Shown here: in pieces, positions 1 through 52,434 of the stretch
How the letters are laid out: the number at the start of each line of letters is the position of its first letter
Numbering within the stretch: the first letter of the stretch is position 1
NCBI GenBank assembly: GCA_944324375.1
Contig: CALUWB010000005.1
Span: 1 to 52,434, forward strand
Direction: 5' to 3'
Source: Candidatus Gastranaerophilales bacterium
GTDB lineage: Bacteria; Cyanobacteriota; Vampirovibrionia; Gastranaerophilales; Gastranaerophilaceae
Length of the DNA: 52,434 nt
Made by a program: the position numbers and the translations under genes
Notes under the pieces: generated by a model
What the model was told of the DNA's origin: nothing
Seen by the model: the letters and a program-made list of their open reading frames with translations, nothing else
Databases searched by the model: none

Positions 1-1418
1 ATATTTATAGCCCCATCTATACTATCTGTAAATGTTCCAATTTCTCTTATATCAATTAATAATGAATCTTTTATATCGTCATAAAATCCAGGTTTTACAT
101 AGCCGTTAATTATATTTTCTGCATGCATTCCTAACATGTTTACAGGATCTTTGGCAGATGAATATGGAGGCGCATAACATAATTCACTATCTAGCATATC
201 GTATATATTACCATTATTTCTCATTATTGTAGCGATTACATCTATCCTTTTTTCAACACCTTCATAACCACAAGCTTGAGCTCCTAAGATGTCTCCTTTT
301 TCAGTGAACAATAATTTATAAACAGTTGGAGTTGCATTTGGATAATAACTTGCATGAGATGGTTTTATAATAAAGGTTTTAAGATATTCCCTACCTTGAT
401 TTAATAATTGCTTTTCATTATTACCTACATTTGCAACGGTTAAATCAAAAACTTTGACGACTGCAGATCCTTGTGTTTTTTTATAAATTGATTTCTTGCC
501 TTTAATATTATCTGCAATAATCCTTCCTTGTCTGTTAGCTGGACCTGCTAATGGTATTAAAACCTCCTTACCAGAAACGAAATCAATTACTTCAACGCTA
601 TCACCACCAGCATAAATATCTTTATCAGACGTTTGCATGTACTTATTAACTTTTAGACCACCTAATTTACCTATTTCTAAACCACACTTTCTAGAAATTT
701 CTATTTCTGGTCTTACACCAATCGCCAAAATTGCAATATCAAAAGGAATTTTCTTTCCTGAATTTAATATTATATTATCTTCATCAACTTCTTTTAATCC
801 ATCTGAAAGTATTAAATTAACTCCTTTGTCACGCATTTCATTTTGAGCTAAAGCAACAATTTCAGTATCTACTGGTGCTAAAATTTGATTAGATAACTCA
901 ATTAATGTTGTATTTAGGCCTAAATGTACAAAATTTTCAGCCATTTCTACTCCTATAAATCCTCCTCCAATTACAACGGCATTTTTAGCTTCTTTTGATA
1001 ATACTGATTTTATATCATCGCCATTTCTTAATGTTCTTACTGTAAATATATTTGGATGATTTATACCTTTAACATTTGGAATAAAAGGATTCGCTCCTAA
1101 AGCTAAAACTAATTTATCATATGTTAATTTATCATTATTATTAATTTCTACAGTTTTATTTTTTCTATCTATAGATGTAACTTTTGATGATAATCTAACA
1201 TCAATATTCAATAAATCTTTAAATCTCTGAACTGATGAAACAATCATTTGTTGTCGAGAATTTATAACATCAGAACAATAATATGGTAATCCACAATTAG
1301 CTATTGATATCTCATTAGTTGCTTCTAAAATTATTATTTCCATTGAATCATCTAAACGTCTTAACCTTGCAGCTGCACTTGCACCAGTTGCTCCACCACC
1401 TACTACTATTGTTCTCAT
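1..1418 (-). CDS. CoA-disulfide reductase / NADH oxidase family flavoprotein with C-terminal rhodanese domain (partial, 3' end outside window)
   Basis: The frame is open from ATG at 1418 to the window edge (472 codons, stop not reached). It starts with an FAD-binding Rossmann motif (VVGGGATGASAA, residues 5-16). The redox-active cysteine lies in NCGLPYY (Cys42), the hallmark of the CoA-disulfide reductase/NADH oxidase group of the pyridine nucleotide-disulfide oxidoreductases. A second Rossmann motif for NAD(P)H (VVIGGGFIGVEMAE) and a YAGGD FAD motif follow. The last ~15 residues (LLIDIREIGTF) are the beginning of a rhodanese domain, so this is the fused CoADR-RHD type that acts on CoA disulfides or persulfides. 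The start is supported by AAGGAG 7 nt upstream. Substrate (CoA disulfide, polysulfide or O2) cannot be settled from sequence. Confidence 0.9.
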   Translation of the reverse strand, partial: MRTIVVGGGATGASAAARLRRLDDSMEIIILEATNEISIANCGLPYYCSDVINSRQQMIVSSVQRFKDLLNIDVRLSSKVTSIDRKNKTVEINNNDKLTYDKLVLALGANPFIPNVKGINHPNIFTVRTLRNGDDIKSVLSKEAKNAVVIGGGFIGVEMAENFVHLGLNTTLIELSNQILAPVDTEIVALAQNEMRDKGVNLILSDGLKEVDEDNIILNSGKKIPFDIAILAIGVRPEIEISRKCGLEIGKLGGLKVNKYMQTSDKDIYAGGDSVEVIDFVSGKEVLIPLAGPANRQGRIIADNIKGKKSIYKKTQGSAVVKVFDLTVANVGNNEKQLLNQGREYLKTFIIKPSHASYYPNATPTVYKLLFTEKGDILGAQACGYEGVEKRIDVIATIMRNNGNIYDMLDSELCYAPPYSSAKDPVNMLGMHAENIINGYVKPGFYDDIKDSLLIDIREIGTFTDSIDGAIN

Positions 1419-1510
1419 ATATTTCTCCTTATTTATGTATCTATAATCATAGGATATCATACAAAAAATATGCCTTTACATATCCTTTATAAGAAGAAAA
1501 ACTTTGGGGC

Positions 1511-1540
1511 AAAAAAAACAGGTAGGATAACCTTCCTGTT
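1511..1540 (-). terminator. Rho-independent terminator of the sigma factor / prepilin peptidase unit
   Basis: Read on the minus strand, AACAGGAAGG and CCTACCTGTT form a 10-bp stem with one T-T mismatch and a 4-nt loop, followed by eight T. It lies 86 nt past the prepilin peptidase stop and upstream of the CoA-disulfide reductase gene, so it separates the two units. Confidence 0.85.
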
Positions 1541-1625
1541 AAGATTTTACACTAGCCGAAATATAAATAGCATGTTTATTATAGTAATTTTTTTAAGAAA
1601 TTACAAGAGTTTTACATTATATATA

Positions 1626-2543
1626 TTAGATAAAAAATAAAAAAGTTAATGCAGACAAAAATATTGATGGCAAAAACGCTATTATTGTTAGATTTTGGTT
1701 ATTTTTCATTTCTTGGTATAAATATTTACATAGAATCAAAATTGATAAAATTAAGTTAAGAAATATTAAGAAATAACAAAATAGGCTAGGATATATAAAA
1801 TAATTTTTAACTAAAAAAGCAAGTAAATATGATAAAATAAACCAAATTAGTAGAAAACCGAATAAATATTCCTTTTTTTTAAATATTTTTTTTATGACAT
1901 TAGGAATAGAAAGTAATAATTGAAATATTAAAATTGATAAAAATACATATCCAAGATTTCTTAATCCACATAATGCTGAAAGAGAAATAATAGCATATAT
2001 ATCACCTTCACCTACTACTTCTTTTCTTGAGAAGTAACTTAAGATTTTTCTTACTAAGGATATTAAAACTCCACCTAAAAGCATTCCTAGTATAGAATCT
2101 AATAAATTATTATAATTAAATAATACTGACGCAATAATTGAAAAATACACTAATTTACTAGATATTTTTTTTTCTTTTATATCCATGCCTGCAAGTATTA
2201 AGAATATTGATAAGCATATAATTGCAAGCAGATATTTTAAGCATAATCCAAATTTTATATACATTATTACATATATTATGGCTGTTAAAATTTCTACGGT
2301 TGGATATATTATATCTATTGGTTTATTACAATATGAACATTTTCCTTTTAATAAAATAAAAGACAATACAGGGATTTTTTCCCACCATTTGAGTTTTGTA
2401 TCACAATTTGGACATTTTGATTCAGGATAAATAATGCTTTCTCCTGATAATGTTCTTATTATAACAACATTATAGAAACTTCCCATTATTAAACCTATTA
2501 TAAAAATAGAAATCAATTGATACCAAAAATTTTCTAAAATCAT
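1626..2543 (-). CDS. Prepilin leader peptidase / N-methyltransferase (A24 family)
   Basis: Membrane aspartyl protease that cleaves and N-methylates type IV prepilins or pseudopilins at the inner membrane. The 305-aa protein has an N-terminal membrane segment ending in GSFYNVVIIR. A cytoplasmic zinc-binding loop follows with two CxxC pairs (Cys44/47 and Cys69/72), typical of the bifunctional enzyme. A string of hydrophobic helices carries the two catalytic aspartates of family A24: Asp121 (GMDIKEKKIS) and Asp181 in GEGD. It is somewhat longer than the usual ~250 aa because of extra C-terminal membrane helices. It begins 6 nt after the sigma-factor stop without a clear ribosome binding site, so it is probably translated from the same mRNA. 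In cyanobacteria SigF controls pilus genes, so this pairing may be functional (inference). Confidence 0.93.
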   Translation of the reverse strand: MILENFWYQLISIFIIGLIMGSFYNVVIIRTLSGESIIYPESKCPNCDTKLKWWEKIPVLSFILLKGKCSYCNKPIDIIYPTVEILTAIIYVIMYIKFGLCLKYLLAIICLSIFLILAGMDIKEKKISSKLVYFSIIASVLFNYNNLLDSILGMLLGGVLISLVRKILSYFSRKEVVGEGDIYAIISLSALCGLRNLGYVFLSILIFQLLLSIPNVIKKIFKKKEYLFGFLLIWFILSYLLAFLVKNYFIYPSLFCYFLIFLNLILSILILCKYLYQEMKNNQNLTIIAFLPSIFLSALTFLFFI

Positions 2544-2549
2544 ATAATA

Positions 2550-3332
2550 CTATTCTGCATCTTTTATGTATTTATACATTAATGAATATGCTTTTTTTAG
2601 TTTTCTGGAAACCATCATTTCATTCATATTCATTTTTTCTGCAATATTTTTCTGTTTCATGTCTTCATAATAGAATAATTTGATTATAGTTTTTAATTCC
2701 TCAGGTAATCTTTCTATAACATCATCTAATTCTATTTTCATATCATAACGTTCGACAAATTCATTATAATCTCCTGCTGGAGTTAAATCCCCAATAGAAG
2801 CATTATTTTCTGAATCATTTACAATTTCATCTAAAGATACAATTTTTCGACGTCTATCAACATCAATAGCTGTTTGAACTTTTTGAACAGGAACATCAAG
2901 TGCTTGAGCTAACTTTTCATCAGTTAATTTTTCTAATTCTTTATCGGATAATGTTTTTGAAAAGTTCTTAATACGAATGGCTAGTTCCAAAACTTCTCTA
3001 GGAACTTTTATCATCGCAACTTTATCTCTCATATAATGTTGCATTTCACCAACAATTAAATAACCTGCATATATTCTAAACTTTGCATTTCTATCAGGAT
3101 TGTATTTTTCAATAGCTTTTACCAAACCAATAGAACCTGCTTGAACTAAATCTTCAACAGGGTCTTCTGCACGTCGAGCAATTGAACGAGCGATTCTTTT
3201 TATTATTGGCATCATTGCAACAACAATTAGATTTTCCAAACGTTTTTTTTGTACTCTCTTGCTTGTCTGTTTGTAGGCTTCAAGCCATTCTTGGATTCTA
3301 GTATAAATAGATTCTTCTACTTGTGTATTCAT
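2550..3332 (-). CDS. RNA polymerase sigma factor, group 3 SigF/SigB-like
   Basis: Alternative sigma-70 family factor of 260 aa. Region 2 is clear: DLVQAGSIGLVKAIEKY (core binding), then FRIYAGYLIVGEMQHYMRDK (region 2.3-2.4, -10 recognition) and a VPR motif entering region 3. Region 4 ends the protein with an HTH (QKNIAEKMNMNEMMVSRKLKKAY). The layout matches cyanobacterial SigF and Gram-positive SigB/SigF rather than the housekeeping factor, as there is no region 1.1 and no long N-terminus. There is no Shine-Dalgarno sequence. The ATG follows a TAATAT hexamer by exactly 6 nt, suggesting a leaderless mRNA. It is divergent from the NUDIX gene across a 39-bp gap and followed by the prepilin peptidase. 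No anti-sigma factor gene is adjacent. Confidence 0.92.
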   Translation of the reverse strand: MNTQVEESIYTRIQEWLEAYKQTSKRVQKKRLENLIVVAMMPIIKRIARSIARRAEDPVEDLVQAGSIGLVKAIEKYNPDRNAKFRIYAGYLIVGEMQHYMRDKVAMIKVPREVLELAIRIKNFSKTLSDKELEKLTDEKLAQALDVPVQKVQTAIDVDRRRKIVSLDEIVNDSENNASIGDLTPAGDYNEFVERYDMKIELDDVIERLPEELKTIIKLFYYEDMKQKNIAEKMNMNEMMVSRKLKKAYSLMYKYIKDAE

Positions 3333-3336
3333 ATTT

Positions 3337-3367
3337 TTATATTATCACATAATTTGTGATAATATAA
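3337..3367. promoter_or_regulatory. 31-bp perfect palindrome carrying back-to-back divergent promoters
   Basis: Two 13-nt arms (TTATATTATCACA and its exact complement) flank a 5-nt spacer and fill nearly all of the 39-bp gap between the divergent sigma-factor and NUDIX genes. Each arm reads outward as TGTGATAATAT, an extended -10-like element. In both directions the TAATAT hexamer ends 6 nt before the ATG, so transcription would start at or beside each start codon. The symmetry could also be an operator controlling both genes. Confidence 0.65.
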
Positions 3368-3371
3368 GTAT

Positions 3372-3911
3372 ATGGATTTTACAGAAAAAACTCTTACATC
3401 TAAATATGTATATAACGGTAAAGTTATCGATGTTAGAAAAGATGATATAGAAGTTTCTAACGGAAATAAATCTGTCAGAGAAGTTGTTGAACACTCTGGT
3501 GGTGTTACAATGTTAGCTTTAAAAGACAATGGAAATATCTTATTTGTAAGACAATTCAGATACCCTATTAAATCAGTTTCCTTAGAACTACCTGCTGGGA
3601 AACTAGAAAAAGAAGAAAATCCAGATTTAGCTGCAAAAAGAGAATTAGAAGAAGAAACTGGATATATTGCTAATAATTGGGTAAAATTAGGCTATATCTA
3701 TACATCAGTTGGATTTTGTAATGAAAAATTATATTTATATTTTGCTAAAGACTTAAAATATAAAAAAGAAAATCCTGATGAAGATGAAATTATCCAATGT
3801 GAAGAATATTCAATCCCACAAGTTCTAGAAATGATTGATAATGGAACAATAAATGATGCAAAGACAATTTGTACTATTTTAAGAGCTAGGAAATATCTTA
3901 ATTATGATTAA
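3372..3911 (+). CDS. NUDIX hydrolase, ADP-ribose pyrophosphatase type
   Basis: Hydrolyses nucleoside diphosphates linked to another moiety, most likely ADP-ribose, in the cytoplasm. The 179-aa protein has the complete Nudix box GX5EX7REUXEEXGU starting at Gly76 (GKLEKE, then RELEEETGYI at residues 90-99). The N-terminal beta-rich region and the LPAGK lead-in resemble the NudF/YqkG subfamily. Its start lacks a Shine-Dalgarno site and sits 6 nt behind a TAATAT hexamer (probable leaderless start). The last 8 nt overlap the next gene, making it the first gene of a tight NUDIX-HAD-ispF-glyoxalase unit. Exact substrate is an inference from subfamily resemblance. Confidence 0.9.
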   Translation: MDFTEKTLTSKYVYNGKVIDVRKDDIEVSNGNKSVREVVEHSGGVTMLALKDNGNILFVRQFRYPIKSVSLELPAGKLEKEENPDLAAKRELEEETGYIANNWVKLGYIYTSVGFCNEKLYLYFAKDLKYKKENPDEDEIIQCEEYSIPQVLEMIDNGTINDAKTICTILRARKYLNYD

Positions 3912-4707
3912 ACTTGTTGCAACTGATATTGATGGAACAATTTTAAATGAAAATGGAGATTGCTCTAATGGAGTAAGAAATTGCATTGCAAAAATGCAAG
4001 AAAAAGGTATCAAAGTTGTTATTGTTACAGGCAGAATGTATGCAGGAGCAAAACAAGTTGCAGAAAAACTTAATCTCAAATATGCAATTGTTTCATATCA
4101 AGGAGGGCTAATAAAAAAAGATTGTGTTTCAAATGAAACATTATATGAAACATGTATCCCACAAAAAGATGCGGATCTTGTTCTTGATTGGGCAAAAAAA
4201 AATAATATTCATATTAATCTATACATTAATGACATCCTATATGTTGAAAATAATAATGAAATAATTCAAAGATATGCAAAAAGACAAAATCTTGAATATA
4301 AAGTTTGTAATTTTGAAGATTTAAAACTCGATAATATTAATAAAATCCTTGCAATAAACTACGATGATGCAGATATTGTTACTTCTTGGGTTAATGAGTG
4401 TCAACAAAAATTTCCTCATTTGTATATAATTAAATCAACGCCTCATTTTTGTGAGTTTTCAACTAAGGAAGCAACAAAGGCTTGTGCTGTAAACTTTTTA
4501 AAAAAATATTATAACGTTAATGATGATGAAGTTCTTGCTATTGGAGATCAAGATAATGATATTGAGCTTCTAAAAGCTGGTGGTATAAGTATTGCAATGG
4601 GAAATGGGACACAAGAATTAAAAAAATATGCAGATTTTATTACAGATACTATTGATAATGATGGATTTGTTAAAGCAATGGAGAAATTTGTACTATGTTC
4701 AAAATAG
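3904..4707 (+). CDS. HAD-superfamily Cof-type phosphatase
   Basis: Cytoplasmic phosphatase of the Cof/YidA type (HAD subfamily IIB) acting on sugar phosphates or related small phosphorylated metabolites. In the 267-aa sequence HAD motif I is DIDGTIL (nucleophile Asp8, acid/base Asp10) and motif II is VTGR. Motif IV is [10 protein letters not shown] near the C-terminus, followed by the usual [10 protein letters not shown] segment of Cof proteins. The cap domain lies between motifs II and III. It starts inside the NUDIX gene (8-nt overlap) and its end overlaps ispF by 13 nt, so it is translationally coupled on both sides. Substrate unknown. Confidence 0.88.
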
Positions 4708-5168
4708 GTCTAGGATATGATATCCATAAACTCGTTGAAAATAGAGATTTAATAATTGGTGGAGTCAAAATAACTCATGAAAAAGGTTTATTAGGGCATT
4801 CTGATGCCGATGTTTTGGTTCATGCAATTATTGATGCCTTATTAGGAGCAGCTGGATTAGCAGATATTGGAACTTTATTCCCAGACACTGATCCTAAATA
4901 CAAAGATGCTGATAGTATTATTTTACTTAAAAATGTATTTGAATTGATCAAGAAAAAAGGATATAAAATTAATAATATCGATAGTAATATCATTGCTCAA
5001 GCACCTAAGATGATGCCATATATCCCAAAAATGAAAGAGATTTTAGCAAAGGTTTTAGATTTAGATATAGAAAATATTTCAATAAAAGCAAAAACTAAAG
5101 AAAAATTAGATGCAGTAGGTGAGAAACTTGCAATAGAAGCAAATGCAGCTATATTATTAGAAAAATAA
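4695..5168 (+). CDS. ispF: 2-C-methyl-D-erythritol 2,4-cyclodiphosphate synthase
   Basis: Fifth enzyme of the MEP isoprenoid pathway, converting CDP-ME 2-phosphate to the cyclic diphosphate with release of CMP. The 157-aa length is exactly typical. The metal ligands are visible: Asp9 and His11 in GYDIHKL, and His43 after [10 protein letters not shown]. The conserved [14 protein letters not shown] segment follows, and the C-terminal [12 protein letters not shown] matches the family signature. It overlaps the HAD gene by 13 nt. The upstream GGAG is 11 nt from the ATG, so initiation likely relies on coupling. No other MEP-pathway gene lies nearby. Confidence 0.97.
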
Positions 5169-5179
5169 GGAGAGATAAT

Positions 5180-5563
5180 ATGAAATTTTTACATACAATG
5201 ATTAGAGTTAAAGATATTGATGCATCTTTAAAATTTTATACAGAAGTATTGAATATGAAATTAGATAAGAAAAAAAGACTTGATGATTGCTGGTTATATT
5301 TTCTAACAGACGAAGAAAATGTAGCACAAATTGAACTAACTTATAATGACGAAACTCCAGAACAAGGCTATGAAAATGGTAATTGTTTTGGACACTTTGC
5401 ATTTTCTGTTAAGTCATTAGATGAATTTACTAAAAAGATTGCAGATTTAGGATATGAATACCTATATGAACCTTTTGACTTAAACGGGAAAGGTACAAAA
5501 ATAGCATTTATAAAAGATCCTGATGGGAATGAAATTGAATTAATTGAAAAAGTTATTTGGTAA
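5180..5563 (+). CDS. Glyoxalase I (lactoylglutathione lyase-type VOC protein)
   Basis: VOC-fold metalloenzyme, probably detoxifying methylglyoxal as its thiol adduct. In 127 aa the four metal ligands of GloA-type glyoxalase I are placed as expected: His5 (LHTMIRV), Glu52 (QIELTYN), His72 (GHFAFSV) and Glu120 (GNEIELIE). The DPDGNEIEL signature closes the second beta-alpha-beta module. A strong AAGGAG ribosome binding site precedes the ATG by 8 nt. It is the last gene of the NUDIX-HAD-ispF unit. The thiol cofactor used in this organism is not visible. Confidence 0.9.
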   Translation: MKFLHTMIRVKDIDASLKFYTEVLNMKLDKKKRLDDCWLYFLTDEENVAQIELTYNDETPEQGYENGNCFGHFAFSVKSLDEFTKKIADLGYEYLYEPFDLNGKGTKIAFIKDPDGNEIELIEKVIW

Positions 5564-5566
5564 AGC

Positions 5567-5592
5567 AAAAAAAAAGTCACTCAATGTGACTT
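5567..5592 (-). terminator. Terminator for the 5646-6458 gene (may work both ways)
   Basis: AAGTCAC and GTGACTT pair around a 5-nt loop. On the minus strand the stem runs straight into nine T, giving a canonical intrinsic terminator for the leftward gene. On the plus strand only a weak tail (TTAAAATTG) follows, so it is a poorer terminator for the glyoxalase unit. Confidence 0.8.
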
Positions 5593-5645
5593 AAAATTGT
5601 TATAGGGAAAAATTATATAGAATTTTTTGTTAAAAAGCGTTCAAA

Positions 5646-6458
5646 TTAAGAAAAACATTTGAATGCTTTTTCTATATTGTCATTTCTTACTTGCTTCAAG
5701 GAATCCATTTCAGTTTTTATAGCATTTCTTTCTGTTTCAGTTTGAGAAAGTAAAGTATCATATTGTGCATCTTTTTTATTTATTCTAGTAGTTTCTGCTT
5801 CATATGTAGCTTCAGCTTTTTTCAATTCTTTTTCATCTTGAACTTCTTGTAACATCAAATCATTAGCTACTGTTACTTCAGTCCATTCTCCTTCACCATC
5901 ATCGCCACCTTCGGAATCCCACTTGTGAAGTAATACATCACCATTAGATAACATATTTGTTAACCACTCACTGCTATCTGCATAATTTCCATTCATATCA
6001 ACAAGTCCAGGAGCTGTTGACAATAATTCAAACAAATTACCATAATAAGCTTTTTCATTGTCATCTACGTCTGGATTTGTTCCAACCATGGCATTTATAA
6101 AATTTTCTTTATTTGTACTATTTGCTGTAAATTTTGCATTAATATCTGCATCTACCAAAAACTTACCAGCATCTGGGCCATTAATAATCTCTAAGGCATA
6201 TAATCCTTGAATACCATCATTATAACCTTTAAACATATTATTAAATGTTGCATCTTTATAAGTTATTGAACCATCATTTTCAATATACTTATATTGAATC
6301 TTTTTAGCATCTAACGCTGCCATATATTCATTATAAACTTTATCAGACTCATTAGAAAGTTGGAGCTTCTGAGCTTGAATCTTTTGAGCTTGATACTCTA
6401 TTCGATGCTGTCTTGATGTTAATTGCAGCAAACGTACTTGTGTCGCAGCTAAACCCAT
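5646..6458 (-). CDS. Uncharacterised coiled-coil protein with MGLAATQ-type N-terminus
   Basis: A 270-aa protein of unknown function. The N-terminus (MGLAATQVRLLQLTSRQHRIEY) is followed by a glutamine-rich helix (QKIQAQKLQLSNESDKVYNEY). A mixed alpha/beta middle has an acidic patch (EGGDDGEGEWTE), and a long C-terminal coiled coil covers roughly residues 205-262. The helix-core-helix layout recalls axial or filament proteins, but no known family can be assigned. No signal peptide is visible. A strong AAGGAG site lies 6 nt before the ATG. The upstream region carries the TGTAACA palindrome shared with the genes at 31840, 32272 and 45071, suggesting common regulation. Confidence 0.75.
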   Translation of the reverse strand: MGLAATQVRLLQLTSRQHRIEYQAQKIQAQKLQLSNESDKVYNEYMAALDAKKIQYKYIENDGSITYKDATFNNMFKGYNDGIQGLYALEIINGPDAGKFLVDADINAKFTANSTNKENFINAMVGTNPDVDDNEKAYYGNLFELLSTAPGLVDMNGNYADSSEWLTNMLSNGDVLLHKWDSEGGDDGEGEWTEVTVANDLMLQEVQDEKELKKAEATYEAETTRINKKDAQYDTLLSQTETERNAIKTEMDSLKQVRNDNIEKAFKCFS

Positions 6459-6504
6459 TTTTACTCCTTTTTCTAGTTTCCTTTGGTTTTATTAACGACA
6501 TATT

Positions 6505-6542
6505 AGTATATTTTCTTTAGTATTTGTAACACATTTGTTACA
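6505..6542 (-). promoter_or_regulatory. TATACT -10 with TGTAACA palindrome over the -35 region
   Basis: The minus-strand -10 candidate TATACT is at 6505-6510. Fourteen bp upstream lies the perfect palindrome TGTAACACATTTGTTACA (6525-6542, 7-bp arms, 4-nt spacer). A further copy of the half-site (TTTGTAACAAA) is at about 6552-6562. It would drive the coiled-coil gene starting at 6458. Confidence 0.5.
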
Positions 6543-6610
6543 ATATTAACTTTTGTAACAAATATATAAATTTGCTAGTATATTTTAATGAAAAATTGTA
6601 TAATCAGTAT

Positions 6611-6690
6611 ATACACAATACAATATAAAAATCCAACTATCACTATCTTTTTAAATCTAGTATGATTATTTAATCATACTTTTTTCTTTT
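6611..6690 (+). ncRNA. Candidate small RNA (about 80 nt) with own promoter and terminator
   Basis: On the plus strand a perfect TATAAT hexamer (6599-6604) is followed ~55 nt later by a 9-bp hairpin (AGTATGATT/AATCATACT, 4-nt loop, 6659-6680) and the tail TTTTTTCTTTT. No plus-strand gene precedes this terminator for more than 1 kb and no credible ORF lies between. A short untranslated transcript from about 6611 to 6690 is the simplest reading. The -35 region is not well conserved. The hairpin could instead serve only as the end of the leftward nth unit. Confidence 0.35.
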
Positions 6691-6698
6691 ATATAGGG

Positions 6699-7328
6699 TT
6701 AGTTATTATTTTGGCAATATTTAGATATAGGACATTTTACACAATTGGGTTTTGTTGGTTTACAGATATTTTGCCCTAGTGTTACCATTAAAGTATTTAT
6801 ATCAAGCCAATATTTTACAGGTAATTTTTCTCTTAAAGCAAATTCAGTTTCTTCTGGAGTTTTAGTATTAACATAACCTATACGGTTAAATATTCTGTGA
6901 ACATGAACATCAACACATATCGCAGGTTTGTTAAAACCTTTTGCTAAAACTAAATTTGCAGTTTTTCTCCCGACACCATTAAATTTCACAAGTTCATCTA
7001 TTTCATCAGGAATTTTTCCATTAAGTTCTTCTACTATTTGCCTTGAAAGTTCAATAATTTGTTTTGCTTTATTTTTATAAAAACCAACGGGATAAATAGC
7101 TTTTTCTAAATCTTCTACATTTACCCTCATCATTTGTTCTGGAGTTTTCGCTAGTTCTAACATTCTTAATGTTGCAGGGTATGTTGTTTTATCATTTGTT
7201 CTTAAACTTAAAATACAACCAATTAAAACAAGATAAGGATTTTTAAATGTTTCCATTAAATTAACAAAGTCGCTTCTTGGCATATCAGAACTTATTAAAG
7301 CCTTAACGATTTTATCAATTTCTATCAT
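6699..7328 (-). CDS. nth: Endonuclease III (DNA glycosylase/AP lyase)
   Basis: Base-excision repair enzyme removing oxidised pyrimidines and cleaving the abasic site. The 209-aa protein contains the helix-hairpin-helix FNGVGRKTANLVLAKG with the catalytic lysine (Lys122) and the catalytic aspartate Asp140 in VDVHVHR. The 4Fe-4S cluster loop is complete at the C-terminus (Cys189, 196, 199, 205; C-X6-C-X2-C-X5-C). The usual LSAQTTD helix reads LSLRTND here, with Arg in place of the conserved Gln, a variation that may affect opposite-base recognition. Its ATG overlaps the lpxK stop (ATGA), so the two are co-transcribed. Confidence 0.95.
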   Translation of the reverse strand: MIEIDKIVKALISSDMPRSDFVNLMETFKNPYLVLIGCILSLRTNDKTTYPATLRMLELAKTPEQMMRVNVEDLEKAIYPVGFYKNKAKQIIELSRQIVEELNGKIPDEIDELVKFNGVGRKTANLVLAKGFNKPAICVDVHVHRIFNRIGYVNTKTPEETEFALREKLPVKYWLDINTLMVTLGQNICKPTKPNCVKCPISKYCQNNN

Positions 7329-8347
7329 TTTTTTAAAAGGCCCTCTATATCAATAATATTTTTTAATTTTAAAGCAAAAATATTATCTTTATCAAATTTT
7401 GCAAGTTTTACAGCATCTTTTTCTGTAGTAATAATATTACCTTTAATATTTTCAATATCAGATTTTACATATCTATGATGGTCATCAAAAGTAACTTTAT
7501 TTAAAATTTCATAATTTGATTCTAAGAATCTATAAAATTGAGATGGTTGACCTATTGCACAAAGAGCTGTTACAGCTTCACCTGAAACCAAATTATCGCC
7601 AGTTTTTATATTATATACATAATCGGGGAATGTATAACATACATAAGATTCACATTTAAATTTTTTCCCCATAATTTTAGCAACTTTTTCTGCCCTTACG
7701 TTATCTGGAGATTTATTAACAACTACCAATTTATCAACCCTTGAAAATGCTTCTGTACCTTCTCGAAGAGGCCCTGCTGGAAGAAGTTTTTCATTCCCAA
7801 ATCCCATTTCAGAATCAACTAATACAATATTTAAATCTCTGTGTATTCTTCTATATTGGAAAGCATCATCAAGAATAATTTTTCTAGCACCTAGTTTTTG
7901 AATTGCATATTTTGCAGCTTTTACTCTGTCTTTACAAGTTAATACAGCGCACATATTAAGGTTTACAGCCAACATATATGCTTCATCTCCAGCCATATCA
8001 GCATTATAAAATAAATTTACACCATCAGAGATTACATTAACTTTTTTATTGGATAATTTACCACCATAGCCACGAGATATTATTGCAACTTTTTCGTTTT
8101 TATCAACAAAATATTTAGCAATAGCCATTACTATAGGTGTTTTACCAACGCCTCCGGTTGTAAAATTACCAACAGAGATTACATCTGCGCTTACTTTTAC
8201 AGTCTTTAAAATACCTTTATCATACATTTTATTACGTATTTTTGTCACAAGACCATAAAATAATGAGAAAAATTCTAGCAAATCAAGCCAAAAGCCTTCT
8301 GCATTTTTATCGTAATGTAATTTTGTTATTTGGGTTTTTAAATTCAA
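7325..8347 (-). CDS. lpxK: Tetraacyldisaccharide 4'-kinase (lipid A biosynthesis)
   Basis: Inner-membrane kinase phosphorylating the 4' position of the lipid A disaccharide. This shows that the organism makes lipid A and has an outer membrane. The protein has an N-terminal hydrophobic stretch (FFSLFYGLV), the LpxK P-loop VGNFTTGGVGKTP, the RGYGG motif, and LDDAFQYR followed by PAGPLREG. I chose the TTG at 8347 (340 aa, AGGG 9 nt upstream). The frame stays open to a TTG at 8392, but that codon lies inside the T-tract of the fabI terminator. A TGGTATTAT extended -10-like element lies between the two, so transcription likely begins near 8374. Overlaps nth by 4 nt. Confidence 0.92.
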   Translation of the reverse strand: MNLKTQITKLHYDKNAEGFWLDLLEFFSLFYGLVTKIRNKMYDKGILKTVKVSADVISVGNFTTGGVGKTPIVMAIAKYFVDKNEKVAIISRGYGGKLSNKKVNVISDGVNLFYNADMAGDEAYMLAVNLNMCAVLTCKDRVKAAKYAIQKLGARKIILDDAFQYRRIHRDLNIVLVDSEMGFGNEKLLPAGPLREGTEAFSRVDKLVVVNKSPDNVRAEKVAKIMGKKFKCESYVCYTFPDYVYNIKTGDNLVSGEAVTALCAIGQPSQFYRFLESNYEILNKVTFDDHHRYVKSDIENIKGNIITTEKDAVKLAKFDKDNIFALKLKNIIDIEGLLKK

Positions 8348-8390
8348 AATACTATGCCCTAATTCCAATTGATACCTTGTATATAATACC

Positions 8391-8423
8391 AAAAAAAGGA
8401 CTACTTATCAAGCAGTCCTTTTT
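8391..8423 (-). terminator. Strong terminator downstream of fabI (bidirectional symmetry)
   Basis: AAAAAGGACT and AGTCCTTTTT form a 10-bp stem. It is extended by an A-C mismatch and 3 more bp around a 3-nt loop. On the minus strand the second arm merges into seven T. It ends the fabI transcript 17 nt after its stop codon and separates it from lpxK-nth. Confidence 0.9.
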
Positions 8424-8439
8424 ATATTGAATTTTATAA

Positions 8440-9249
8440 TTATAATTCCATGTTATTAGAAATAATATCCATTTCTTGAGCAGATGCATAAGCAGAATTA
8501 CATCCACAATCACAATAGATAACTTCACCTGTTGTTCCAGATGATAAATCAGAAGCTAAATATAAACCAGCTTTTCCAACATCATCTAAAGAAACATTTC
8601 TTCCTAAAGGTGCTCTTGCAACTGCTGCTTTTAGCATTTTAGAGAATCCAGAGATACCCATTGATGCTAAAGTTTTAACAGGACCTGATGATAAGCAGTT
8701 AACTCTTATACCTTTAGGTCCTAAATCAACAGCTAAAAATCTCATTGCAGATTCTAAAGCTGCTTTAGCAACACCCATTACATTATAGCTTGGTACAGAC
8801 TTAATAGAACCAAGATAAGTAAGAGCGAATATTGAAGAACCTTCATTCATAATTGGTTCTGCATATTTTGAAACTGTAACTAAAGAGTATGCACTAACAC
8901 CTAATGCAGTGTTCCAAGCATCATAAGAAGTATCGACAAATCTACCCATTAATGCTTCTTTTGGTGCAAAAGCAACAGCATGAACAACGAAGTCTAATTT
9001 CCCATAAACTTTTTCACATTCATCAAATACTGCTTTTACTTCATCTTCTTTAGTAACATCACAACTCATTATAATTTTTGCATTCATACCTTCTGCAATA
9101 GGTTTAACTCTTTTTTCCATTGCTTCACCGGCATAAGTGAAGGCAATTTCTGCTCCTGCTTCATATAATTGTTTTGCAATTGCATAAGCTATACCGTGAG
9201 TATTAGAAACTCCAAATATAACCCCTTTTTTACCTTTCATTAAATCCAT
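8440..9249 (-). CDS. fabI: Enoyl-[acyl-carrier-protein] reductase (NADH)
   Basis: Last step of each fatty-acid elongation cycle (type II FAS), reducing enoyl-ACP. The 269-aa SDR-fold protein has the FabI nucleotide-binding variant GVSNTHGIAYAIA. The catalytic set is Tyr145, Tyr155 and Lys162 (TYLGS and YNVMGVAK, Y-X6-K), and the SSGPVKTLAS substrate-loop motif follows. Start is supported by GAGAGGG upstream of the ATG. It is a single-gene unit ending at a strong terminator. It is the canonical triclosan-target form rather than FabK or FabV. Confidence 0.97.
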   Translation of the reverse strand: MDLMKGKKGVIFGVSNTHGIAYAIAKQLYEAGAEIAFTYAGEAMEKRVKPIAEGMNAKIIMSCDVTKEDEVKAVFDECEKVYGKLDFVVHAVAFAPKEALMGRFVDTSYDAWNTALGVSAYSLVTVSKYAEPIMNEGSSIFALTYLGSIKSVPSYNVMGVAKAALESAMRFLAVDLGPKGIRVNCLSSGPVKTLASMGISGFSKMLKAAVARAPLGRNVSLDDVGKAGLYLASDLSSGTTGEVIYCDCGCNSAYASAQEMDIISNNMEL

Positions 9250-9324
9250 ATTTTAATCCCTCTCTATAAAATTAACAAAACAATAATAACAAAAATATTA
9301 CTATTTATCAATGATAATCAATTA

Positions 9325-9543
9325 TTAGTTATTATTGATAAGTTCATCTATTGTCGCATTAACAGATGTTGCTAGTTTGTATGCATTGATAAGAGATAGA
9401 TTATGTTTTGCATTTTCAATATTACTTATATATGCTTTGCTTAATCCTGTTTTATCAACAATATCATCTTGAGAAAATTCATTTTTTATACGAGCAATTT
9501 TAAAATTAAGCCCAAATTTTTTTAAAAATTGTAATTCATCCAT
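9325..9543 (-). CDS. Small XRE-family helix-turn-helix regulator
   Basis: A 72-aa protein that is essentially one HTH_3 domain: NFKIARIKNEFSQDDIVDKTG, then SKAYISNIENAKHNLSL (recognition helix), and a closing helix ending DELINNN. It has no extra effector domain. It is divergent from a 59-aa gene at 9637. There is no Shine-Dalgarno site; a TAAAAT hexamer ends 6 nt before the ATG (probable leaderless start). Near-identical 14-bp direct repeats flank the shared promoter region, consistent with autoregulation of the pair. The arrangement recalls immunity-repressor or toxin-antitoxin modules, but the partner has no recognisable toxin family. Confidence 0.85.
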   Translation of the reverse strand: MDELQFLKKFGLNFKIARIKNEFSQDDIVDKTGLSKAYISNIENAKHNLSLINAYKLATSVNATIDELINNN

Positions 9544-9618
9544 AGTTTAATTTTATCAACTTGACACTATTATTTCAATAAATTATAATTCAAATAATTA
9601 TTCTATAGTTTAATATTA
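9542..9618. promoter_or_regulatory. Consensus promoter (TTGACA-17-TATAAT) flanked by direct repeats
   Basis: On the plus strand TTGACA (9561-9566) and TATAAT (9584-9589) are both perfect consensus with the ideal 17-bp spacer, driving the 59-aa gene at 9637. Two 14-bp direct repeats differing at one position, ATAGTTTAATTTTA (9542-9555) and ATAGTTTAATATTA (9605-9618), sit on either side 63 bp apart. The left copy overlaps the start codon and -10 of the XRE gene. They are plausible operator sites for the XRE protein. Confidence 0.7.
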
Positions 9619-9636
9619 AATATAGAAAGGATAATT

Positions 9637-9816
9637 ATGGATGATAATAATGATATACGAAATGAATTAAGTAAGTTAGAAAGTTTATGTACGATATTAT
9701 TAGAATGTATTTTTTATATTGATAATATTAAAGAAAAAGACATGTATAATTTTATTACTATAATTATTGAAAAAATTAACAGTATAAAAAATTGTTTTCC
9801 AGAAATTGATATATAA
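9637..9816 (+). CDS. Small protein (59 aa), divergent partner of the XRE regulator
   Basis: Short gene with AAAGG 7 nt before the ATG and a textbook sigma-70 promoter upstream (TTGACA-17-TATAAT). The product begins MDDNNDIRNELSKLES, has a helical LCTILLECIFYIDN stretch and ends FPEIDI. It contains three cysteines and reads as an all-helical small protein. No family is recognised. Its strong promoter, ribosome binding site and divergent XRE neighbour support a real regulated gene. It may be a toxin, an anti-repressor or a small effector (inference). Confidence 0.6.
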   Translation: MDDNNDIRNELSKLESLCTILLECIFYIDNIKEKDMYNFITIIIEKINSIKNCFPEIDI

Positions 9817-9839
9817 AAGGATAAAGATATTATACGTAT

Positions 9840-10496
9840 TTATTTAATACTATGTTTTAATCTTTCAATTTCTTCTTTTAAATCTAAAACTTCATATTTA
9901 AGTCGATTTAATTCACAAGTTACAGGATCAGGTATTCTATTGTGCATTAATGTTCCATCAGGAGCAACATATTTTTGGTGAACAATTCTTCCAGGAATCC
10001 CAACAACTGTTGAATGTTCAGGAACATCATTTACAACAACAGATCCTGCTCCAATTCTTACATGGTCACCTATTTTAATATTCCCTAAAACTTTTGCACC
10101 TGCACCAACAATTACATTATTTCCTAATGTAGGGTGGCGTTTACCTGATTCTTTTCCTGTTCCACCAAGTGTAACTTGTTGGTATATTAAAACATCATCT
10201 CCGATTATTGCAGTTTCACCTATTACTACACCTTCTCCGTGGTCTATAAAAAATCGATTACCAATAGATGCTCCAGGGTGAATTTCTATACCTGTTATAA
10301 TTCTTGTCAAATAAGATATTAATCTTGGGATAAAAGGAACATGCCAGTATCTTAATTTATGAGCAATTCTATGAGATATCAATGCTTGTAATCCTGGGTA
10401 GCAAAATAATACTTCAAAAATGTTTTTTGCAGCAGGATCATTGTCATAAATAACTTTTATGTCTTCTTTTATTTTTTTTATTGCTCTTAATAACAT
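9840..10496 (-). CDS. cysE: Serine O-acetyltransferase
   Basis: First step of cysteine synthesis, acetylating serine with acetyl-CoA. The 218-aa protein is the short (EpsC/SrpH-like) form. A helical N-terminal region is followed by the left-handed beta-helix with hexapeptide repeats (GIEIHPGASIGNRFFIDHG, VVIGETAIIG, TLGGTGK). The catalytic DHG and the HPTLGNNVIVGAGAKVLG coil are present. The C-terminus ends in a coiled segment (LKYEVLDLKEEIERLKHS). It starts directly after the cysK stop (no gap), so the two are translationally coupled and the products may form the cysteine synthase complex. Confidence 0.96.
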   Translation of the reverse strand: MLLRAIKKIKEDIKVIYDNDPAAKNIFEVLFCYPGLQALISHRIAHKLRYWHVPFIPRLISYLTRIITGIEIHPGASIGNRFFIDHGEGVVIGETAIIGDDVLIYQQVTLGGTGKESGKRHPTLGNNVIVGAGAKVLGNIKIGDHVRIGAGSVVVNDVPEHSTVVGIPGRIVHQKYVAPDGTLMHNRIPDPVTCELNRLKYEVLDLKEEIERLKHSIK

Positions 10497-11390
10497 TTAA
10501 TCAAATAACTCCGTTGATAAGTATCTTTCTCCAAAATCGCAAACTATTGTAACTATCAATTTATCAGGATATTTTTTAGCTAATTCTTTTGCTGCATATA
10601 TATTTGCACCAGTTGAAATTCCACCTAATATCCCTTTTTCTTTTGCTAATAACTTTGCTTCTGTTATCGCATCATCACCTTTTACAGTCAATACCCCATC
10701 TAGGTTGCCTGATTTATAAATATCTGTTATAAAATTAGCTCCAATACCTTGTATTTTATGAGGACCAGCAACACCATTTGTAATTAAAGGACTTTCATAT
10801 GGTTCAACACCATATACTTTTATTTCTGGTTTTAATTTTGAGAGTCCTTCTTTTATCCCAATTGCAGTTCCTCCTGTTCCAATACCTGCGACAACAATAT
10901 CAACTTTACCATCTGTATCATTAAATATTTCTTTTGATGTAGTTTCTATATGAGCCTTAGGATTAGACATATTAGAAAATTGCATTGGAATAAAACTTTT
11001 TTTGTACTGATTTGATAGTTCATTAGCTTTATCAACGGCGCCTTGCATACCTTTTTCTTTGGGGGTCAAAACAAGTTCTGCTCCATAACCTTTGATAAGT
11101 TTTTTACGTTCTTCTGACATATTTTCTGGCATGACTATTACAAGTTTTAATCCCATTACAGCACAACACATAGCCAAACCTATGCCTGTATTCCCACTTG
11201 TTGGTTCAATTATTACAGTTTCATTATCTACTAAATTTGAATTAATAGCATCTTTTAACATATAAAGAGATGCTCTATCTTTTAAAGAATTAGATGGATT
11301 AAAGTATTCTAATTTTAAAAGAATATTATCTGTGTATTTAACAAGTGGAGTATTTCCAATTAAATCGAGAATATTATCGTATATTTTCAC
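10497..11390 (-). CDS. cysK: Cysteine synthase (O-acetylserine sulfhydrylase)
   Basis: PLP enzyme making cysteine from O-acetylserine and sulfide. In the 297-aa protein the Schiff-base lysine is Lys37 (NPSNSLKDRA). The substrate loop is EPTSGNTGIGLA, the PLP-phosphate loop is GIGTGGTAIG, and the C-terminal segment has the GGISTGAN serine contact. The start is GTG at 11390 with AAGGA 7 nt upstream. It heads a two-gene operon with cysE and is divergent from metH across 118 bp, grouping cysteine and methionine synthesis. No T-box or SAM riboswitch is evident in the leader. Confidence 0.96.
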   Translation of the reverse strand: MKIYDNILDLIGNTPLVKYTDNILLKLEYFNPSNSLKDRASLYMLKDAINSNLVDNETVIIEPTSGNTGIGLAMCCAVMGLKLVIVMPENMSEERKKLIKGYGAELVLTPKEKGMQGAVDKANELSNQYKKSFIPMQFSNMSNPKAHIETTSKEIFNDTDGKVDIVVAGIGTGGTAIGIKEGLSKLKPEIKVYGVEPYESPLITNGVAGPHKIQGIGANFITDIYKSGNLDGVLTVKGDDAITEAKLLAKEKGILGGISTGANIYAAKELAKKYPDKLIVTIVCDFGERYLSTELFD

Positions 11391-11508
11391 TTATTAATCC
11401 TTTATTTATATTTATTGTATTAAATATATAGCATAAATTTGATAAGGATTAAATGTAAAGTAAAAATTTACAAACAAATAAATTTTTCTAGAGTAAAATA
11501 AATTTGTT

Positions 11509-14181
11509 ATGGTAAGAAGAGATTTGTTGGAAAAATGTTTAGAAGATAGAATCCTAATACTTGATGGTGCTATGGGAACTATGCTTCAAAAATATAATCT
11601 TACAGAAGAAGATTATAGGGGTAAATTATTTGAAAATCATAAAGCAGAATTAAAGGGTAATAATGAACTTTTATCTATTACTAAACCTGAAGTAATTAAA
11701 GAAATCCACGAAAAATTTCTTCAAGCTGGTGCTGATATTATTGAAGCAAATACTTTTTCTGCAAATTCAATTTCTCAAAAAGATTATGATTTAACAAATT
11801 TAGTAAAAGACTTAAATGTTCAGTCAGTAAAAATTGCAAGAGAAATTGCAGATAAGTATTCTACAGAAGAAAAACCAAGGTTTGTAGCTGCATCAATTGG
11901 ACCTACTAATAAAACAGCCTCAATATCTCCTGATGTTATGAATCCTGCATACAGAGATGTTACTTTTGATGATTTAGTATCTGTATATAAAGAACAAGCA
12001 TCAATCCTTGCTGATTGTGATATAGATATATTCTTAATTGAAACAATATTTGACACATTAAATGCAAAAGCTGCTATATATGCTATTAAACAAGTTCTTA
12101 CAGAAAAAAATATTGATATTCCTATTATGATTTCTGTAACTTTGTCTGACAAATCAGGTAGAACATTATCAGGTCAAACATTAGAAGCATTTTATTATAG
12201 TGTTGAATTTGCAAAACCATTATCAATAGGTCTAAACTGTTCTCTAGGAATCAATGATATGATTCCATATATTGAAGAACTTTCAACATATTCAAAATTT
12301 AGAATAAGTCTTTATGCTAATGCTGGTTTACCAAATGCTTTTGGTCAATATGAGCAAACTCCTGAAATGATGGCAAAAGGGTATGAAAAATTAGCCAGAG
12401 AAGGTTTATTAAATATTTGTGGAGGATGTTGTGGAACAACTCCTGAGCATATCCAAGCGATTGCAGATGCTGTAAAAAATTATGCTCCACATAAAGTTGA
12501 ACAAAAACAAAATTTTCAAAGTTATTCAGGGCTAGAACCATTTATATATGATGGAAATCAAAATTTTATTATGATTGCAGAAAGAACAAATGTTACAGGT
12601 TCTAAAAAATTTGCAACATTAATAAAAGAACATAGACTAGATGAAGCACTAGATATTGCAAGAAGTCAAATTGAAAATGGAGCAAATATAATTGATATTA
12701 ATATGGACACAGACTTAGGTGATTCCAAAACTCAAATGATAGAATTCCTAAATCTTATTGCTTCTGAACCTGATATTGCAAAAGTTCCTATAATGATTGA
12801 TTCTTCTGATTTTAGAGTTTTAGAAGCAGGATTAAAATGTACTCAAGGTAAATCTATTGTTAATTCTATAAATCTTAAAGAAGGTGAAGAATATTTTATT
12901 AAAGAAGCTATAAAAATTAGAGATTTAGGCGCTTCAATGATTGTTATGGCATTTGACGAAAAAGGACAAGCTGATTCTGTAGAAAGAAGGATTGAAATTG
13001 TTGATAGAGCTTATGATATTTTAGTAAATAGACTTAATATTAAACCAACAGATATAATATTTGATTTGAATGTATTCCCAATAGCTACAGGTATTGATGC
13101 TCATGATAACAATGCAGTAGACTTTATTGAAGCCACAAGAATTATTAAACAAAAATATCCTAAAGTTATGATTTCAGGCGGAATAAGTAATCTCTCATTC
13201 TCATTTAGAGGAATGGGAAAAATAAGAAACGCAATGCATGCAGTATTCTTGTACCACGCAATAAATGCAGGTTTAGAAATGGGGATTGTTAACCCTGCAA
13301 TGCTAGAAATTTATGATAATATTCCTGAACCTTTAAAGACATTGGTAGAAGATGTTGTTTTAAATAAATCAAAAGATGCAACGCAAAAATTGTTAGAATA
13401 TGCTGAAACTATTAAATCAGAAAAGACTGAAAAAGAAGAAAAAGTTGAAGATTGGAGAACTGAATCTGTTGAAGAAAGACTTCAAAATTCACTAATTAAA
13501 GGTATAAATAAATACTTAGAAGAAGATATAATAGAAGCACTGAAAACATATAAACCAATTGATATTATTGAAAAAATACTACTTGAAGGGATGAACAGAG
13601 TTGGAGTCTTATTTGGGGATGGAAAAATGTTTCTTCCACAAGTTGTAAAAAGCTCTAGAATAATGAAAGAAGCTGTTGATATTCTTCAAGTTCATTTCAA
13701 GAAAACTGATTCAAATAATATTGGGAAAATCGTAATTGCAACAGTAAAAGGCGATGTTCACGATATTGGTAAAAATATATTATCTTTAATTTTGCAATGT
13801 AATAATTTTGAAGTAATTGATTTAGGTGTAATGGTAAATTCATCAGAAATATTGAAAGCAGCAATAACTTATAAACCTGATATTGTAGGATTATCAGGTT
13901 TAATAACACCTTCTTTAGATGAAATGATTAATGTTGCTCAAACAATGGATAAAGAAGGTGTAAAACTTCCTGCAATAATGATAGGAGGAGCTACGACAAG
14001 TAAACTTCATACTGCTTTAAAAATTGCACCAAATTATAATGGATTAGTTGTTCAAACTAATAATGCTTCAGAAGCAGCTGTAGTGGCTCAAAAAATAGTT
14101 ATGAAAGACGAAGCTTTTATAACTCATACAATTAATGAACAACAAAAACTTAGAGAAGAATATGAGGCAAGCTTAAAATGA
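11509..14181 (+). CDS. metH: Cobalamin-dependent methionine synthase lacking the reactivation domain
   Basis: Transfers methyl from methyl-tetrahydrofolate via B12 to homocysteine. Domains in 890 aa are: homocysteine-binding barrel (about 10-310; zinc cysteines in GLNCSLG and GGCCGTT); pterin-binding barrel (about 340-600; [14 protein letters not shown]); B12 cap (about 655-730); and B12 domain with DxHxxG (GDVHDIGKN, His751). The chain ends after the B12 domain, so the C-terminal AdoMet-binding reactivation domain (~300 aa) of E. coli MetH is absent. Thermotoga has a similarly short MetH with a separate reactivation protein; no such gene is adjacent here. Its stop overlaps the next start (ATGA). 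Confidence 0.95.
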
Positions 14182-16019
14182 AAATACCTTTTTTAGAAAA
14201 ACTAAATAGTACTCCATTAATTTTTGATGGAGCAATGGGTACTGTTATATATGAAAAAGGGATCTTCCTTAACACTTGTTATGATGAACTAAATATAACA
14301 AATCCAGATTTAATTAAAAATATTCACGAAGATTATATAAATGCAGGTGCAGATGTAATATTAACAAATACATTTGGGGCAAATAGAATTAAGCTAGAAA
14401 AATTTGGTTTAACAGAAAAAGTAAAAGAAATTAACCAAAAAGGCGTTGAACTAGCAAAACTTGCAGCTAATAACGAAGAAAACATATATATATTAGCCTC
14501 TATAGGTTCTAACTTAAGCAGTGGTGAAATTCTTACATCTGAAAATATAGATACTATTAAAAATAGCTATAACGAACAAATATCAGCTCTTGTTGAGGCA
14601 GGAATTGATGGTATAATTTTTGAAACTTTTTTTGATATTGAAGAACTTATTTTAGCTGGAGAAATCGCAAAAAAATATAATATACCAGTAATAGGTTCAA
14701 TGACTTTAACCAAAGAAATGGAGACACCTAAAGGACTAAATATTGTAACAGCATTAGAAAAACTTGATTCTTGTGAATATTTTGATGCTGTTGGATTAAA
14801 TTGTAGTATTGGCCCACATGCAATGCTAAGCGCAGTAGAAAAACTTATCGACAATATTAAAAAACCATTAATTGTTCAACCTAATGCAGGCCACCCTCAA
14901 AAACTAGATGGTCGAATGATATACTTAAGTACACCAGAGTATTTTACATCATATTGTAAAAATTATATTAGTTTAGGAGTAAGAGGTGTTGGAGGATGCT
15001 GTGGAACAAATCCTGAACACATTGAAGAAATGGCAAAAACAATTAAGGCACTAACAGGTGTAAAAAAACATGTTGAAATTAACAAAATAGAAACAAGTAT
15101 AAACCCTGATATTATAATTACACCAACAGAAGAAAAAAGTAATTTTGCTAAAAAATTATTTAATAATAATGAAAAAGCAATAACTATTGAAATAACACCA
15201 CCTCGCTCAATAGATTTGACTCCAATGTTAGAAAAAGTTCAATTATGTAAAGATAATGGGATAGATGCTATAAATATTCCTGACGGCCCAAGGGCAAGTG
15301 CAAGAATATCTCCAATGGTTGCAGCTGTAATGATAGAACAAAAAATAGGGATAGAAGTAATTTTACACTACTGTTGTAGAGACAGAAATTTAATTGGAAT
15401 GCAATCAGATTTATTAGGTGGGTATGCTGCAGGAATTAAAAATTATCTTGTAATAACAGGTGATCCTCCGAAACTTGGGAATTATCCAAATGCAACAGCC
15501 GTATTTGATGTTGATGCTGTCGGGCTAACAAAAGTAGTTCATAATTTAAATCATGGAGAAGATATTGCAGGAAATCCAATTAATCCACCAACTTCAATAT
15601 TAATAGGTGTAGGAGCAAATCCTTGTGCTATAAATCTTGATAAAGAAATTCAACATTTTTATAACAAAATAGATGCAGGAGCAGAATATGTTATAACACA
15701 ACCTGTATTTGATGCTGATACACTATTGCGTTTTATTGATATAACTTCTAAATATCAAAAGACTTTACCAGTTGTTGCAGGTATTTGGCCTTTAGTATCA
15801 TTAAAAAATGCTCTTTTCTTAAAAAATGAAGTACCAGGAGTAGAAATTCCAGATAGTATAATCGATAGAATGTCAAAAGCACAAACTAAAGAAGATGGTA
15901 TAAAAATTGGAATTGAAATAGCTCATGAAATTAAAGAAAAAGTTGATTCATCAGTTCAAGGCTACCAAATTAGCGCCCCTTTTGGGAGAGTTGATCTCGC
16001 TCTTAGTATAGTACATTAA
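14178..16019 (+). CDS. Bifunctional homocysteine S-methyltransferase / 5,10-methylenetetrahydrofolate reductase
   Basis: 613-aa fusion of the YitJ type. The N-terminal homocysteine methyltransferase barrel (about 1-295) has zinc cysteines in GLNCSIG and VGGCCGTNP. The C-terminal MTHFR domain (about 325-610) shows EITPPRSID, the FAD-binding ITGDPPKLG and a VITQPVFD active-site region. It would supply methyl-THF for MetH and carry a second homocysteine barrel. The 4-nt overlap with metH means coupled expression. Two homocysteine barrels in one operon suggest use of an additional methyl donor such as S-methylmethionine, or a barrel that acts with the B12 module (inference). The last 69 nt overlap an antisense small gene. 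Confidence 0.93.
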
Positions 16020-16259
16020 GTCTGGATTATATTGTATAACATAAACTGTTCCATCTTCAGGGTAAACAATAGGTTTTTCAATATTTATATTCTCAATATT
16101 ATTTTTTTTTATTTCTTCAGAGTGTTCATTATTTCTTGCAAGAGTAGGAACAACAGCTGAAAGCATTGTAGAAGCAATTATAACATTAGTAACTGTTTTT
16201 TGACTTATATTTTTTAAATAATTAAACTTTAATAAATTATTAATACCAATTTTTAACAT
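15951..16259 (-). CDS. Small protein with N-terminal hydrophobic segment, overlapping the MTHFR gene antisense
   Basis: A 102-aa ORF of unknown function. Residues 20-42 (SQKTVTNVIIASTMLSAVVPTLAR) look like a membrane anchor or signal sequence, followed by a polar linker and a short [14 protein letters not shown] segment. AGGG lies 8 nt before the ATG. It begins 15 nt after the stop of the preceding minus-strand gene (16274-16648), which has the same hydrophobic-then-polar layout, so the two appear to form an operon. The final 22 codons run antisense into the MTHFR gene, so the C-terminus may be a read-through extension. Confidence 0.5.
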   Translation of the reverse strand: MLKIGINNLLKFNYLKNISQKTVTNVIIASTMLSAVVPTLARNNEHSEEIKKNNIENINIEKPIVYPEDGTVYVIQYNPDLMYYTKSEINSPKRGANLVALN

Positions 16260-16273
16260 TTTAAATTCCCTAA

Positions 16274-16648
16274 TTAACGTATTTTCTCAATATATTCATC
16301 ATCTACTTTATAATTTATAGTTTGATTTTTTATATCATACACACATTGAACACCATCATCTTTTTCTATAATAATTTCTGGAGATTTATCGTTGTTCAAA
16401 TCTTCTATTTTTAACGATTTTGTATCATCTTGTTTATATTCCTCCATCATATCTTGCATTAATGCTTTTGCTTGATATTTATTGTATGTATCAGCAGAAG
16501 CAATACCTAAACAAGCAGATGCAAGTGCTGCTGCAATAATTGTTTTATTTTGAGTATTTTCTGATAATTTGGAATATTTAGGTTGAGAATTACTGTTAAT
16601 TTTTTGTTGAAAATAAAGACTTCTTGGGGTAAAAGCTATTTTATTCAT
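16274..16648 (-). CDS. Lineage-specific small protein with a DxNxDxxxE calcium-loop-like motif
   Basis: Unknown 124-aa protein. The start at 16648 is chosen because AGGAG lies 7 nt upstream; the frame is open to an ATG at 16684 that lacks a ribosome binding site. The N-terminus (MNKIAFTPRSLYFQQK) resembles the short aromatic leaders of other small proteins in this window. A hydrophobic segment (TIIAAALASACLGIASA) could be an anchor or a non-standard signal peptide. The C-terminal part contains IEDLNNDKSPEIIIE, which resembles the DxNxDGxxE/D loops of FG-GAP or dockerin-like calcium-binding repeats. It precedes the 15951-16259 gene in the same unit. Confidence 0.65.
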   Translation of the reverse strand: MNKIAFTPRSLYFQQKINSNSQPKYSKLSENTQNKTIIAAALASACLGIASADTYNKYQAKALMQDMMEEYKQDDTKSLKIEDLNNDKSPEIIIEKDDGVQCVYDIKNQTINYKVDDEYIEKIR

Positions 16649-16824
16649 AAAAATCTCCTGAATTGTTGTTTGAATAATAAGCAAAAATTATTTTTTTTGC
16701 TATTATGTAAAATTTTTTTTACATAAGAAATTATTGAAATATTAATTTTTTGTTTATTTTTTAAGATTTATTCAAAAAAAGTGCTTAAATGATAATGTAG
16801 AAATAAATATAATTATTTTGATAA

Positions 16825-18669
<1,845 letters not shown>

Positions 18670-18689
18670 GTAATAACAACTTATTATAC

Positions 18690-18725
18690 AAAACAGAATC
18701 CGGTCAAATGGCTGGATTCTGTTTT
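18690..18725 (+). terminator. dnaK terminator
   Basis: A 12-bp perfect stem (AAAACAGAATCC / GGATTCTGTTTT) with a 12-nt loop lies 21 nt after the dnaK stop. The right arm ends in TTTT. A-tract and T-tract symmetry means that it could work in both directions. Confidence 0.85.
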
Positions 18726-18733
18726 AGTATATG

Positions 18734-18761
18734 TTAACATTTATGTCAAAAAGTATATACT
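18734..18761 (+). promoter_or_regulatory. Promoter for the Ski2-like helicase
   Basis: TTAACA (18734-18739) and TATACT (18756-18761) are separated by 16 bp, directly after the dnaK terminator. The predicted transcript has a ~50-nt leader before the ATG at 18822. Confidence 0.5.
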
Positions 18762-18821
18762 ATTAGCAAAAATTTCTTAATAAATGTTTTAAATTAACAT
18801 ACATTAATGTGGAGAAATTAT

Positions 18822-21167
18822 ATGCGTGTAGTTAACAATGCCCCAATATTTGGAGTTCAATCAACAAATTTTAAACAAAATTTAAGAAATCAAAATATAA
18901 CCCCAACTATCAATTATCAAGCAATCAACCTTAATCATTTAAACCCAGCAAATCGTTCATTGGTAAAATTTACAGGTTATGGACCTGATTTCCAACAAAC
19001 ATTAAATGAAAATTATTTTAATTTACCAACAGATCCAAAAACTCATAAGGCATTTCAACCTGATGTTTATCAAAAGGCAGCTGCAGAAAATTTATTTAAA
19101 GGTAATGATGTTGTAGTCGCAGCTCCAACAGGTACTGGAAAAACAGCAATAGCACATTATGTTATACAAAAGAATTTAAAAGAAGGGAAAAAAACTTTCT
19201 ATACAGCTCCATTAAAAGCATTAAGTAACGATAAAGTCAGAGAATTCCAAAAAATATACGGACCTCAAAATGTTGGTTTACTTACAGGGGATAGAAAAAT
19301 TAATAAAAATGCTCCTGTCGTAATTATGACTACAGAAGTTTATCGTAATATGCTTATGCAAAATGCGATGAATAATCATAATCCAATTTTAAAAGACTTA
19401 AAAACAGTTGTATTTGATGAACTTCATTACTTAAATGATGAAGATAGAGGAGGGGTTTGGGAACAATCCATATTATTCACAAAACCTAAAACACAAATTC
19501 TTGCATTATCTGGAACAATGGGGAATGCAGATACAGTAACAGATTGGATTGCATCAACTAAAGGACATGGTTTAGCTGAAAAAGTTACTCCAGATGATAA
19601 TTATAAAGCTGCAAACACTAAAAAACCTCACACAGTTCTTATTAATGTTCCGTCTGAAAATAGACATGTTCCTCTAGAATTCACTGTTGTAAAACTAGAT
19701 CACCAAAAATCTAAATATGATAATAAAGGCCACAAATCAGGAGACAGTAAAAAAGTATCAAATAAACCAGCAGAAGAAATTTTACCTCAAAATGAAGATT
19801 ATATTCAAATGGTTGATAAACTAAAAAAAGGAGATAAACTTCCTGCAATATTCTTTGTATTTAGTAAGAGAAAATCAAAAGATTTATTAGAAGAGATGAA
19901 GTTTAATGGCCCTACATTAACAACTCCTGAAGAAGCAAAAAAAATAGCTAAAACTATTCATAATTACCAAAAACAAGGTAAGTATTTAGGTGAACTTTTA
20001 GATGAAGAAGCCCTTACAAGAGGTTATGCTATTCATAATGCAGGTATGTTACCAGAACAAAAAGAATTAATTGAATCATTATTTCAACAAAAATTAGTAA
20101 AAGTAGCATTCGCAACAGAAACATTATCTGCAGGAATTAATATGCCAGCTAGAACAACAGTTATATCAAGTCTAATGAAACCTGTAAGTACAAAGGTTAA
20201 TGAAGAAGGTAAACGTCCACTTGTACCAAATGAATTTCATCAAATGGCAGGACGTGCAGGTCGCCGTGGAATTGATGTTAAAGGTTATACTTATTGTATG
20301 GCTTGTAACAATGCACAAGAAAAAGGATTCAAAAAACTTATTGCTCAAAAATCAAATGACATTGAAAGTCACTTAAAAACAGATTTTTCTTTTGTTGCAA
20401 ATGTTGATAAAAACTTTGAAAATAAAGAATTTTTATCAAATTTCTATGAAAAATCACTATTTGCATATGATAAAGACCCAGGAGTTAGAGCAATGAAAAC
20501 ATCTGCACTTGTAGATGAATTCTATACAAAAGAAAATATTTTAAAAGAAAATGGATTTATTACATCAAGCAATAAACTTACACCAAAAGGGGAATTATTA
20601 ACCAAAATAAATGGATATGAACAAATTCCAGTAATAGATGCTGTTTATAATCAACAACTAAAAGGAATGAACCCTCAACAATTAGCAGGATATGTTGCAG
20701 GTCTTGCAATGTTATCTACTGAAGAACAAAAAGGTATGGGTGACTCAATGGTTCCATTTGATGATGAATTTCTAGAACAAAAAGCTGGAGATTTATCTGA
20801 AAACGTACAAGAATACAACACAAATATTTATCCTATTTTAGGGCAAGAACTTCATCTTAATACTGATGCAATGAAACATGTTTATACTTGGGCTGATAAA
20901 AATGATGAATCTGAACATTCAACAAAAAATTGGCATGATATGTTTAAAGGTGATACTGGATTCAAAATAAAAGATGAAGGAACACTATTTAAAGAAATAA
21001 CAATGACAACTGATTTATTAAAACAAATTAGAGATATTGCACAATTTGCAGAAGATGATTCGGTTAATATTCACGATAAAAGATATTATAATAATTTACA
21101 AAAAACATCTCAAGAAGCAATTGATTTAATAAATAGAAAACCAGCTTGCCAAGATGAAGATGCATAA
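18822..21167 (+). CDS. Ski2-like DExH-box RNA helicase with lineage-specific N-terminal leader
   Basis: Superfamily 2 ATPase of 781 aa. After a ~55-residue low-complexity leader containing LVKFTGYGP come the helicase motifs: Walker A APTGTGKT (Lys107), motif Ia TAPLKALSNDK, motif II DELH (199-202), motif III LSGTMGN, and motif VI QMAGRAGRRGIDVKGY. The last is diagnostic of the Ski2/Mtr4 group that unwinds RNA for exosome-type decay in eukaryotes. Bacterial relatives are less studied and may act with RNases. The start at 18822 is preferred because GGAG lies 7 nt upstream; an in-frame ATG at 18807 has none. It forms a single-gene unit between dnaK and a bidirectional terminator. Target RNA unknown. 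Confidence 0.9.
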   Translation: MRVVNNAPIFGVQSTNFKQNLRNQNITPTINYQAINLNHLNPANRSLVKFTGYGPDFQQTLNENYFNLPTDPKTHKAFQPDVYQKAAAENLFKGNDVVVAAPTGTGKTAIAHYVIQKNLKEGKKTFYTAPLKALSNDKVREFQKIYGPQNVGLLTGDRKINKNAPVVIMTTEVYRNMLMQNAMNNHNPILKDLKTVVFDELHYLNDEDRGGVWEQSILFTKPKTQILALSGTMGNADTVTDWIASTKGHGLAEKVTPDDNYKAANTKKPHTVLINVPSENRHVPLEFTVVKLDHQKSKYDNKGHKSGDSKKVSNKPAEEILPQNEDYIQMVDKLKKGDKLPAIFFVFSKRKSKDLLEEMKFNGPTLTTPEEAKKIAKTIHNYQKQGKYLGELLDEEALTRGYAIHNAGMLPEQKELIESLFQQKLVKVAFATETLSAGINMPARTTVISSLMKPVSTKVNEEGKRPLVPNEFHQMAGRAGRRGIDVKGYTYCMACNNAQEKGFKKLIAQKSNDIESHLKTDFSFVANVDKNFENKEFLSNFYEKSLFAYDKDPGVRAMKTSALVDEFYTKENILKENGFITSSNKLTPKGELLTKINGYEQIPVIDAVYNQQLKGMNPQQLAGYVAGLAMLSTEEQKGMGDSMVPFDDEFLEQKAGDLSENVQEYNTNIYPILGQELHLNTDAMKHVYTWADKNDESEHSTKNWHDMFKGDTGFKIKDEGTLFKEITMTTDLLKQIRDIAQFAEDDSVNIHDKRYYNNLQKTSQEAIDLINRKPACQDEDA

Positions 21168-21192
21168 ATTATGATAAAAATAATAATTGTAT

Positions 21193-21228
21193 AAAAAATA
21201 CGGGTAGGATTTAATACCCGTATTTTTT
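21193..21228. terminator. Bidirectional terminator between convergent genes
   Basis: A 14-bp perfect stem (AAAAAATACGGGTA / TACCCGTATTTTTT) with an 8-nt loop. A-tract on one side and T-tract on the other make it functional for both the rightward helicase gene and the leftward gene ending at 21252. Confidence 0.95.
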
Positions 21229-21251
21229 ATATCTCCCAAGATTAAGCAATA

Positions 21252-21608
21252 CTAGCTTAATGATAATAAAGATTTCACTGAACGAGCATTTTCACGAACT
21301 TCTTCGTCTGAATGCATATTAATAGTGTCATCTAAGATTTTTACTGCTTCTGATTTGTTTTCAAGATTTAAAATTTCGTTAATTGTAGACATTGCAACAA
21401 CAGGACTCATATCATTAATACCTTTACCTTTGTTGATAATTACAACTTTTAACGAATCATGTATATTTTTTCTAACTAATACTTGAGAAGTTAACTCTCT
21501 AACTTCATCATCTTGAGAATTTGTTCCTAATTCTTCTAAAACTGAAATAGCTTCAGTATCTTCATGTTTGCCTAATGTTTCAATAATTCTTCTAATTTTT
21601 TTATTCAT
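21252..21608 (-). CDS. Small HEAT-like repeat protein
   Basis: A 118-aa, fully helical protein of unknown function. Two segments read as HEAT/ARM-type helical pairs: EDTEAISVLEELGTNSQDDEVRELTSQVL, and the related KSEAVKILDDTINMHSDEEVRENARSV at the C-terminus. Both carry the D/S-D-E-V-R-E helix start, so the protein probably consists of two or three such repeats and serves in protein-protein contact. Its ATG overlaps the previous stop by one base (TAATG), so it is translationally coupled to the gene at 21608-22132. Confidence 0.75.
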   Translation of the reverse strand: MNKKIRRIIETLGKHEDTEAISVLEELGTNSQDDEVRELTSQVLVRKNIHDSLKVVIINKGKGINDMSPVVAMSTINEILNLENKSEAVKILDDTINMHSDEEVRENARSVKSLLSLS

Positions 21609-22132
21609 TATGCAACCTCCTTAGATACTTTTTTGGCAGCTTCAATTTTATTTTCTTCTAACCAAGTATTTTTTAAATCTGCAACTGAAGCTTTAGTATT
21701 AATTTGATGCATGTTTAAAACTTTAACTGTATCCTTTGCTTCTTCCTTATGAACATTTAATTTCTCTAAATTTTCAGTAATTTTATTAGAAACATTTTTA
21801 CCTATTTCATTAACTTTTTGAGGTACTGATTTAATAGCTGAAATTGTGTTATTAATACCTGCTTTTACATTCTTAGCAAAGTTAATAATTGGTTGAGATA
21901 TTCTATGACCAAAATTAGACACAGCAGCTACAACAGATGCTGACATCATTTTTAACTTGCTAGCTTCTTTAACTTTGTTTGATTGGAAAAGGTCTGCAGA
22001 AATTAATGCACTACCTTTAAAAACTCTTCCTGAAAAACTATTATGTTCAAATGGATTTGTTGATGTTGATTTACGAGTAAATGGTGAAGCAACTTTACTT
22101 GCTATATTTGCTCCTATTGCTCTTATTCCCAT
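21608..22132 (-). CDS. Lineage-specific protein with NPF/FxG N-terminal motifs and helical C-terminus
   Basis: Unknown 174-aa protein. The N-terminal part holds KVASPFTRKSTSTNPFEH followed by NSFSGRVFKG, with two FxG-type motifs like those found near the N-termini of other small proteins here. The rest is an amphipathic, lysine-rich helical region (KAGINNTISAIKSVPQKVNE and onward) that could coat a membrane or polymer. No signal peptide. I place the start at 22132 (MGIRAIGANIASKV), with AAAGGA 9 nt upstream. The frame extends to an ATG at 22171 without a ribosome binding site. It is coupled to the HEAT-like gene by a TAATG overlap. Confidence 0.65.
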   Translation of the reverse strand: MGIRAIGANIASKVASPFTRKSTSTNPFEHNSFSGRVFKGSALISADLFQSNKVKEASKLKMMSASVVAAVSNFGHRISQPIINFAKNVKAGINNTISAIKSVPQKVNEIGKNVSNKITENLEKLNVHKEEAKDTVKVLNMHQINTKASVADLKNTWLEENKIEAAKKVSKEVA

Positions 22133-22200
22133 AGGATCATATCCTTTCTTTTTCTCTAGTGTTTCACACATCTAGGATATCATAGCAATATTTTTCTAAA

Positions 22201-22296
22201 TCATCTTTTAAGAGGATTATATACTCCATACCAAAGTTTGAGAATATTCCACATTATAAAATATACTGAAACAATAGTATAAATTGACTTTGGCAA
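22201..22296 (-). CDS. Possible 31-aa hydrophobic peptide
   Basis: In the 197-bp gap after the glycosyltransferase, a TTG-initiated frame encodes MPKSIYTIVSVYFIMWNILK and then LWYGVYNPLKR. It is one hydrophobic helix with an aromatic, basic C-terminus. There is no good ribosome binding site and no homologue is recognised. It could be a small membrane protein or the decayed tail of a duplicated gene. Apart from this, the gap shows only AT-rich sequence. Confidence 0.2.
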   Translation of the reverse strand: MPKSIYTIVSVYFIMWNILKLWYGVYNPLKR

Positions 22297-22368
22297 TATT
22301 TATAATAACAAATAATTTAAACTTATTACCATACCTTTGTATAAGACAAATTATAATTTAGTATTATA

Positions 22369-23271
22369 TTATTTTAATTTTTGAAATGGATACACAGAAA
22401 ATAATTTTATAAAATATAAGATTTTAACCCAGAATGAACTAATAGTTTTATAATGTGAAATCAATATATTCTTTTTTGATTTTTCAAATTGGTATTTTAA
22501 TTCTTTATATAATTTTTTACGGATTAAATAATCCTTTTCTAAATTAAAAATTTTAAATAAATCTAATTTTTTCAAATCTTCTTTATAATTTTTTTTATCA
22601 GATTTTCGATGAACAACCAATGGTTTTCTTAATAATGATATATTTCTTGCAGATAGATAAGCTTGAATAAAGAATAAATAACACTCATAATTTAACGCTT
22701 TAATAAAAGTAATGTTATTTTTTTCCAATAAATCTCTTTTAAACATTTTATTAAATATATCAGGAGCTATTTTAAACATAAAATCATAAGTTTCTTGAGG
22801 TGAAAAAGCTCTATTATCATAATCTTCTGAAAGCTCTATATAAGGGTATTCTTCATCAAAAAATTCCATATTCAAAGGGTTTAAATTGGTTAATGAAAAT
22901 AAAACAATTTCTGACTCAAATTCTTTAGCATTTTCATATAAAGTTTGAAGCATATCAGATTTAATATAATCTGTACTTTCCATAAAAATAATATACTCAC
23001 CACGAGAGAGATAACGTCCTTTATTTCTTGCAAGTGCAATTCCTGAATGTGGTTGTGTTACAAGTTTAACTCTTGAATCTTTTCTCATATATTCTTCTAT
23101 AATTTTTTGAGAATCATCAGTAGAGCCATCATTTACACATACTATCTCAATATCGGAAAAAGATTGATTTAATAAACTATCTAGACATTGTTTCAAAGTC
23201 GATTCCGAATTATAAACCGGTATTACTATTGAAATACAAGGTGGTTTTATAGAATCTGTAACTAATACCAT
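22369..23271 (-). CDS. Family 2 glycosyltransferase
   Basis: GT-A fold transferase adding a sugar to a surface polysaccharide, LPS or protein. The 300-aa protein begins with the GT2 nucleotide-binding core: SIVIPVYNSESTLKQCLDSL, then VCVNDGSTDDS and ALARNKGRYLSRGEYIIFMESTD. The final ESTD sits where the metal-binding DxD is normally found. The C-terminal third is basic and aromatic, ending in a possible membrane-associating helix (VKILYFIKLFSVYPF). GGAG precedes the ATG by 6 nt. It is a single gene not embedded in a polysaccharide cluster, so donor and acceptor cannot be inferred. Confidence 0.9.
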   Translation of the reverse strand: MVLVTDSIKPPCISIVIPVYNSESTLKQCLDSLLNQSFSDIEIVCVNDGSTDDSQKIIEEYMRKDSRVKLVTQPHSGIALARNKGRYLSRGEYIIFMESTDYIKSDMLQTLYENAKEFESEIVLFSLTNLNPLNMEFFDEEYPYIELSEDYDNRAFSPQETYDFMFKIAPDIFNKMFKRDLLEKNNITFIKALNYECYLFFIQAYLSARNISLLRKPLVVHRKSDKKNYKEDLKKLDLFKIFNLEKDYLIRKKLYKELKYQFEKSKKNILISHYKTISSFWVKILYFIKLFSVYPFQKLK

Positions 23272-23392
23272 ACTTACTCCTTTTTTATAATTATTATTTG
23301 TTTTGAATTTATATGCAATTTGTAAATTTTTTTTAAGAATATGGCAAATATTTTTATTTAGGATAATTATTCAAATACATAAGGAATACATT

Positions 23393-23722
23393 ATGCATAT
23401 ACCCCAAAACAACTTTACTAACAAAATCAAACCTGCAGCAAAATTTGTAGGGCAAAAAACCTTTGAAATGGCTAAAAGAATTGTGCCAGGAATTGTTATG
23501 ATGACTTGCTCATTCACAATCGGGCATATGATGAATAAACCATCAAATCAACCAAGACCGATTGACCCTAGAATGGATGCAAATTGGGCTTATCATGCCG
23601 GACAACAAAGAATTAGAGATAGCTTACAAATTGTAGAATTAAAACAAAAACTTGCTGCAGACTCTATAAAAATTTACGAACTAACTAAAAAAGCAGGATT
23701 AGACAAAGCTATTAAGAAATAA
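23393..23722 (+). CDS. Small protein with FxG-like leader and one membrane segment
   Basis: Unknown 109-aa protein. The start at 23393 is set by AAGGA 7 nt upstream; a frame extension to 23303 lacks one. The N-terminus (MHIPQNNFTNKIKPAAKFVG) resembles the aromatic leaders of other small proteins in the window. IVPGIVMMTCSFTIGHMM is a likely membrane helix. It is followed by a proline-rich linker (NKPSNQPRPIDPR) and a C-terminal helix that could form a coiled coil (RIRDSLQIVELKQKLAADS). The 3' end overlaps the convergent rimO gene by 11 nt. Confidence 0.65.
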   Translation: MHIPQNNFTNKIKPAAKFVGQKTFEMAKRIVPGIVMMTCSFTIGHMMNKPSNQPRPIDPRMDANWAYHAGQQRIRDSLQIVELKQKLAADSIKIYELTKKAGLDKAIKK

Positions 23723-25016
23723 TTTCTCCAATTAAATCATATTCATAACAATCTGTTATTTTAACTTGTTCTATGTCTCCAGGGACAACAGGCTTATCTG
23801 TTTTAATATAAACAACCCCGTCAACCTCTGGAGCATCATATTGACTTCTAGCTATAACCATTCCATCATCAGTAAAACTTTCAATTATACAATCAAGAGT
23901 TTTACCGATAAATGATTCATTTATTTCTTTTGAAATTGTTTGTTGAAGTAACATCAATTTCTTATGACGTTCATTCATTACTTTTTTAGGAACTAAAGGT
24001 TTTATTTTATAAGATGGAGTTCCTTTTTCTCTAGAATACTTAAATACACCCATCTTATTAAATCTCATTTCTTTTACAAAATTATAAAGATGTTCAAACT
24101 GTTCTTCTGTTTCGCCAGAATATCCAACAATAAAAGCAGTTCTTATTGCAACATTTGGTATTCTGTTTCTAATATTTTGAACTAACTCTTTATAATCAAA
24201 TGAAGGACGGCACATTGATTTTAACATTTCTGGATGTGAATGTTGAAGAGGAATATCTACATATTTTACAACTTTATCCAATTTTGCTATTGTGTCTAAC
24301 AATTCATCAGACATATTTGTAGGATATGCATACATTATTCTTACCCAACAAAGATTATCTATTTTATTTAATTCTTCTAAAAGTTCTTTTAGCATTGGTT
24401 TTCCATACAAATCAATACCATAATATGTTGTATCTTGCGCAATTAGAATTATTTCATTAACCCCTTTTGATACAAGTTGTTTTGCTTCTTCTACAATATT
24501 TTCTATAGTTCTTGAATGATAATCACCTCTTAAGTAAGGAATTACACAATAACCACATCTATAATTACAACCATCAGCAATTTTTAGATATGAACTTGCC
24601 CCAACTGTAATTTGTTGTCTTTCAATATTTTCAGGGTAAATATAATTGGGCTTGTCAGATACTTGATTAGTAAAATTATTATCAATATTTTTTAAGACAT
24701 CCATAAGTTTTTCAATATCAGTTGGTCCTATCATGCCAGCAATTTCAGGAATAGCTTGATTAAGTTCATCTTTGTGTTTTTGAGGAAGGCAACCTGCAAC
24801 GATAACTTTTTTCCCTTCTTCAACCATTTCTAAAATTGAATGGATTGATTCTCGTTCTGCGTCATTAATAAAAGAACAAGTATTAACAATAACAATATCA
24901 GATTCAGATTCATCAAGAGTAATTTCATACCCATTTTGAGCAAGAAGTCCTAGCATAAGTTCTGAATCAACTAAATTTTTTGCACAACCGTGACTTATTA
25001 ATGCTATTTTTTTCAT
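23712..25016 (-). CDS. rimO: Ribosomal protein uS12 methylthiotransferase
   Basis: Radical SAM enzyme that methylthiolates the conserved aspartate of ribosomal protein S12. The 434-aa chain has the N-terminal MTTase domain (ISHGCAKNLVDSE, cluster cysteine Cys11; further cysteines in VNTCSFI and VAGCLPQ). The radical SAM domain follows (DGCNYRCGYCVIPYLRG), then a C-terminal TRAM domain. SHGCAKNLVDSE distinguishes RimO from MiaB. No Shine-Dalgarno sequence; TAAATT ends 6 nt before the ATG, suggesting a leaderless mRNA. It is divergent from the TPR gene and overlaps the convergent small gene by 11 nt. Confidence 0.96.
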   Translation of the reverse strand: MKKIALISHGCAKNLVDSELMLGLLAQNGYEITLDESESDIVIVNTCSFINDAERESIHSILEMVEEGKKVIVAGCLPQKHKDELNQAIPEIAGMIGPTDIEKLMDVLKNIDNNFTNQVSDKPNYIYPENIERQQITVGASSYLKIADGCNYRCGYCVIPYLRGDYHSRTIENIVEEAKQLVSKGVNEIILIAQDTTYYGIDLYGKPMLKELLEELNKIDNLCWVRIMYAYPTNMSDELLDTIAKLDKVVKYVDIPLQHSHPEMLKSMCRPSFDYKELVQNIRNRIPNVAIRTAFIVGYSGETEEQFEHLYNFVKEMRFNKMGVFKYSREKGTPSYKIKPLVPKKVMNERHKKLMLLQQTISKEINESFIGKTLDCIIESFTDDGMVIARSQYDAPEVDGVVYIKTDKPVVPGDIEQVKITDCYEYDLIGEIIS

Positions 25017-25111
25017 AAAAATAATTTATCATAAACGAATTCAAATTTCACATCTTATCAAAATGTAAATGTGGGGGTTTAAAAGATTTATGATTGCGAT
25101 AAAATAGACTT

Positions 25112-27250
25112 ATGAAAAGAAAGAGTTTTGCTTTAGCTTGTATATTATCATTAACTTTAGCTTCACCTGTTCTAGCAGGCTTTAGAGAATACTATGAAGC
25201 TGGCCAACAATATCTATATCAGTCTCAATATTCAAGCTCTATTGATGAATTTAAAAAAGCGTTAAGAATTAATCCTCTTGATAATTCAGCAAGAATTGGT
25301 ATTGTAAATGCTTATCTTGCAAGAGGTACTTATTATGCAAATAAAGCTAATAACTATACAAATGCAGCAAACGACTTTAGAAGTGCTTTATTTTATATAA
25401 AGTATTATCCAAAAGATAATGATATTGAAAATACTTTTTCTACAGCGACATCAGCTGCTAATAGTTTAAATTATTGTCTTAAACAAATAGGTTTTGATTA
25501 CTCTCCAGAATCAAGATATAACAAAGGTGATCAATTACGTACTGAAGGACAATTAGCTGCTGCAATATATGAATTTGAACAAATACGTTCTAATCCTAAA
25601 TTTAAAAAGAATGTAACAGCACAAATTGCAGACATGATTAAGCTATTGGGAAATAATGATAGAGCTACTGATTATTATAAAGAAGCAGTAAAACTAGATC
25701 CAAGCAATGGACCATTATTGTTGAGATATGCAAGACTTCTTGATAAACTAGGAAGAGAAGATGAAGCTGTTCAACAATATAATACGGCTCTAGCAGAAGG
25801 GGATAATGATCCTGAAATTCTTTATGCAATGGAAAGGATTTATTATAAAAAACTAGATGCTAATCCTAAAGATCCAGAACTTAATGCAAATATTGGAGCT
25901 ATAAAACAAAAACAAGGGAATTATGTTGATGCTCTTGTATATTATAAAAAAGCAGAAGAATACAGTGCCTCTTCATCAGATGTAAATTCTAAAATTAATA
26001 CAAGATTAAATATTGGTACATTATTCCAAGTACAAAAGAACTATACAAAAGCACTTGAAATATACAAATCTATACTTATTGAATACCCAGATAACTTAAA
26101 TGCAAATCTATATTCAGCCCAATGTTTAGAATTAATGGGAGAAAATGCAAAAGCAATAGACGCATACGAAAAAGTTTTATCTCTTGATCCAACAAATAGT
26201 TCAATTCGCCAACAAATTGTTACTCTAAAACGTAATTCAATGACTCCAGAAGAATTACTCGCAAGCATAGAAAATAATTCTCAAGTTGATAAAACAATGG
26301 TTGGTATGATGTATGATTATGCTCTTGAATACCATAAAAAGAACGATGTTAATAATGCAATCAAATGTTATCAAGGAGTTTTAAAATTTGATAAAACAAA
26401 ACCTGATGTTTATACAAACATAGCTCTTTGTTATGCAGAGAAAAAAGATTATAAATCAGCTAAAGAGATTTTAACAACAGCAAAACAAAGATTCCCAAAT
26501 AATAAAACAATTCAAACTACTTTAGATAACTTAAATAGTACAATGATAGCTCAATCTGCAAATGATGCTTATGATGCTTATGCTAAAAAAGATTATCAAA
26601 AAGCAATTCAATTATATTCAGCAGTAAATCCTGCAACAAAAGATTCTTTATTAGGTATCGCAGCATCCTATGAAGGTTTACAAAATTCAGATAAAGCAAT
26701 TGAATACTACAAAAAAGCTCTTAACTTAGAACCTAATAATGCAGATATCGCATATAGTATTGGGGCATTATATGCAAACAAGGAAGAATGGTATAATGCA
26801 AAATCATATTTAAATAAAGCCGTAACTTTAAATCCTAATAATAATGATGCAAAAACAGCATTAAATGATATCAAAAAAGTTACAAGCCAAATTCAAGTTC
26901 AAAAAGGGGCAGAATTATTTAATGCAACAAAATACGATGAAGCCCTAAAAGCATTCACTCAAGCAATTACAGATGATAATACAAACTCTGATGCTTATTA
27001 TTATAGAGGAATGATTTACGATGCCAAAAATCAACGAAATCTTGCAATAAATGATTATAAAAAAGCTGTTCAATATAATCCACAACAATATCTAGCAAAC
27101 TACTTAATCGCTGTAGACTATGATATTATTGGACAATATAAAAACGCATTAGATTTTTATAAAAAATTTGCACAACAATACACAACAGAAGATGAATATT
27201 TAAAATATACAAAAACAAGAGTTCAAGAATTAGCAAAATATGGAAATTAA
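25112..27250 (+). CDS. Secreted tetratricopeptide-repeat protein
   Basis: 712-aa protein with a clean Sec signal peptide (MKRKSFALACILSLTLASPV, cleavage after LAG or VLA near residue 22). It has about a dozen TPR units through most of the chain, e.g. YSSSIDEFKKALRINPLD, AIDAYEKVLSLDPTN, AIEYYKKALNLEPNN and LAINDYKKAVQYNPQQ. It is expected in the periplasm or on the outer membrane as a scaffold for envelope assembly. The ATG has no ribosome binding site and follows TAAAAT by 6 nt (probable leaderless start). The last 11 nt overlap dusB, so the two are co-transcribed. Partner proteins unknown. Confidence 0.92.
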   Translation: MKRKSFALACILSLTLASPVLAGFREYYEAGQQYLYQSQYSSSIDEFKKALRINPLDNSARIGIVNAYLARGTYYANKANNYTNAANDFRSALFYIKYYPKDNDIENTFSTATSAANSLNYCLKQIGFDYSPESRYNKGDQLRTEGQLAAAIYEFEQIRSNPKFKKNVTAQIADMIKLLGNNDRATDYYKEAVKLDPSNGPLLLRYARLLDKLGREDEAVQQYNTALAEGDNDPEILYAMERIYYKKLDANPKDPELNANIGAIKQKQGNYVDALVYYKKAEEYSASSSDVNSKINTRLNIGTLFQVQKNYTKALEIYKSILIEYPDNLNANLYSAQCLELMGENAKAIDAYEKVLSLDPTNSSIRQQIVTLKRNSMTPEELLASIENNSQVDKTMVGMMYDYALEYHKKNDVNNAIKCYQGVLKFDKTKPDVYTNIALCYAEKKDYKSAKEILTTAKQRFPNNKTIQTTLDNLNSTMIAQSANDAYDAYAKKDYQKAIQLYSAVNPATKDSLLGIAASYEGLQNSDKAIEYYKKALNLEPNNADIAYSIGALYANKEEWYNAKSYLNKAVTLNPNNNDAKTALNDIKKVTSQIQVQKGAELFNATKYDEALKAFTQAITDDNTNSDAYYYRGMIYDAKNQRNLAINDYKKAVQYNPQQYLANYLIAVDYDIIGQYKNALDFYKKFAQQYTTEDEYLKYTKTRVQELAKYGN

Positions 27251-28220
27251 AGATATACTGAAACAAACAAGAGTTTCACTAGCTCCAATGGCTGGAATTA
27301 CAGATTATGTATTAAGAGCCCTTATCCGAGAACAATCAAAAACCTGTATATTAACAACAGAAATGATAAGCTCTGAAGCTCTTCATAATGTCAAAGAAAC
27401 TGATATGACAAAAAAAGATGAGAACCATTCTCCAATTATTTATCAGTTAAGCGGTCATAAACCTGAATTAATGGCAGAAGGAGCAAAATATCTTGAACCA
27501 ATGGCAGATGTTATTGATATAAATATGGGTTGTCCAGTAAATAAAGTTGTAAAAGGTCAAGATGGAAGCGCTTTAATGAAAAATCCATCTCTTGCTTATG
27601 ATATTGTACAAGCCGTAAAAGAAAGTATTAACATACCAGTAAGTGTAAAATTCAGATTAGGTTATACACAAGAAACAATGAATTTTGTACCATACGGGCA
27701 ATATATGCAAGAAGCAGGAGCTGAATTTATAACAATACACGGAAGAACAAGAAACCAAATGTATTCAGGAAAAGCGAATTGGAAAAAAATTAGAGAGCTT
27801 AAAGAGAATGTCGATATTCCTGTTTTTGCAAATGGAGATGTAGTATCAATTGATAGTGCGATACAATGTCTTGAAGAATCTGGAGCAGACGGAGTTGCAA
27901 TAGGTCGTGGAGCATTAGGTGATGTAACATTAATCGCAAGAATAGAGCATTACCTAAATACAGGAGAAAAACTACCACCTCCAACTTTAGAAGAAAAAAT
28001 TGAAACAATGAAAAAGCATCTTGATATGGAAATAGAATTAAGAGGCGAAAAAGTCGGATTAAAATTTGTACGAAAATTTTATCCATTCTATATTTCAGGA
28101 GTTCCAAATGCTGCAAAATATAGAAGTAAACTTGTAGTAATGGACGATTACAAAGAAATTATTGATGCATTAGATTATATAAAAAATAATCACTCAAACC
28201 CTATTTCCAGTATGGTTTAA
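27240..28220 (+). CDS. dus: tRNA-dihydrouridine synthase
   Basis: FMN-dependent reductase of uridines in tRNA D-loops. The 326-aa protein opens with the FMN-binding LAPMAGITDYVLR. It has the catalytic cysteine in DINMGCPVNKV (Cys98), then ITIHGRTRNQMYSG, PVFANGDV and ADGVAIGRGALG in the TIM barrel, plus a helical C-terminal RNA-binding domain. The sequence is closest in style to the DusB group. It starts within the TPR gene (11-nt overlap). A broken HAD-like gene lies antisense at its 3' end. Confidence 0.95.
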   Translation: MEIKDILKQTRVSLAPMAGITDYVLRALIREQSKTCILTTEMISSEALHNVKETDMTKKDENHSPIIYQLSGHKPELMAEGAKYLEPMADVIDINMGCPVNKVVKGQDGSALMKNPSLAYDIVQAVKESINIPVSVKFRLGYTQETMNFVPYGQYMQEAGAEFITIHGRTRNQMYSGKANWKKIRELKENVDIPVFANGDVVSIDSAIQCLEESGADGVAIGRGALGDVTLIARIEHYLNTGEKLPPPTLEEKIETMKKHLDMEIELRGEKVGLKFVRKFYPFYISGVPNAAKYRSKLVVMDDYKEIIDALDYIKNNHSNPISSMV

Positions 28221-28320
28221 AATTTATAATTTTATTAAAAGTTTCCTCATAATCTCCATTATAATTATTTAAAACTCCAACTAAATCTATTGATATTATT
28301 TTTTTAGAATTTTTATTCAA
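28201..28320 (-). pseudogene. Remnant of a HAD-type phosphatase gene (N-terminal fragment)
   Basis: A TTG start with an excellent AAGGAG site 6-7 nt upstream opens a 39-codon frame. It encodes MNKNSKKIISIDLVGVLNNYNGDYEE and then diverges (FNKIINFKPYWK) before a stop inside dusB. The IISIDLxGVLNNYNG start is that of HAD hydrolases (consensus DLDGVL). The second aspartate (acid/base) is Val and everything after ~25 residues is missing. The intact start signal with a truncated body points to a deletion that fused the remnant to the dusB 3' end. It could still be expressed as a short peptide. The rest of the 28221-28436 gap shows no other feature. Confidence 0.5.
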
Positions 28321-28436
28321 TATTAACTCCTTACAAAAATGTATGTTTTATGTAAACAATAAGTTATATTTATAATTATAATACTTAGTTATCATGTAAT
28401 CAATTAGCTACAATTATATAATTTTAGGTTTTAACT

Positions 28437-28757
28437 TTGAAAAAATATTTATCAGCATACGGAAATACATGGCAACTATATATAAGTAAACCAATTGCTC
28501 AAATTATGGGAATTACTCAAGATGAGTATACTGTTAATTTAACTATTGAAAACAAAGTATTATATGTAAAAAAAATCCCTAATAATGAGCTTGAAAAATA
28601 TAAAAATTTATTGTGTAAAAAACTAGTAAAACGCAATTCTAGTTTTGGCTTAACAATTCCAATGTCAATACTTGAGGTTTTAGATATTAACCCTGAAAAA
28701 GATATGATTAATTTTGAAATAAATGGGTTAATTTTAAGCATAAATAAAGTTGATTAA
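28437..28757 (+). CDS. Tandem AbrB/SpoVT-like swapped-hairpin protein
   Basis: 106-aa protein starting at TTG (28437; AGG 8 nt upstream). Two related halves are visible: GNTWQLYISKPIAQIMGITQDEYTV with strand LTIENKVLYVKKI, and SSFGLTIPMSILEVLDINPEKDMIN with strand FEINGLILSINKV. Each matches the AbrB / MazE-type swapped-hairpin pattern (strand, I/LPxxIxxxLxIxxxD, strand). Most AbrB-type antitoxins carry one such motif and dimerise, so a tandem copy could form the DNA-binding barrel within one chain. No toxin gene is adjacent. It is probably a DNA-binding transcription regulator; target unknown. Confidence 0.75.
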   Translation: MKKYLSAYGNTWQLYISKPIAQIMGITQDEYTVNLTIENKVLYVKKIPNNELEKYKNLLCKKLVKRNSSFGLTIPMSILEVLDINPEKDMINFEINGLILSINKVD

Positions 28758-28843
28758 ATTAACTTTTATTTATTTAAAATTTACCCCTACCCTCTTGATT
28801 TACCCCATTGATGTGAGACAATATTGGTGAGGTATTTATTGAT

Positions 28844-29467
28844 ATGTCTGACAATAATTTAGTTTACATTTTAGATGATAAAATCTATATCAATTTAACT
28901 AATATGTGTACTAATGATTGTATTTTTTGTTTAAGACGAGATAAAGATGATGTTTGTGGTCAAGATATGTGGCTTAAAACAGAAAAAACAACATCTGAAG
29001 ATGTTATTGAACAACTTGAAAAATATTCAGACAAAATCAATAAAGGCATAACTTTCTGTGGTTATGGCGAACCTACAATGAAATTTAATCAACTTAAAGA
29101 AGTTGCAGAGTATATCAAAAAAAATTACCCTAATACCTATATAAAAGTGAATACTAACGGGCATGGAAATGCTATTAATAAAAAAAATATATTGCCTGAA
29201 TTAAAAGGTTTAGTTGATGAATTTTCAATTAGTTTAAATGCCCAAAACGAAGAATTATATAATGAACTTTCTCAACCTAAAATCGAGAATGCATATAATG
29301 CAATGAAAGAGTTTGCAATCCAAGCTCACAATGAAGGTTTCAAAACAACATTATCTGTTGTATCAGGTTACAAAGATTATGATGTAGATTTAGAACTTTG
29401 TGAAGGTTTAGCAAAAGAATTAAAAGCAAGCTTTAGAAATCGCGAATGGATTGAAAACGGATATTAG
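28844..29467 (+). CDS. TatD-linked-type radical SAM protein
   Basis: 207-aa radical SAM protein with the cluster motif NMCTNDCIFCLR (Cys22, Cys26, Cys29; CxxxCxxC) and an N-terminal strand YINLTNMC. TFCGYGEPTMKF is the SAM-binding GGE-like segment, and VNTNGHGNA and EFSISLNAQNEELY follow. The short length and FCGYGEP/NTNGHG pattern match the family often encoded beside or fused to TatD nucleases, whose substrate is unknown. No tatD is present here. The start at 28844 has only a distant GAGG (11 nt), so initiation is less certain. Confidence 0.82.
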   Translation: MSDNNLVYILDDKIYINLTNMCTNDCIFCLRRDKDDVCGQDMWLKTEKTTSEDVIEQLEKYSDKINKGITFCGYGEPTMKFNQLKEVAEYIKKNYPNTYIKVNTNGHGNAINKKNILPELKGLVDEFSISLNAQNEELYNELSQPKIENAYNAMKEFAIQAHNEGFKTTLSVVSGYKDYDVDLELCEGLAKELKASFRNREWIENGY

Positions 29468-29582
29468 GAGTAAGGGGTAAATGTTAAAATAAAACTCATT
29501 GACCTAAAATCTCAGATAAAAAGATTAAAACAAAATACAATATAAGTTATTGGAACTTACAAAAATAAAGAAAGGCGAAAAC

Positions 29583-31742
29583 ATGCAAAATTTAGACAAA
29601 ATCATGAAACCAAAATCAATTGCAGTTGTTGGTGCATCTACCAAAGAACACACTATTGGTTCAGATATCATGAAAAGATTACAAGAATACAAATTCCAAG
29701 GTAATATCTACCCAGTAAACCCAAAAGGTGGAATTATTGAAGGATTACAAGCATACACTTCTGTATTAGAAATCCCAGGAGAAGTAGATTTAGCAATCAT
29801 CGTTGTTAATGCAAAATTCGTATTATCAACTATTGATCAATGTCACGAAAAGGGTATTAAAGGTTTATGTATCATTACAGCTGGTTTCAAAGAAACTGGT
29901 AAAGAAGGTGCAGAAGCTGAAAAACAATTATTAGAAAAAGTTAGAGAATATGGTATGAGATGCGTAGGTCCTAACTGTTTAGGTGTTGTAAACACTCACC
30001 CAGAAATCAGAATGGACGGATGTTTTGCTGAAAGTTTACCAGAAAGAGGAAACATTGGTTTCGTTTCTCAATCAGGTGCTTTAGGTGGTGGTATTTTAAA
30101 TATTTTAAAAGACTTAAACTTAGGTTTTGCTCAATTCATCTCAATTGGTAACCAAGCAGATGTAAACGCTGAAACAGCTCTTGAATATTGGGAAAATGAA
30201 GAAGATGTTGAACAAATTCTTCTTTATATGGAATCAATCCAAAACCCAGCTAACTTCAGAAAATTAGCTTCAAGAATTTCTAAGAAAAAACCAATCTTAG
30301 CACTAAAAGCTGGTCGTTCTGCAGCAGGTGCTTCAGCTGCATCTTCTCACACTGGTTCATTAGCAGGTGCTGATAAAGCAGCTAACGCATTATTAAGCCA
30401 ATCAGGTGTTATCAGAGAATATTCATTACAAAACTTATTTGCAACTGCAAAAGTTTTTGCTAACTGCCCTATTCCAAAAGGTGATAGAGTAGCTATTATT
30501 ACAAACTCAGGTGGTCCTGGTATTATGGCAACAGATGCAGTTTGTGAATATGGTATGCAAATGGCACAAATTTCAGATGCTACAAAAGAAAAATTAAGAA
30601 GCTTCTTGCCTTCTGCAGCTTCAGTTAAAAACCCTATCGATATGATTGCATCAGCTCCTATCGAACACTATAAAGAAACTTTAAAAACTGTTATTGCTGA
30701 CGAAAATGTTGATATGATTATTACAATCTATCTTCCATTCTTAGGCTTAAAAGATATCGATGTTGCTAAAGCATTAATGGAAATTAAAGCTGAACATCCT
30801 GAAAAACCAGTTATTGGTGTATTCATGACTAAGAGCGAATTCTTCTCAACATTATCTGATATGGATGTTAATATGCCATTCTTTATGTATGCTGAAGAAG
30901 CTGCTGATGGTTTAAACAGATTAAATCAACAAAGATTATGGATGGAAAGACCTGAAGGTCAAATCAAAACATTTGATGTTGATAAAGCAAGAGCAGCTGA
31001 AATCATCAAAGGTTCTTTAGCTGAAGGTAGAGCTCAATTAACAACAAGAGAGTCTATCGATGTATTAGATGCTTACGGAATCAGAGTTTGTAAATCAGGT
31101 TTTGCAACAAATGAAGAAGAAGCAATCTCTATTGGTAATTCTATCGGATACCCTGTTGTTATGAAAATGACTTCTAAAACAACATCACATAAAACAGATG
31201 TTGGTGGTGTAAGAGTTAATATTCAATCTGAAGAACAATTAAGAGCAGAATACAAAGACCTTATTTCTAAATTAGAAGAAAGAGGATTATTAGACGGTTT
31301 AGAAGGTGTAATCATTCAAGAAATGGTAAAAGGTAATCGTGAAATGGTTTGTGGTATCGCAACAGATCCTCAATACGGTCCAATGATGATGTTCGGTCTT
31401 GGTGGTGTATTCATTGAAGTTATGAAAGATGTAACATTCAGAATTGCTCCACTTACTGATATTGATGCTAAAGAAATGATTAAATCAGTTAAAGCATACA
31501 AATTATTAGAAGGCGCAAGAGGAACAACTCCTGCTCAAATGGAACAAATTGAAGAAACATTATTGAGATTATCTCAATTAGTTAACGACTTCAAATTCAT
31601 TGATGAATTAGATATTAACCCATTGTTAATTTCTGAAAAAACAGGAGAAGGCATTGCTGTTGACGGACGTATCAAAGTTCGTTTAGAAGAAGCAAAAGAA
31701 ACACTTGCTGAATGCTGTGGTATGTGTTCTTGCTGCAAATAA
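29583..31742 (+). CDS. Acetate-CoA ligase (ADP-forming), alpha-beta fusion
   Basis: Converts acetyl-CoA (or other acyl-CoA), ADP and Pi to acetate, CoA and ATP, an energy-conserving step in fermenters. In 719 aa the alpha part has a CoA-binding Rossmann domain (KSIAVVGAS) and a CoA-ligase domain with the phosphorylated histidine in ASSHTGSLAGAD (His256). The beta part is an ATP-grasp domain (YPVVMKMTSKTTSHKTDVGG, MMMFGLGGVFIEV). The start at 29583 has AAAGG 7 nt upstream; a frame extension to 29550 does not. Codon choice (GGT, AAC, ATC rich) resembles dnaK and indicates high expression. The C-terminus ends ECCGMCSCCK, five cysteines in ten residues, which is not part of the usual fold. Confidence 0.93.
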   Translation: MQNLDKIMKPKSIAVVGASTKEHTIGSDIMKRLQEYKFQGNIYPVNPKGGIIEGLQAYTSVLEIPGEVDLAIIVVNAKFVLSTIDQCHEKGIKGLCIITAGFKETGKEGAEAEKQLLEKVREYGMRCVGPNCLGVVNTHPEIRMDGCFAESLPERGNIGFVSQSGALGGGILNILKDLNLGFAQFISIGNQADVNAETALEYWENEEDVEQILLYMESIQNPANFRKLASRISKKKPILALKAGRSAAGASAASSHTGSLAGADKAANALLSQSGVIREYSLQNLFATAKVFANCPIPKGDRVAIITNSGGPGIMATDAVCEYGMQMAQISDATKEKLRSFLPSAASVKNPIDMIASAPIEHYKETLKTVIADENVDMIITIYLPFLGLKDIDVAKALMEIKAEHPEKPVIGVFMTKSEFFSTLSDMDVNMPFFMYAEEAADGLNRLNQQRLWMERPEGQIKTFDVDKARAAEIIKGSLAEGRAQLTTRESIDVLDAYGIRVCKSGFATNEEEAISIGNSIGYPVVMKMTSKTTSHKTDVGGVRVNIQSEEQLRAEYKDLISKLEERGLLDGLEGVIIQEMVKGNREMVCGIATDPQYGPMMMFGLGGVFIEVMKDVTFRIAPLTDIDAKEMIKSVKAYKLLEGARGTTPAQMEQIEETLLRLSQLVNDFKFIDELDINPLLISEKTGEGIAVDGRIKVRLEEAKETLAECCGMCSCCK

Positions 31743-31771
31743 TATAAATATTAAATAAATAAAAATACTCA

Positions 31772-31805
31772 AAGGGTACTGGTTTTTAATCAGTACCCTT
31801 GTTTT
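31772..31805 (+). terminator. Terminator of the ADP-forming acetate-CoA ligase gene
   Basis: AAGGGTACTG and CAGTACCCTT form a 10-bp perfect stem with a 9-nt loop, 29 nt after the stop, followed by GTTTT. Confidence 0.85.
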
Positions 31806-31839
31806 AAACTTCACTGGATTTTCAGAACTTAAAACTTTT

Positions 31840-32070
31840 TTATGCTAAATAATATGTATTTTCACCAACTCCAGGTTTACGACTTTCTGGACTGAATGTT
31901 GGATATTTAGCATCTAATGAAGCTTGTATATTTTGTGGTTTTGGATCAAATTGAGCATAATTTACACCCTGTTGATAAGGTTGTTTTTCAACTTTTTTAG
32001 TATACTCATTACCACCAACTGTAAATGTTGGAGCTGTATACCAATTTAATTTTTCAATACCTTGAACCAT
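31840..32070 (-). CDS. Small lineage-specific protein (76 aa)
   Basis: Unknown protein starting MVQGIEKLNWYTAPTFTVGG and ending GVGENTYYLA. It is polar, rich in Tyr, Pro and Gln, without signal peptide or membrane segment, and probably largely unfolded alone. The ATG at 32070 is preferred (GGGA 9 nt upstream); the frame extends to a TTG at 32085. It is divergent from another small unknown gene (32272), and the two share one TGTAACA-type palindrome and closely similar -10 elements, so they are likely co-regulated. Confidence 0.6.
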   Translation of the reverse strand: MVQGIEKLNWYTAPTFTVGGNEYTKKVEKQPYQQGVNYAQFDPKPQNIQASLDAKYPTFSPESRKPGVGENTYYLA

Positions 32071-32120
32071 ATTTAAATTTCCCAATACAAAATATATTAC
32101 TTAACTCTATATTTATATAA

Positions 32121-32206
32121 AGTATTAGTTATTATAAAAATTGCCTTTTTTGTAACGAAATATTACAGAAATAATAAAATATGAAATTTAGACACGAGTA
32201 TATACT
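32121..32206. promoter_or_regulatory. Divergent promoter pair sharing a TGTAA-N7-TTACA palindrome
   Basis: The palindrome at 32151-32167 (TGTAACGAAATATTACA) sits between a leftward -10 AATACT (32121-32126, 24 bp away) and a rightward TATACT (32201-32206, 33 bp away). The sequences downstream of both -10s are alike (ACTTTATATA, then GAGTTAAG), as if one promoter had been duplicated in inverted orientation. The rightward element also matches the promoter of the 45071-46057 gene. Confidence 0.5.
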
Positions 32207-32271
32207 TTATATATATGTAAGAGTTAAGTTTAAGTAAGTCGAGTAAGTTAAGTTAAAAAGAAGAGGTTTTC

Positions 32272-32466
32272 ATGTCTTTTAATTTGTCTGGCAACCTGTA
32301 CCACAGGGCATGGCAGTTTCAAAAGTCTGCCAAAATGGGTGAACACAAGGTAGATGAAGATAAAGCAAAATATACTTTATCCTTCACAGATGCTTATGAT
32401 AAAACATCAGCAGCCCCCGTCCGACCAGTTCCACCTAAAAAGCATAAAATAGACTTAATTGGATAA
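32272..32466 (+). CDS. Small lineage-specific protein (64 aa)
   Basis: Unknown basic protein, MSFNLSGNLYHRAWQFQKSA at the N-terminus and a proline-rich end (VRPVPPKKHKIDLIG). GAGG 5 nt before the ATG is a good ribosome binding site. No membrane segment or signal peptide. It is driven by the rightward half of the divergent palindrome-controlled promoter, and prfB begins 26 nt after its stop. No family is recognised. Confidence 0.6.
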   Translation: MSFNLSGNLYHRAWQFQKSAKMGEHKVDEDKAKYTLSFTDAYDKTSAAPVRPVPPKKHKIDLIG

Positions 32467-32492
32467 TGATATTTTTATACTAAAATATTATT

Positions 32493-33564
32493 ATGGATAT
32501 CAATGAGTTAAAAAATAGAATTAAAATCAATAAGGAGTGTCTTTGACCTAGATAAGTTAAAGACTGATTTAAAAGATATAGAAGATAAACTTCAAACCCC
32601 AGAGGTATGGGCAGATCAAAAGTTGGCTTCAGACTTAGGACAACAAACCAAAGAACTTAAACAGACTCTAGACATGGTTACCAAATGGGATCAGATAATT
32701 GAAGATGCAGAAGTTTCCTATGAAATAGGAGATGAAGAATTAATAGAAGAAACCAACTTACAACTTGATAAACTTAAAACGTCTTTAGACAAATTTGATT
32801 TTCAAAAAATGCTTAGTGGCGAATATGATGAAGCCGATGCAATATTAACAGTAAATGCCGGAGCCGGTGGCACAGATGCACAGGATTGGGCAAGTATGTT
32901 ACTTCGCATGTACACAAGATGGGCAGAAAAAAAAGGTTGGAAAGTTGATTTATTAGATAAATCAGATGGAGAAGAAGCTGGAATTAAATCTGCAACAATA
33001 AAAATACAAGGTAAATATGCTTATGGATATGCAAAGGCTGAAAAAGGTGTTCATAGGTTAGTTAGGATTTCCCCTTTTAATGCAAACGGAAAAAGGCAAA
33101 CAAGTTTTGCATCATGTGAAGTTTCCCCAATTATTAAAGATATTGAAAAAACAATAATAATCCCACCTGAAGATTTAGAAATAGAAACAATGCGCTCAGG
33201 AGGTGCAGGAGGGCAAAATGTTAATAAAGTTGAGACAGCTGTTAGAATTTATCACAAGCCAACAGGTATTGTAGTAAAATCTCAACAAGAGCGCTCACAA
33301 CTTCAAAATAAAGCTATAGCAATGGAAATATTAGTCTCTAAATTATTAGAAATAAAACAACAAGAACATGAGAAAAAACTAGCAGAATTAAAAGGAGAAG
33401 CATTTGATATAAATTTTGGTTCTCAAATCCGATCTTATGTTTTTCATCCATATAAAATGGTTAAAGACCATAGAACAAATTATGAAGTAGGAAATGTTGA
33501 CTCTGTTATGGACGGAGATTTAGATGATTTTATTGAATCATTTTTAAAAAGTAATAATAATTAA
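32493..33564 (+). CDS. prfB: Peptide chain release factor 2 with programmed +1 frameshift
   Basis: Terminates translation at UGA and UAA. Translation begins at ATG 32493 and reads 17 codons to CTT (32541-32543). It meets in-frame TGA, then shifts +1 to continue from GAC (32545) to the stop at 33564, giving 356 aa. Domain hallmarks are the stop-codon recognition tripeptide SPF in [10 protein letters not shown] and the catalytic GGQ in [16 protein letters not shown]. An N-terminal-only reading would give a 17-aa peptide, while the long second frame lacks its true start. No Shine-Dalgarno site precedes the ATG; TAAAAT ends 6 nt upstream, so the mRNA may be leaderless. Confidence 0.96.
32532..32547 (+). 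promoter_or_regulatory. RF2 programmed frameshift signal
   Basis: The sequence AAGGAG TGT CTT TGA C holds the internal Shine-Dalgarno-like AAGGAG exactly 3 nt before the CTT slippery codon, then the UGA stop and a 3' C. This is the same geometry as in E. coli prfB. When RF2 is scarce, ribosomes slip +1 at CUU and make more RF2, so the gene regulates itself. Confidence 0.97.
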
Positions 33565-33570
33565 ACAAAT

Positions 33571-33597
33571 AGTGGTGGATAAATAATATCCACCACT
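33571..33597. terminator. Hairpin between prfB and a convergent small gene
   Basis: An 11-bp perfect stem (AGTGGTGGATA / TATCCACCACT) with a 5-nt loop, 6 nt after the prfB stop. Tails are only moderately T-rich on each strand (TTAAAATCC to the right; ATTTGTTT to the left), so termination efficiency is uncertain. Confidence 0.7.
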
Positions 33598-33624
33598 TAA
33601 AATCCAACTATTTAATTGTCAAAT

Positions 33625-33777
33625 CTATACTACTTTAGCCTCCTCAAAATAATCTACTACTGTTGCCATTACACTATCAAAAAAGTTTTCGAGTTCTAAG
33701 TTTACTCCATCTTTCAGTTCATTTGCTGCAATTGAATCTGACATACTTACAAACTCGAAATTTTGATTTAAATCCAT
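33625..33777 (-). CDS. Small acidic protein (50 aa)
   Basis: A short gene in the 385-bp prfB-fliR gap. The ATG at 33777 has GAGG 8 nt upstream; another in-frame ATG lies 6 nt earlier, too close to that site. The product begins MDLNQNFEFVSMSDSIAANE and ends with an acidic helix (FFDSVMATVVDYFEEAKVV). No family is recognised. A TGTTACA half-site lies ~93 nt upstream of the start. The rest of the gap (33784-33949) is AT-rich with two more TGTTACA/TGTAACA half-sites and no gene. Confidence 0.5.
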   Translation of the reverse strand: MDLNQNFEFVSMSDSIAANELKDGVNLELENFFDSVMATVVDYFEEAKVV

Positions 33778-33949
33778 AATCATTTCCTCACTTAATTCTA
33801 GTAGACGATACTTATTACATAATTAGATTACGGACACATTTCCATAAACTTTAGCAAATTTATTTAATTTGTTACAATAAAAAAATAAAACAAGGTAAAA
33901 TTCAATAATAATAAGGTTTTTTAAATTGTTACAAAAAAAGCATGTAACA

Positions 33950-34729
33950 TTAAAAGACAGCTAATAACATTTTCATAAATTGAGGAATTAAAATGTTCAA
34001 ATACTCAACTATAGGTCTAACAAACATTAAAGATAACAATAAACCTAAATATATTTTTAATGGGATAGAAACCATAAAAATATTCATCTGAGGCATAACT
34101 TTTGATGTAAAGCCTAATAAAACATCAGTAATTAATAATACGCCGAATATAGGTAATGCAATTTTTAGAGATATAACAAAAATTTGACTGACAATAAAAA
34201 TAATTTGATGAACAACTTCAGGCGAAAATCCAAAACCATAACCAATAGGCATACTTTGAAAACTATTATAAAATGCTGCAAATAGCCAATGATGAGCATT
34301 TAGTGCAATAAAAACCATTGTCATCATCCAAGTATACATTTGAGTAATCATAGGAGATGTACCACCAGACATAGGGTTTAGTGCCATATCAGCAGACAAG
34401 CCCATTTGTATTGAAAACATATTTGCTCCAAGTTCCATTGCAATAAATATTACGTTTGCGCAATAACCTATAGCAAACCCTATTAAAAATTCTCTGAATA
34501 ATATAATAGTAAGTTCAGGAACAGATGTTGGAGCTATAAAATTCATTTTTGCTTGAATCATTGGAAATACCAAGAATGATATTACAGCACTCAACCAAAT
34601 TTTAACCTGTTGAGGGATAGGAAATGTTGAAAACATTGGGGCTGTTGCAAACATACCACTCAATCTGGTTACTATTGCCATAAACAAAATAATATTTGCT
34701 GGTGAAAATATATCAAATAAATTAATCAT
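33950..34729 (-). CDS. fliR: Flagellar export apparatus protein FliR
   Basis: 259-aa membrane component of the flagellar type III export gate. It has about six hydrophobic segments and the conserved FliR/SctT patterns RLSGMFATAPMFS near the N-terminus, FLIGFAIGYCANVIF, and GLSADMALNP (equivalent to the GxxxxxxxDPxxG region). Its ATG overlaps the fliQ stop by one base (TAATG). fliP-fliQ-fliR is a complete gate-complex operon; FlhB and FlhA are not encoded in this window. The few TGTAACA half-sites just past its stop may belong to the neighbouring regulatory region. Confidence 0.95.
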   Translation of the reverse strand: MINLFDIFSPANIILFMAIVTRLSGMFATAPMFSTFPIPQQVKIWLSAVISFLVFPMIQAKMNFIAPTSVPELTIILFREFLIGFAIGYCANVIFIAMELGANMFSIQMGLSADMALNPMSGGTSPMITQMYTWMMTMVFIALNAHHWLFAAFYNSFQSMPIGYGFGFSPEVVHQIIFIVSQIFVISLKIALPIFGVLLITDVLLGFTSKVMPQMNIFMVSIPLKIYLGLLLSLMFVRPIVEYLNILIPQFMKMLLAVF

Positions 34730-35001
34730 TAACCACCTATCAATTTAGGAACTGTATCCATAAATTCATTAAAAGTACTAATAAATAAATTAAACATCCA
34801 AGGTAATAGAATTACCAACACAACAACACTACCAATAATTTTAGGAACAAATGTTAAAGTTGATTCTTGTATTTGTGTAACAGTTTGGAATACGCTGACA
34901 ATTAGACCTAAAACCATGCCGGCAATTAAAATAGGAACAGATAATTCTAAAACTAAAACAAATGATTTTTGTAAAAGTGTAATAATAATATCCTGATTCA
35001 T
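34729..35001 (-). CDS. fliQ: Flagellar export apparatus protein FliQ
   Basis: 90-aa protein with two membrane helices. It carries the FliQ/SctS signature: VLELSVPILIAGMVLGLIVS, then VFQTVTQIQESTLTFVPKII (the TQIQExTLxFxPK motif). It forms the outer part of the FliPQR export channel helix. It starts 3 nt after the fliP stop and overlaps fliR by one base, so the three subunits are made from one message. Confidence 0.97.
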   Translation of the reverse strand: MNQDIIITLLQKSFVLVLELSVPILIAGMVLGLIVSVFQTVTQIQESTLTFVPKIIGSVVVLVILLPWMFNLFISTFNEFMDTVPKLIGG

Positions 35002-35004
35002 ACT

Positions 35005-35763
35005 CTACCTCACAAACCCTTCAACAAGGGATTTAACAACAAGATACCATCCATCAACAAGAACAAACATGATTAACTTAAATGGTAATGCAATCATTGT
35101 AGGAGGTAAGAACATCATCCCCATAGAAACCAAAACAGATGATACAACAATATCAATAATCAAAAATGGTAAAAATATTACAAAACCTATTGTAAAAGCC
35201 GTTTTTAATTCACTTAATATAAATGCCGGTAATAAGCAATATGTTGGAACATCGTCTTTATTTTTAGGCTTTTCAATTTTCCCCATTCTAACAAATAGAG
35301 CTAATTCTTTTTCGCTTGTCTGCTTAAACATAAAATCACGCATTGGAACTATCGCTCTATCAATAGCAGCTTGTTGAGTTATTTGATTTTTCATATAAGG
35401 TTGCAAGGCTTTGTCATTAATTTGATTTAATGTCGGAGACATTACAAAGAATGTTAATATTAATGCCAAACTTGTAATAACTTGATTTGGAGGTAATGTA
35501 TTTACCCCAAGCGCCTGCCTTGTTAATGACAATACAATAACTATTCTTATAAATGATGTTGTCATTATAAATATACTTGGTGCTAAGGTTAAAATAGTTA
35601 ACCAAATAACGATTTGGACACCATTAGTAAAATCTTGTGGAGTATTCGCTGGCTGCATCCCAATATTAATATTTGGGAACGAAACAGGAGCTGCAAAAGC
35701 TGGTACTACAGATAAAAATGCAATAGCCAACCCTATTAATACATATTTTAATTTCCTATTCAT
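35005..35763 (-). CDS. fliP: Flagellar export apparatus protein FliP
   Basis: 252-aa core subunit of the flagellar export gate. Like E. coli FliP it has a cleavable signal peptide (YVLIGLAIAFLSVVPAFA). The family signature follows: SFIRIVIVLSLTRQALGVNT and PPNQVITSLALILTFFVMSP, then a periplasmic loop and PAFILSELKTAFTIGFVIFLP with GMMFLPP near the C-terminus. It is the first gene of the fliPQR operon, with AGGGAT upstream of the ATG. It is divergent from the subtilase-like gene. A flagellated lifestyle is therefore likely. Confidence 0.97.
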   Translation of the reverse strand: MNRKLKYVLIGLAIAFLSVVPAFAAPVSFPNINIGMQPANTPQDFTNGVQIVIWLTILTLAPSIFIMTTSFIRIVIVLSLTRQALGVNTLPPNQVITSLALILTFFVMSPTLNQINDKALQPYMKNQITQQAAIDRAIVPMRDFMFKQTSEKELALFVRMGKIEKPKNKDDVPTYCLLPAFILSELKTAFTIGFVIFLPFLIIDIVVSSVLVSMGMMFLPPTMIALPFKLIMFVLVDGWYLVVKSLVEGFVR

Positions 35764-35885
35764 ATTTCTTTACTATCCCTATAAACTTTACTCTCATATC
35801 TATAATATATGACCTGTTGAAAGAAATCAAAAAATTTACAAATGTAAATAGCAAATTTATTTTTGAGAAGCATTATATTACTTGT

Positions 35886-36983
35886 ATGAATATATCTGTT
35901 AATAATATAAAAACTATAGATACATTTACTACCAAAGCTGGCAAAATTGCTAGACGATTAAATCAACTTGCAATAAAAGAACTAAAATCAGAAGCGATAG
36001 AATATACCTATCCTAAAGCAACAGCAAAAGATTTAAAATTACTTACTTCAAAAAGACTTGAAGATACATATAAGAAAGTTTCTTGGACAAACCCTAAAGA
36101 TGGAAAAGTTTACCATATACTTGAAGAAGGTAGAAGTAAAAAAGGAATTAATGTAAGGATTTTAGCATCAGATGGGGAATTCATAAAAAATGCGACACTT
36201 AAACCTAAAACAATTGTAATTTTTGACCAATTTAAAAATTTAGGTAGTTTAAGAAGTTTATTAAAATTTAAACTAAATAAAACTCCAAACCATGGAGAAA
36301 TAGTTGAAACATATTTAAAAAGAACAAATCCGTTTGCCAATATAGAGCGAGTAAACCATAAAAAAAACTTATTAGAGATGATAAAATATCGTGGACAGCT
36401 ACCAATAGACTTAACAGAAAAAAGATTTCAAGAATTAGATAAAACAATAAAAAATGGGCATAATATTGATTACATATCAATATCAGAAGTTGCGATGTGT
36501 GATATAGGAGAATTATCTCATTCAAAAGGTATTGAACAAAAAGAAGCAATTCAAGATAGCATACTTAAAGGGGAATTAAGCCCTCTTACAAATATTTTTA
36601 AATCAATAATTAATAAAGGTACCAAAATTTTCATGTCAGCAAGCAACGAACCTAAAAATCCATCACAAAAAGTCAATGCATTTCTTGCTATTGATGGAGT
36701 TGAAGGAGTAGGTGGACTTGCAAGAAATGGAAAAATTGCAAAAGATTCAGCATCAAGAAAGTCTATATTTACACCTCACTATGAACAAAGAACATTCCAA
36801 GGTAAACTTGTAGAAGAAAATGGAGAAATTCTAGGAATTAACATAACAGGGAAACCTGGAGCAGAGTTACCATACAATAAAAAATATAAACATTTGCTAA
36901 GAATTATTGGAGGAACATCATATTCAACCCCTATAAGAGTTGGAAAACTTTCACTTAATGACATGATGGAAGGAATTTTGTAA
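35886..36983 (+). CDS. Divergent subtilisin-like serine protease (S8-type), no signal peptide
   Basis: 365-aa protein showing the subtilase catalytic set in order: Asp114 in IVIFDQF, His136 in NHGEIVETYL (HGxxV), the oxyanion Asn254 in IFMSASNEP, and Ser345 in GGTSYSTPIRVGKLSL (GTSxxxP). The intervening SISEVAM and INKGTKIFMSASN segments match subtilase strand patterns. The overall sequence is far from secreted subtilisins and there is no signal or pro-peptide, so it may act inside the cell or be exported by another route. The start at 35886 follows TATATT by 6 nt (leaderless-like); an in-frame TTG at 35817 has no ribosome binding site. Divergent from fliP. Substrate unknown. Confidence 0.75.
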   Translation: MNISVNNIKTIDTFTTKAGKIARRLNQLAIKELKSEAIEYTYPKATAKDLKLLTSKRLEDTYKKVSWTNPKDGKVYHILEEGRSKKGINVRILASDGEFIKNATLKPKTIVIFDQFKNLGSLRSLLKFKLNKTPNHGEIVETYLKRTNPFANIERVNHKKNLLEMIKYRGQLPIDLTEKRFQELDKTIKNGHNIDYISISEVAMCDIGELSHSKGIEQKEAIQDSILKGELSPLTNIFKSIINKGTKIFMSASNEPKNPSQKVNAFLAIDGVEGVGGLARNGKIAKDSASRKSIFTPHYEQRTFQGKLVEENGEILGINITGKPGAELPYNKKYKHLLRIIGGTSYSTPIRVGKLSLNDMMEGIL

Positions 36984-37056
36984 CTTATTTCCCTTGATTA
37001 ATTTTTTATGATAAACTTAATAAGTAACAATTAGAGAAGTTAGGGAGAAGTATATA

Positions 37057-37899
37057 ATGGGCTATAAAATTTTATCAAAAAAAGAACTTTGTCCAAATCA
37101 ATACGAAATAACTATAGATGCACCTTACGTTGTAAGAAATGCAAAAGCTGGACAGTTTATAATATTTAGAGCAGAAGAAAATGGAGAAAGAGTTCCATTG
37201 ACAATTGCTGATGTTAATAAAGAAACAGGAGCTTTAACTCTTGTATTTATGGCTGTAGGATATTCAACTAAAAAACTTGCGCAATTAGAAGTTGGTGACG
37301 AATTAGTTGATATCGTTGGACCTTTAGGACAACCAACTCATATTAAAAAATATGGAACTGTTGTTTGTTTAGCTGGTGGTTATGGTGCTGCTCCTTGTTA
37401 TCTAATCGCTAAAGCTTTCAAAGAAGCAGGAAACAAAGTTTATATGATTATGGGTGCTAGAACTAAAGATTTAATCTTCTGGCAAGATAAAATGAAAGAT
37501 GCTTGTACTGAATTATTCATTACCACAGATGATGGTTCATTAGGTGAACAAGGATTTGTTACAGGTGTTCTTGAAAGAATCATGAATTCTGAAAAAGTTG
37601 ATTATGCAATCGCTGTAGGTCCAATGCCTATGATGAGAGCAGTTGCGAATATGACTAGAGACAAAGGTATTTATACAGAAGCTAGTATGAACCCTATTAT
37701 GGTTGATGGTACTGGCATGTGTGGTGCTTGCCGTGTTACAGTAGGTGGCGAAACTAAGTTCGCTTGTGTAGATGGACCAGATTTTGACGCTCACAAAATT
37801 GACTTTGATGAGGTTATCAATAGAACCAGAATATACAAAGATGAAGAAAGAAAAAGATCGGAAAATTGCAACCTGCTAAAAATGGCAGAAAAAGTTTAA
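37057..37899 (+). CDS. Sulfide dehydrogenase / ferredoxin-NADP reductase alpha-like flavoprotein (NfnA/SudB type)
   Basis: 280-aa FAD/NAD(P)-binding reductase related to the dihydroorotate dehydrogenase electron-transfer subunit. The FAD domain (RVPLTIADV) comes first. The NAD domain (CLAGGYGAAPCYLIAKAF) follows, and then a 2Fe-2S loop DGTGMCGACRVTVGG (Cys222, Cys225, Cys237). In most genomes this subunit is encoded next to NfnB (a glutamate synthase small-subunit-like protein) and forms an electron-bifurcating transhydrogenase. Here the next gene is purA and no partner is present in the window. AGGGAG before the ATG is a strong ribosome binding site. Confidence 0.85.
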   Translation: MGYKILSKKELCPNQYEITIDAPYVVRNAKAGQFIIFRAEENGERVPLTIADVNKETGALTLVFMAVGYSTKKLAQLEVGDELVDIVGPLGQPTHIKKYGTVVCLAGGYGAAPCYLIAKAFKEAGNKVYMIMGARTKDLIFWQDKMKDACTELFITTDDGSLGEQGFVTGVLERIMNSEKVDYAIAVGPMPMMRAVANMTRDKGIYTEASMNPIMVDGTGMCGACRVTVGGETKFACVDGPDFDAHKIDFDEVINRTRIYKDEERKRSENCNLLKMAEKV

Positions 37900-37906
37900 G
37901 TATAAT

Positions 37907-37932
37907 AAAGGTTGAACAATAGTTCAACCTTT
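37907..37932 (+). terminator. Terminator after the NfnA-like gene
   Basis: An 11-bp perfect stem (AAAGGTTGAAC / GTTCAACCTTT) with a 4-nt loop, 7 nt after the stop and followed by ATCATTTT. Confidence 0.85.
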
Positions 37933-37963
37933 ATCATTTTGAATATAATTAAAGGGGGCTTAG

Positions 37964-39238
37964 ATGAAAAATACAGTTGTTGTTGGTGCTCAATGGGGTG
38001 ACGAAGGAAAAGCAAAAATCACAGATTTACTTGCTCAAAATGCAGATGTAATTATTCGTTATCAAGGTGGTTGTAATGCAGGTCATACTGTTGTAGTTGA
38101 CAATAAAACTTTCAAATTTCATCTAATACCATCAGGAATTTTATATAAAAATAAAATTTGTATGATAGGTCCTGGAACTGTTATACATCCAGAATCTTTT
38201 GAAAAAGAATTAAATGGATTAATTGAAGAAGGTATTAATGTTTCAAATCTTAAAATTAGTCCTTTAGCATCAATTACAATGCCTTATCATATTGAAATTG
38301 ATGGATATTCAGAATCCAATGCCGGAAAAGGTAAAATAGGAACAACTAAAAAAGGAATTGGTCCAACATATACTGATAAATACGCAAGAATTGGATTAAA
38401 AATTCAAGATTTATATTCAGAAGAAACATTATCAGAAAAATTAGATATCATATTACCATTAAAAAATAAACAATTAGAAAAAGTATACGGATTAGAACCA
38501 TATTCAAAAGAATGTATAACAGCATTATGTGAAAAATATGCAAAATTATTTAAACCATATGTTTGCTTTGAATGGCAAGATTTATTAAGAGAGCATAAAA
38601 AAGATACTATTCTTTTTGAAGGTGCTCAAGGGGTAATGCTTGATGTTGACTATGGAACTTATCCATTTGTAACCAGTTCAAATCCAATAAGTGGAGGTGC
38701 AGCTACAGGTTCTGGATATGGACCTAGAATGATTGATGATGTTATTGGGGTTTCAAAGGCTTATGTAACAAGAGTTGGAGAAGGTCCTTTTGTTACTGAG
38801 TTAAAAGATGAAACAGGAGATAAAATAAGAGAAATTGGCCATGAATTTGGTGTTACAACAGGACGACCAAGAAGATGTGGTTGGTTTGATGCTGTTATTA
38901 TGAAATATGCTGTTTTAGTAGGAGGCCTTACATCTATCGCATTAACTAAGATTGATGTATTTGATTCTTTTGATGAAATAAAAGTTTGTACAGCTTATAA
39001 AGATACAAGAAACGGACAAATTTATACTTCATATCCAACGGATGTATTTATACATAAATATTTAGAACCAATATATGAAACACATGCCGGTTGGGGGGTG
39101 GACATAACTCAAATAAAAGAGTATGATAAATTACCTGAAAATGCTAAAAAATATCTTGAAAGATTGGAAGAACTTCTTGAATGTCCTATATCTATAATTA
39201 GTGTTGGACCTGATAGAGAACAAACAATTATAAAGTAG
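37964..39238 (+). CDS. purA: Adenylosuccinate synthetase
   Basis: GTP-dependent ligation of aspartate to IMP, first committed step to AMP. The 424-aa length is typical. Motifs: VVVGAQWGDEGKAKITDLLA (GTP/IMP loop with catalytic Asp), GGCNAGHTVV (catalytic His), the IMP-binding GTTKKGIGPTYTDKYARIG and VTTGRPRRCGWFDAV. AGGGGG lies 7 nt before the ATG. The following GH38 gene starts 21 nt after the stop and may share the transcript, although a functional link is not obvious. Confidence 0.98.
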   Translation: MKNTVVVGAQWGDEGKAKITDLLAQNADVIIRYQGGCNAGHTVVVDNKTFKFHLIPSGILYKNKICMIGPGTVIHPESFEKELNGLIEEGINVSNLKISPLASITMPYHIEIDGYSESNAGKGKIGTTKKGIGPTYTDKYARIGLKIQDLYSEETLSEKLDIILPLKNKQLEKVYGLEPYSKECITALCEKYAKLFKPYVCFEWQDLLREHKKDTILFEGAQGVMLDVDYGTYPFVTSSNPISGGAATGSGYGPRMIDDVIGVSKAYVTRVGEGPFVTELKDETGDKIREIGHEFGVTTGRPRRCGWFDAVIMKYAVLVGGLTSIALTKIDVFDSFDEIKVCTAYKDTRNGQIYTSYPTDVFIHKYLEPIYETHAGWGVDITQIKEYDKLPENAKKYLERLEELLECPISIISVGPDREQTIIK

Positions 39239-39259
39239 ATAATTATATTAGGGGTAATT

Positions 39260-41356
39260 ATGAAGAAGAAAGTTATTGGATTCGTACACACTCATTGGGA
39301 TAGAGAATGGTATAGAGAATTTGAAGTCTTTCGAATGAGATTATTAAGAGTATTTGATAATATTCTTTCATTATTAGAACCCAATAAATTACCTTCATTC
39401 TATTTTGATGGGCAAACCTCTGCGATAGAAGACTATCTTGAAATTAGACCAGAAAAAAAAGATATTATAAAAAAACTTATAACAGAAAAAAAGTTATTTA
39501 TAGGGCCATTTTATTGTTTAATAGATGAATTTCTAACAGATGAAAAAGTTATAAGAAAAAATTTAGAGATCGGTTTAGAATATTCAAAAAAAATGGGTTG
39601 CCATGATTTTATAGGTTATTTTGCTGATACTTTTGGTCATACACCTAATTTTATACCTATACTAAAAGAATACGGTATTAATACAGCAATTGTTTGGAGA
39701 GGTTGTGGCGAAATACCATCAGAATTTACTTGGGGAATAGATGAAAATACTTCTATAAATTGTATAAATTTAGTAAGAGGATATTTTAATGATTATATTT
39801 CATCTAATTTAGATATTGATAAAAAAGCTGAGTGTATAAAAAGTGAATTAGATAAAATAGCAAAATATTCAGGAGATGTTCTTTTAATGCCAATTGGTGG
39901 CGACCATTTGGGAGTACATTCTGATATTAAAAATATAGTAGAAGAAGTTAACAAAAGGCTTGATGATTATGAAATTGTATTAGGTTCTCTATTTGACTAT
40001 ATAGAGCTTGTTAAAGATAATTTTAAACAACATGAATATTATGGAGAATTAAGAGATAATTCAAAAACATTTACGCTTCAAGGAAGTTATTCTTCAAGAT
40101 TAGATTTAAAAAGACTAAATATAGAAACAACACATTTGTTAGAAAAAGCAGACAGACTAAGAAAATATTTTAAGAATGAATCAAATAATTATGAACGATT
40201 AATAAACTATGCGTATAAGTTTTTACTTCAAAATCAAGCCCATGATTCAATTTATGGTTGTTCTTTAGATGATGTGCATAAAGAAGACATAGTACGTTAT
40301 AAAAAAGTTCAACAAATAGCGAATACAATTATTGATGAAATTAAGTTCAACAATAGTATTATAGATACAGAAGTAATAAATTTAGGTCCCGATTATAAAG
40401 GAATTGTTGAATTTAAATCTACTAAAAAACTCAATGGGTATCAATTAATAAATACAGAAATGGGATTTGAAAAAAGTTTATTAACTGATACTCTAAAAGT
40501 ACCAGTAACTGAAGATTTTACAGAAATTTATACATATCTAGGTCAAATTAATATAAAAGAAAAAGAAAGAAAAGATATACAAACAATTAAAGAAGAAACA
40601 GATGTATTTACTTCTGATAAATGTATTGGAAATTCTAAAATATTTTTATCTATAGAACGTGATGAAATAAAAATTGGAAATTATAAACTTAAATTTATCG
40701 ACTATATAGATAAAGGAGACAGCTATAACGAAGGTCCAGATGAAAATGATAAGGGTAAATTGGGTAAAATTATTAACTCAAAAATTTTATATAATGGAGA
40801 AATTCGTTCTGCAATTCATTTTCAAATAGATTTAGGCGATATATTAAATGTAATAGTTTGTTTAGATACCCAATCAGAATTACTTAATTTTAATATTGAC
40901 TGGGTTAATACATATACAAATCATAATTTACAAGTTGTAATAGAAACTAATAATAAAATTTATAACACATATTCTGAAGATACAAATATAATAATAAAAC
41001 GAGAATTTAACCCTGATTATGATATTCGTCAAAACCTTCCTAAAAACAAAGGATTAGAAGCAAAAAATAATACAGCTCCAATGCAAAGAGGAGTTTGGGC
41101 TAATGGAATCGGTATTATAACAAAAGGTTTAACACAATACGAAATAAAAGGCCATGATATAGGAATATGTTTATTACGTTCAACAGATATTTTATCAAAT
41201 CCTAAAAATCCAGCTCGAACAACTCCAGCAGGGCCACCAATTATGTTAAATGATTTAAAACAATTAGGAGAAAATACTGCAGAATTTTCTATCTATATAG
41301 GAGATCATGCAAGTCTAAAAACTATGATAGATACAATATACAACTACATAATTTAA
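39260..41356 (+). CDS. Glycoside hydrolase family 38 alpha-mannosidase
   Basis: 698-aa retaining alpha-mannosidase-like enzyme with the GH38 zinc motif HTHWDREWY (His12, Asp14). The catalytic nucleophile is Asp124 in YFADTFGHTPN, followed by the LLMPIGGDHLG region and the conserved NQAHDSIYGCSLDDVHKED in the helical bundle; C-terminal beta-sandwich domains follow. It is shorter than many family members (800-1000 aa), missing part of the C-terminal beta domains. There is no signal peptide, so it likely acts on imported oligosaccharides or mannosylated osmolytes in the cytoplasm. No transporter or sugar kinase is adjacent. AGGGG before the ATG supports the start. Confidence 0.92.
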   Translation: MKKKVIGFVHTHWDREWYREFEVFRMRLLRVFDNILSLLEPNKLPSFYFDGQTSAIEDYLEIRPEKKDIIKKLITEKKLFIGPFYCLIDEFLTDEKVIRKNLEIGLEYSKKMGCHDFIGYFADTFGHTPNFIPILKEYGINTAIVWRGCGEIPSEFTWGIDENTSINCINLVRGYFNDYISSNLDIDKKAECIKSELDKIAKYSGDVLLMPIGGDHLGVHSDIKNIVEEVNKRLDDYEIVLGSLFDYIELVKDNFKQHEYYGELRDNSKTFTLQGSYSSRLDLKRLNIETTHLLEKADRLRKYFKNESNNYERLINYAYKFLLQNQAHDSIYGCSLDDVHKEDIVRYKKVQQIANTIIDEIKFNNSIIDTEVINLGPDYKGIVEFKSTKKLNGYQLINTEMGFEKSLLTDTLKVPVTEDFTEIYTYLGQINIKEKERKDIQTIKEETDVFTSDKCIGNSKIFLSIERDEIKIGNYKLKFIDYIDKGDSYNEGPDENDKGKLGKIINSKILYNGEIRSAIHFQIDLGDILNVIVCLDTQSELLNFNIDWVNTYTNHNLQVVIETNNKIYNTYSEDTNIIIKREFNPDYDIRQNLPKNKGLEAKNNTAPMQRGVWANGIGIITKGLTQYEIKGHDIGICLLRSTDILSNPKNPARTTPAGPPIMLNDLKQLGENTAEFSIYIGDHASLKTMIDTIYNYII

Positions 41357-41498
41357 TAACTAAAGTTTTAAACTTTCAATATAAAGTATAAAACATCTCC
41401 AACCAAAGTATAATTTTTGTAAAAATTATCAAAGTTTTTAAAATTTGTGCCGTAATATAAAATGCAAGTCAAAAAATATTATAAGAAGGTAAGAAAAT

Positions 41499-42848
41499 AT
41501 GGCACAAGAAAACTTAGGCGCTTCATTATTTGGGCGTTCATCAGACATGGTTGGGAACGACCCTCTTGAGGAAATTTTTGCACTTAACCTGGGAGATTTC
41601 ATATCCGAAAATCTTATCTCAGAAGATTTAGCTAAAAAAATCGGAAATAGTGACAAGAACAAAGCAGCTAAACTAAAAAATCAATTAAGCGAACTTGTTT
41701 CTGTATATTCTTTTAATAAAACTTTAAGCGTAATAGGCTTTAACTCAAAAGATGACTATATTATCTATAATTCTATTGCCAAAACAATGGCTCAAATATT
41801 AGAAGTTGATTTATGTCATGTTTATTTAAAAAAAGAATTCGCATGTGGACTTGAAAATACCGATAAAGATTTAGTATTTGCAGGCTCCTCTTTAGAAATT
41901 GAAGATAGCATATATTCAAAAAATATTGGATATAATTTTGATGAAATAAATCCAGTAACAGAATGCTATCAAAAAATCGAAACAGTTAGTATAATAAACC
42001 CTGATGACGGTTTTGCAGAATTAAAAGAAAAAAATGTAAAATTATTTGCAGCAATTCCAATGCATAACAATGCAAATGTAGTTGGAGTTTTAGTAATAGA
42101 ATCATTTAAAGAAAAAACAATAAGGAAAGAATTTGTTGATTTAGTAGAAAAAATGTCAAGGTTATTTGGGACATCAATTTCTCTTCAAAATACAATCAAT
42201 ATAACAAATGAACTTATTGACAACCCTGAATCAGATATTACAGATTTACGACACATGAGAGCAGAATTAACAGCATTAATTGGAGATTTAGGAGATAACC
42301 AAGAAGCATTCGTTAAAGCTCTTGCAACTGCTGTTGATATCAAAGGTCAATATAGTGTTTCTCATTCAAGAAATACAGCAGAAATGGCTAAGTTAATTTC
42401 CACTGAGCTTGGATTGAATGAAAAAACAAAAGATCTAATATATTATGCAGGCTTATTGCAAAATATAGGTAAAATAACACTCCCAGAAGAACTTTTTGCA
42501 ACTAAAGGCAAATTAAGCAAAGAAGATTGGGACAAACTAAAAGAATATTCAAATATTGGTGTAAACCTTCTTATGAACATTAACTTCATGTCAGAGGTTG
42601 TTCCATATATTTGTTATCAAAAAGAGCGTTACGACGGTTCTGGAGAACCAGAAGGACTTGCAAGAATGTCTATTCCATTAGGTTCTAGAATTATAGCTGT
42701 TGCTGATGCCTTCTGTGCAATGACATCTGATAGAGCATATAGAACAGCAATGACTAAAGATGAAGCATTAGCAATTATGAGACAAGAAGCAGGAACAAAA
42801 TGGGACCCAATAGTTGTAGATGCTTTATATGACAGTGTTCATAAATAA
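41499..42848 (+). CDS. GAF-like plus degenerate HD-GYP domain protein
   Basis: 449-aa cytoplasmic protein. About residues 75-235 form a GAF-like sensor (VDLCHVYLKKEF ... LFAAIPMHNNANVVGVLVIESF), and 270-445 an HD-GYP fold (SVSHSRNTAEMAKLI, VADAFCAMTSDRAYR). The metal and catalytic positions are largely gone. The HD pair is Gln321-Asn322 (LLQNIGK), the histidine of HPxIG is Tyr350, the HHE stretch reads YQKE (373-376), and GYP is GEP (382-384). His289 remains. It is therefore unlikely to hydrolyse c-di-GMP and may be a binding or scaffold protein. AAGG precedes the ATG. A strong terminator follows. Confidence 0.88.
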   Translation: MAQENLGASLFGRSSDMVGNDPLEEIFALNLGDFISENLISEDLAKKIGNSDKNKAAKLKNQLSELVSVYSFNKTLSVIGFNSKDDYIIYNSIAKTMAQILEVDLCHVYLKKEFACGLENTDKDLVFAGSSLEIEDSIYSKNIGYNFDEINPVTECYQKIETVSIINPDDGFAELKEKNVKLFAAIPMHNNANVVGVLVIESFKEKTIRKEFVDLVEKMSRLFGTSISLQNTINITNELIDNPESDITDLRHMRAELTALIGDLGDNQEAFVKALATAVDIKGQYSVSHSRNTAEMAKLISTELGLNEKTKDLIYYAGLLQNIGKITLPEELFATKGKLSKEDWDKLKEYSNIGVNLLMNINFMSEVVPYICYQKERYDGSGEPEGLARMSIPLGSRIIAVADAFCAMTSDRAYRTAMTKDEALAIMRQEAGTKWDPIVVDALYDSVHK

Positions 42849-42877
42849 ATCTATATAAAATCTTTTTCCTTAAATAC

Positions 42878-42901
42878 GGGGTGATAATCTATTATCACCC
42901 C
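42878..42901 (+). terminator. Terminator after the HD-GYP gene
   Basis: A 10-bp perfect stem (GGGGTGATAA / TTATCACCCC) with a 4-nt loop, followed by TGTTGTTTATTTATT. Confidence 0.85.
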
Positions 42902-42979
42902 TGTTGTTTATTTATTATTCAAATAGTTACAAACAGTTACAAAATACTGATGTATAATAACAACTGAGGGAGTATTATT

Positions 42980-44227
42980 ATGGAATGTTTTGATTTAGGA
43001 ATTATAGGTGGAGGACCGGCTGGCTATACTACAGCTCTATATGCTGCAAAGCAAGGTAAATCAGTAGTATTATTTGAAAAAGATGAAATAGGTGGAACAT
43101 GCTTAAATAGAGGTTGTATTCCAACAAAAATTTATCTTCATGCCTCTCACGTATATCAAGAAATTAAAGATGCAAGTAAAATCGGAATTTTTTCAGATAA
43201 TACAAATTTTGATTTTGAAAAAATATCAGAACATAAAAATAATACAATCCAAAAAATTAGAAAATCATTAGAACTAATGATAAAACAAGCTGGTATAATA
43301 GTTGTAAAAGAAGAAGCAAAAATTCTTACAAAAGATACAATAGAAGCAAATAATATTAAATATAATTGTAATGAAATAGTTATTTGCACAGGTTCAAAGC
43401 CAAAAGAAATTAAAGGGCTTGAATTTGATCATGACTTTATAATAAATTCTGATGACATACTTAATCGAAATCAACTACCAAAGGAAATACTTATAGTAGG
43501 ATCAGGAGCAATTGGAATTGAATGGGCAAGAATTTTATCTAGTTTTGATGTAGAAGTTATATTAACAGAAATTGCACCAAAACTTATCCCTCTTGCTGAT
43601 TGGGAAGTTTCTAAAAGAATTGAACGTCAATTTAAAATGAAAAAGATAAAATATTATACAGAAACATCAATAAAAACTATTGAAAACAAAAAAGTTACTT
43701 TATCTAACGATGAAATCATAGAACCTGATTGTATCCTTGTAGCAGCAGGTAGAGAAGTTGTAAAAAATAAAGGAGTTGAAAGATTAGAAGGAATAAAAAT
43801 AATTGGTGATGCAGCAGGAGAAATTCAACTAGCACATTATGCAACAAGCCAAGCAAAAGAATTAGTTCTAAATATTCCTTATAACAAAGAATTAATTCCT
43901 TCTGTTATATATGGAACCCCCGAAATAGCTTGGATAGGAAAATGTTTTAAATCAAAAGAAGAAGAAACTGGATATAATGTTGTAGTATATCCAATCTCTG
44001 CACTTGGGAAAGCCCATTGTGACGGTTGTATTGATGGGTTTATAAAAATAATATCTAAAGATAAAAAAATTGTAGGAGCACATATAATATCACCAGAAGC
44101 ATCGGCTCTTATCCAGCAAATAACAATTGCTATGCAAAATAATATTACTGTAGATAAATTGAAAGAAGTATGTTTTGCTCACCCAACATATTCAGAAGGT
44201 ATTTTTGAAGGGATAATGCAATTATGA
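42980..44227 (+). CDS. lpd: Dihydrolipoyl dehydrogenase-like flavoprotein, short form
   Basis: FAD/NAD disulfide oxidoreductase that reoxidises dihydrolipoamide. The 415-aa chain has FAD motif LGIIGGGPAGYTTALYAA and the redox disulfide in GGTCLNRGCIPTK (Cys41/Cys46). NAD motif ILIVGSGAIGIEWARIL follows, and the C-terminal active-site His401-Glu406 is in AHPTYSEGIFE. It is ~50 residues shorter than typical. The segment between VAAGREV and IIGDAAGEIQLAHYAT is compressed, removing the usual loop before the second FAD motif. Its stop overlaps lipA (ATGA), which supports a role in lipoate-dependent complexes; no E1/E2 or glycine-cleavage gene is in view. GAGGGAG lies upstream of the ATG. Confidence 0.9.
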   Translation: MECFDLGIIGGGPAGYTTALYAAKQGKSVVLFEKDEIGGTCLNRGCIPTKIYLHASHVYQEIKDASKIGIFSDNTNFDFEKISEHKNNTIQKIRKSLELMIKQAGIIVVKEEAKILTKDTIEANNIKYNCNEIVICTGSKPKEIKGLEFDHDFIINSDDILNRNQLPKEILIVGSGAIGIEWARILSSFDVEVILTEIAPKLIPLADWEVSKRIERQFKMKKIKYYTETSIKTIENKKVTLSNDEIIEPDCILVAAGREVVKNKGVERLEGIKIIGDAAGEIQLAHYATSQAKELVLNIPYNKELIPSVIYGTPEIAWIGKCFKSKEEETGYNVVVYPISALGKAHCDGCIDGFIKIISKDKKIVGAHIISPEASALIQQITIAMQNNITVDKLKEVCFAHPTYSEGIFEGIMQL

Positions 44228-45066
44228 GAAGATTACCAGACTATTTAAAAAGAAACATTATAGATAATGAACAAACTAAAACTGTAAGACGCATATTAAA
44301 GACCAAATGCCTAAATACAGTATGTGACGGAGCAAGATGCCCTAATAAAAATGAATGTTATGGTAATCATACAGCCACATTTTTAATAATGGGAAATGTT
44401 TGTACTAGAAACTGTAGGTATTGTAACATTTCAACTGCAAAACCAGGTCCACTAGATAAAGATGAGCCCAAACATATTGCTGAAGCAGTAAATGAGCTAG
44501 GACTCAAATATGTAGTTATAACTTCTGTTACAAGAGATGATCTTCCTGATGGTGGAGCTAATCATTTTGCAGAATGTATAAAAGAAATTAGAAATCTATC
44601 ATCAGATATAAAAATCGAAATTCTAACACCTGACTTTTTAAGAAAAGAGGGGGCATTAGATATTATTATTGAATCACAGCCAGATGTATTTAATCATAAT
44701 ATTGAAACAACTAGAAATATTTTTAAAACAGCTAGACCACTGGGCGATTATAATCGTTCTCTAGAAGTTTTAAAATACATAAAAGATAATAGCAATATTA
44801 AGACTAAATCAGGTTTAATGGTTGGTTTGGGTGAAACTTTTGAAGATATTGAAAATACACTAATTGACTTAAAAAGTGTTGGTTGTGATATTCTAACAAT
44901 AGGTCAATATATTCAACCCTCAAAACAACACTTAGAAGTTAGCAAATATTATACCTTAGAAGAATTTGAAGAATTAAAACATATAGCAGAAAAAATCGGA
45001 CTAACAAAATACCAAATAGGTCCATTAGTCCGAAGTTCATATAATGCTAAATTTTTAAATGAATAA
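44224..45066 (+). CDS. lipA: Lipoyl synthase
   Basis: Radical SAM enzyme inserting two sulfurs into octanoyl groups on lipoyl domains. The 280-aa protein has the auxiliary cluster cysteines CDGARCPNKNEC (C-X4-C-X5-C). The radical SAM motif is CTRNCRYCNI (CxxxCxxC), VTSVTRDDLPDGGANHFA follows, and the auxiliary-cluster serine lies in the C-terminal RSSYNA. The 4-nt overlap with lpd indicates translational coupling. LipB or LplA is not in the window. Confidence 0.98.
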   Translation: MRRLPDYLKRNIIDNEQTKTVRRILKTKCLNTVCDGARCPNKNECYGNHTATFLIMGNVCTRNCRYCNISTAKPGPLDKDEPKHIAEAVNELGLKYVVITSVTRDDLPDGGANHFAECIKEIRNLSSDIKIEILTPDFLRKEGALDIIIESQPDVFNHNIETTRNIFKTARPLGDYNRSLEVLKYIKDNSNIKTKSGLMVGLGETFEDIENTLIDLKSVGCDILTIGQYIQPSKQHLEVSKYYTLEEFEELKHIAEKIGLTKYQIGPLVRSSYNAKFLNE

Positions 45067-45070
45067 TAAA

Positions 45071-46057
45071 TTATGCCTTTTTAGGAGCTGGCCATTCAAA
45101 TTTTTGTCCTTTACCTAATTCTCCAGGTCTAGCAATTGCAGGTTTTTGAGATTCTGTACTCATCTGAATTTTTGAATCAACTGAACCAGCTTTACCTGCT
45201 TCTCCTTTATTTACACCTGAATTTATTGTGTAAACATTATCAGTAATATCCTTAGTTTTATTATTTTCAGAATAATAAACAATATGAGATATTTTATACA
45301 TTGGTTGTTTAGTAGAATTATCAATACCTACGAAAGTATAAGTATAAACAGTCTCTTTACCTTTTTCTTTATTACCAGTACCATCAGTAACTTTAAAGGA
45401 CTCTGGATATCCATCTGAATTATTTTTACCAACTTCAGACACTTCACCATCAATATTTAAAGTCTGTATAGTTTTATTAACAGCTAAAGCCTTAGAAGCC
45501 TTATCAGTAGGATCTGCTGGCCCTACTGGATTAGCTGGATCTACTGAACCTGCTGGATCAGTTGGCTTTTCAGGTTTTTCTGGATCTGTTGGTTTATCTG
45601 GTTTTTCAGGTTTTTCTGGATCTGTTGGTTTATCAGATTTAGCTGTTTGCTCTGGATTTACAGTAGGTGTTGTATTTACTGTTGTAAAGTAACGGCTTAA
45701 GTTAGTAAAATAATTTTGGAATGGGAATTGTAAATTAGCTTGAAGGCTAGCCTGTTGAGGTCTAGCTTTTTTAAACAAGCCAGATAAAGCCCAAAGACCT
45801 AAGCCCCTAACGGCAGAACCAATTCCCCAAGATAAAAATCCTGAAGACCAAGATTGCGTATAACCACCACCAATAAAGACATTAACTTCTTTTTTTGATG
45901 GAATACCTCTAAATGCCATATCATAATCACCATTTTCAAGCCAACCACCACCTATACCATATTTTTTTGCATCACTAACGCCATAATTACCGTTATTAAT
46001 CCAAGTACTAAATGTATTATAGGGAGATGAAAATCCACCACGTCTATAATCAGTCAT
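45071..46057 (-). CDS. Lineage-specific protein with glycine/aromatic N-terminus and PEKP repeats
   Basis: Unknown 328-aa protein. The N-terminal ~110 residues are rich in Gly, Tyr and Trp (MTDYRRGGFSSPYNTFS; SWGIGSAVRGLGLWALSGLF is a possible membrane-active segment). A proline-rich linker follows with 12-aa repeats of the type PTDPEKPEKPDK and then PANPVGPADPTD. The C-terminal domain is predicted to be beta-rich (FKVTDGTGNKEKGKETVYTY). No signal peptide is evident. It resembles a surface or appendage-associated protein by composition, but this is not proven. AGGAG lies 9 nt before the ATG. Its promoter carries the TGTAACA palindrome. It is convergent with lipA (4-nt gap). Confidence 0.7.
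   Translation of the reverse strand: MTDYRRGGFSSPYNTFSTWINNGNYGVSDAKKYGIGGGWLENGDYDMAFRGIPSKKEVNVFIGGGYTQSWSSGFLSWGIGSAVRGLGLWALSGLFKKARPQQASLQANLQFPFQNYFTNLSRYFTTVNTTPTVNPEQTAKSDKPTDPEKPEKPDKPTDPEKPEKPTDPAGSVDPANPVGPADPTDKASKALAVNKTIQTLNIDGEVSEVGKNNSDGYPESFKVTDGTGNKEKGKETVYTYTFVGIDNSTKQPMYKISHIVYYSENNKTKDITDNVYTINSGVNKGEAGKAGSVDSKIQMSTESQKPAIARPGELGKGQKFEWPAPKKA
45567..45634. repeat. Tandem 36-bp repeat within the proline-rich gene
   Basis: Two near-identical copies (32-bp perfect core, starts at 45567 and 45603) encode the 12-residue PEKP-type repeat. The exact DNA identity indicates recent duplication and possible copy-number variation between strains. Confidence 0.85.
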
Positions 46058-46097
46058 GATAATGGCTCCTATTTAGAGTTTTACTATACATATATAA

Positions 46098-46155
46098 AGT
46101 ATATACAAAATATATAATTGACTTTTTTATAACCATTTGTAACAAAATTGTTACA
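46098..46155 (-). promoter_or_regulatory. TATACT -10 with upstream TGTAACA palindrome
   Basis: The perfect 18-bp palindrome TGTAACAAAATTGTTACA (46138-46155) lies 34 bp upstream of the minus-strand -10 TATACT (46098-46103), which sits in GTATATACTTTATATATG. The same -10 context occurs at 32201 with a palindrome 33 bp upstream. It is predicted to control the gene starting at 46057. Confidence 0.5.
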
Positions 46156-46242
46156 TTAATAAAAAAATTAAGCTATATCTAACTTATAAACACGGGATTG
46201 TATATTTAATTAAAATAATGTATCATTGATTAGAGGTGATTT

Positions 46243-47382
46243 ATGAACAATAAAGTTGTAGTTTTAGAGAATGAAACAGAAGCAGCAGAATTAATAAGAA
46301 ATTATTTATCAGAAATAGAAGATATCGAATTAGATAAAATATATACGGACTATGATGAAGGAGTAGAATATTGTAAAAATACAAAGCCACATATTGTTAT
46401 ATATTCAACTACTGAAAATAAAATAACAAATAAAAATATTATTACACAACTTGCAGATAAGAATATTAATACAATAGTTTTATCCTCTAATTACACAACA
46501 AACTTAGTAATAGAAGCTCTAAGATATGGAGCAAAAGATTTTATCTCAAAACCAATTATAAAAAAAGATTTTATCAATTCAATAAAAAAATGCTGCAAAG
46601 AAATGGTAAAAACAATTAATAAATCCAATATAATATCAATATATTCCAATAAGGGAGGTATTGGTAAAACAACTATAGCAACTAATTTAGCAGTAGAATT
46701 TGCAAGACAAACAAGAGAAAAAGTTGTACTAGTAGATTTAAATTTACCATTAGGAGATATTACAACATTTATAAATATTAAACCATCAGTAACAATAACA
46801 TCAGCTATTGAAACAGCAACACACAAAGGAGCAGAAGCAGTATTCAATGCCTGTAAACAATATAAAGATACAAGTTTATATGTACTAGCAGAACCTATAT
46901 ATATGGAAGAGAGCCATACAATGACTCCAACACATATATATAAATTATTTGAATATTTAAGAGAATCATTCTCATATATATTAGTAGATGTTGGAACAAA
47001 TGTAGATAAAACTAATATAAAAATATTAGAACTATCAGATTTAATATTATTAGTATCTATTGTAAACCTTCCTTTAATTAGAAATTGTCAAAGATGCTTA
47101 GACCTATTTAACAATCTATGTTTTGATGAGAATAAAACAAAAATAATAATAAATAGATATTTAGAAAATGATGAAATAAAAATAGAAGATGTCGAAAAAG
47201 TTTTAAATCAAAATATATATTGGAAGATTCCCAATAACTATTTTACAATTATGTCATCAATAAATAAAGCAATGCCTGTATGTGAAATCAATGAAAATTC
47301 AAATGTTACATTAAGTTTCAGTGGTTTAGCTAGCAAATTAACTGAAGATATAATTGCAAAAGATTTTATAATTAACCAATAA
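46243..47382 (+). CDS. CpaE/TadZ-like protein: degenerate receiver plus MinD/ParA-type ATPase
   Basis: 379-aa protein. Residues 1-120 have a response-regulator fold (LENETEAAELIRNYL, GAKDFISKPI), but the phospho-acceptor aspartate position is Ser55 (IVIYSTTEN), so it is not phosphorylated in the usual way. From ~130 there is a ParA/MinD ATPase with deviant Walker A SNKGGIGKTT (Lys137, Lys142), LVDLNLPLGD and SYILVDVGTNVD. This architecture is that of CpaE/TadZ, which positions Tad pilus machinery at a pole. No other tad genes are adjacent; the prepilin peptidase at 1.6 kb could be a distant partner. Start supported by GAGGTGATTT before the ATG. Confidence 0.88.
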   Translation: MNNKVVVLENETEAAELIRNYLSEIEDIELDKIYTDYDEGVEYCKNTKPHIVIYSTTENKITNKNIITQLADKNINTIVLSSNYTTNLVIEALRYGAKDFISKPIIKKDFINSIKKCCKEMVKTINKSNIISIYSNKGGIGKTTIATNLAVEFARQTREKVVLVDLNLPLGDITTFINIKPSVTITSAIETATHKGAEAVFNACKQYKDTSLYVLAEPIYMEESHTMTPTHIYKLFEYLRESFSYILVDVGTNVDKTNIKILELSDLILLVSIVNLPLIRNCQRCLDLFNNLCFDENKTKIIINRYLENDEIKIEDVEKVLNQNIYWKIPNNYFTIMSSINKAMPVCEINENSNVTLSFSGLASKLTEDIIAKDFIINQ

Positions 47383-47410
47383 TCACTATAAAAACAAAAG
47401 TATGCATGCC

Positions 47411-47437
47411 AATTAATTGTATTTTTTACAATTAATT
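47411..47437 (+). terminator. Possible AT-only terminator hairpin after the CpaE-like gene
   Basis: AATTAATTGTA and TACAATTAATT pair (11 bp) around TTTTT. It is nested inside a wider inverted repeat AAGTATG (47398-47404) / CATACTT (47450-47456). There is no T-tract after the stem, so its function is uncertain. Confidence 0.35.
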
Positions 47438-47535
47438 AACCAAAAAACACATACTTCAACCACTAAACTATTAAATGTAGTAAATACACTTTATCTATAA
47501 ATCAGAATACATAAGCCTTTTAAAGAATATTAAAT

Positions 47536-47614
47536 AAGTGTAACAAAAACACTTGACAAATAAATAGTTATGTATCATAATATAATTGTTAAATGAAGTG
47601 TAGATTAAACACTT
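47536..47614 (+). promoter_or_regulatory. Promoter bracketed by twin AAGTGT-N7-ACACTT operators
   Basis: Two 19-bp palindromes, AAGTGTAACAAAAACACTT (47536-47554) and AAGTGTAGATTAAACACTT (47596-47614), have identical arms and are exactly 60 bp apart. Both are also preceded by TTAAAT. Between them is a good promoter, TTGACA (47553-47558), 17 bp, CATAAT (47576-47581), whose -35 overlaps the first site. The second site is downstream of the predicted start. This suits a repressor binding both sites, possibly with looping, to control the 91-aa gene at 47641. Confidence 0.65.
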
Positions 47615-47640
47615 AATTAACAAACGAAACGGAGGCTACT

Positions 47641-47916
47641 ATGAAAGTTGCTAAGATAAATAATAATAATTTTAATAATATAAAGTTTAGAGAAAATGTT
47701 GCAAGTTCTTCTATGAATAATAGAGATGCTGGATTGATGATTCAATCTCAAAGTGCAGCAGTAAAATTTGCAAGAGAAAGATATATTGCTCAAGAAGCAA
47801 ATTCAGTTAACTCTAGTCCTATTAAATCATTAGGATACAAGTTATATAGAACATTTGGGTATTTAACCAACCATGAAACTCCAAAAAGCAACAAATCATT
47901 AAATGTTGTTGCATAA
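47641..47916 (+). CDS. Small lineage-specific protein (91 aa) under twin-operator control
   Basis: Unknown protein starting MKVAKINNNNFNNIKFRENV, another of the Asn-rich aromatic leaders seen in several small genes here. The middle is helical (GLMIQSQSAAVKFARERYIAQEAN) and the C-terminus is basic (SLGYKLYRTFGYLTNHE). No signal peptide or membrane helix. GGAGG 6-7 nt before the ATG is a strong ribosome binding site, and the promoter and flanking operators indicate tight regulation. It ends at a strong terminator. Confidence 0.7.
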   Translation: MKVAKINNNNFNNIKFRENVASSSMNNRDAGLMIQSQSAAVKFARERYIAQEANSVNSSPIKSLGYKLYRTFGYLTNHETPKSNKSLNVVA

Positions 47917-47965
47917 GTTACACATAATAGATAAATATATTAATTAACAGAACACATAAAACACC

Positions 47966-47995
47966 AAGTTACTTTTTTTAAAGTAACTTTTTTTT
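47966..47995 (+). terminator. Terminator of the 91-aa gene
   Basis: AAGTTACTTT and AAAGTAACTT form a 10-bp perfect stem with a TTTT loop and run into eight T. Confidence 0.92.
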
Positions 47996-48000
47996 ATTAA

Positions 48001-49344
48001 TTATCTTTTCTTTTTTTGCCAAAAATAATATGCTGGCACACCTACTAAAGTAATAAGTAGACCTGGTAGTGTATATGTTGGCTTAAATATTGTCAAACAA
48101 ATAATTATATAACCTGTAATCAATAGGTATATGATAGGAATTATTGCATTTATTTTAAAATTAGTTTCAATATTTCTTTTTCTGTACAAGAATAATCCAA
48201 ATATTGTTATCCAATAAAAAATTAAGGTAGTATAAATTACATAATCTAAAAGTTGAGTATAATTTCCCCATAAGACTAATATTGATACCCATAAACATTG
48301 AATCCACAAAGCATTATGAGGGACTCTTGTATTCCTATCAATTGCAGCAAGACCTCTAAAAAAGGATCTGTCTTTAGCCATTTTATAATAGACTCTAGAA
48401 CCTGCAAGTATAATACCATTTGCACTACCAAATGCTGATATCATAATAATAATTGCAGCAATAACTTTACCCCAATGCCCAAAAATAATAGACATTAATT
48501 GTGCTGCAACAATATCTTCTGGAGCATTTTGGATTAAATTAATAGGAATAGCTGTTACATATATACTATTAATTAGAAAATATAATGCTAAAACTAACAA
48601 AGAACCCATAAATAATGCTTTAGGAATAGTTTTAGGGGCATCTTTTATATCTCCAGATACAAATGTTATATTATTCCAAGTGATTGAAGCAAATAAAGCT
48701 CCAACAGTAGCCGTACCAATAAGATTAATAGTAGATAAATTCCAATTAACTGGAACTTGAAAATTTATATGTAGAGTATCAAAGTTACAACCAAATATAA
48801 TCCCTAAAAGAATTATACCAATCATTGATATAACTTTAGTTACTGTAAATATATTTTGTGTAATTACACCGTGTTTTAGACCTCTAGAATTGATAAATGT
48901 TAAAAAAATCACCACAAAAACAGTAAATAATTTTTGAGTTGATATATGAAATATCCCAAGATGAGAAATATATCTATTTGCACTTATAAATGGAATTAAA
49001 AGACCAATAAATTTTGAAAAAGCTGTACAGACAGCAGCAATTATACCTGTTTGTATAACTAAAAAGGTAGTCCAACCATATAAAAATGCAACCACATCAT
49101 TATATATTTTTTTTAAATAAACATATTGTCCACCCTCTTCTGATATATTTGAAGCTAATTCAGCAAAAGACAATGCACCACACATAGTTACAATAGCAGC
49201 AATAATCCATACTAGCATAAGTAAGAAGCCTGATTGAACTTGCCTTGCTATATCAGCAGATACAATAAAAATACCACACCCAATCATTGAGCCTGCAACT
49301 AATGATATTGAATCTGATAATGATAGTTTATGTTTATACGCCAT
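48001..49344 (-). CDS. APC-family amino acid permease
   Basis: 447-aa inner-membrane transporter with about 12 hydrophobic segments. The APC signature starts helix 1: SLVAGSMIGCGIFIVSADIA (GxGIF/GCGIF substrate-binding bend). Helix 2-3 contains ALSFAELASNISEEGGQYVYLKKIY (AELxxxxPxxGGxY-like), and the middle has ASITWNNITFVSGDIKDAPK (the E/D-I-K-xP motif). The closest general type is the LAT/YfnA-like amino-acid transporter group. I place the start at 49344 (MAYKHKLSLSDS); the frame is open to 49419 but would overlap yjbQ. It lies 25 nt after yjbQ. Substrate not deducible. Confidence 0.9.
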   Translation of the reverse strand: MAYKHKLSLSDSISLVAGSMIGCGIFIVSADIARQVQSGFLLMLVWIIAAIVTMCGALSFAELASNISEEGGQYVYLKKIYNDVVAFLYGWTTFLVIQTGIIAAVCTAFSKFIGLLIPFISANRYISHLGIFHISTQKLFTVFVVIFLTFINSRGLKHGVITQNIFTVTKVISMIGIILLGIIFGCNFDTLHINFQVPVNWNLSTINLIGTATVGALFASITWNNITFVSGDIKDAPKTIPKALFMGSLLVLALYFLINSIYVTAIPINLIQNAPEDIVAAQLMSIIFGHWGKVIAAIIIMISAFGSANGIILAGSRVYYKMAKDRSFFRGLAAIDRNTRVPHNALWIQCLWVSILVLWGNYTQLLDYVIYTTLIFYWITIFGLFLYRKRNIETNFKINAIIPIIYLLITGYIIICLTIFKPTYTLPGLLITLVGVPAYYFWQKKKR

Positions 49345-49369
49345 GTACTTAAAATAATACAAACATATA

Positions 49370-49786
49370 TTACATACAAATTTGAACACAAATTGTTCTA
49401 GAACGATTTTTATTATCAAAATCTATTAATACAATTTGTTGCCAATGACCTAAAAATAGAATTCCATCTACAACAGGAATTGTAACAGAACTACCTATCA
49501 TCGAAGCTAAAATATGAGCATTACCATTACCATCATGCCAAGTTTCATCATGATGGTAATTATATCCATAAGGAGCAATTTTTGAAAAAACTTCAGGTAA
49601 ATCTTTTAATAATCCCGGCTCATATTCGATTGTTGTAATTGCTGCAGTACTACCAGCAACAGAAACTATTACTGTAGCGTTTTTAACTAAATTTCTATTT
49701 AAACAATTTTCTACACTCTTTGTAATATCGATAATATCAGTAAAACCTTCAGTATTTACTGTAAACATTTCATTTACAACACCCAT
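49370..49786 (-). CDS. YjbQ family protein (UPF0047)
   Basis: 138-aa protein of the YjbQ family, some of whose members show weak thiamine-phosphate synthase activity. Conserved residues visible are EYEPGLLKDLP, NYHHDETWHDGNGNAHILAS (metal-site histidines), IPVVDGILFLGHWQQIVLIDF (LGxWQxI core) and the C-terminal NRSRTICVQI (R-x-R). Length is normal. AAGGAG lies 8 nt before the ATG. The permease gene follows closely, but no functional link is known. Confidence 0.92.
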   Translation of the reverse strand: MGVVNEMFTVNTEGFTDIIDITKSVENCLNRNLVKNATVIVSVAGSTAAITTIEYEPGLLKDLPEVFSKIAPYGYNYHHDETWHDGNGNAHILASMIGSSVTIPVVDGILFLGHWQQIVLIDFDNKNRSRTICVQICM

Positions 49787-49853
49787 AATATAAACTCCTT
49801 AATGACGATGGGTATATCATATCATAGAAACTTAAATTATGCACTTTACAATA

Positions 49854-50567
49854 TTATATTGAAGCCCCTAAACCATTTTTAATTTTATCTAAAGCCTTTT
49901 TAGAACCTGCAGTTTCTCTTGCATATTGTTCGACGAATGTAATTGACTCAACATCTCTAGCTATTGCATTTTGTAAATCAACAATATCATTAGGTTTTAG
50001 TTTTGCGATAATAGAATCTTCATTACCTTTATTAACTTGCTTCAACAAAATTTGTGATTTCATATCAAATCCAGGGAAACCATTGTTCATAAAATACCAA
50101 CGATGAAATTGCTGTATAAAATAATATATATCTATATCTTTATCATCTAAAATAAACATAGAATCTGTTTTAAAACTAATTTTTCTAAATACTACAAAAT
50201 TAAAAATTAAAGCCCTTAGACCTTTATACGAAGTTATTAAACCTGGTTCTTCACCAACTAATTCTAAGCATTTTTTTGCATTTGACATTTTATAAACTTT
50301 AGTTCTGTGTTTTATTATATAATCAATTAGCAAATTAGTATCATTTTTATATTTTTTTAAAATTGATTTAATTTCGTCATTTAATTCAGTTTTCTTCTTA
50401 TCTATTTGAGCTTGAACAACAACAGAACAACCATTACGATTATTTTTTAAGTGATTTTTATTTTTATGAAGGAAGAAATTAAGCTGCATTGTTATAACTT
50501 GTTCTTGACACCTTAATAAAAACAAGCTAGCCTTTTTAAATAAATTTATAAAACTTAAGATTCCCAT
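49854..50567 (-). CDS. Uncharacterised basic protein (237 aa)
   Basis: No family recognised. The N-terminus (MGILSFINLFKKASLFLLRC) is amphipathic to hydrophobic and could bind a membrane. Next come an Asn/Lys/His-rich stretch (HKNKNHLKNNRNG), a helical middle, and a well-folded-looking core (SMFILDDKDIDIYYFIQQFH, RWYFMNNGFPGFDMKSQ). A helical C-terminus ends LDKIKNGLGASI. No ribosome binding site is visible upstream of the ATG. It is divergent from the thioredoxin-ccdA unit across 137 bp. Confidence 0.65.
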   Translation of the reverse strand: MGILSFINLFKKASLFLLRCQEQVITMQLNFFLHKNKNHLKNNRNGCSVVVQAQIDKKKTELNDEIKSILKKYKNDTNLLIDYIIKHRTKVYKMSNAKKCLELVGEEPGLITSYKGLRALIFNFVVFRKISFKTDSMFILDDKDIDIYYFIQQFHRWYFMNNGFPGFDMKSQILLKQVNKGNEDSIIAKLKPNDIVDLQNAIARDVESITFVEQYARETAGSKKALDKIKNGLGASI

Positions 50568-50597
50568 ATTTATATAAAGTGTTTAATTATAAAATTA

Positions 50598-50626
50598 TTG
50601 ACAAAGTTGTAACATTTTTTTATATT
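50598..50626 (+). promoter_or_regulatory. Promoter of the thioredoxin-ccdA unit
   Basis: TTGACA (50598-50603) and TATATT (50621-50626) are separated by 17 bp. The spacer contains one TGTAACA half-site (50608-50614). Predicted leader is ~70 nt. Confidence 0.6.
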
Positions 50627-50704
50627 ACCTAATAATAATTAAATAGTAAGGCAATTTACAAAATTAAAAATATAGATTACTTTAAACATCGAAGGGGGCT
50701 ATTT

Positions 50705-51097
50705 ATGAATAAGAATATCGCAATAATTTTAGCAATATTAATTTTACCAATCTGTTTTTATTACTACCTTGATAAATCTCAAACAGCATCAGCTAGTAAA
50801 ATTAGTAATAATAAACCAGCTATAATAAAGTTTTCATCAGATATGTGTAGTGAATGTCAAAAAATGGATAAAATTGTAAATCAGATTTATCCAAAATATT
50901 CAGATAAAATTGAATTGATTAAAATACCAGTACAAAAACAAACTAAAGAAAATTTAGCAATGATAAAAAAATATAATGTAACTTTAGTTCCTACATTAGT
51001 ATTTAAAAAATCAAATGGACAAACAATGTCTAAATTTGAAGGTTCAATGACAAATTCTGAATTCGAAGGTTATTTAAAAAGGTTATTAAATGAATAA
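50705..51097 (+). CDS. Membrane-anchored thioredoxin-like protein
   Basis: 130-aa protein with an N-terminal membrane anchor (IAIILAILILPICFYYYL) and a thioredoxin fold. The active site is CSEC (Cys48/Cys51), followed by the cis-proline segment VTLVPTLVFKK and the final helix. The domain faces the periplasm by topology. Adjacent ccdA (8-nt overlap) would pass electrons from cytoplasmic thioredoxin to it, so the pair likely reduces periplasmic disulfides (for example in c-type cytochrome or envelope protein maturation). AGGGGG precedes the ATG. Confidence 0.9.
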   Translation: MNKNIAIILAILILPICFYYYLDKSQTASASKISNNKPAIIKFSSDMCSECQKMDKIVNQIYPKYSDKIELIKIPVQKQTKENLAMIKKYNVTLVPTLVFKKSNGQTMSKFEGSMTNSEFEGYLKRLLNE

Positions 51098-51800
51098 TTT
51101 ATATAATATTTTTACAACTTCACTAGTCGCAGGAAATGCTAAGATAATATTACTTTTAGTTTCTTTTTTAGGTGGTGTAATTGCATCTATATCACCTTGT
51201 TCGCTTGCGATGTTGCCAGTTGTAATAGGGTATATAGGTGGTTATGCAAACCAACCTCTCTCAAAAACAGTTGTTCAATTATTTTCTTTTATAATAGGAA
51301 CTGCAATAGTTTTTTCAACTATTGGAATAATATGCGCTTTAACTGGTAAGGTTTTTGTTTCTATTGCAGGAAATTACTTTATGTTAATTATTGCTGCAAT
51401 ACTTATGATTATGGGATTAAACCTTGTTGGAATACTTGATCTTCAAATTCCAAGTTTAGTTAATAAAATTCCACAATCAAAAGGAAATAGTATTTTCTTG
51501 TATCCTATGCTTCTAGGTGCAACATTTGCAATTGCAGGAACACCTTGTTCTACTCCTATTCTTGCAGGAATTATGAGTATTGCATCTGTCTCCAGTAATA
51601 TAATTATTGCTATATCTATGTTATTTCTATTTTCAATAGGGCAAGGTATTATTCTAGTTATTGCTGGAGTATTTACATCATTAATAAAACAATTCGGAAA
51701 AGTTATAGAATTTTCAGAAATTTTATTAAAAATTAGTGGGGTTATATTAATATTAGCTGCTTTATGGTTTTATTACAAAATATTTATACCATTTTTCTAA
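51090..51800 (+). CDS. ccdA: CcdA-type thiol transporter
   Basis: 236-aa polytopic membrane protein that moves reducing equivalents across the inner membrane. It has six hydrophobic helices with the paired cysteines in VIASISPCSLAMLPVVIG (Cys37) and FAIAGTPCSTPILAG (Cys153), each next to a proline as in DsbD/CcdA. It overlaps the thioredoxin gene by 8 nt and its stop overlaps the convergent fliI end by 4 nt. No heme lyase or cytochrome genes are in view, so the final substrate is unknown. Confidence 0.95.
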   Translation: MNNLYNIFTTSLVAGNAKIILLLVSFLGGVIASISPCSLAMLPVVIGYIGGYANQPLSKTVVQLFSFIIGTAIVFSTIGIICALTGKVFVSIAGNYFMLIIAAILMIMGLNLVGILDLQIPSLVNKIPQSKGNSIFLYPMLLGATFAIAGTPCSTPILAGIMSIASVSSNIIIAISMLFLFSIGQGIILVIAGVFTSLIKQFGKVIEFSEILLKISGVILILAALWFYYKIFIPFF

Positions 51801-52434
51801 ATTAATTTAATTAATTCCTGAATTGTTGTATCATAATCAACTTTTAAATCTGTTGACTGTTTCAAAAATTCATTAATTTTATCCATTTTTGAAATTGCTT
51901 CATCACACATTGGGTCTGAACCCCTTACATAAGCTCCAATATTAATCAAATCTTCATTCTTTTTATAAACAGCAAGTAAATTCCTAATTTTTCCTGCAGC
52001 ATCACGATGTTCTTTTGTTGTAATATCAGGCATTACCCGACTTAATGACTGAAGGACATCTACAGCAGGATAATGATTTCTGTGAGCTAAGTCTCTTGAT
52101 AGAACAATATGACCATCCAGAATACTTCTTGATGTATCAGAAATAGGTTCATTGAAATCATCACCTTCAACTAATACTGTATATAATCCTGTTATTGTTC
52201 CTTTATCGTTATTACCAACTCTTTCCATTAATTTAGGCATTAATGCAAAAACAGATGGAGTATATCCTCGTGTTGCTGGAGGTTCACCAACTGCAAGTCC
52301 AACTTCTCTTTGAGCCATTGCAATACGAGTTACACTATCAAGCATAAATAAAACATCTTTTCCTTTATCTCTAAAATATTCAGCAATAGTTGTTGCAACA
52401 AATGCCGCTTTAATCTTTACCAATGATGGTTGCT
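51797..52434 (-). CDS. fliI: Flagellum-specific ATPase FliI (partial, 5' end outside window)
   Basis: ATPase that energises flagellar type III export. The visible 211 C-terminal codons begin in frame before residue QPSLVKIKAAF, equivalent to the ATSDxPSLVR segment of FliI. They include LDSVTRIAMAQREVGLAVGE (the DSVTRxAxAQRE signature), PPATRGYTPSVFALMPKLME (catalytic and P-loop-neighbouring region) and SDTSRSILDGHIVLSRDLA. The N-terminal domain and Walker A lie beyond the right edge. It is about 16 kb from fliPQR, so flagellar genes are dispersed. An apparent TTG start at 52423 is internal. Confidence 0.95.
   Translation of the reverse strand, partial: QPSLVKIKAAFVATTIAEYFRDKGKDVLFMLDSVTRIAMAQREVGLAVGEPPATRGYTPSVFALMPKLMERVGNNDKGTITGLYTVLVEGDDFNEPISDTSRSILDGHIVLSRDLAHRNHYPAVDVLQSLSRVMPDITTKEHRDAAGKIRNLLAVYKKNEDLINIGAYVRGSDPMCDEAISKMDKINEFLKQSTDLKVDYDTTIQELIKLI

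What the first reader, a model, noticed from the sequence alone, without database searches (positions are those of the whole stretch)
32121..32206. Candidate regulon: TGTAACA-N4-TGTTACA palindromes in helical register with TATACT/AATACT promoters
The palindrome occurs upstream of four genes of unknown, lineage-specific type. The distance from palindrome edge to -10 hexamer is 14 bp (gene starting 6458), 24 bp (32070), 33 bp (32272) and 34 bp (46057). These are steps of about one DNA turn, as for a transcription factor that must face RNA polymerase. Three of the promoters share the context ATACTTTATATA. Arms and spacing (GTA-N10-TAC) do not match NtcA (GTA-N8-TAC), Fnr or LexA sites that I know. 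This could be an undescribed regulator of surface or appendage proteins.
Basis: partly seen in the sequence, partly recalled or inferred. Interest (0 to 1): 0.75.

Follow-up and report, generated by a model that had tools for sequence, protein, structure and literature searches.

The report
RpaB-type promoter code in gut cyanobacteria
The palindrome is one form of a DNA half-site that sits at fixed distances in front of two kinds of promoter across a family of non-photosynthetic gut cyanobacteria; the half-site matches the binding site of RpaB, the light-response regulator of photosynthetic cyanobacteria, which suggests a job for that 'light' regulator in bacteria that live in the dark.

Summary
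Perfect TGTAACA-N4-TGTTACA occurs at 6525-6542 and 46138-46155; 32151-32167 is a 17-bp variant. The genome is a Gastranaerophilales (non-photosynthetic Cyanobacteriota) gut MAG.

About 100 relatives show two conserved promoter classes built on the half-site TGTAAM/KTTACA. Class 1: TGTAAC-N17-TAAAG-N15/16-CCGT, a sigma-28-type promoter (133 matches in 28 of 98 genomes, control 2), usually with a second half-site exactly 10 bp further up. Gene 6458 is class 1; its proposed TATACT -10 is not conserved. Genes 32070, 32272 and 46057 are class 2.

The class 1 repeat is the reverse complement of HLR1 (KTTACAWW-NN-KTTACAWW), the RpaB site of photosynthetic cyanobacteria. Exact HLR1 is enriched in this genome (34 against 2) and in 85 of 85 family members sampled. 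The genome encodes RpaB with an identical recognition helix, and a FliA sigma. RpaB was known in these bacteria without known targets. Binding is inferred, not shown.

The parts
6525..6542 (-). perfect palindrome; its TGTAAC (minus strand) is the proximal half-site, exactly 17 bp upstream of TAAAG
6495..6519 (-). sigma-28-type promoter TAAAG-N15-GTCGT of gene 5646-6458
   Evidence: conserved in 7 of 7 orthologues
6554..6559 (-). further conserved half-site (GTTACA on the minus strand), 34 bp upstream of TAAAG
5646..6458 (-). class 1 target: member of a large lineage-specific paralogous family (MG[LM]AASQARLL...), long N- and C-terminal helices, variable middle
33625..33777 (-). 50-aa ORF MDLNQNFEFVSMSDSIAANELKDGVNLELENFFDSVMATVVDYFEEAKVV driven by that promoter; relatives in G002, G004 and G006 keep both
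32151..32167 (.). 17-bp palindrome variant TGTAAC-N5-ATTACA shared by two divergent class 2 promoters
32114..32156 (-). class 2 promoter GTTACA-N25-ATACTTTATATA of gene 31840-32070, with GGCAATTT element
32162..32213 (+). class 2 promoter ATTACA-N34-ATACTTTATATA of gene 32272-32466
31840..32070 (-). class 2 target, 76 aa, unknown
32272..32466 (+). class 2 target, 64 aa, unknown
46138..46155 (-). perfect palindrome upstream of gene 45071-46057 and of divergent gene 46243-47382
46091..46143 (-). class 2 promoter GTTACA-N35-ATACTTTATATA with GTCAATT element
45071..46057 (-). class 2 target, 328 aa, no Pfam or NCBIfam match
42926..42941 (-). exact HLR1 consensus TGTAACTGTTTGTAAC (reads GTTACAAACAGTTACA on +), 38 bp before the start of the dihydrolipoamide-dehydrogenase-like gene 42980-44227

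Best explanation
The palindrome belongs to a regulon controlled by the OmpR-family response regulator RpaB in Gastranaerophilales. RpaB binds the half-site TGTAAM (KTTACA on the other strand) as a pair of subunits centred near -55 to -60 and activates transcription from that fixed position, as on the low-light-activated genes of photosynthetic cyanobacteria. In class 1 the two half-sites are direct repeats with a 10-bp period (HLR1) and RpaB recruits or stimulates FliA (sigma-28) polymerase at TAAAG-N14/15-GCCGTA. In class 2 the same half-site lies 34-36 bp (or one turn closer) upstream of ATACTTTATATA, most often paired with an inverted half-site, which gives the reported palindrome, sometimes with a direct one. 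Targets are lineage-specific proteins plus, in one relative, flagellin. Shown by sequence: the two promoter classes, their spacing, the match to HLR1, and the presence of RpaB and FliA. Inferred: that RpaB is the binding protein, that it activates, that FliA reads class 1, and that the inverted sites use the same protein. The sigma factor for class 2 is unknown.
For: Composite class 1: 133 matches in 28 of 98 genomes, 2 for the reversed pattern. TGTAAC exactly 17 bp from TAAAG in 27 of 41 promoters of one protein family. Distal TGTWAM (at most 1 mismatch) at offset -10 in 32 of 46 non-redundant sites, mean 1.3 and maximum 6 at other offsets; W in 98% at -2/-1, as HLR1 demands. Exact HLR1 consensus: 34 against 2 in the own genome, mostly intergenic and in front of class 1 or class 2 promoters; 2223 against 310 in 85 family members, all 85 above control, and 980 against 167 in 106 genomes of other classes of the phylum. 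RpaB: NCBIfam NF045944 equivalog, 360.8 bits, cut-off 330; 70% identity to a Synechococcus MAG RpaB with identical helix DTRVVDVHISRLRSKLE. FliA: TIGR02479, 229 bits, cut-off 189.6. A class 1 promoter precedes a flagellin gene in G015. HLR1 consensus and activator position -45 to -66: PMC13421787. Direct HLR1 repeats also occur at class 2 promoters (L322, L326, L338), which links the two classes to one binding protein.
Against: No binding or expression data. OmpR-family regulators share similar half-sites; two further OmpR-type regulators (RpaA-like L121 and L120-like) occur in the same genomes and are not excluded. The palindrome itself is an inverted arrangement, not canonical HLR1; at gene 6458 its right half is lost in three of seven orthologues. 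FliA occurs in genomes without class 1 matches, so co-occurrence does not test that step. The -10 of class 1 reads CCGT where the usual sigma-28 consensus has CCGA. Promoters of paralogues share ancestry, so site counts are not fully independent.
Confidence: 0.62

Rival explanations
1. Another OmpR-type response regulator of these genomes (RpaA-like L121 or L120-like) binds the half-site; RpaB keeps a different, unseen role.
For: Most composite-bearing genomes outside the genus have three OmpR-type regulators. RpaA and RpaB share target promoters in S. elongatus (PMC13421787).
Against: The site matches the published HLR1 consensus position by position, including the WW columns, and RpaB's recognition helix is identical to the cyanobacterial one. 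The fourth regulator, L122, seems absent from most of the other genera, judged by the number of matches.
Confidence: 0.22
2. Two regulators: an RpaB-type protein on the direct repeats (class 1) and an unrelated dimeric regulator on the 17-18 bp palindrome (class 2), sharing a half-site by chance.
For: In class 2 the inverted TGTWAM at -11/-12 is the main partner (20 of 29 sites against about 1 expected per offset); palindromes are unusual for OmpR-family proteins.
Against: Several class 2 promoters carry the direct HLR1 repeat instead (L322, L326, L338), and the proximal half-site keeps a similar distance to the -10 region in both classes (about 34-38 bp).
Confidence: 0.3
3. No transcription factor: TGTAAC is part of an extended sigma-28 promoter or an UP-like element.
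For: Exact 17-bp spacing and an A-rich stretch just before TAAAG.
Against: The same half-site with the same 10-bp periodicity occurs at non-sigma-28 class 2 promoters, and class 2 spacing falls in two registers one turn apart; G and C positions are conserved as in a factor site.
Confidence: 0.04
4. Chance palindromes in AT-rich sequence.
For: Relaxed pattern not above shuffles in the window, and the 12-base core is not enriched genome-wide.
Against: 26 against 1 for the perfect form, 133 against 2 and 62 against 1 for the composites, and conservation upstream of orthologues.
Confidence: 0.01

Closest known systems
HLR1 / RpaB regulon of photosynthetic cyanobacteria (Synechocystis PCC 6803, S. 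elongatus PCC 7942)
   Same: Half-site KTTACA, 10-bp direct repeat with WW columns, predicted position about -67 to -52, orthologous regulator with identical recognition helix.
   Different: Targets are lineage-specific proteins rather than photosynthesis genes; class 1 promoters are sigma-28-type; an inverted version of the site is common at class 2; the organism group has no photosystems (literature).
FliA/WhiG (sigma-28) flagellar late-gene promoters
   Same: TAAAG, 14-15 bp spacer, GCCG-type -10; FliA gene present; a flagellin gene carries it in G015.
   Different: Fixed upstream HLR1-type site; -10 reads CCGTA rather than CCGATAA; serves a large unknown protein family.
NtcA site (GTA-N8-TAC)
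   Same: Palindrome with GTA/TAC arms.
PhoB/OmpR-type tandem boxes
   Same: Direct repeats of 6-bp half-sites at about one turn, upstream of the -35.
   Different: Half-site sequence and period match HLR1.

Membership tests
HLR1/RpaB regulon | KTTACAWW-N2-KTTACAWW direct repeat | tested here: met
   class 1 logo and offset test; exact consensus 34 against 2 in own genome
HLR1/RpaB regulon | the reported palindrome itself is an HLR1 (direct repeat) | tested here: not met
   6525, 32151 and 46138 carry inverted half-sites
HLR1/RpaB regulon | RpaB encoded in the genome | tested here: met
   NF045944 at 360.8 bits, cut-off 330; helix identical
HLR1/RpaB regulon | site at about -66 to -45 for activated genes | tested here: inconclusive
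   fits if the start lies about 7 nt after the -10; starts not mapped
HLR1/RpaB regulon | RpaB binds the site and responds to NblS | not testable with these tools
   needs protein and DNA; NblS not searched here, reported for Melainabacteria in PMC3787301
HLR1/RpaB regulon | photosynthesis genes as targets | not tested
   the targets looked at are lineage-specific proteins; absence of photosystems is from PMC3787301
sigma-28 (FliA) regulon | TAAAG, 14-15 bp spacer, GCCG-type -10 | tested here: met
   41 of 43 family promoters examined; -10 is CCGT, not CCGA
sigma-28 (FliA) regulon | FliA gene and flagellar export genes | tested here: met
   TIGR02479 229 bits; FliP 279.6 bits at 35005-35763; FliQ and FliR just under cut-off
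sigma-28 (FliA) regulon | FliA-dependent transcription | not testable with these tools
   no expression data
NtcA regulon | GTA-N8-TAC | tested here: not met
   GTA-N10-TAC or GTA-N9-TAC

The most novel reading that the evidence does not exclude
RpaB, known as the light and redox regulator of photosynthesis in cyanobacteria and plastids, works in non-photosynthetic gut cyanobacteria as the master activator of a sigma-28-coupled programme of secreted or cell-surface proteins. The HLR1 code then either predates photosynthesis in the phylum or was fully rewired, and it has acquired an inverted (palindromic) form not described for RpaB.
Probability: 0.45. Interest if true: 0.85.

Novelty: new variant of a known kind. 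Interest (0 to 1): 0.72.

Why it matters
RpaA, RpaB and NblS have been noted in Melainabacteria since 2013 with the remark that they 'may have another function' (PMC3787301), and no targets are given in the papers read here. This gives a concrete, testable target set with base-level spacing rules, a promoter grammar for an almost uncultured order of gut bacteria, and a way to ask whether the cyanobacterial light regulon grew out of an older surface or motility programme.

Tried and rejected
Relaxed palindrome scan of the genome: no enrichment. TATACT as the -10 of gene 6458: not conserved. Rfam and tRNA scans of the window: nothing. Pfam/NCBIfam for the target proteins: nothing. AlphaFold model of the 5649-6458 product (pLDDT 88.8, pTM 0.62) against the PDB: no significant match, best E 0.1; helical ends with a variable middle recall filament proteins but this is not shown. 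FliA presence as a test of class 1: uninformative, nearly universal. rpaB autoregulation: a TGTAAY is conserved in the rpaB leader, but no clear repeat.

Full report
What is there. The perfect palindrome TGTAACA-N4-TGTTACA occurs twice in the window (6525-6542, 46138-46155). The third site, 32151-32167, is TGTAAC-GAAAT-ATTACA, a 17-bp form. Within the window alone relaxed matches are at chance level. In the whole genome (2.03 Mb, 103 contigs) there are 3 perfect sites and none for the reversed pattern, and 6 against 1 when one mismatch is allowed. In 98 relatives there are 26 perfect sites against 1. In this genus and order, perfect sites mostly lie about 55-110 bp upstream of starts of lineage-specific genes and recur at orthologues: the 6458 gene in G002 and G007, the C16 gene in G003, G005, G007 and, further away, G041. 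A 12-base core with two mismatches is not enriched (136 against 143), so the motif alone is a weak predictor.

Organism. rpaB of this genome is about 84-91% identical to that of MAGs named Candidatus Gastranaerophilales or uncultured bacterium from rumen, horse and rabbit gut: a non-photosynthetic member of the Cyanobacteriota. The genome handles themselves are unnamed.

Class 1 promoters. The product of 5646-6458 belongs to a family with 23-38 matches per genome in the genus and matches in 52 of 58 relatives (matches to the two ends of one protein are counted apart, so genes are fewer). Upstream of 41 of 43 family members examined lies TAAAG-N14/15-xYCGT, a sigma-28-type promoter, and TGTAAC stands exactly 17 bp before TAAAG in 27 of the 41. 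The composite TGTAAC-N17-TAAAG-N15/16-CCGT occurs 133 times in 28 of 98 relatives, all in one family, against 2 for the reversed pattern. Its downstream genes include many unrelated small proteins and, in G015, a flagellin (the flagellin was recognised by eye from its N-terminus), so the pattern is not just one duplicated promoter. In the window a second copy (33830-33876, minus strand) drives a 50-aa ORF at 33625-33777.

The half-site is HLR1-like. In 46 non-redundant class 1 sites a second TGTWAM stands at offset -10 in 32 (mean 1.3, maximum 6 at the other offsets), with W in 98% at the two bases before the proximal half-site. This is the reverse complement of KTTACAWW-NN-KTTACAWW, the HLR1 consensus for RpaB (PMC13421787; PMC11633204). 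Taking that published consensus unchanged, without its outermost WW, the genome has 34 exact sites against 2; of the 30 loci read, nearly all are intergenic and most stand before a class 1 or class 2 promoter. In 85 members of the family the totals are 2223 against 310, every genome above its control; in 106 genomes of other classes of the phylum, presumed mostly photosynthetic, 980 against 167. If the start lies about 7 nt after the -10, the class 1 repeat falls near -67 to -52, close to the -66 to -45 window from which RpaB activates; this position is an inference.

Class 2 promoters. GTTACA-N20-38-ATACTTTATATA occurs 62 times in 34 of 98 relatives against 1. A GNCAATTT element lies about 17 bp before ATACTT. 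TGTWAM precedes GTTACA with a 5- or 6-bp core (20 of 29 against about 1 at other offsets), so the palindrome is the usual class 2 site. The 32151 site serves two divergent class 2 promoters, to 32070 (N25) and to 32272 (N34). Some class 2 promoters carry the direct HLR1 repeat instead (L322, L326, L338), which argues for one binding protein.

The regulator. The genome has four OmpR-type regulators. L119 is RpaB by the NCBIfam equivalog model (360.8 bits, cut-off 330), 70% identical to RpaB of a Synechococcus MAG, with an identical recognition helix. Most composite-bearing genomes outside the genus have three such regulators, leaving the RpaA-like and L120-like proteins as rivals. FliA is present. 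Literature: RpaA, RpaB and NblS were reported in Melainabacteria as having perhaps another function (PMC3787301) and found in three orders (PMC4040986). None of the ten top papers mentions HLR1.

What is shown and what is not. Shown: the two promoter classes, their spacing and breadth, the identity of the half-site with HLR1, and the presence of RpaB and FliA. Inferred: binding, activation, FliA dependence, and use of inverted sites by the same protein. Unknown: the sigma factor of class 2, the signal, and what the target proteins do. The model of the 6458 product is confident (pLDDT 88.8) with helices at 2-50 and 209-269 and a mixed middle, but has no PDB relative.

Noticed in passing
6590-6620: A block TATTGTGTATATACTGATTATACAATTTTT is nearly invariant in seven genus members upstream of the 6458 promoter; it may be a terminator of the upstream gene or another operator.
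   Followed up: no
2550-3332 (-): SigF-like group 3 sigma factor in the window, below the NCBIfam cut-offs; a candidate for reading the ATACTTTATATA promoters.
   Followed up: no
5646-6458 and paralogues on many contigs: Large lineage-specific family with conserved helical N- and C-termini and a variable middle, 23-38 matches per genome in the genus; flagellin-like layout but no PDB match.
   Followed up: partly
46243-47382 (+): Receiver plus ParA/CpaE-like ATPase gene divergent from the 46057 gene across the palindrome; the same arrangement occurs in G007 (L026), so it may be co-regulated.
   Followed up: no
42926-42941: Exact HLR1 38 bp before the start of a dihydrolipoamide-dehydrogenase-like gene, close enough for repression rather than activation.
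   Followed up: no
L119 and L123-L160, rpaB leaders: A TGTAAY within ATATTTTGTAAT is conserved in the rpaB leader of many Gastranaerophilales, perhaps autoregulation.
   Followed up: partly
33950-35763 (-) and 51797-52423 (-): fliR, fliQ, fliP and part of a FliI-like ATPase gene lie in the window (the FliI call is by eye).
   Followed up: partly
L003 1501-1518 (G000:C16:22263): Third perfect palindrome of the genome lies between a thioredoxin-like gene and a 79-aa lineage-specific gene; the arrangement is kept in G003, G005 and G007.
   Followed up: partly
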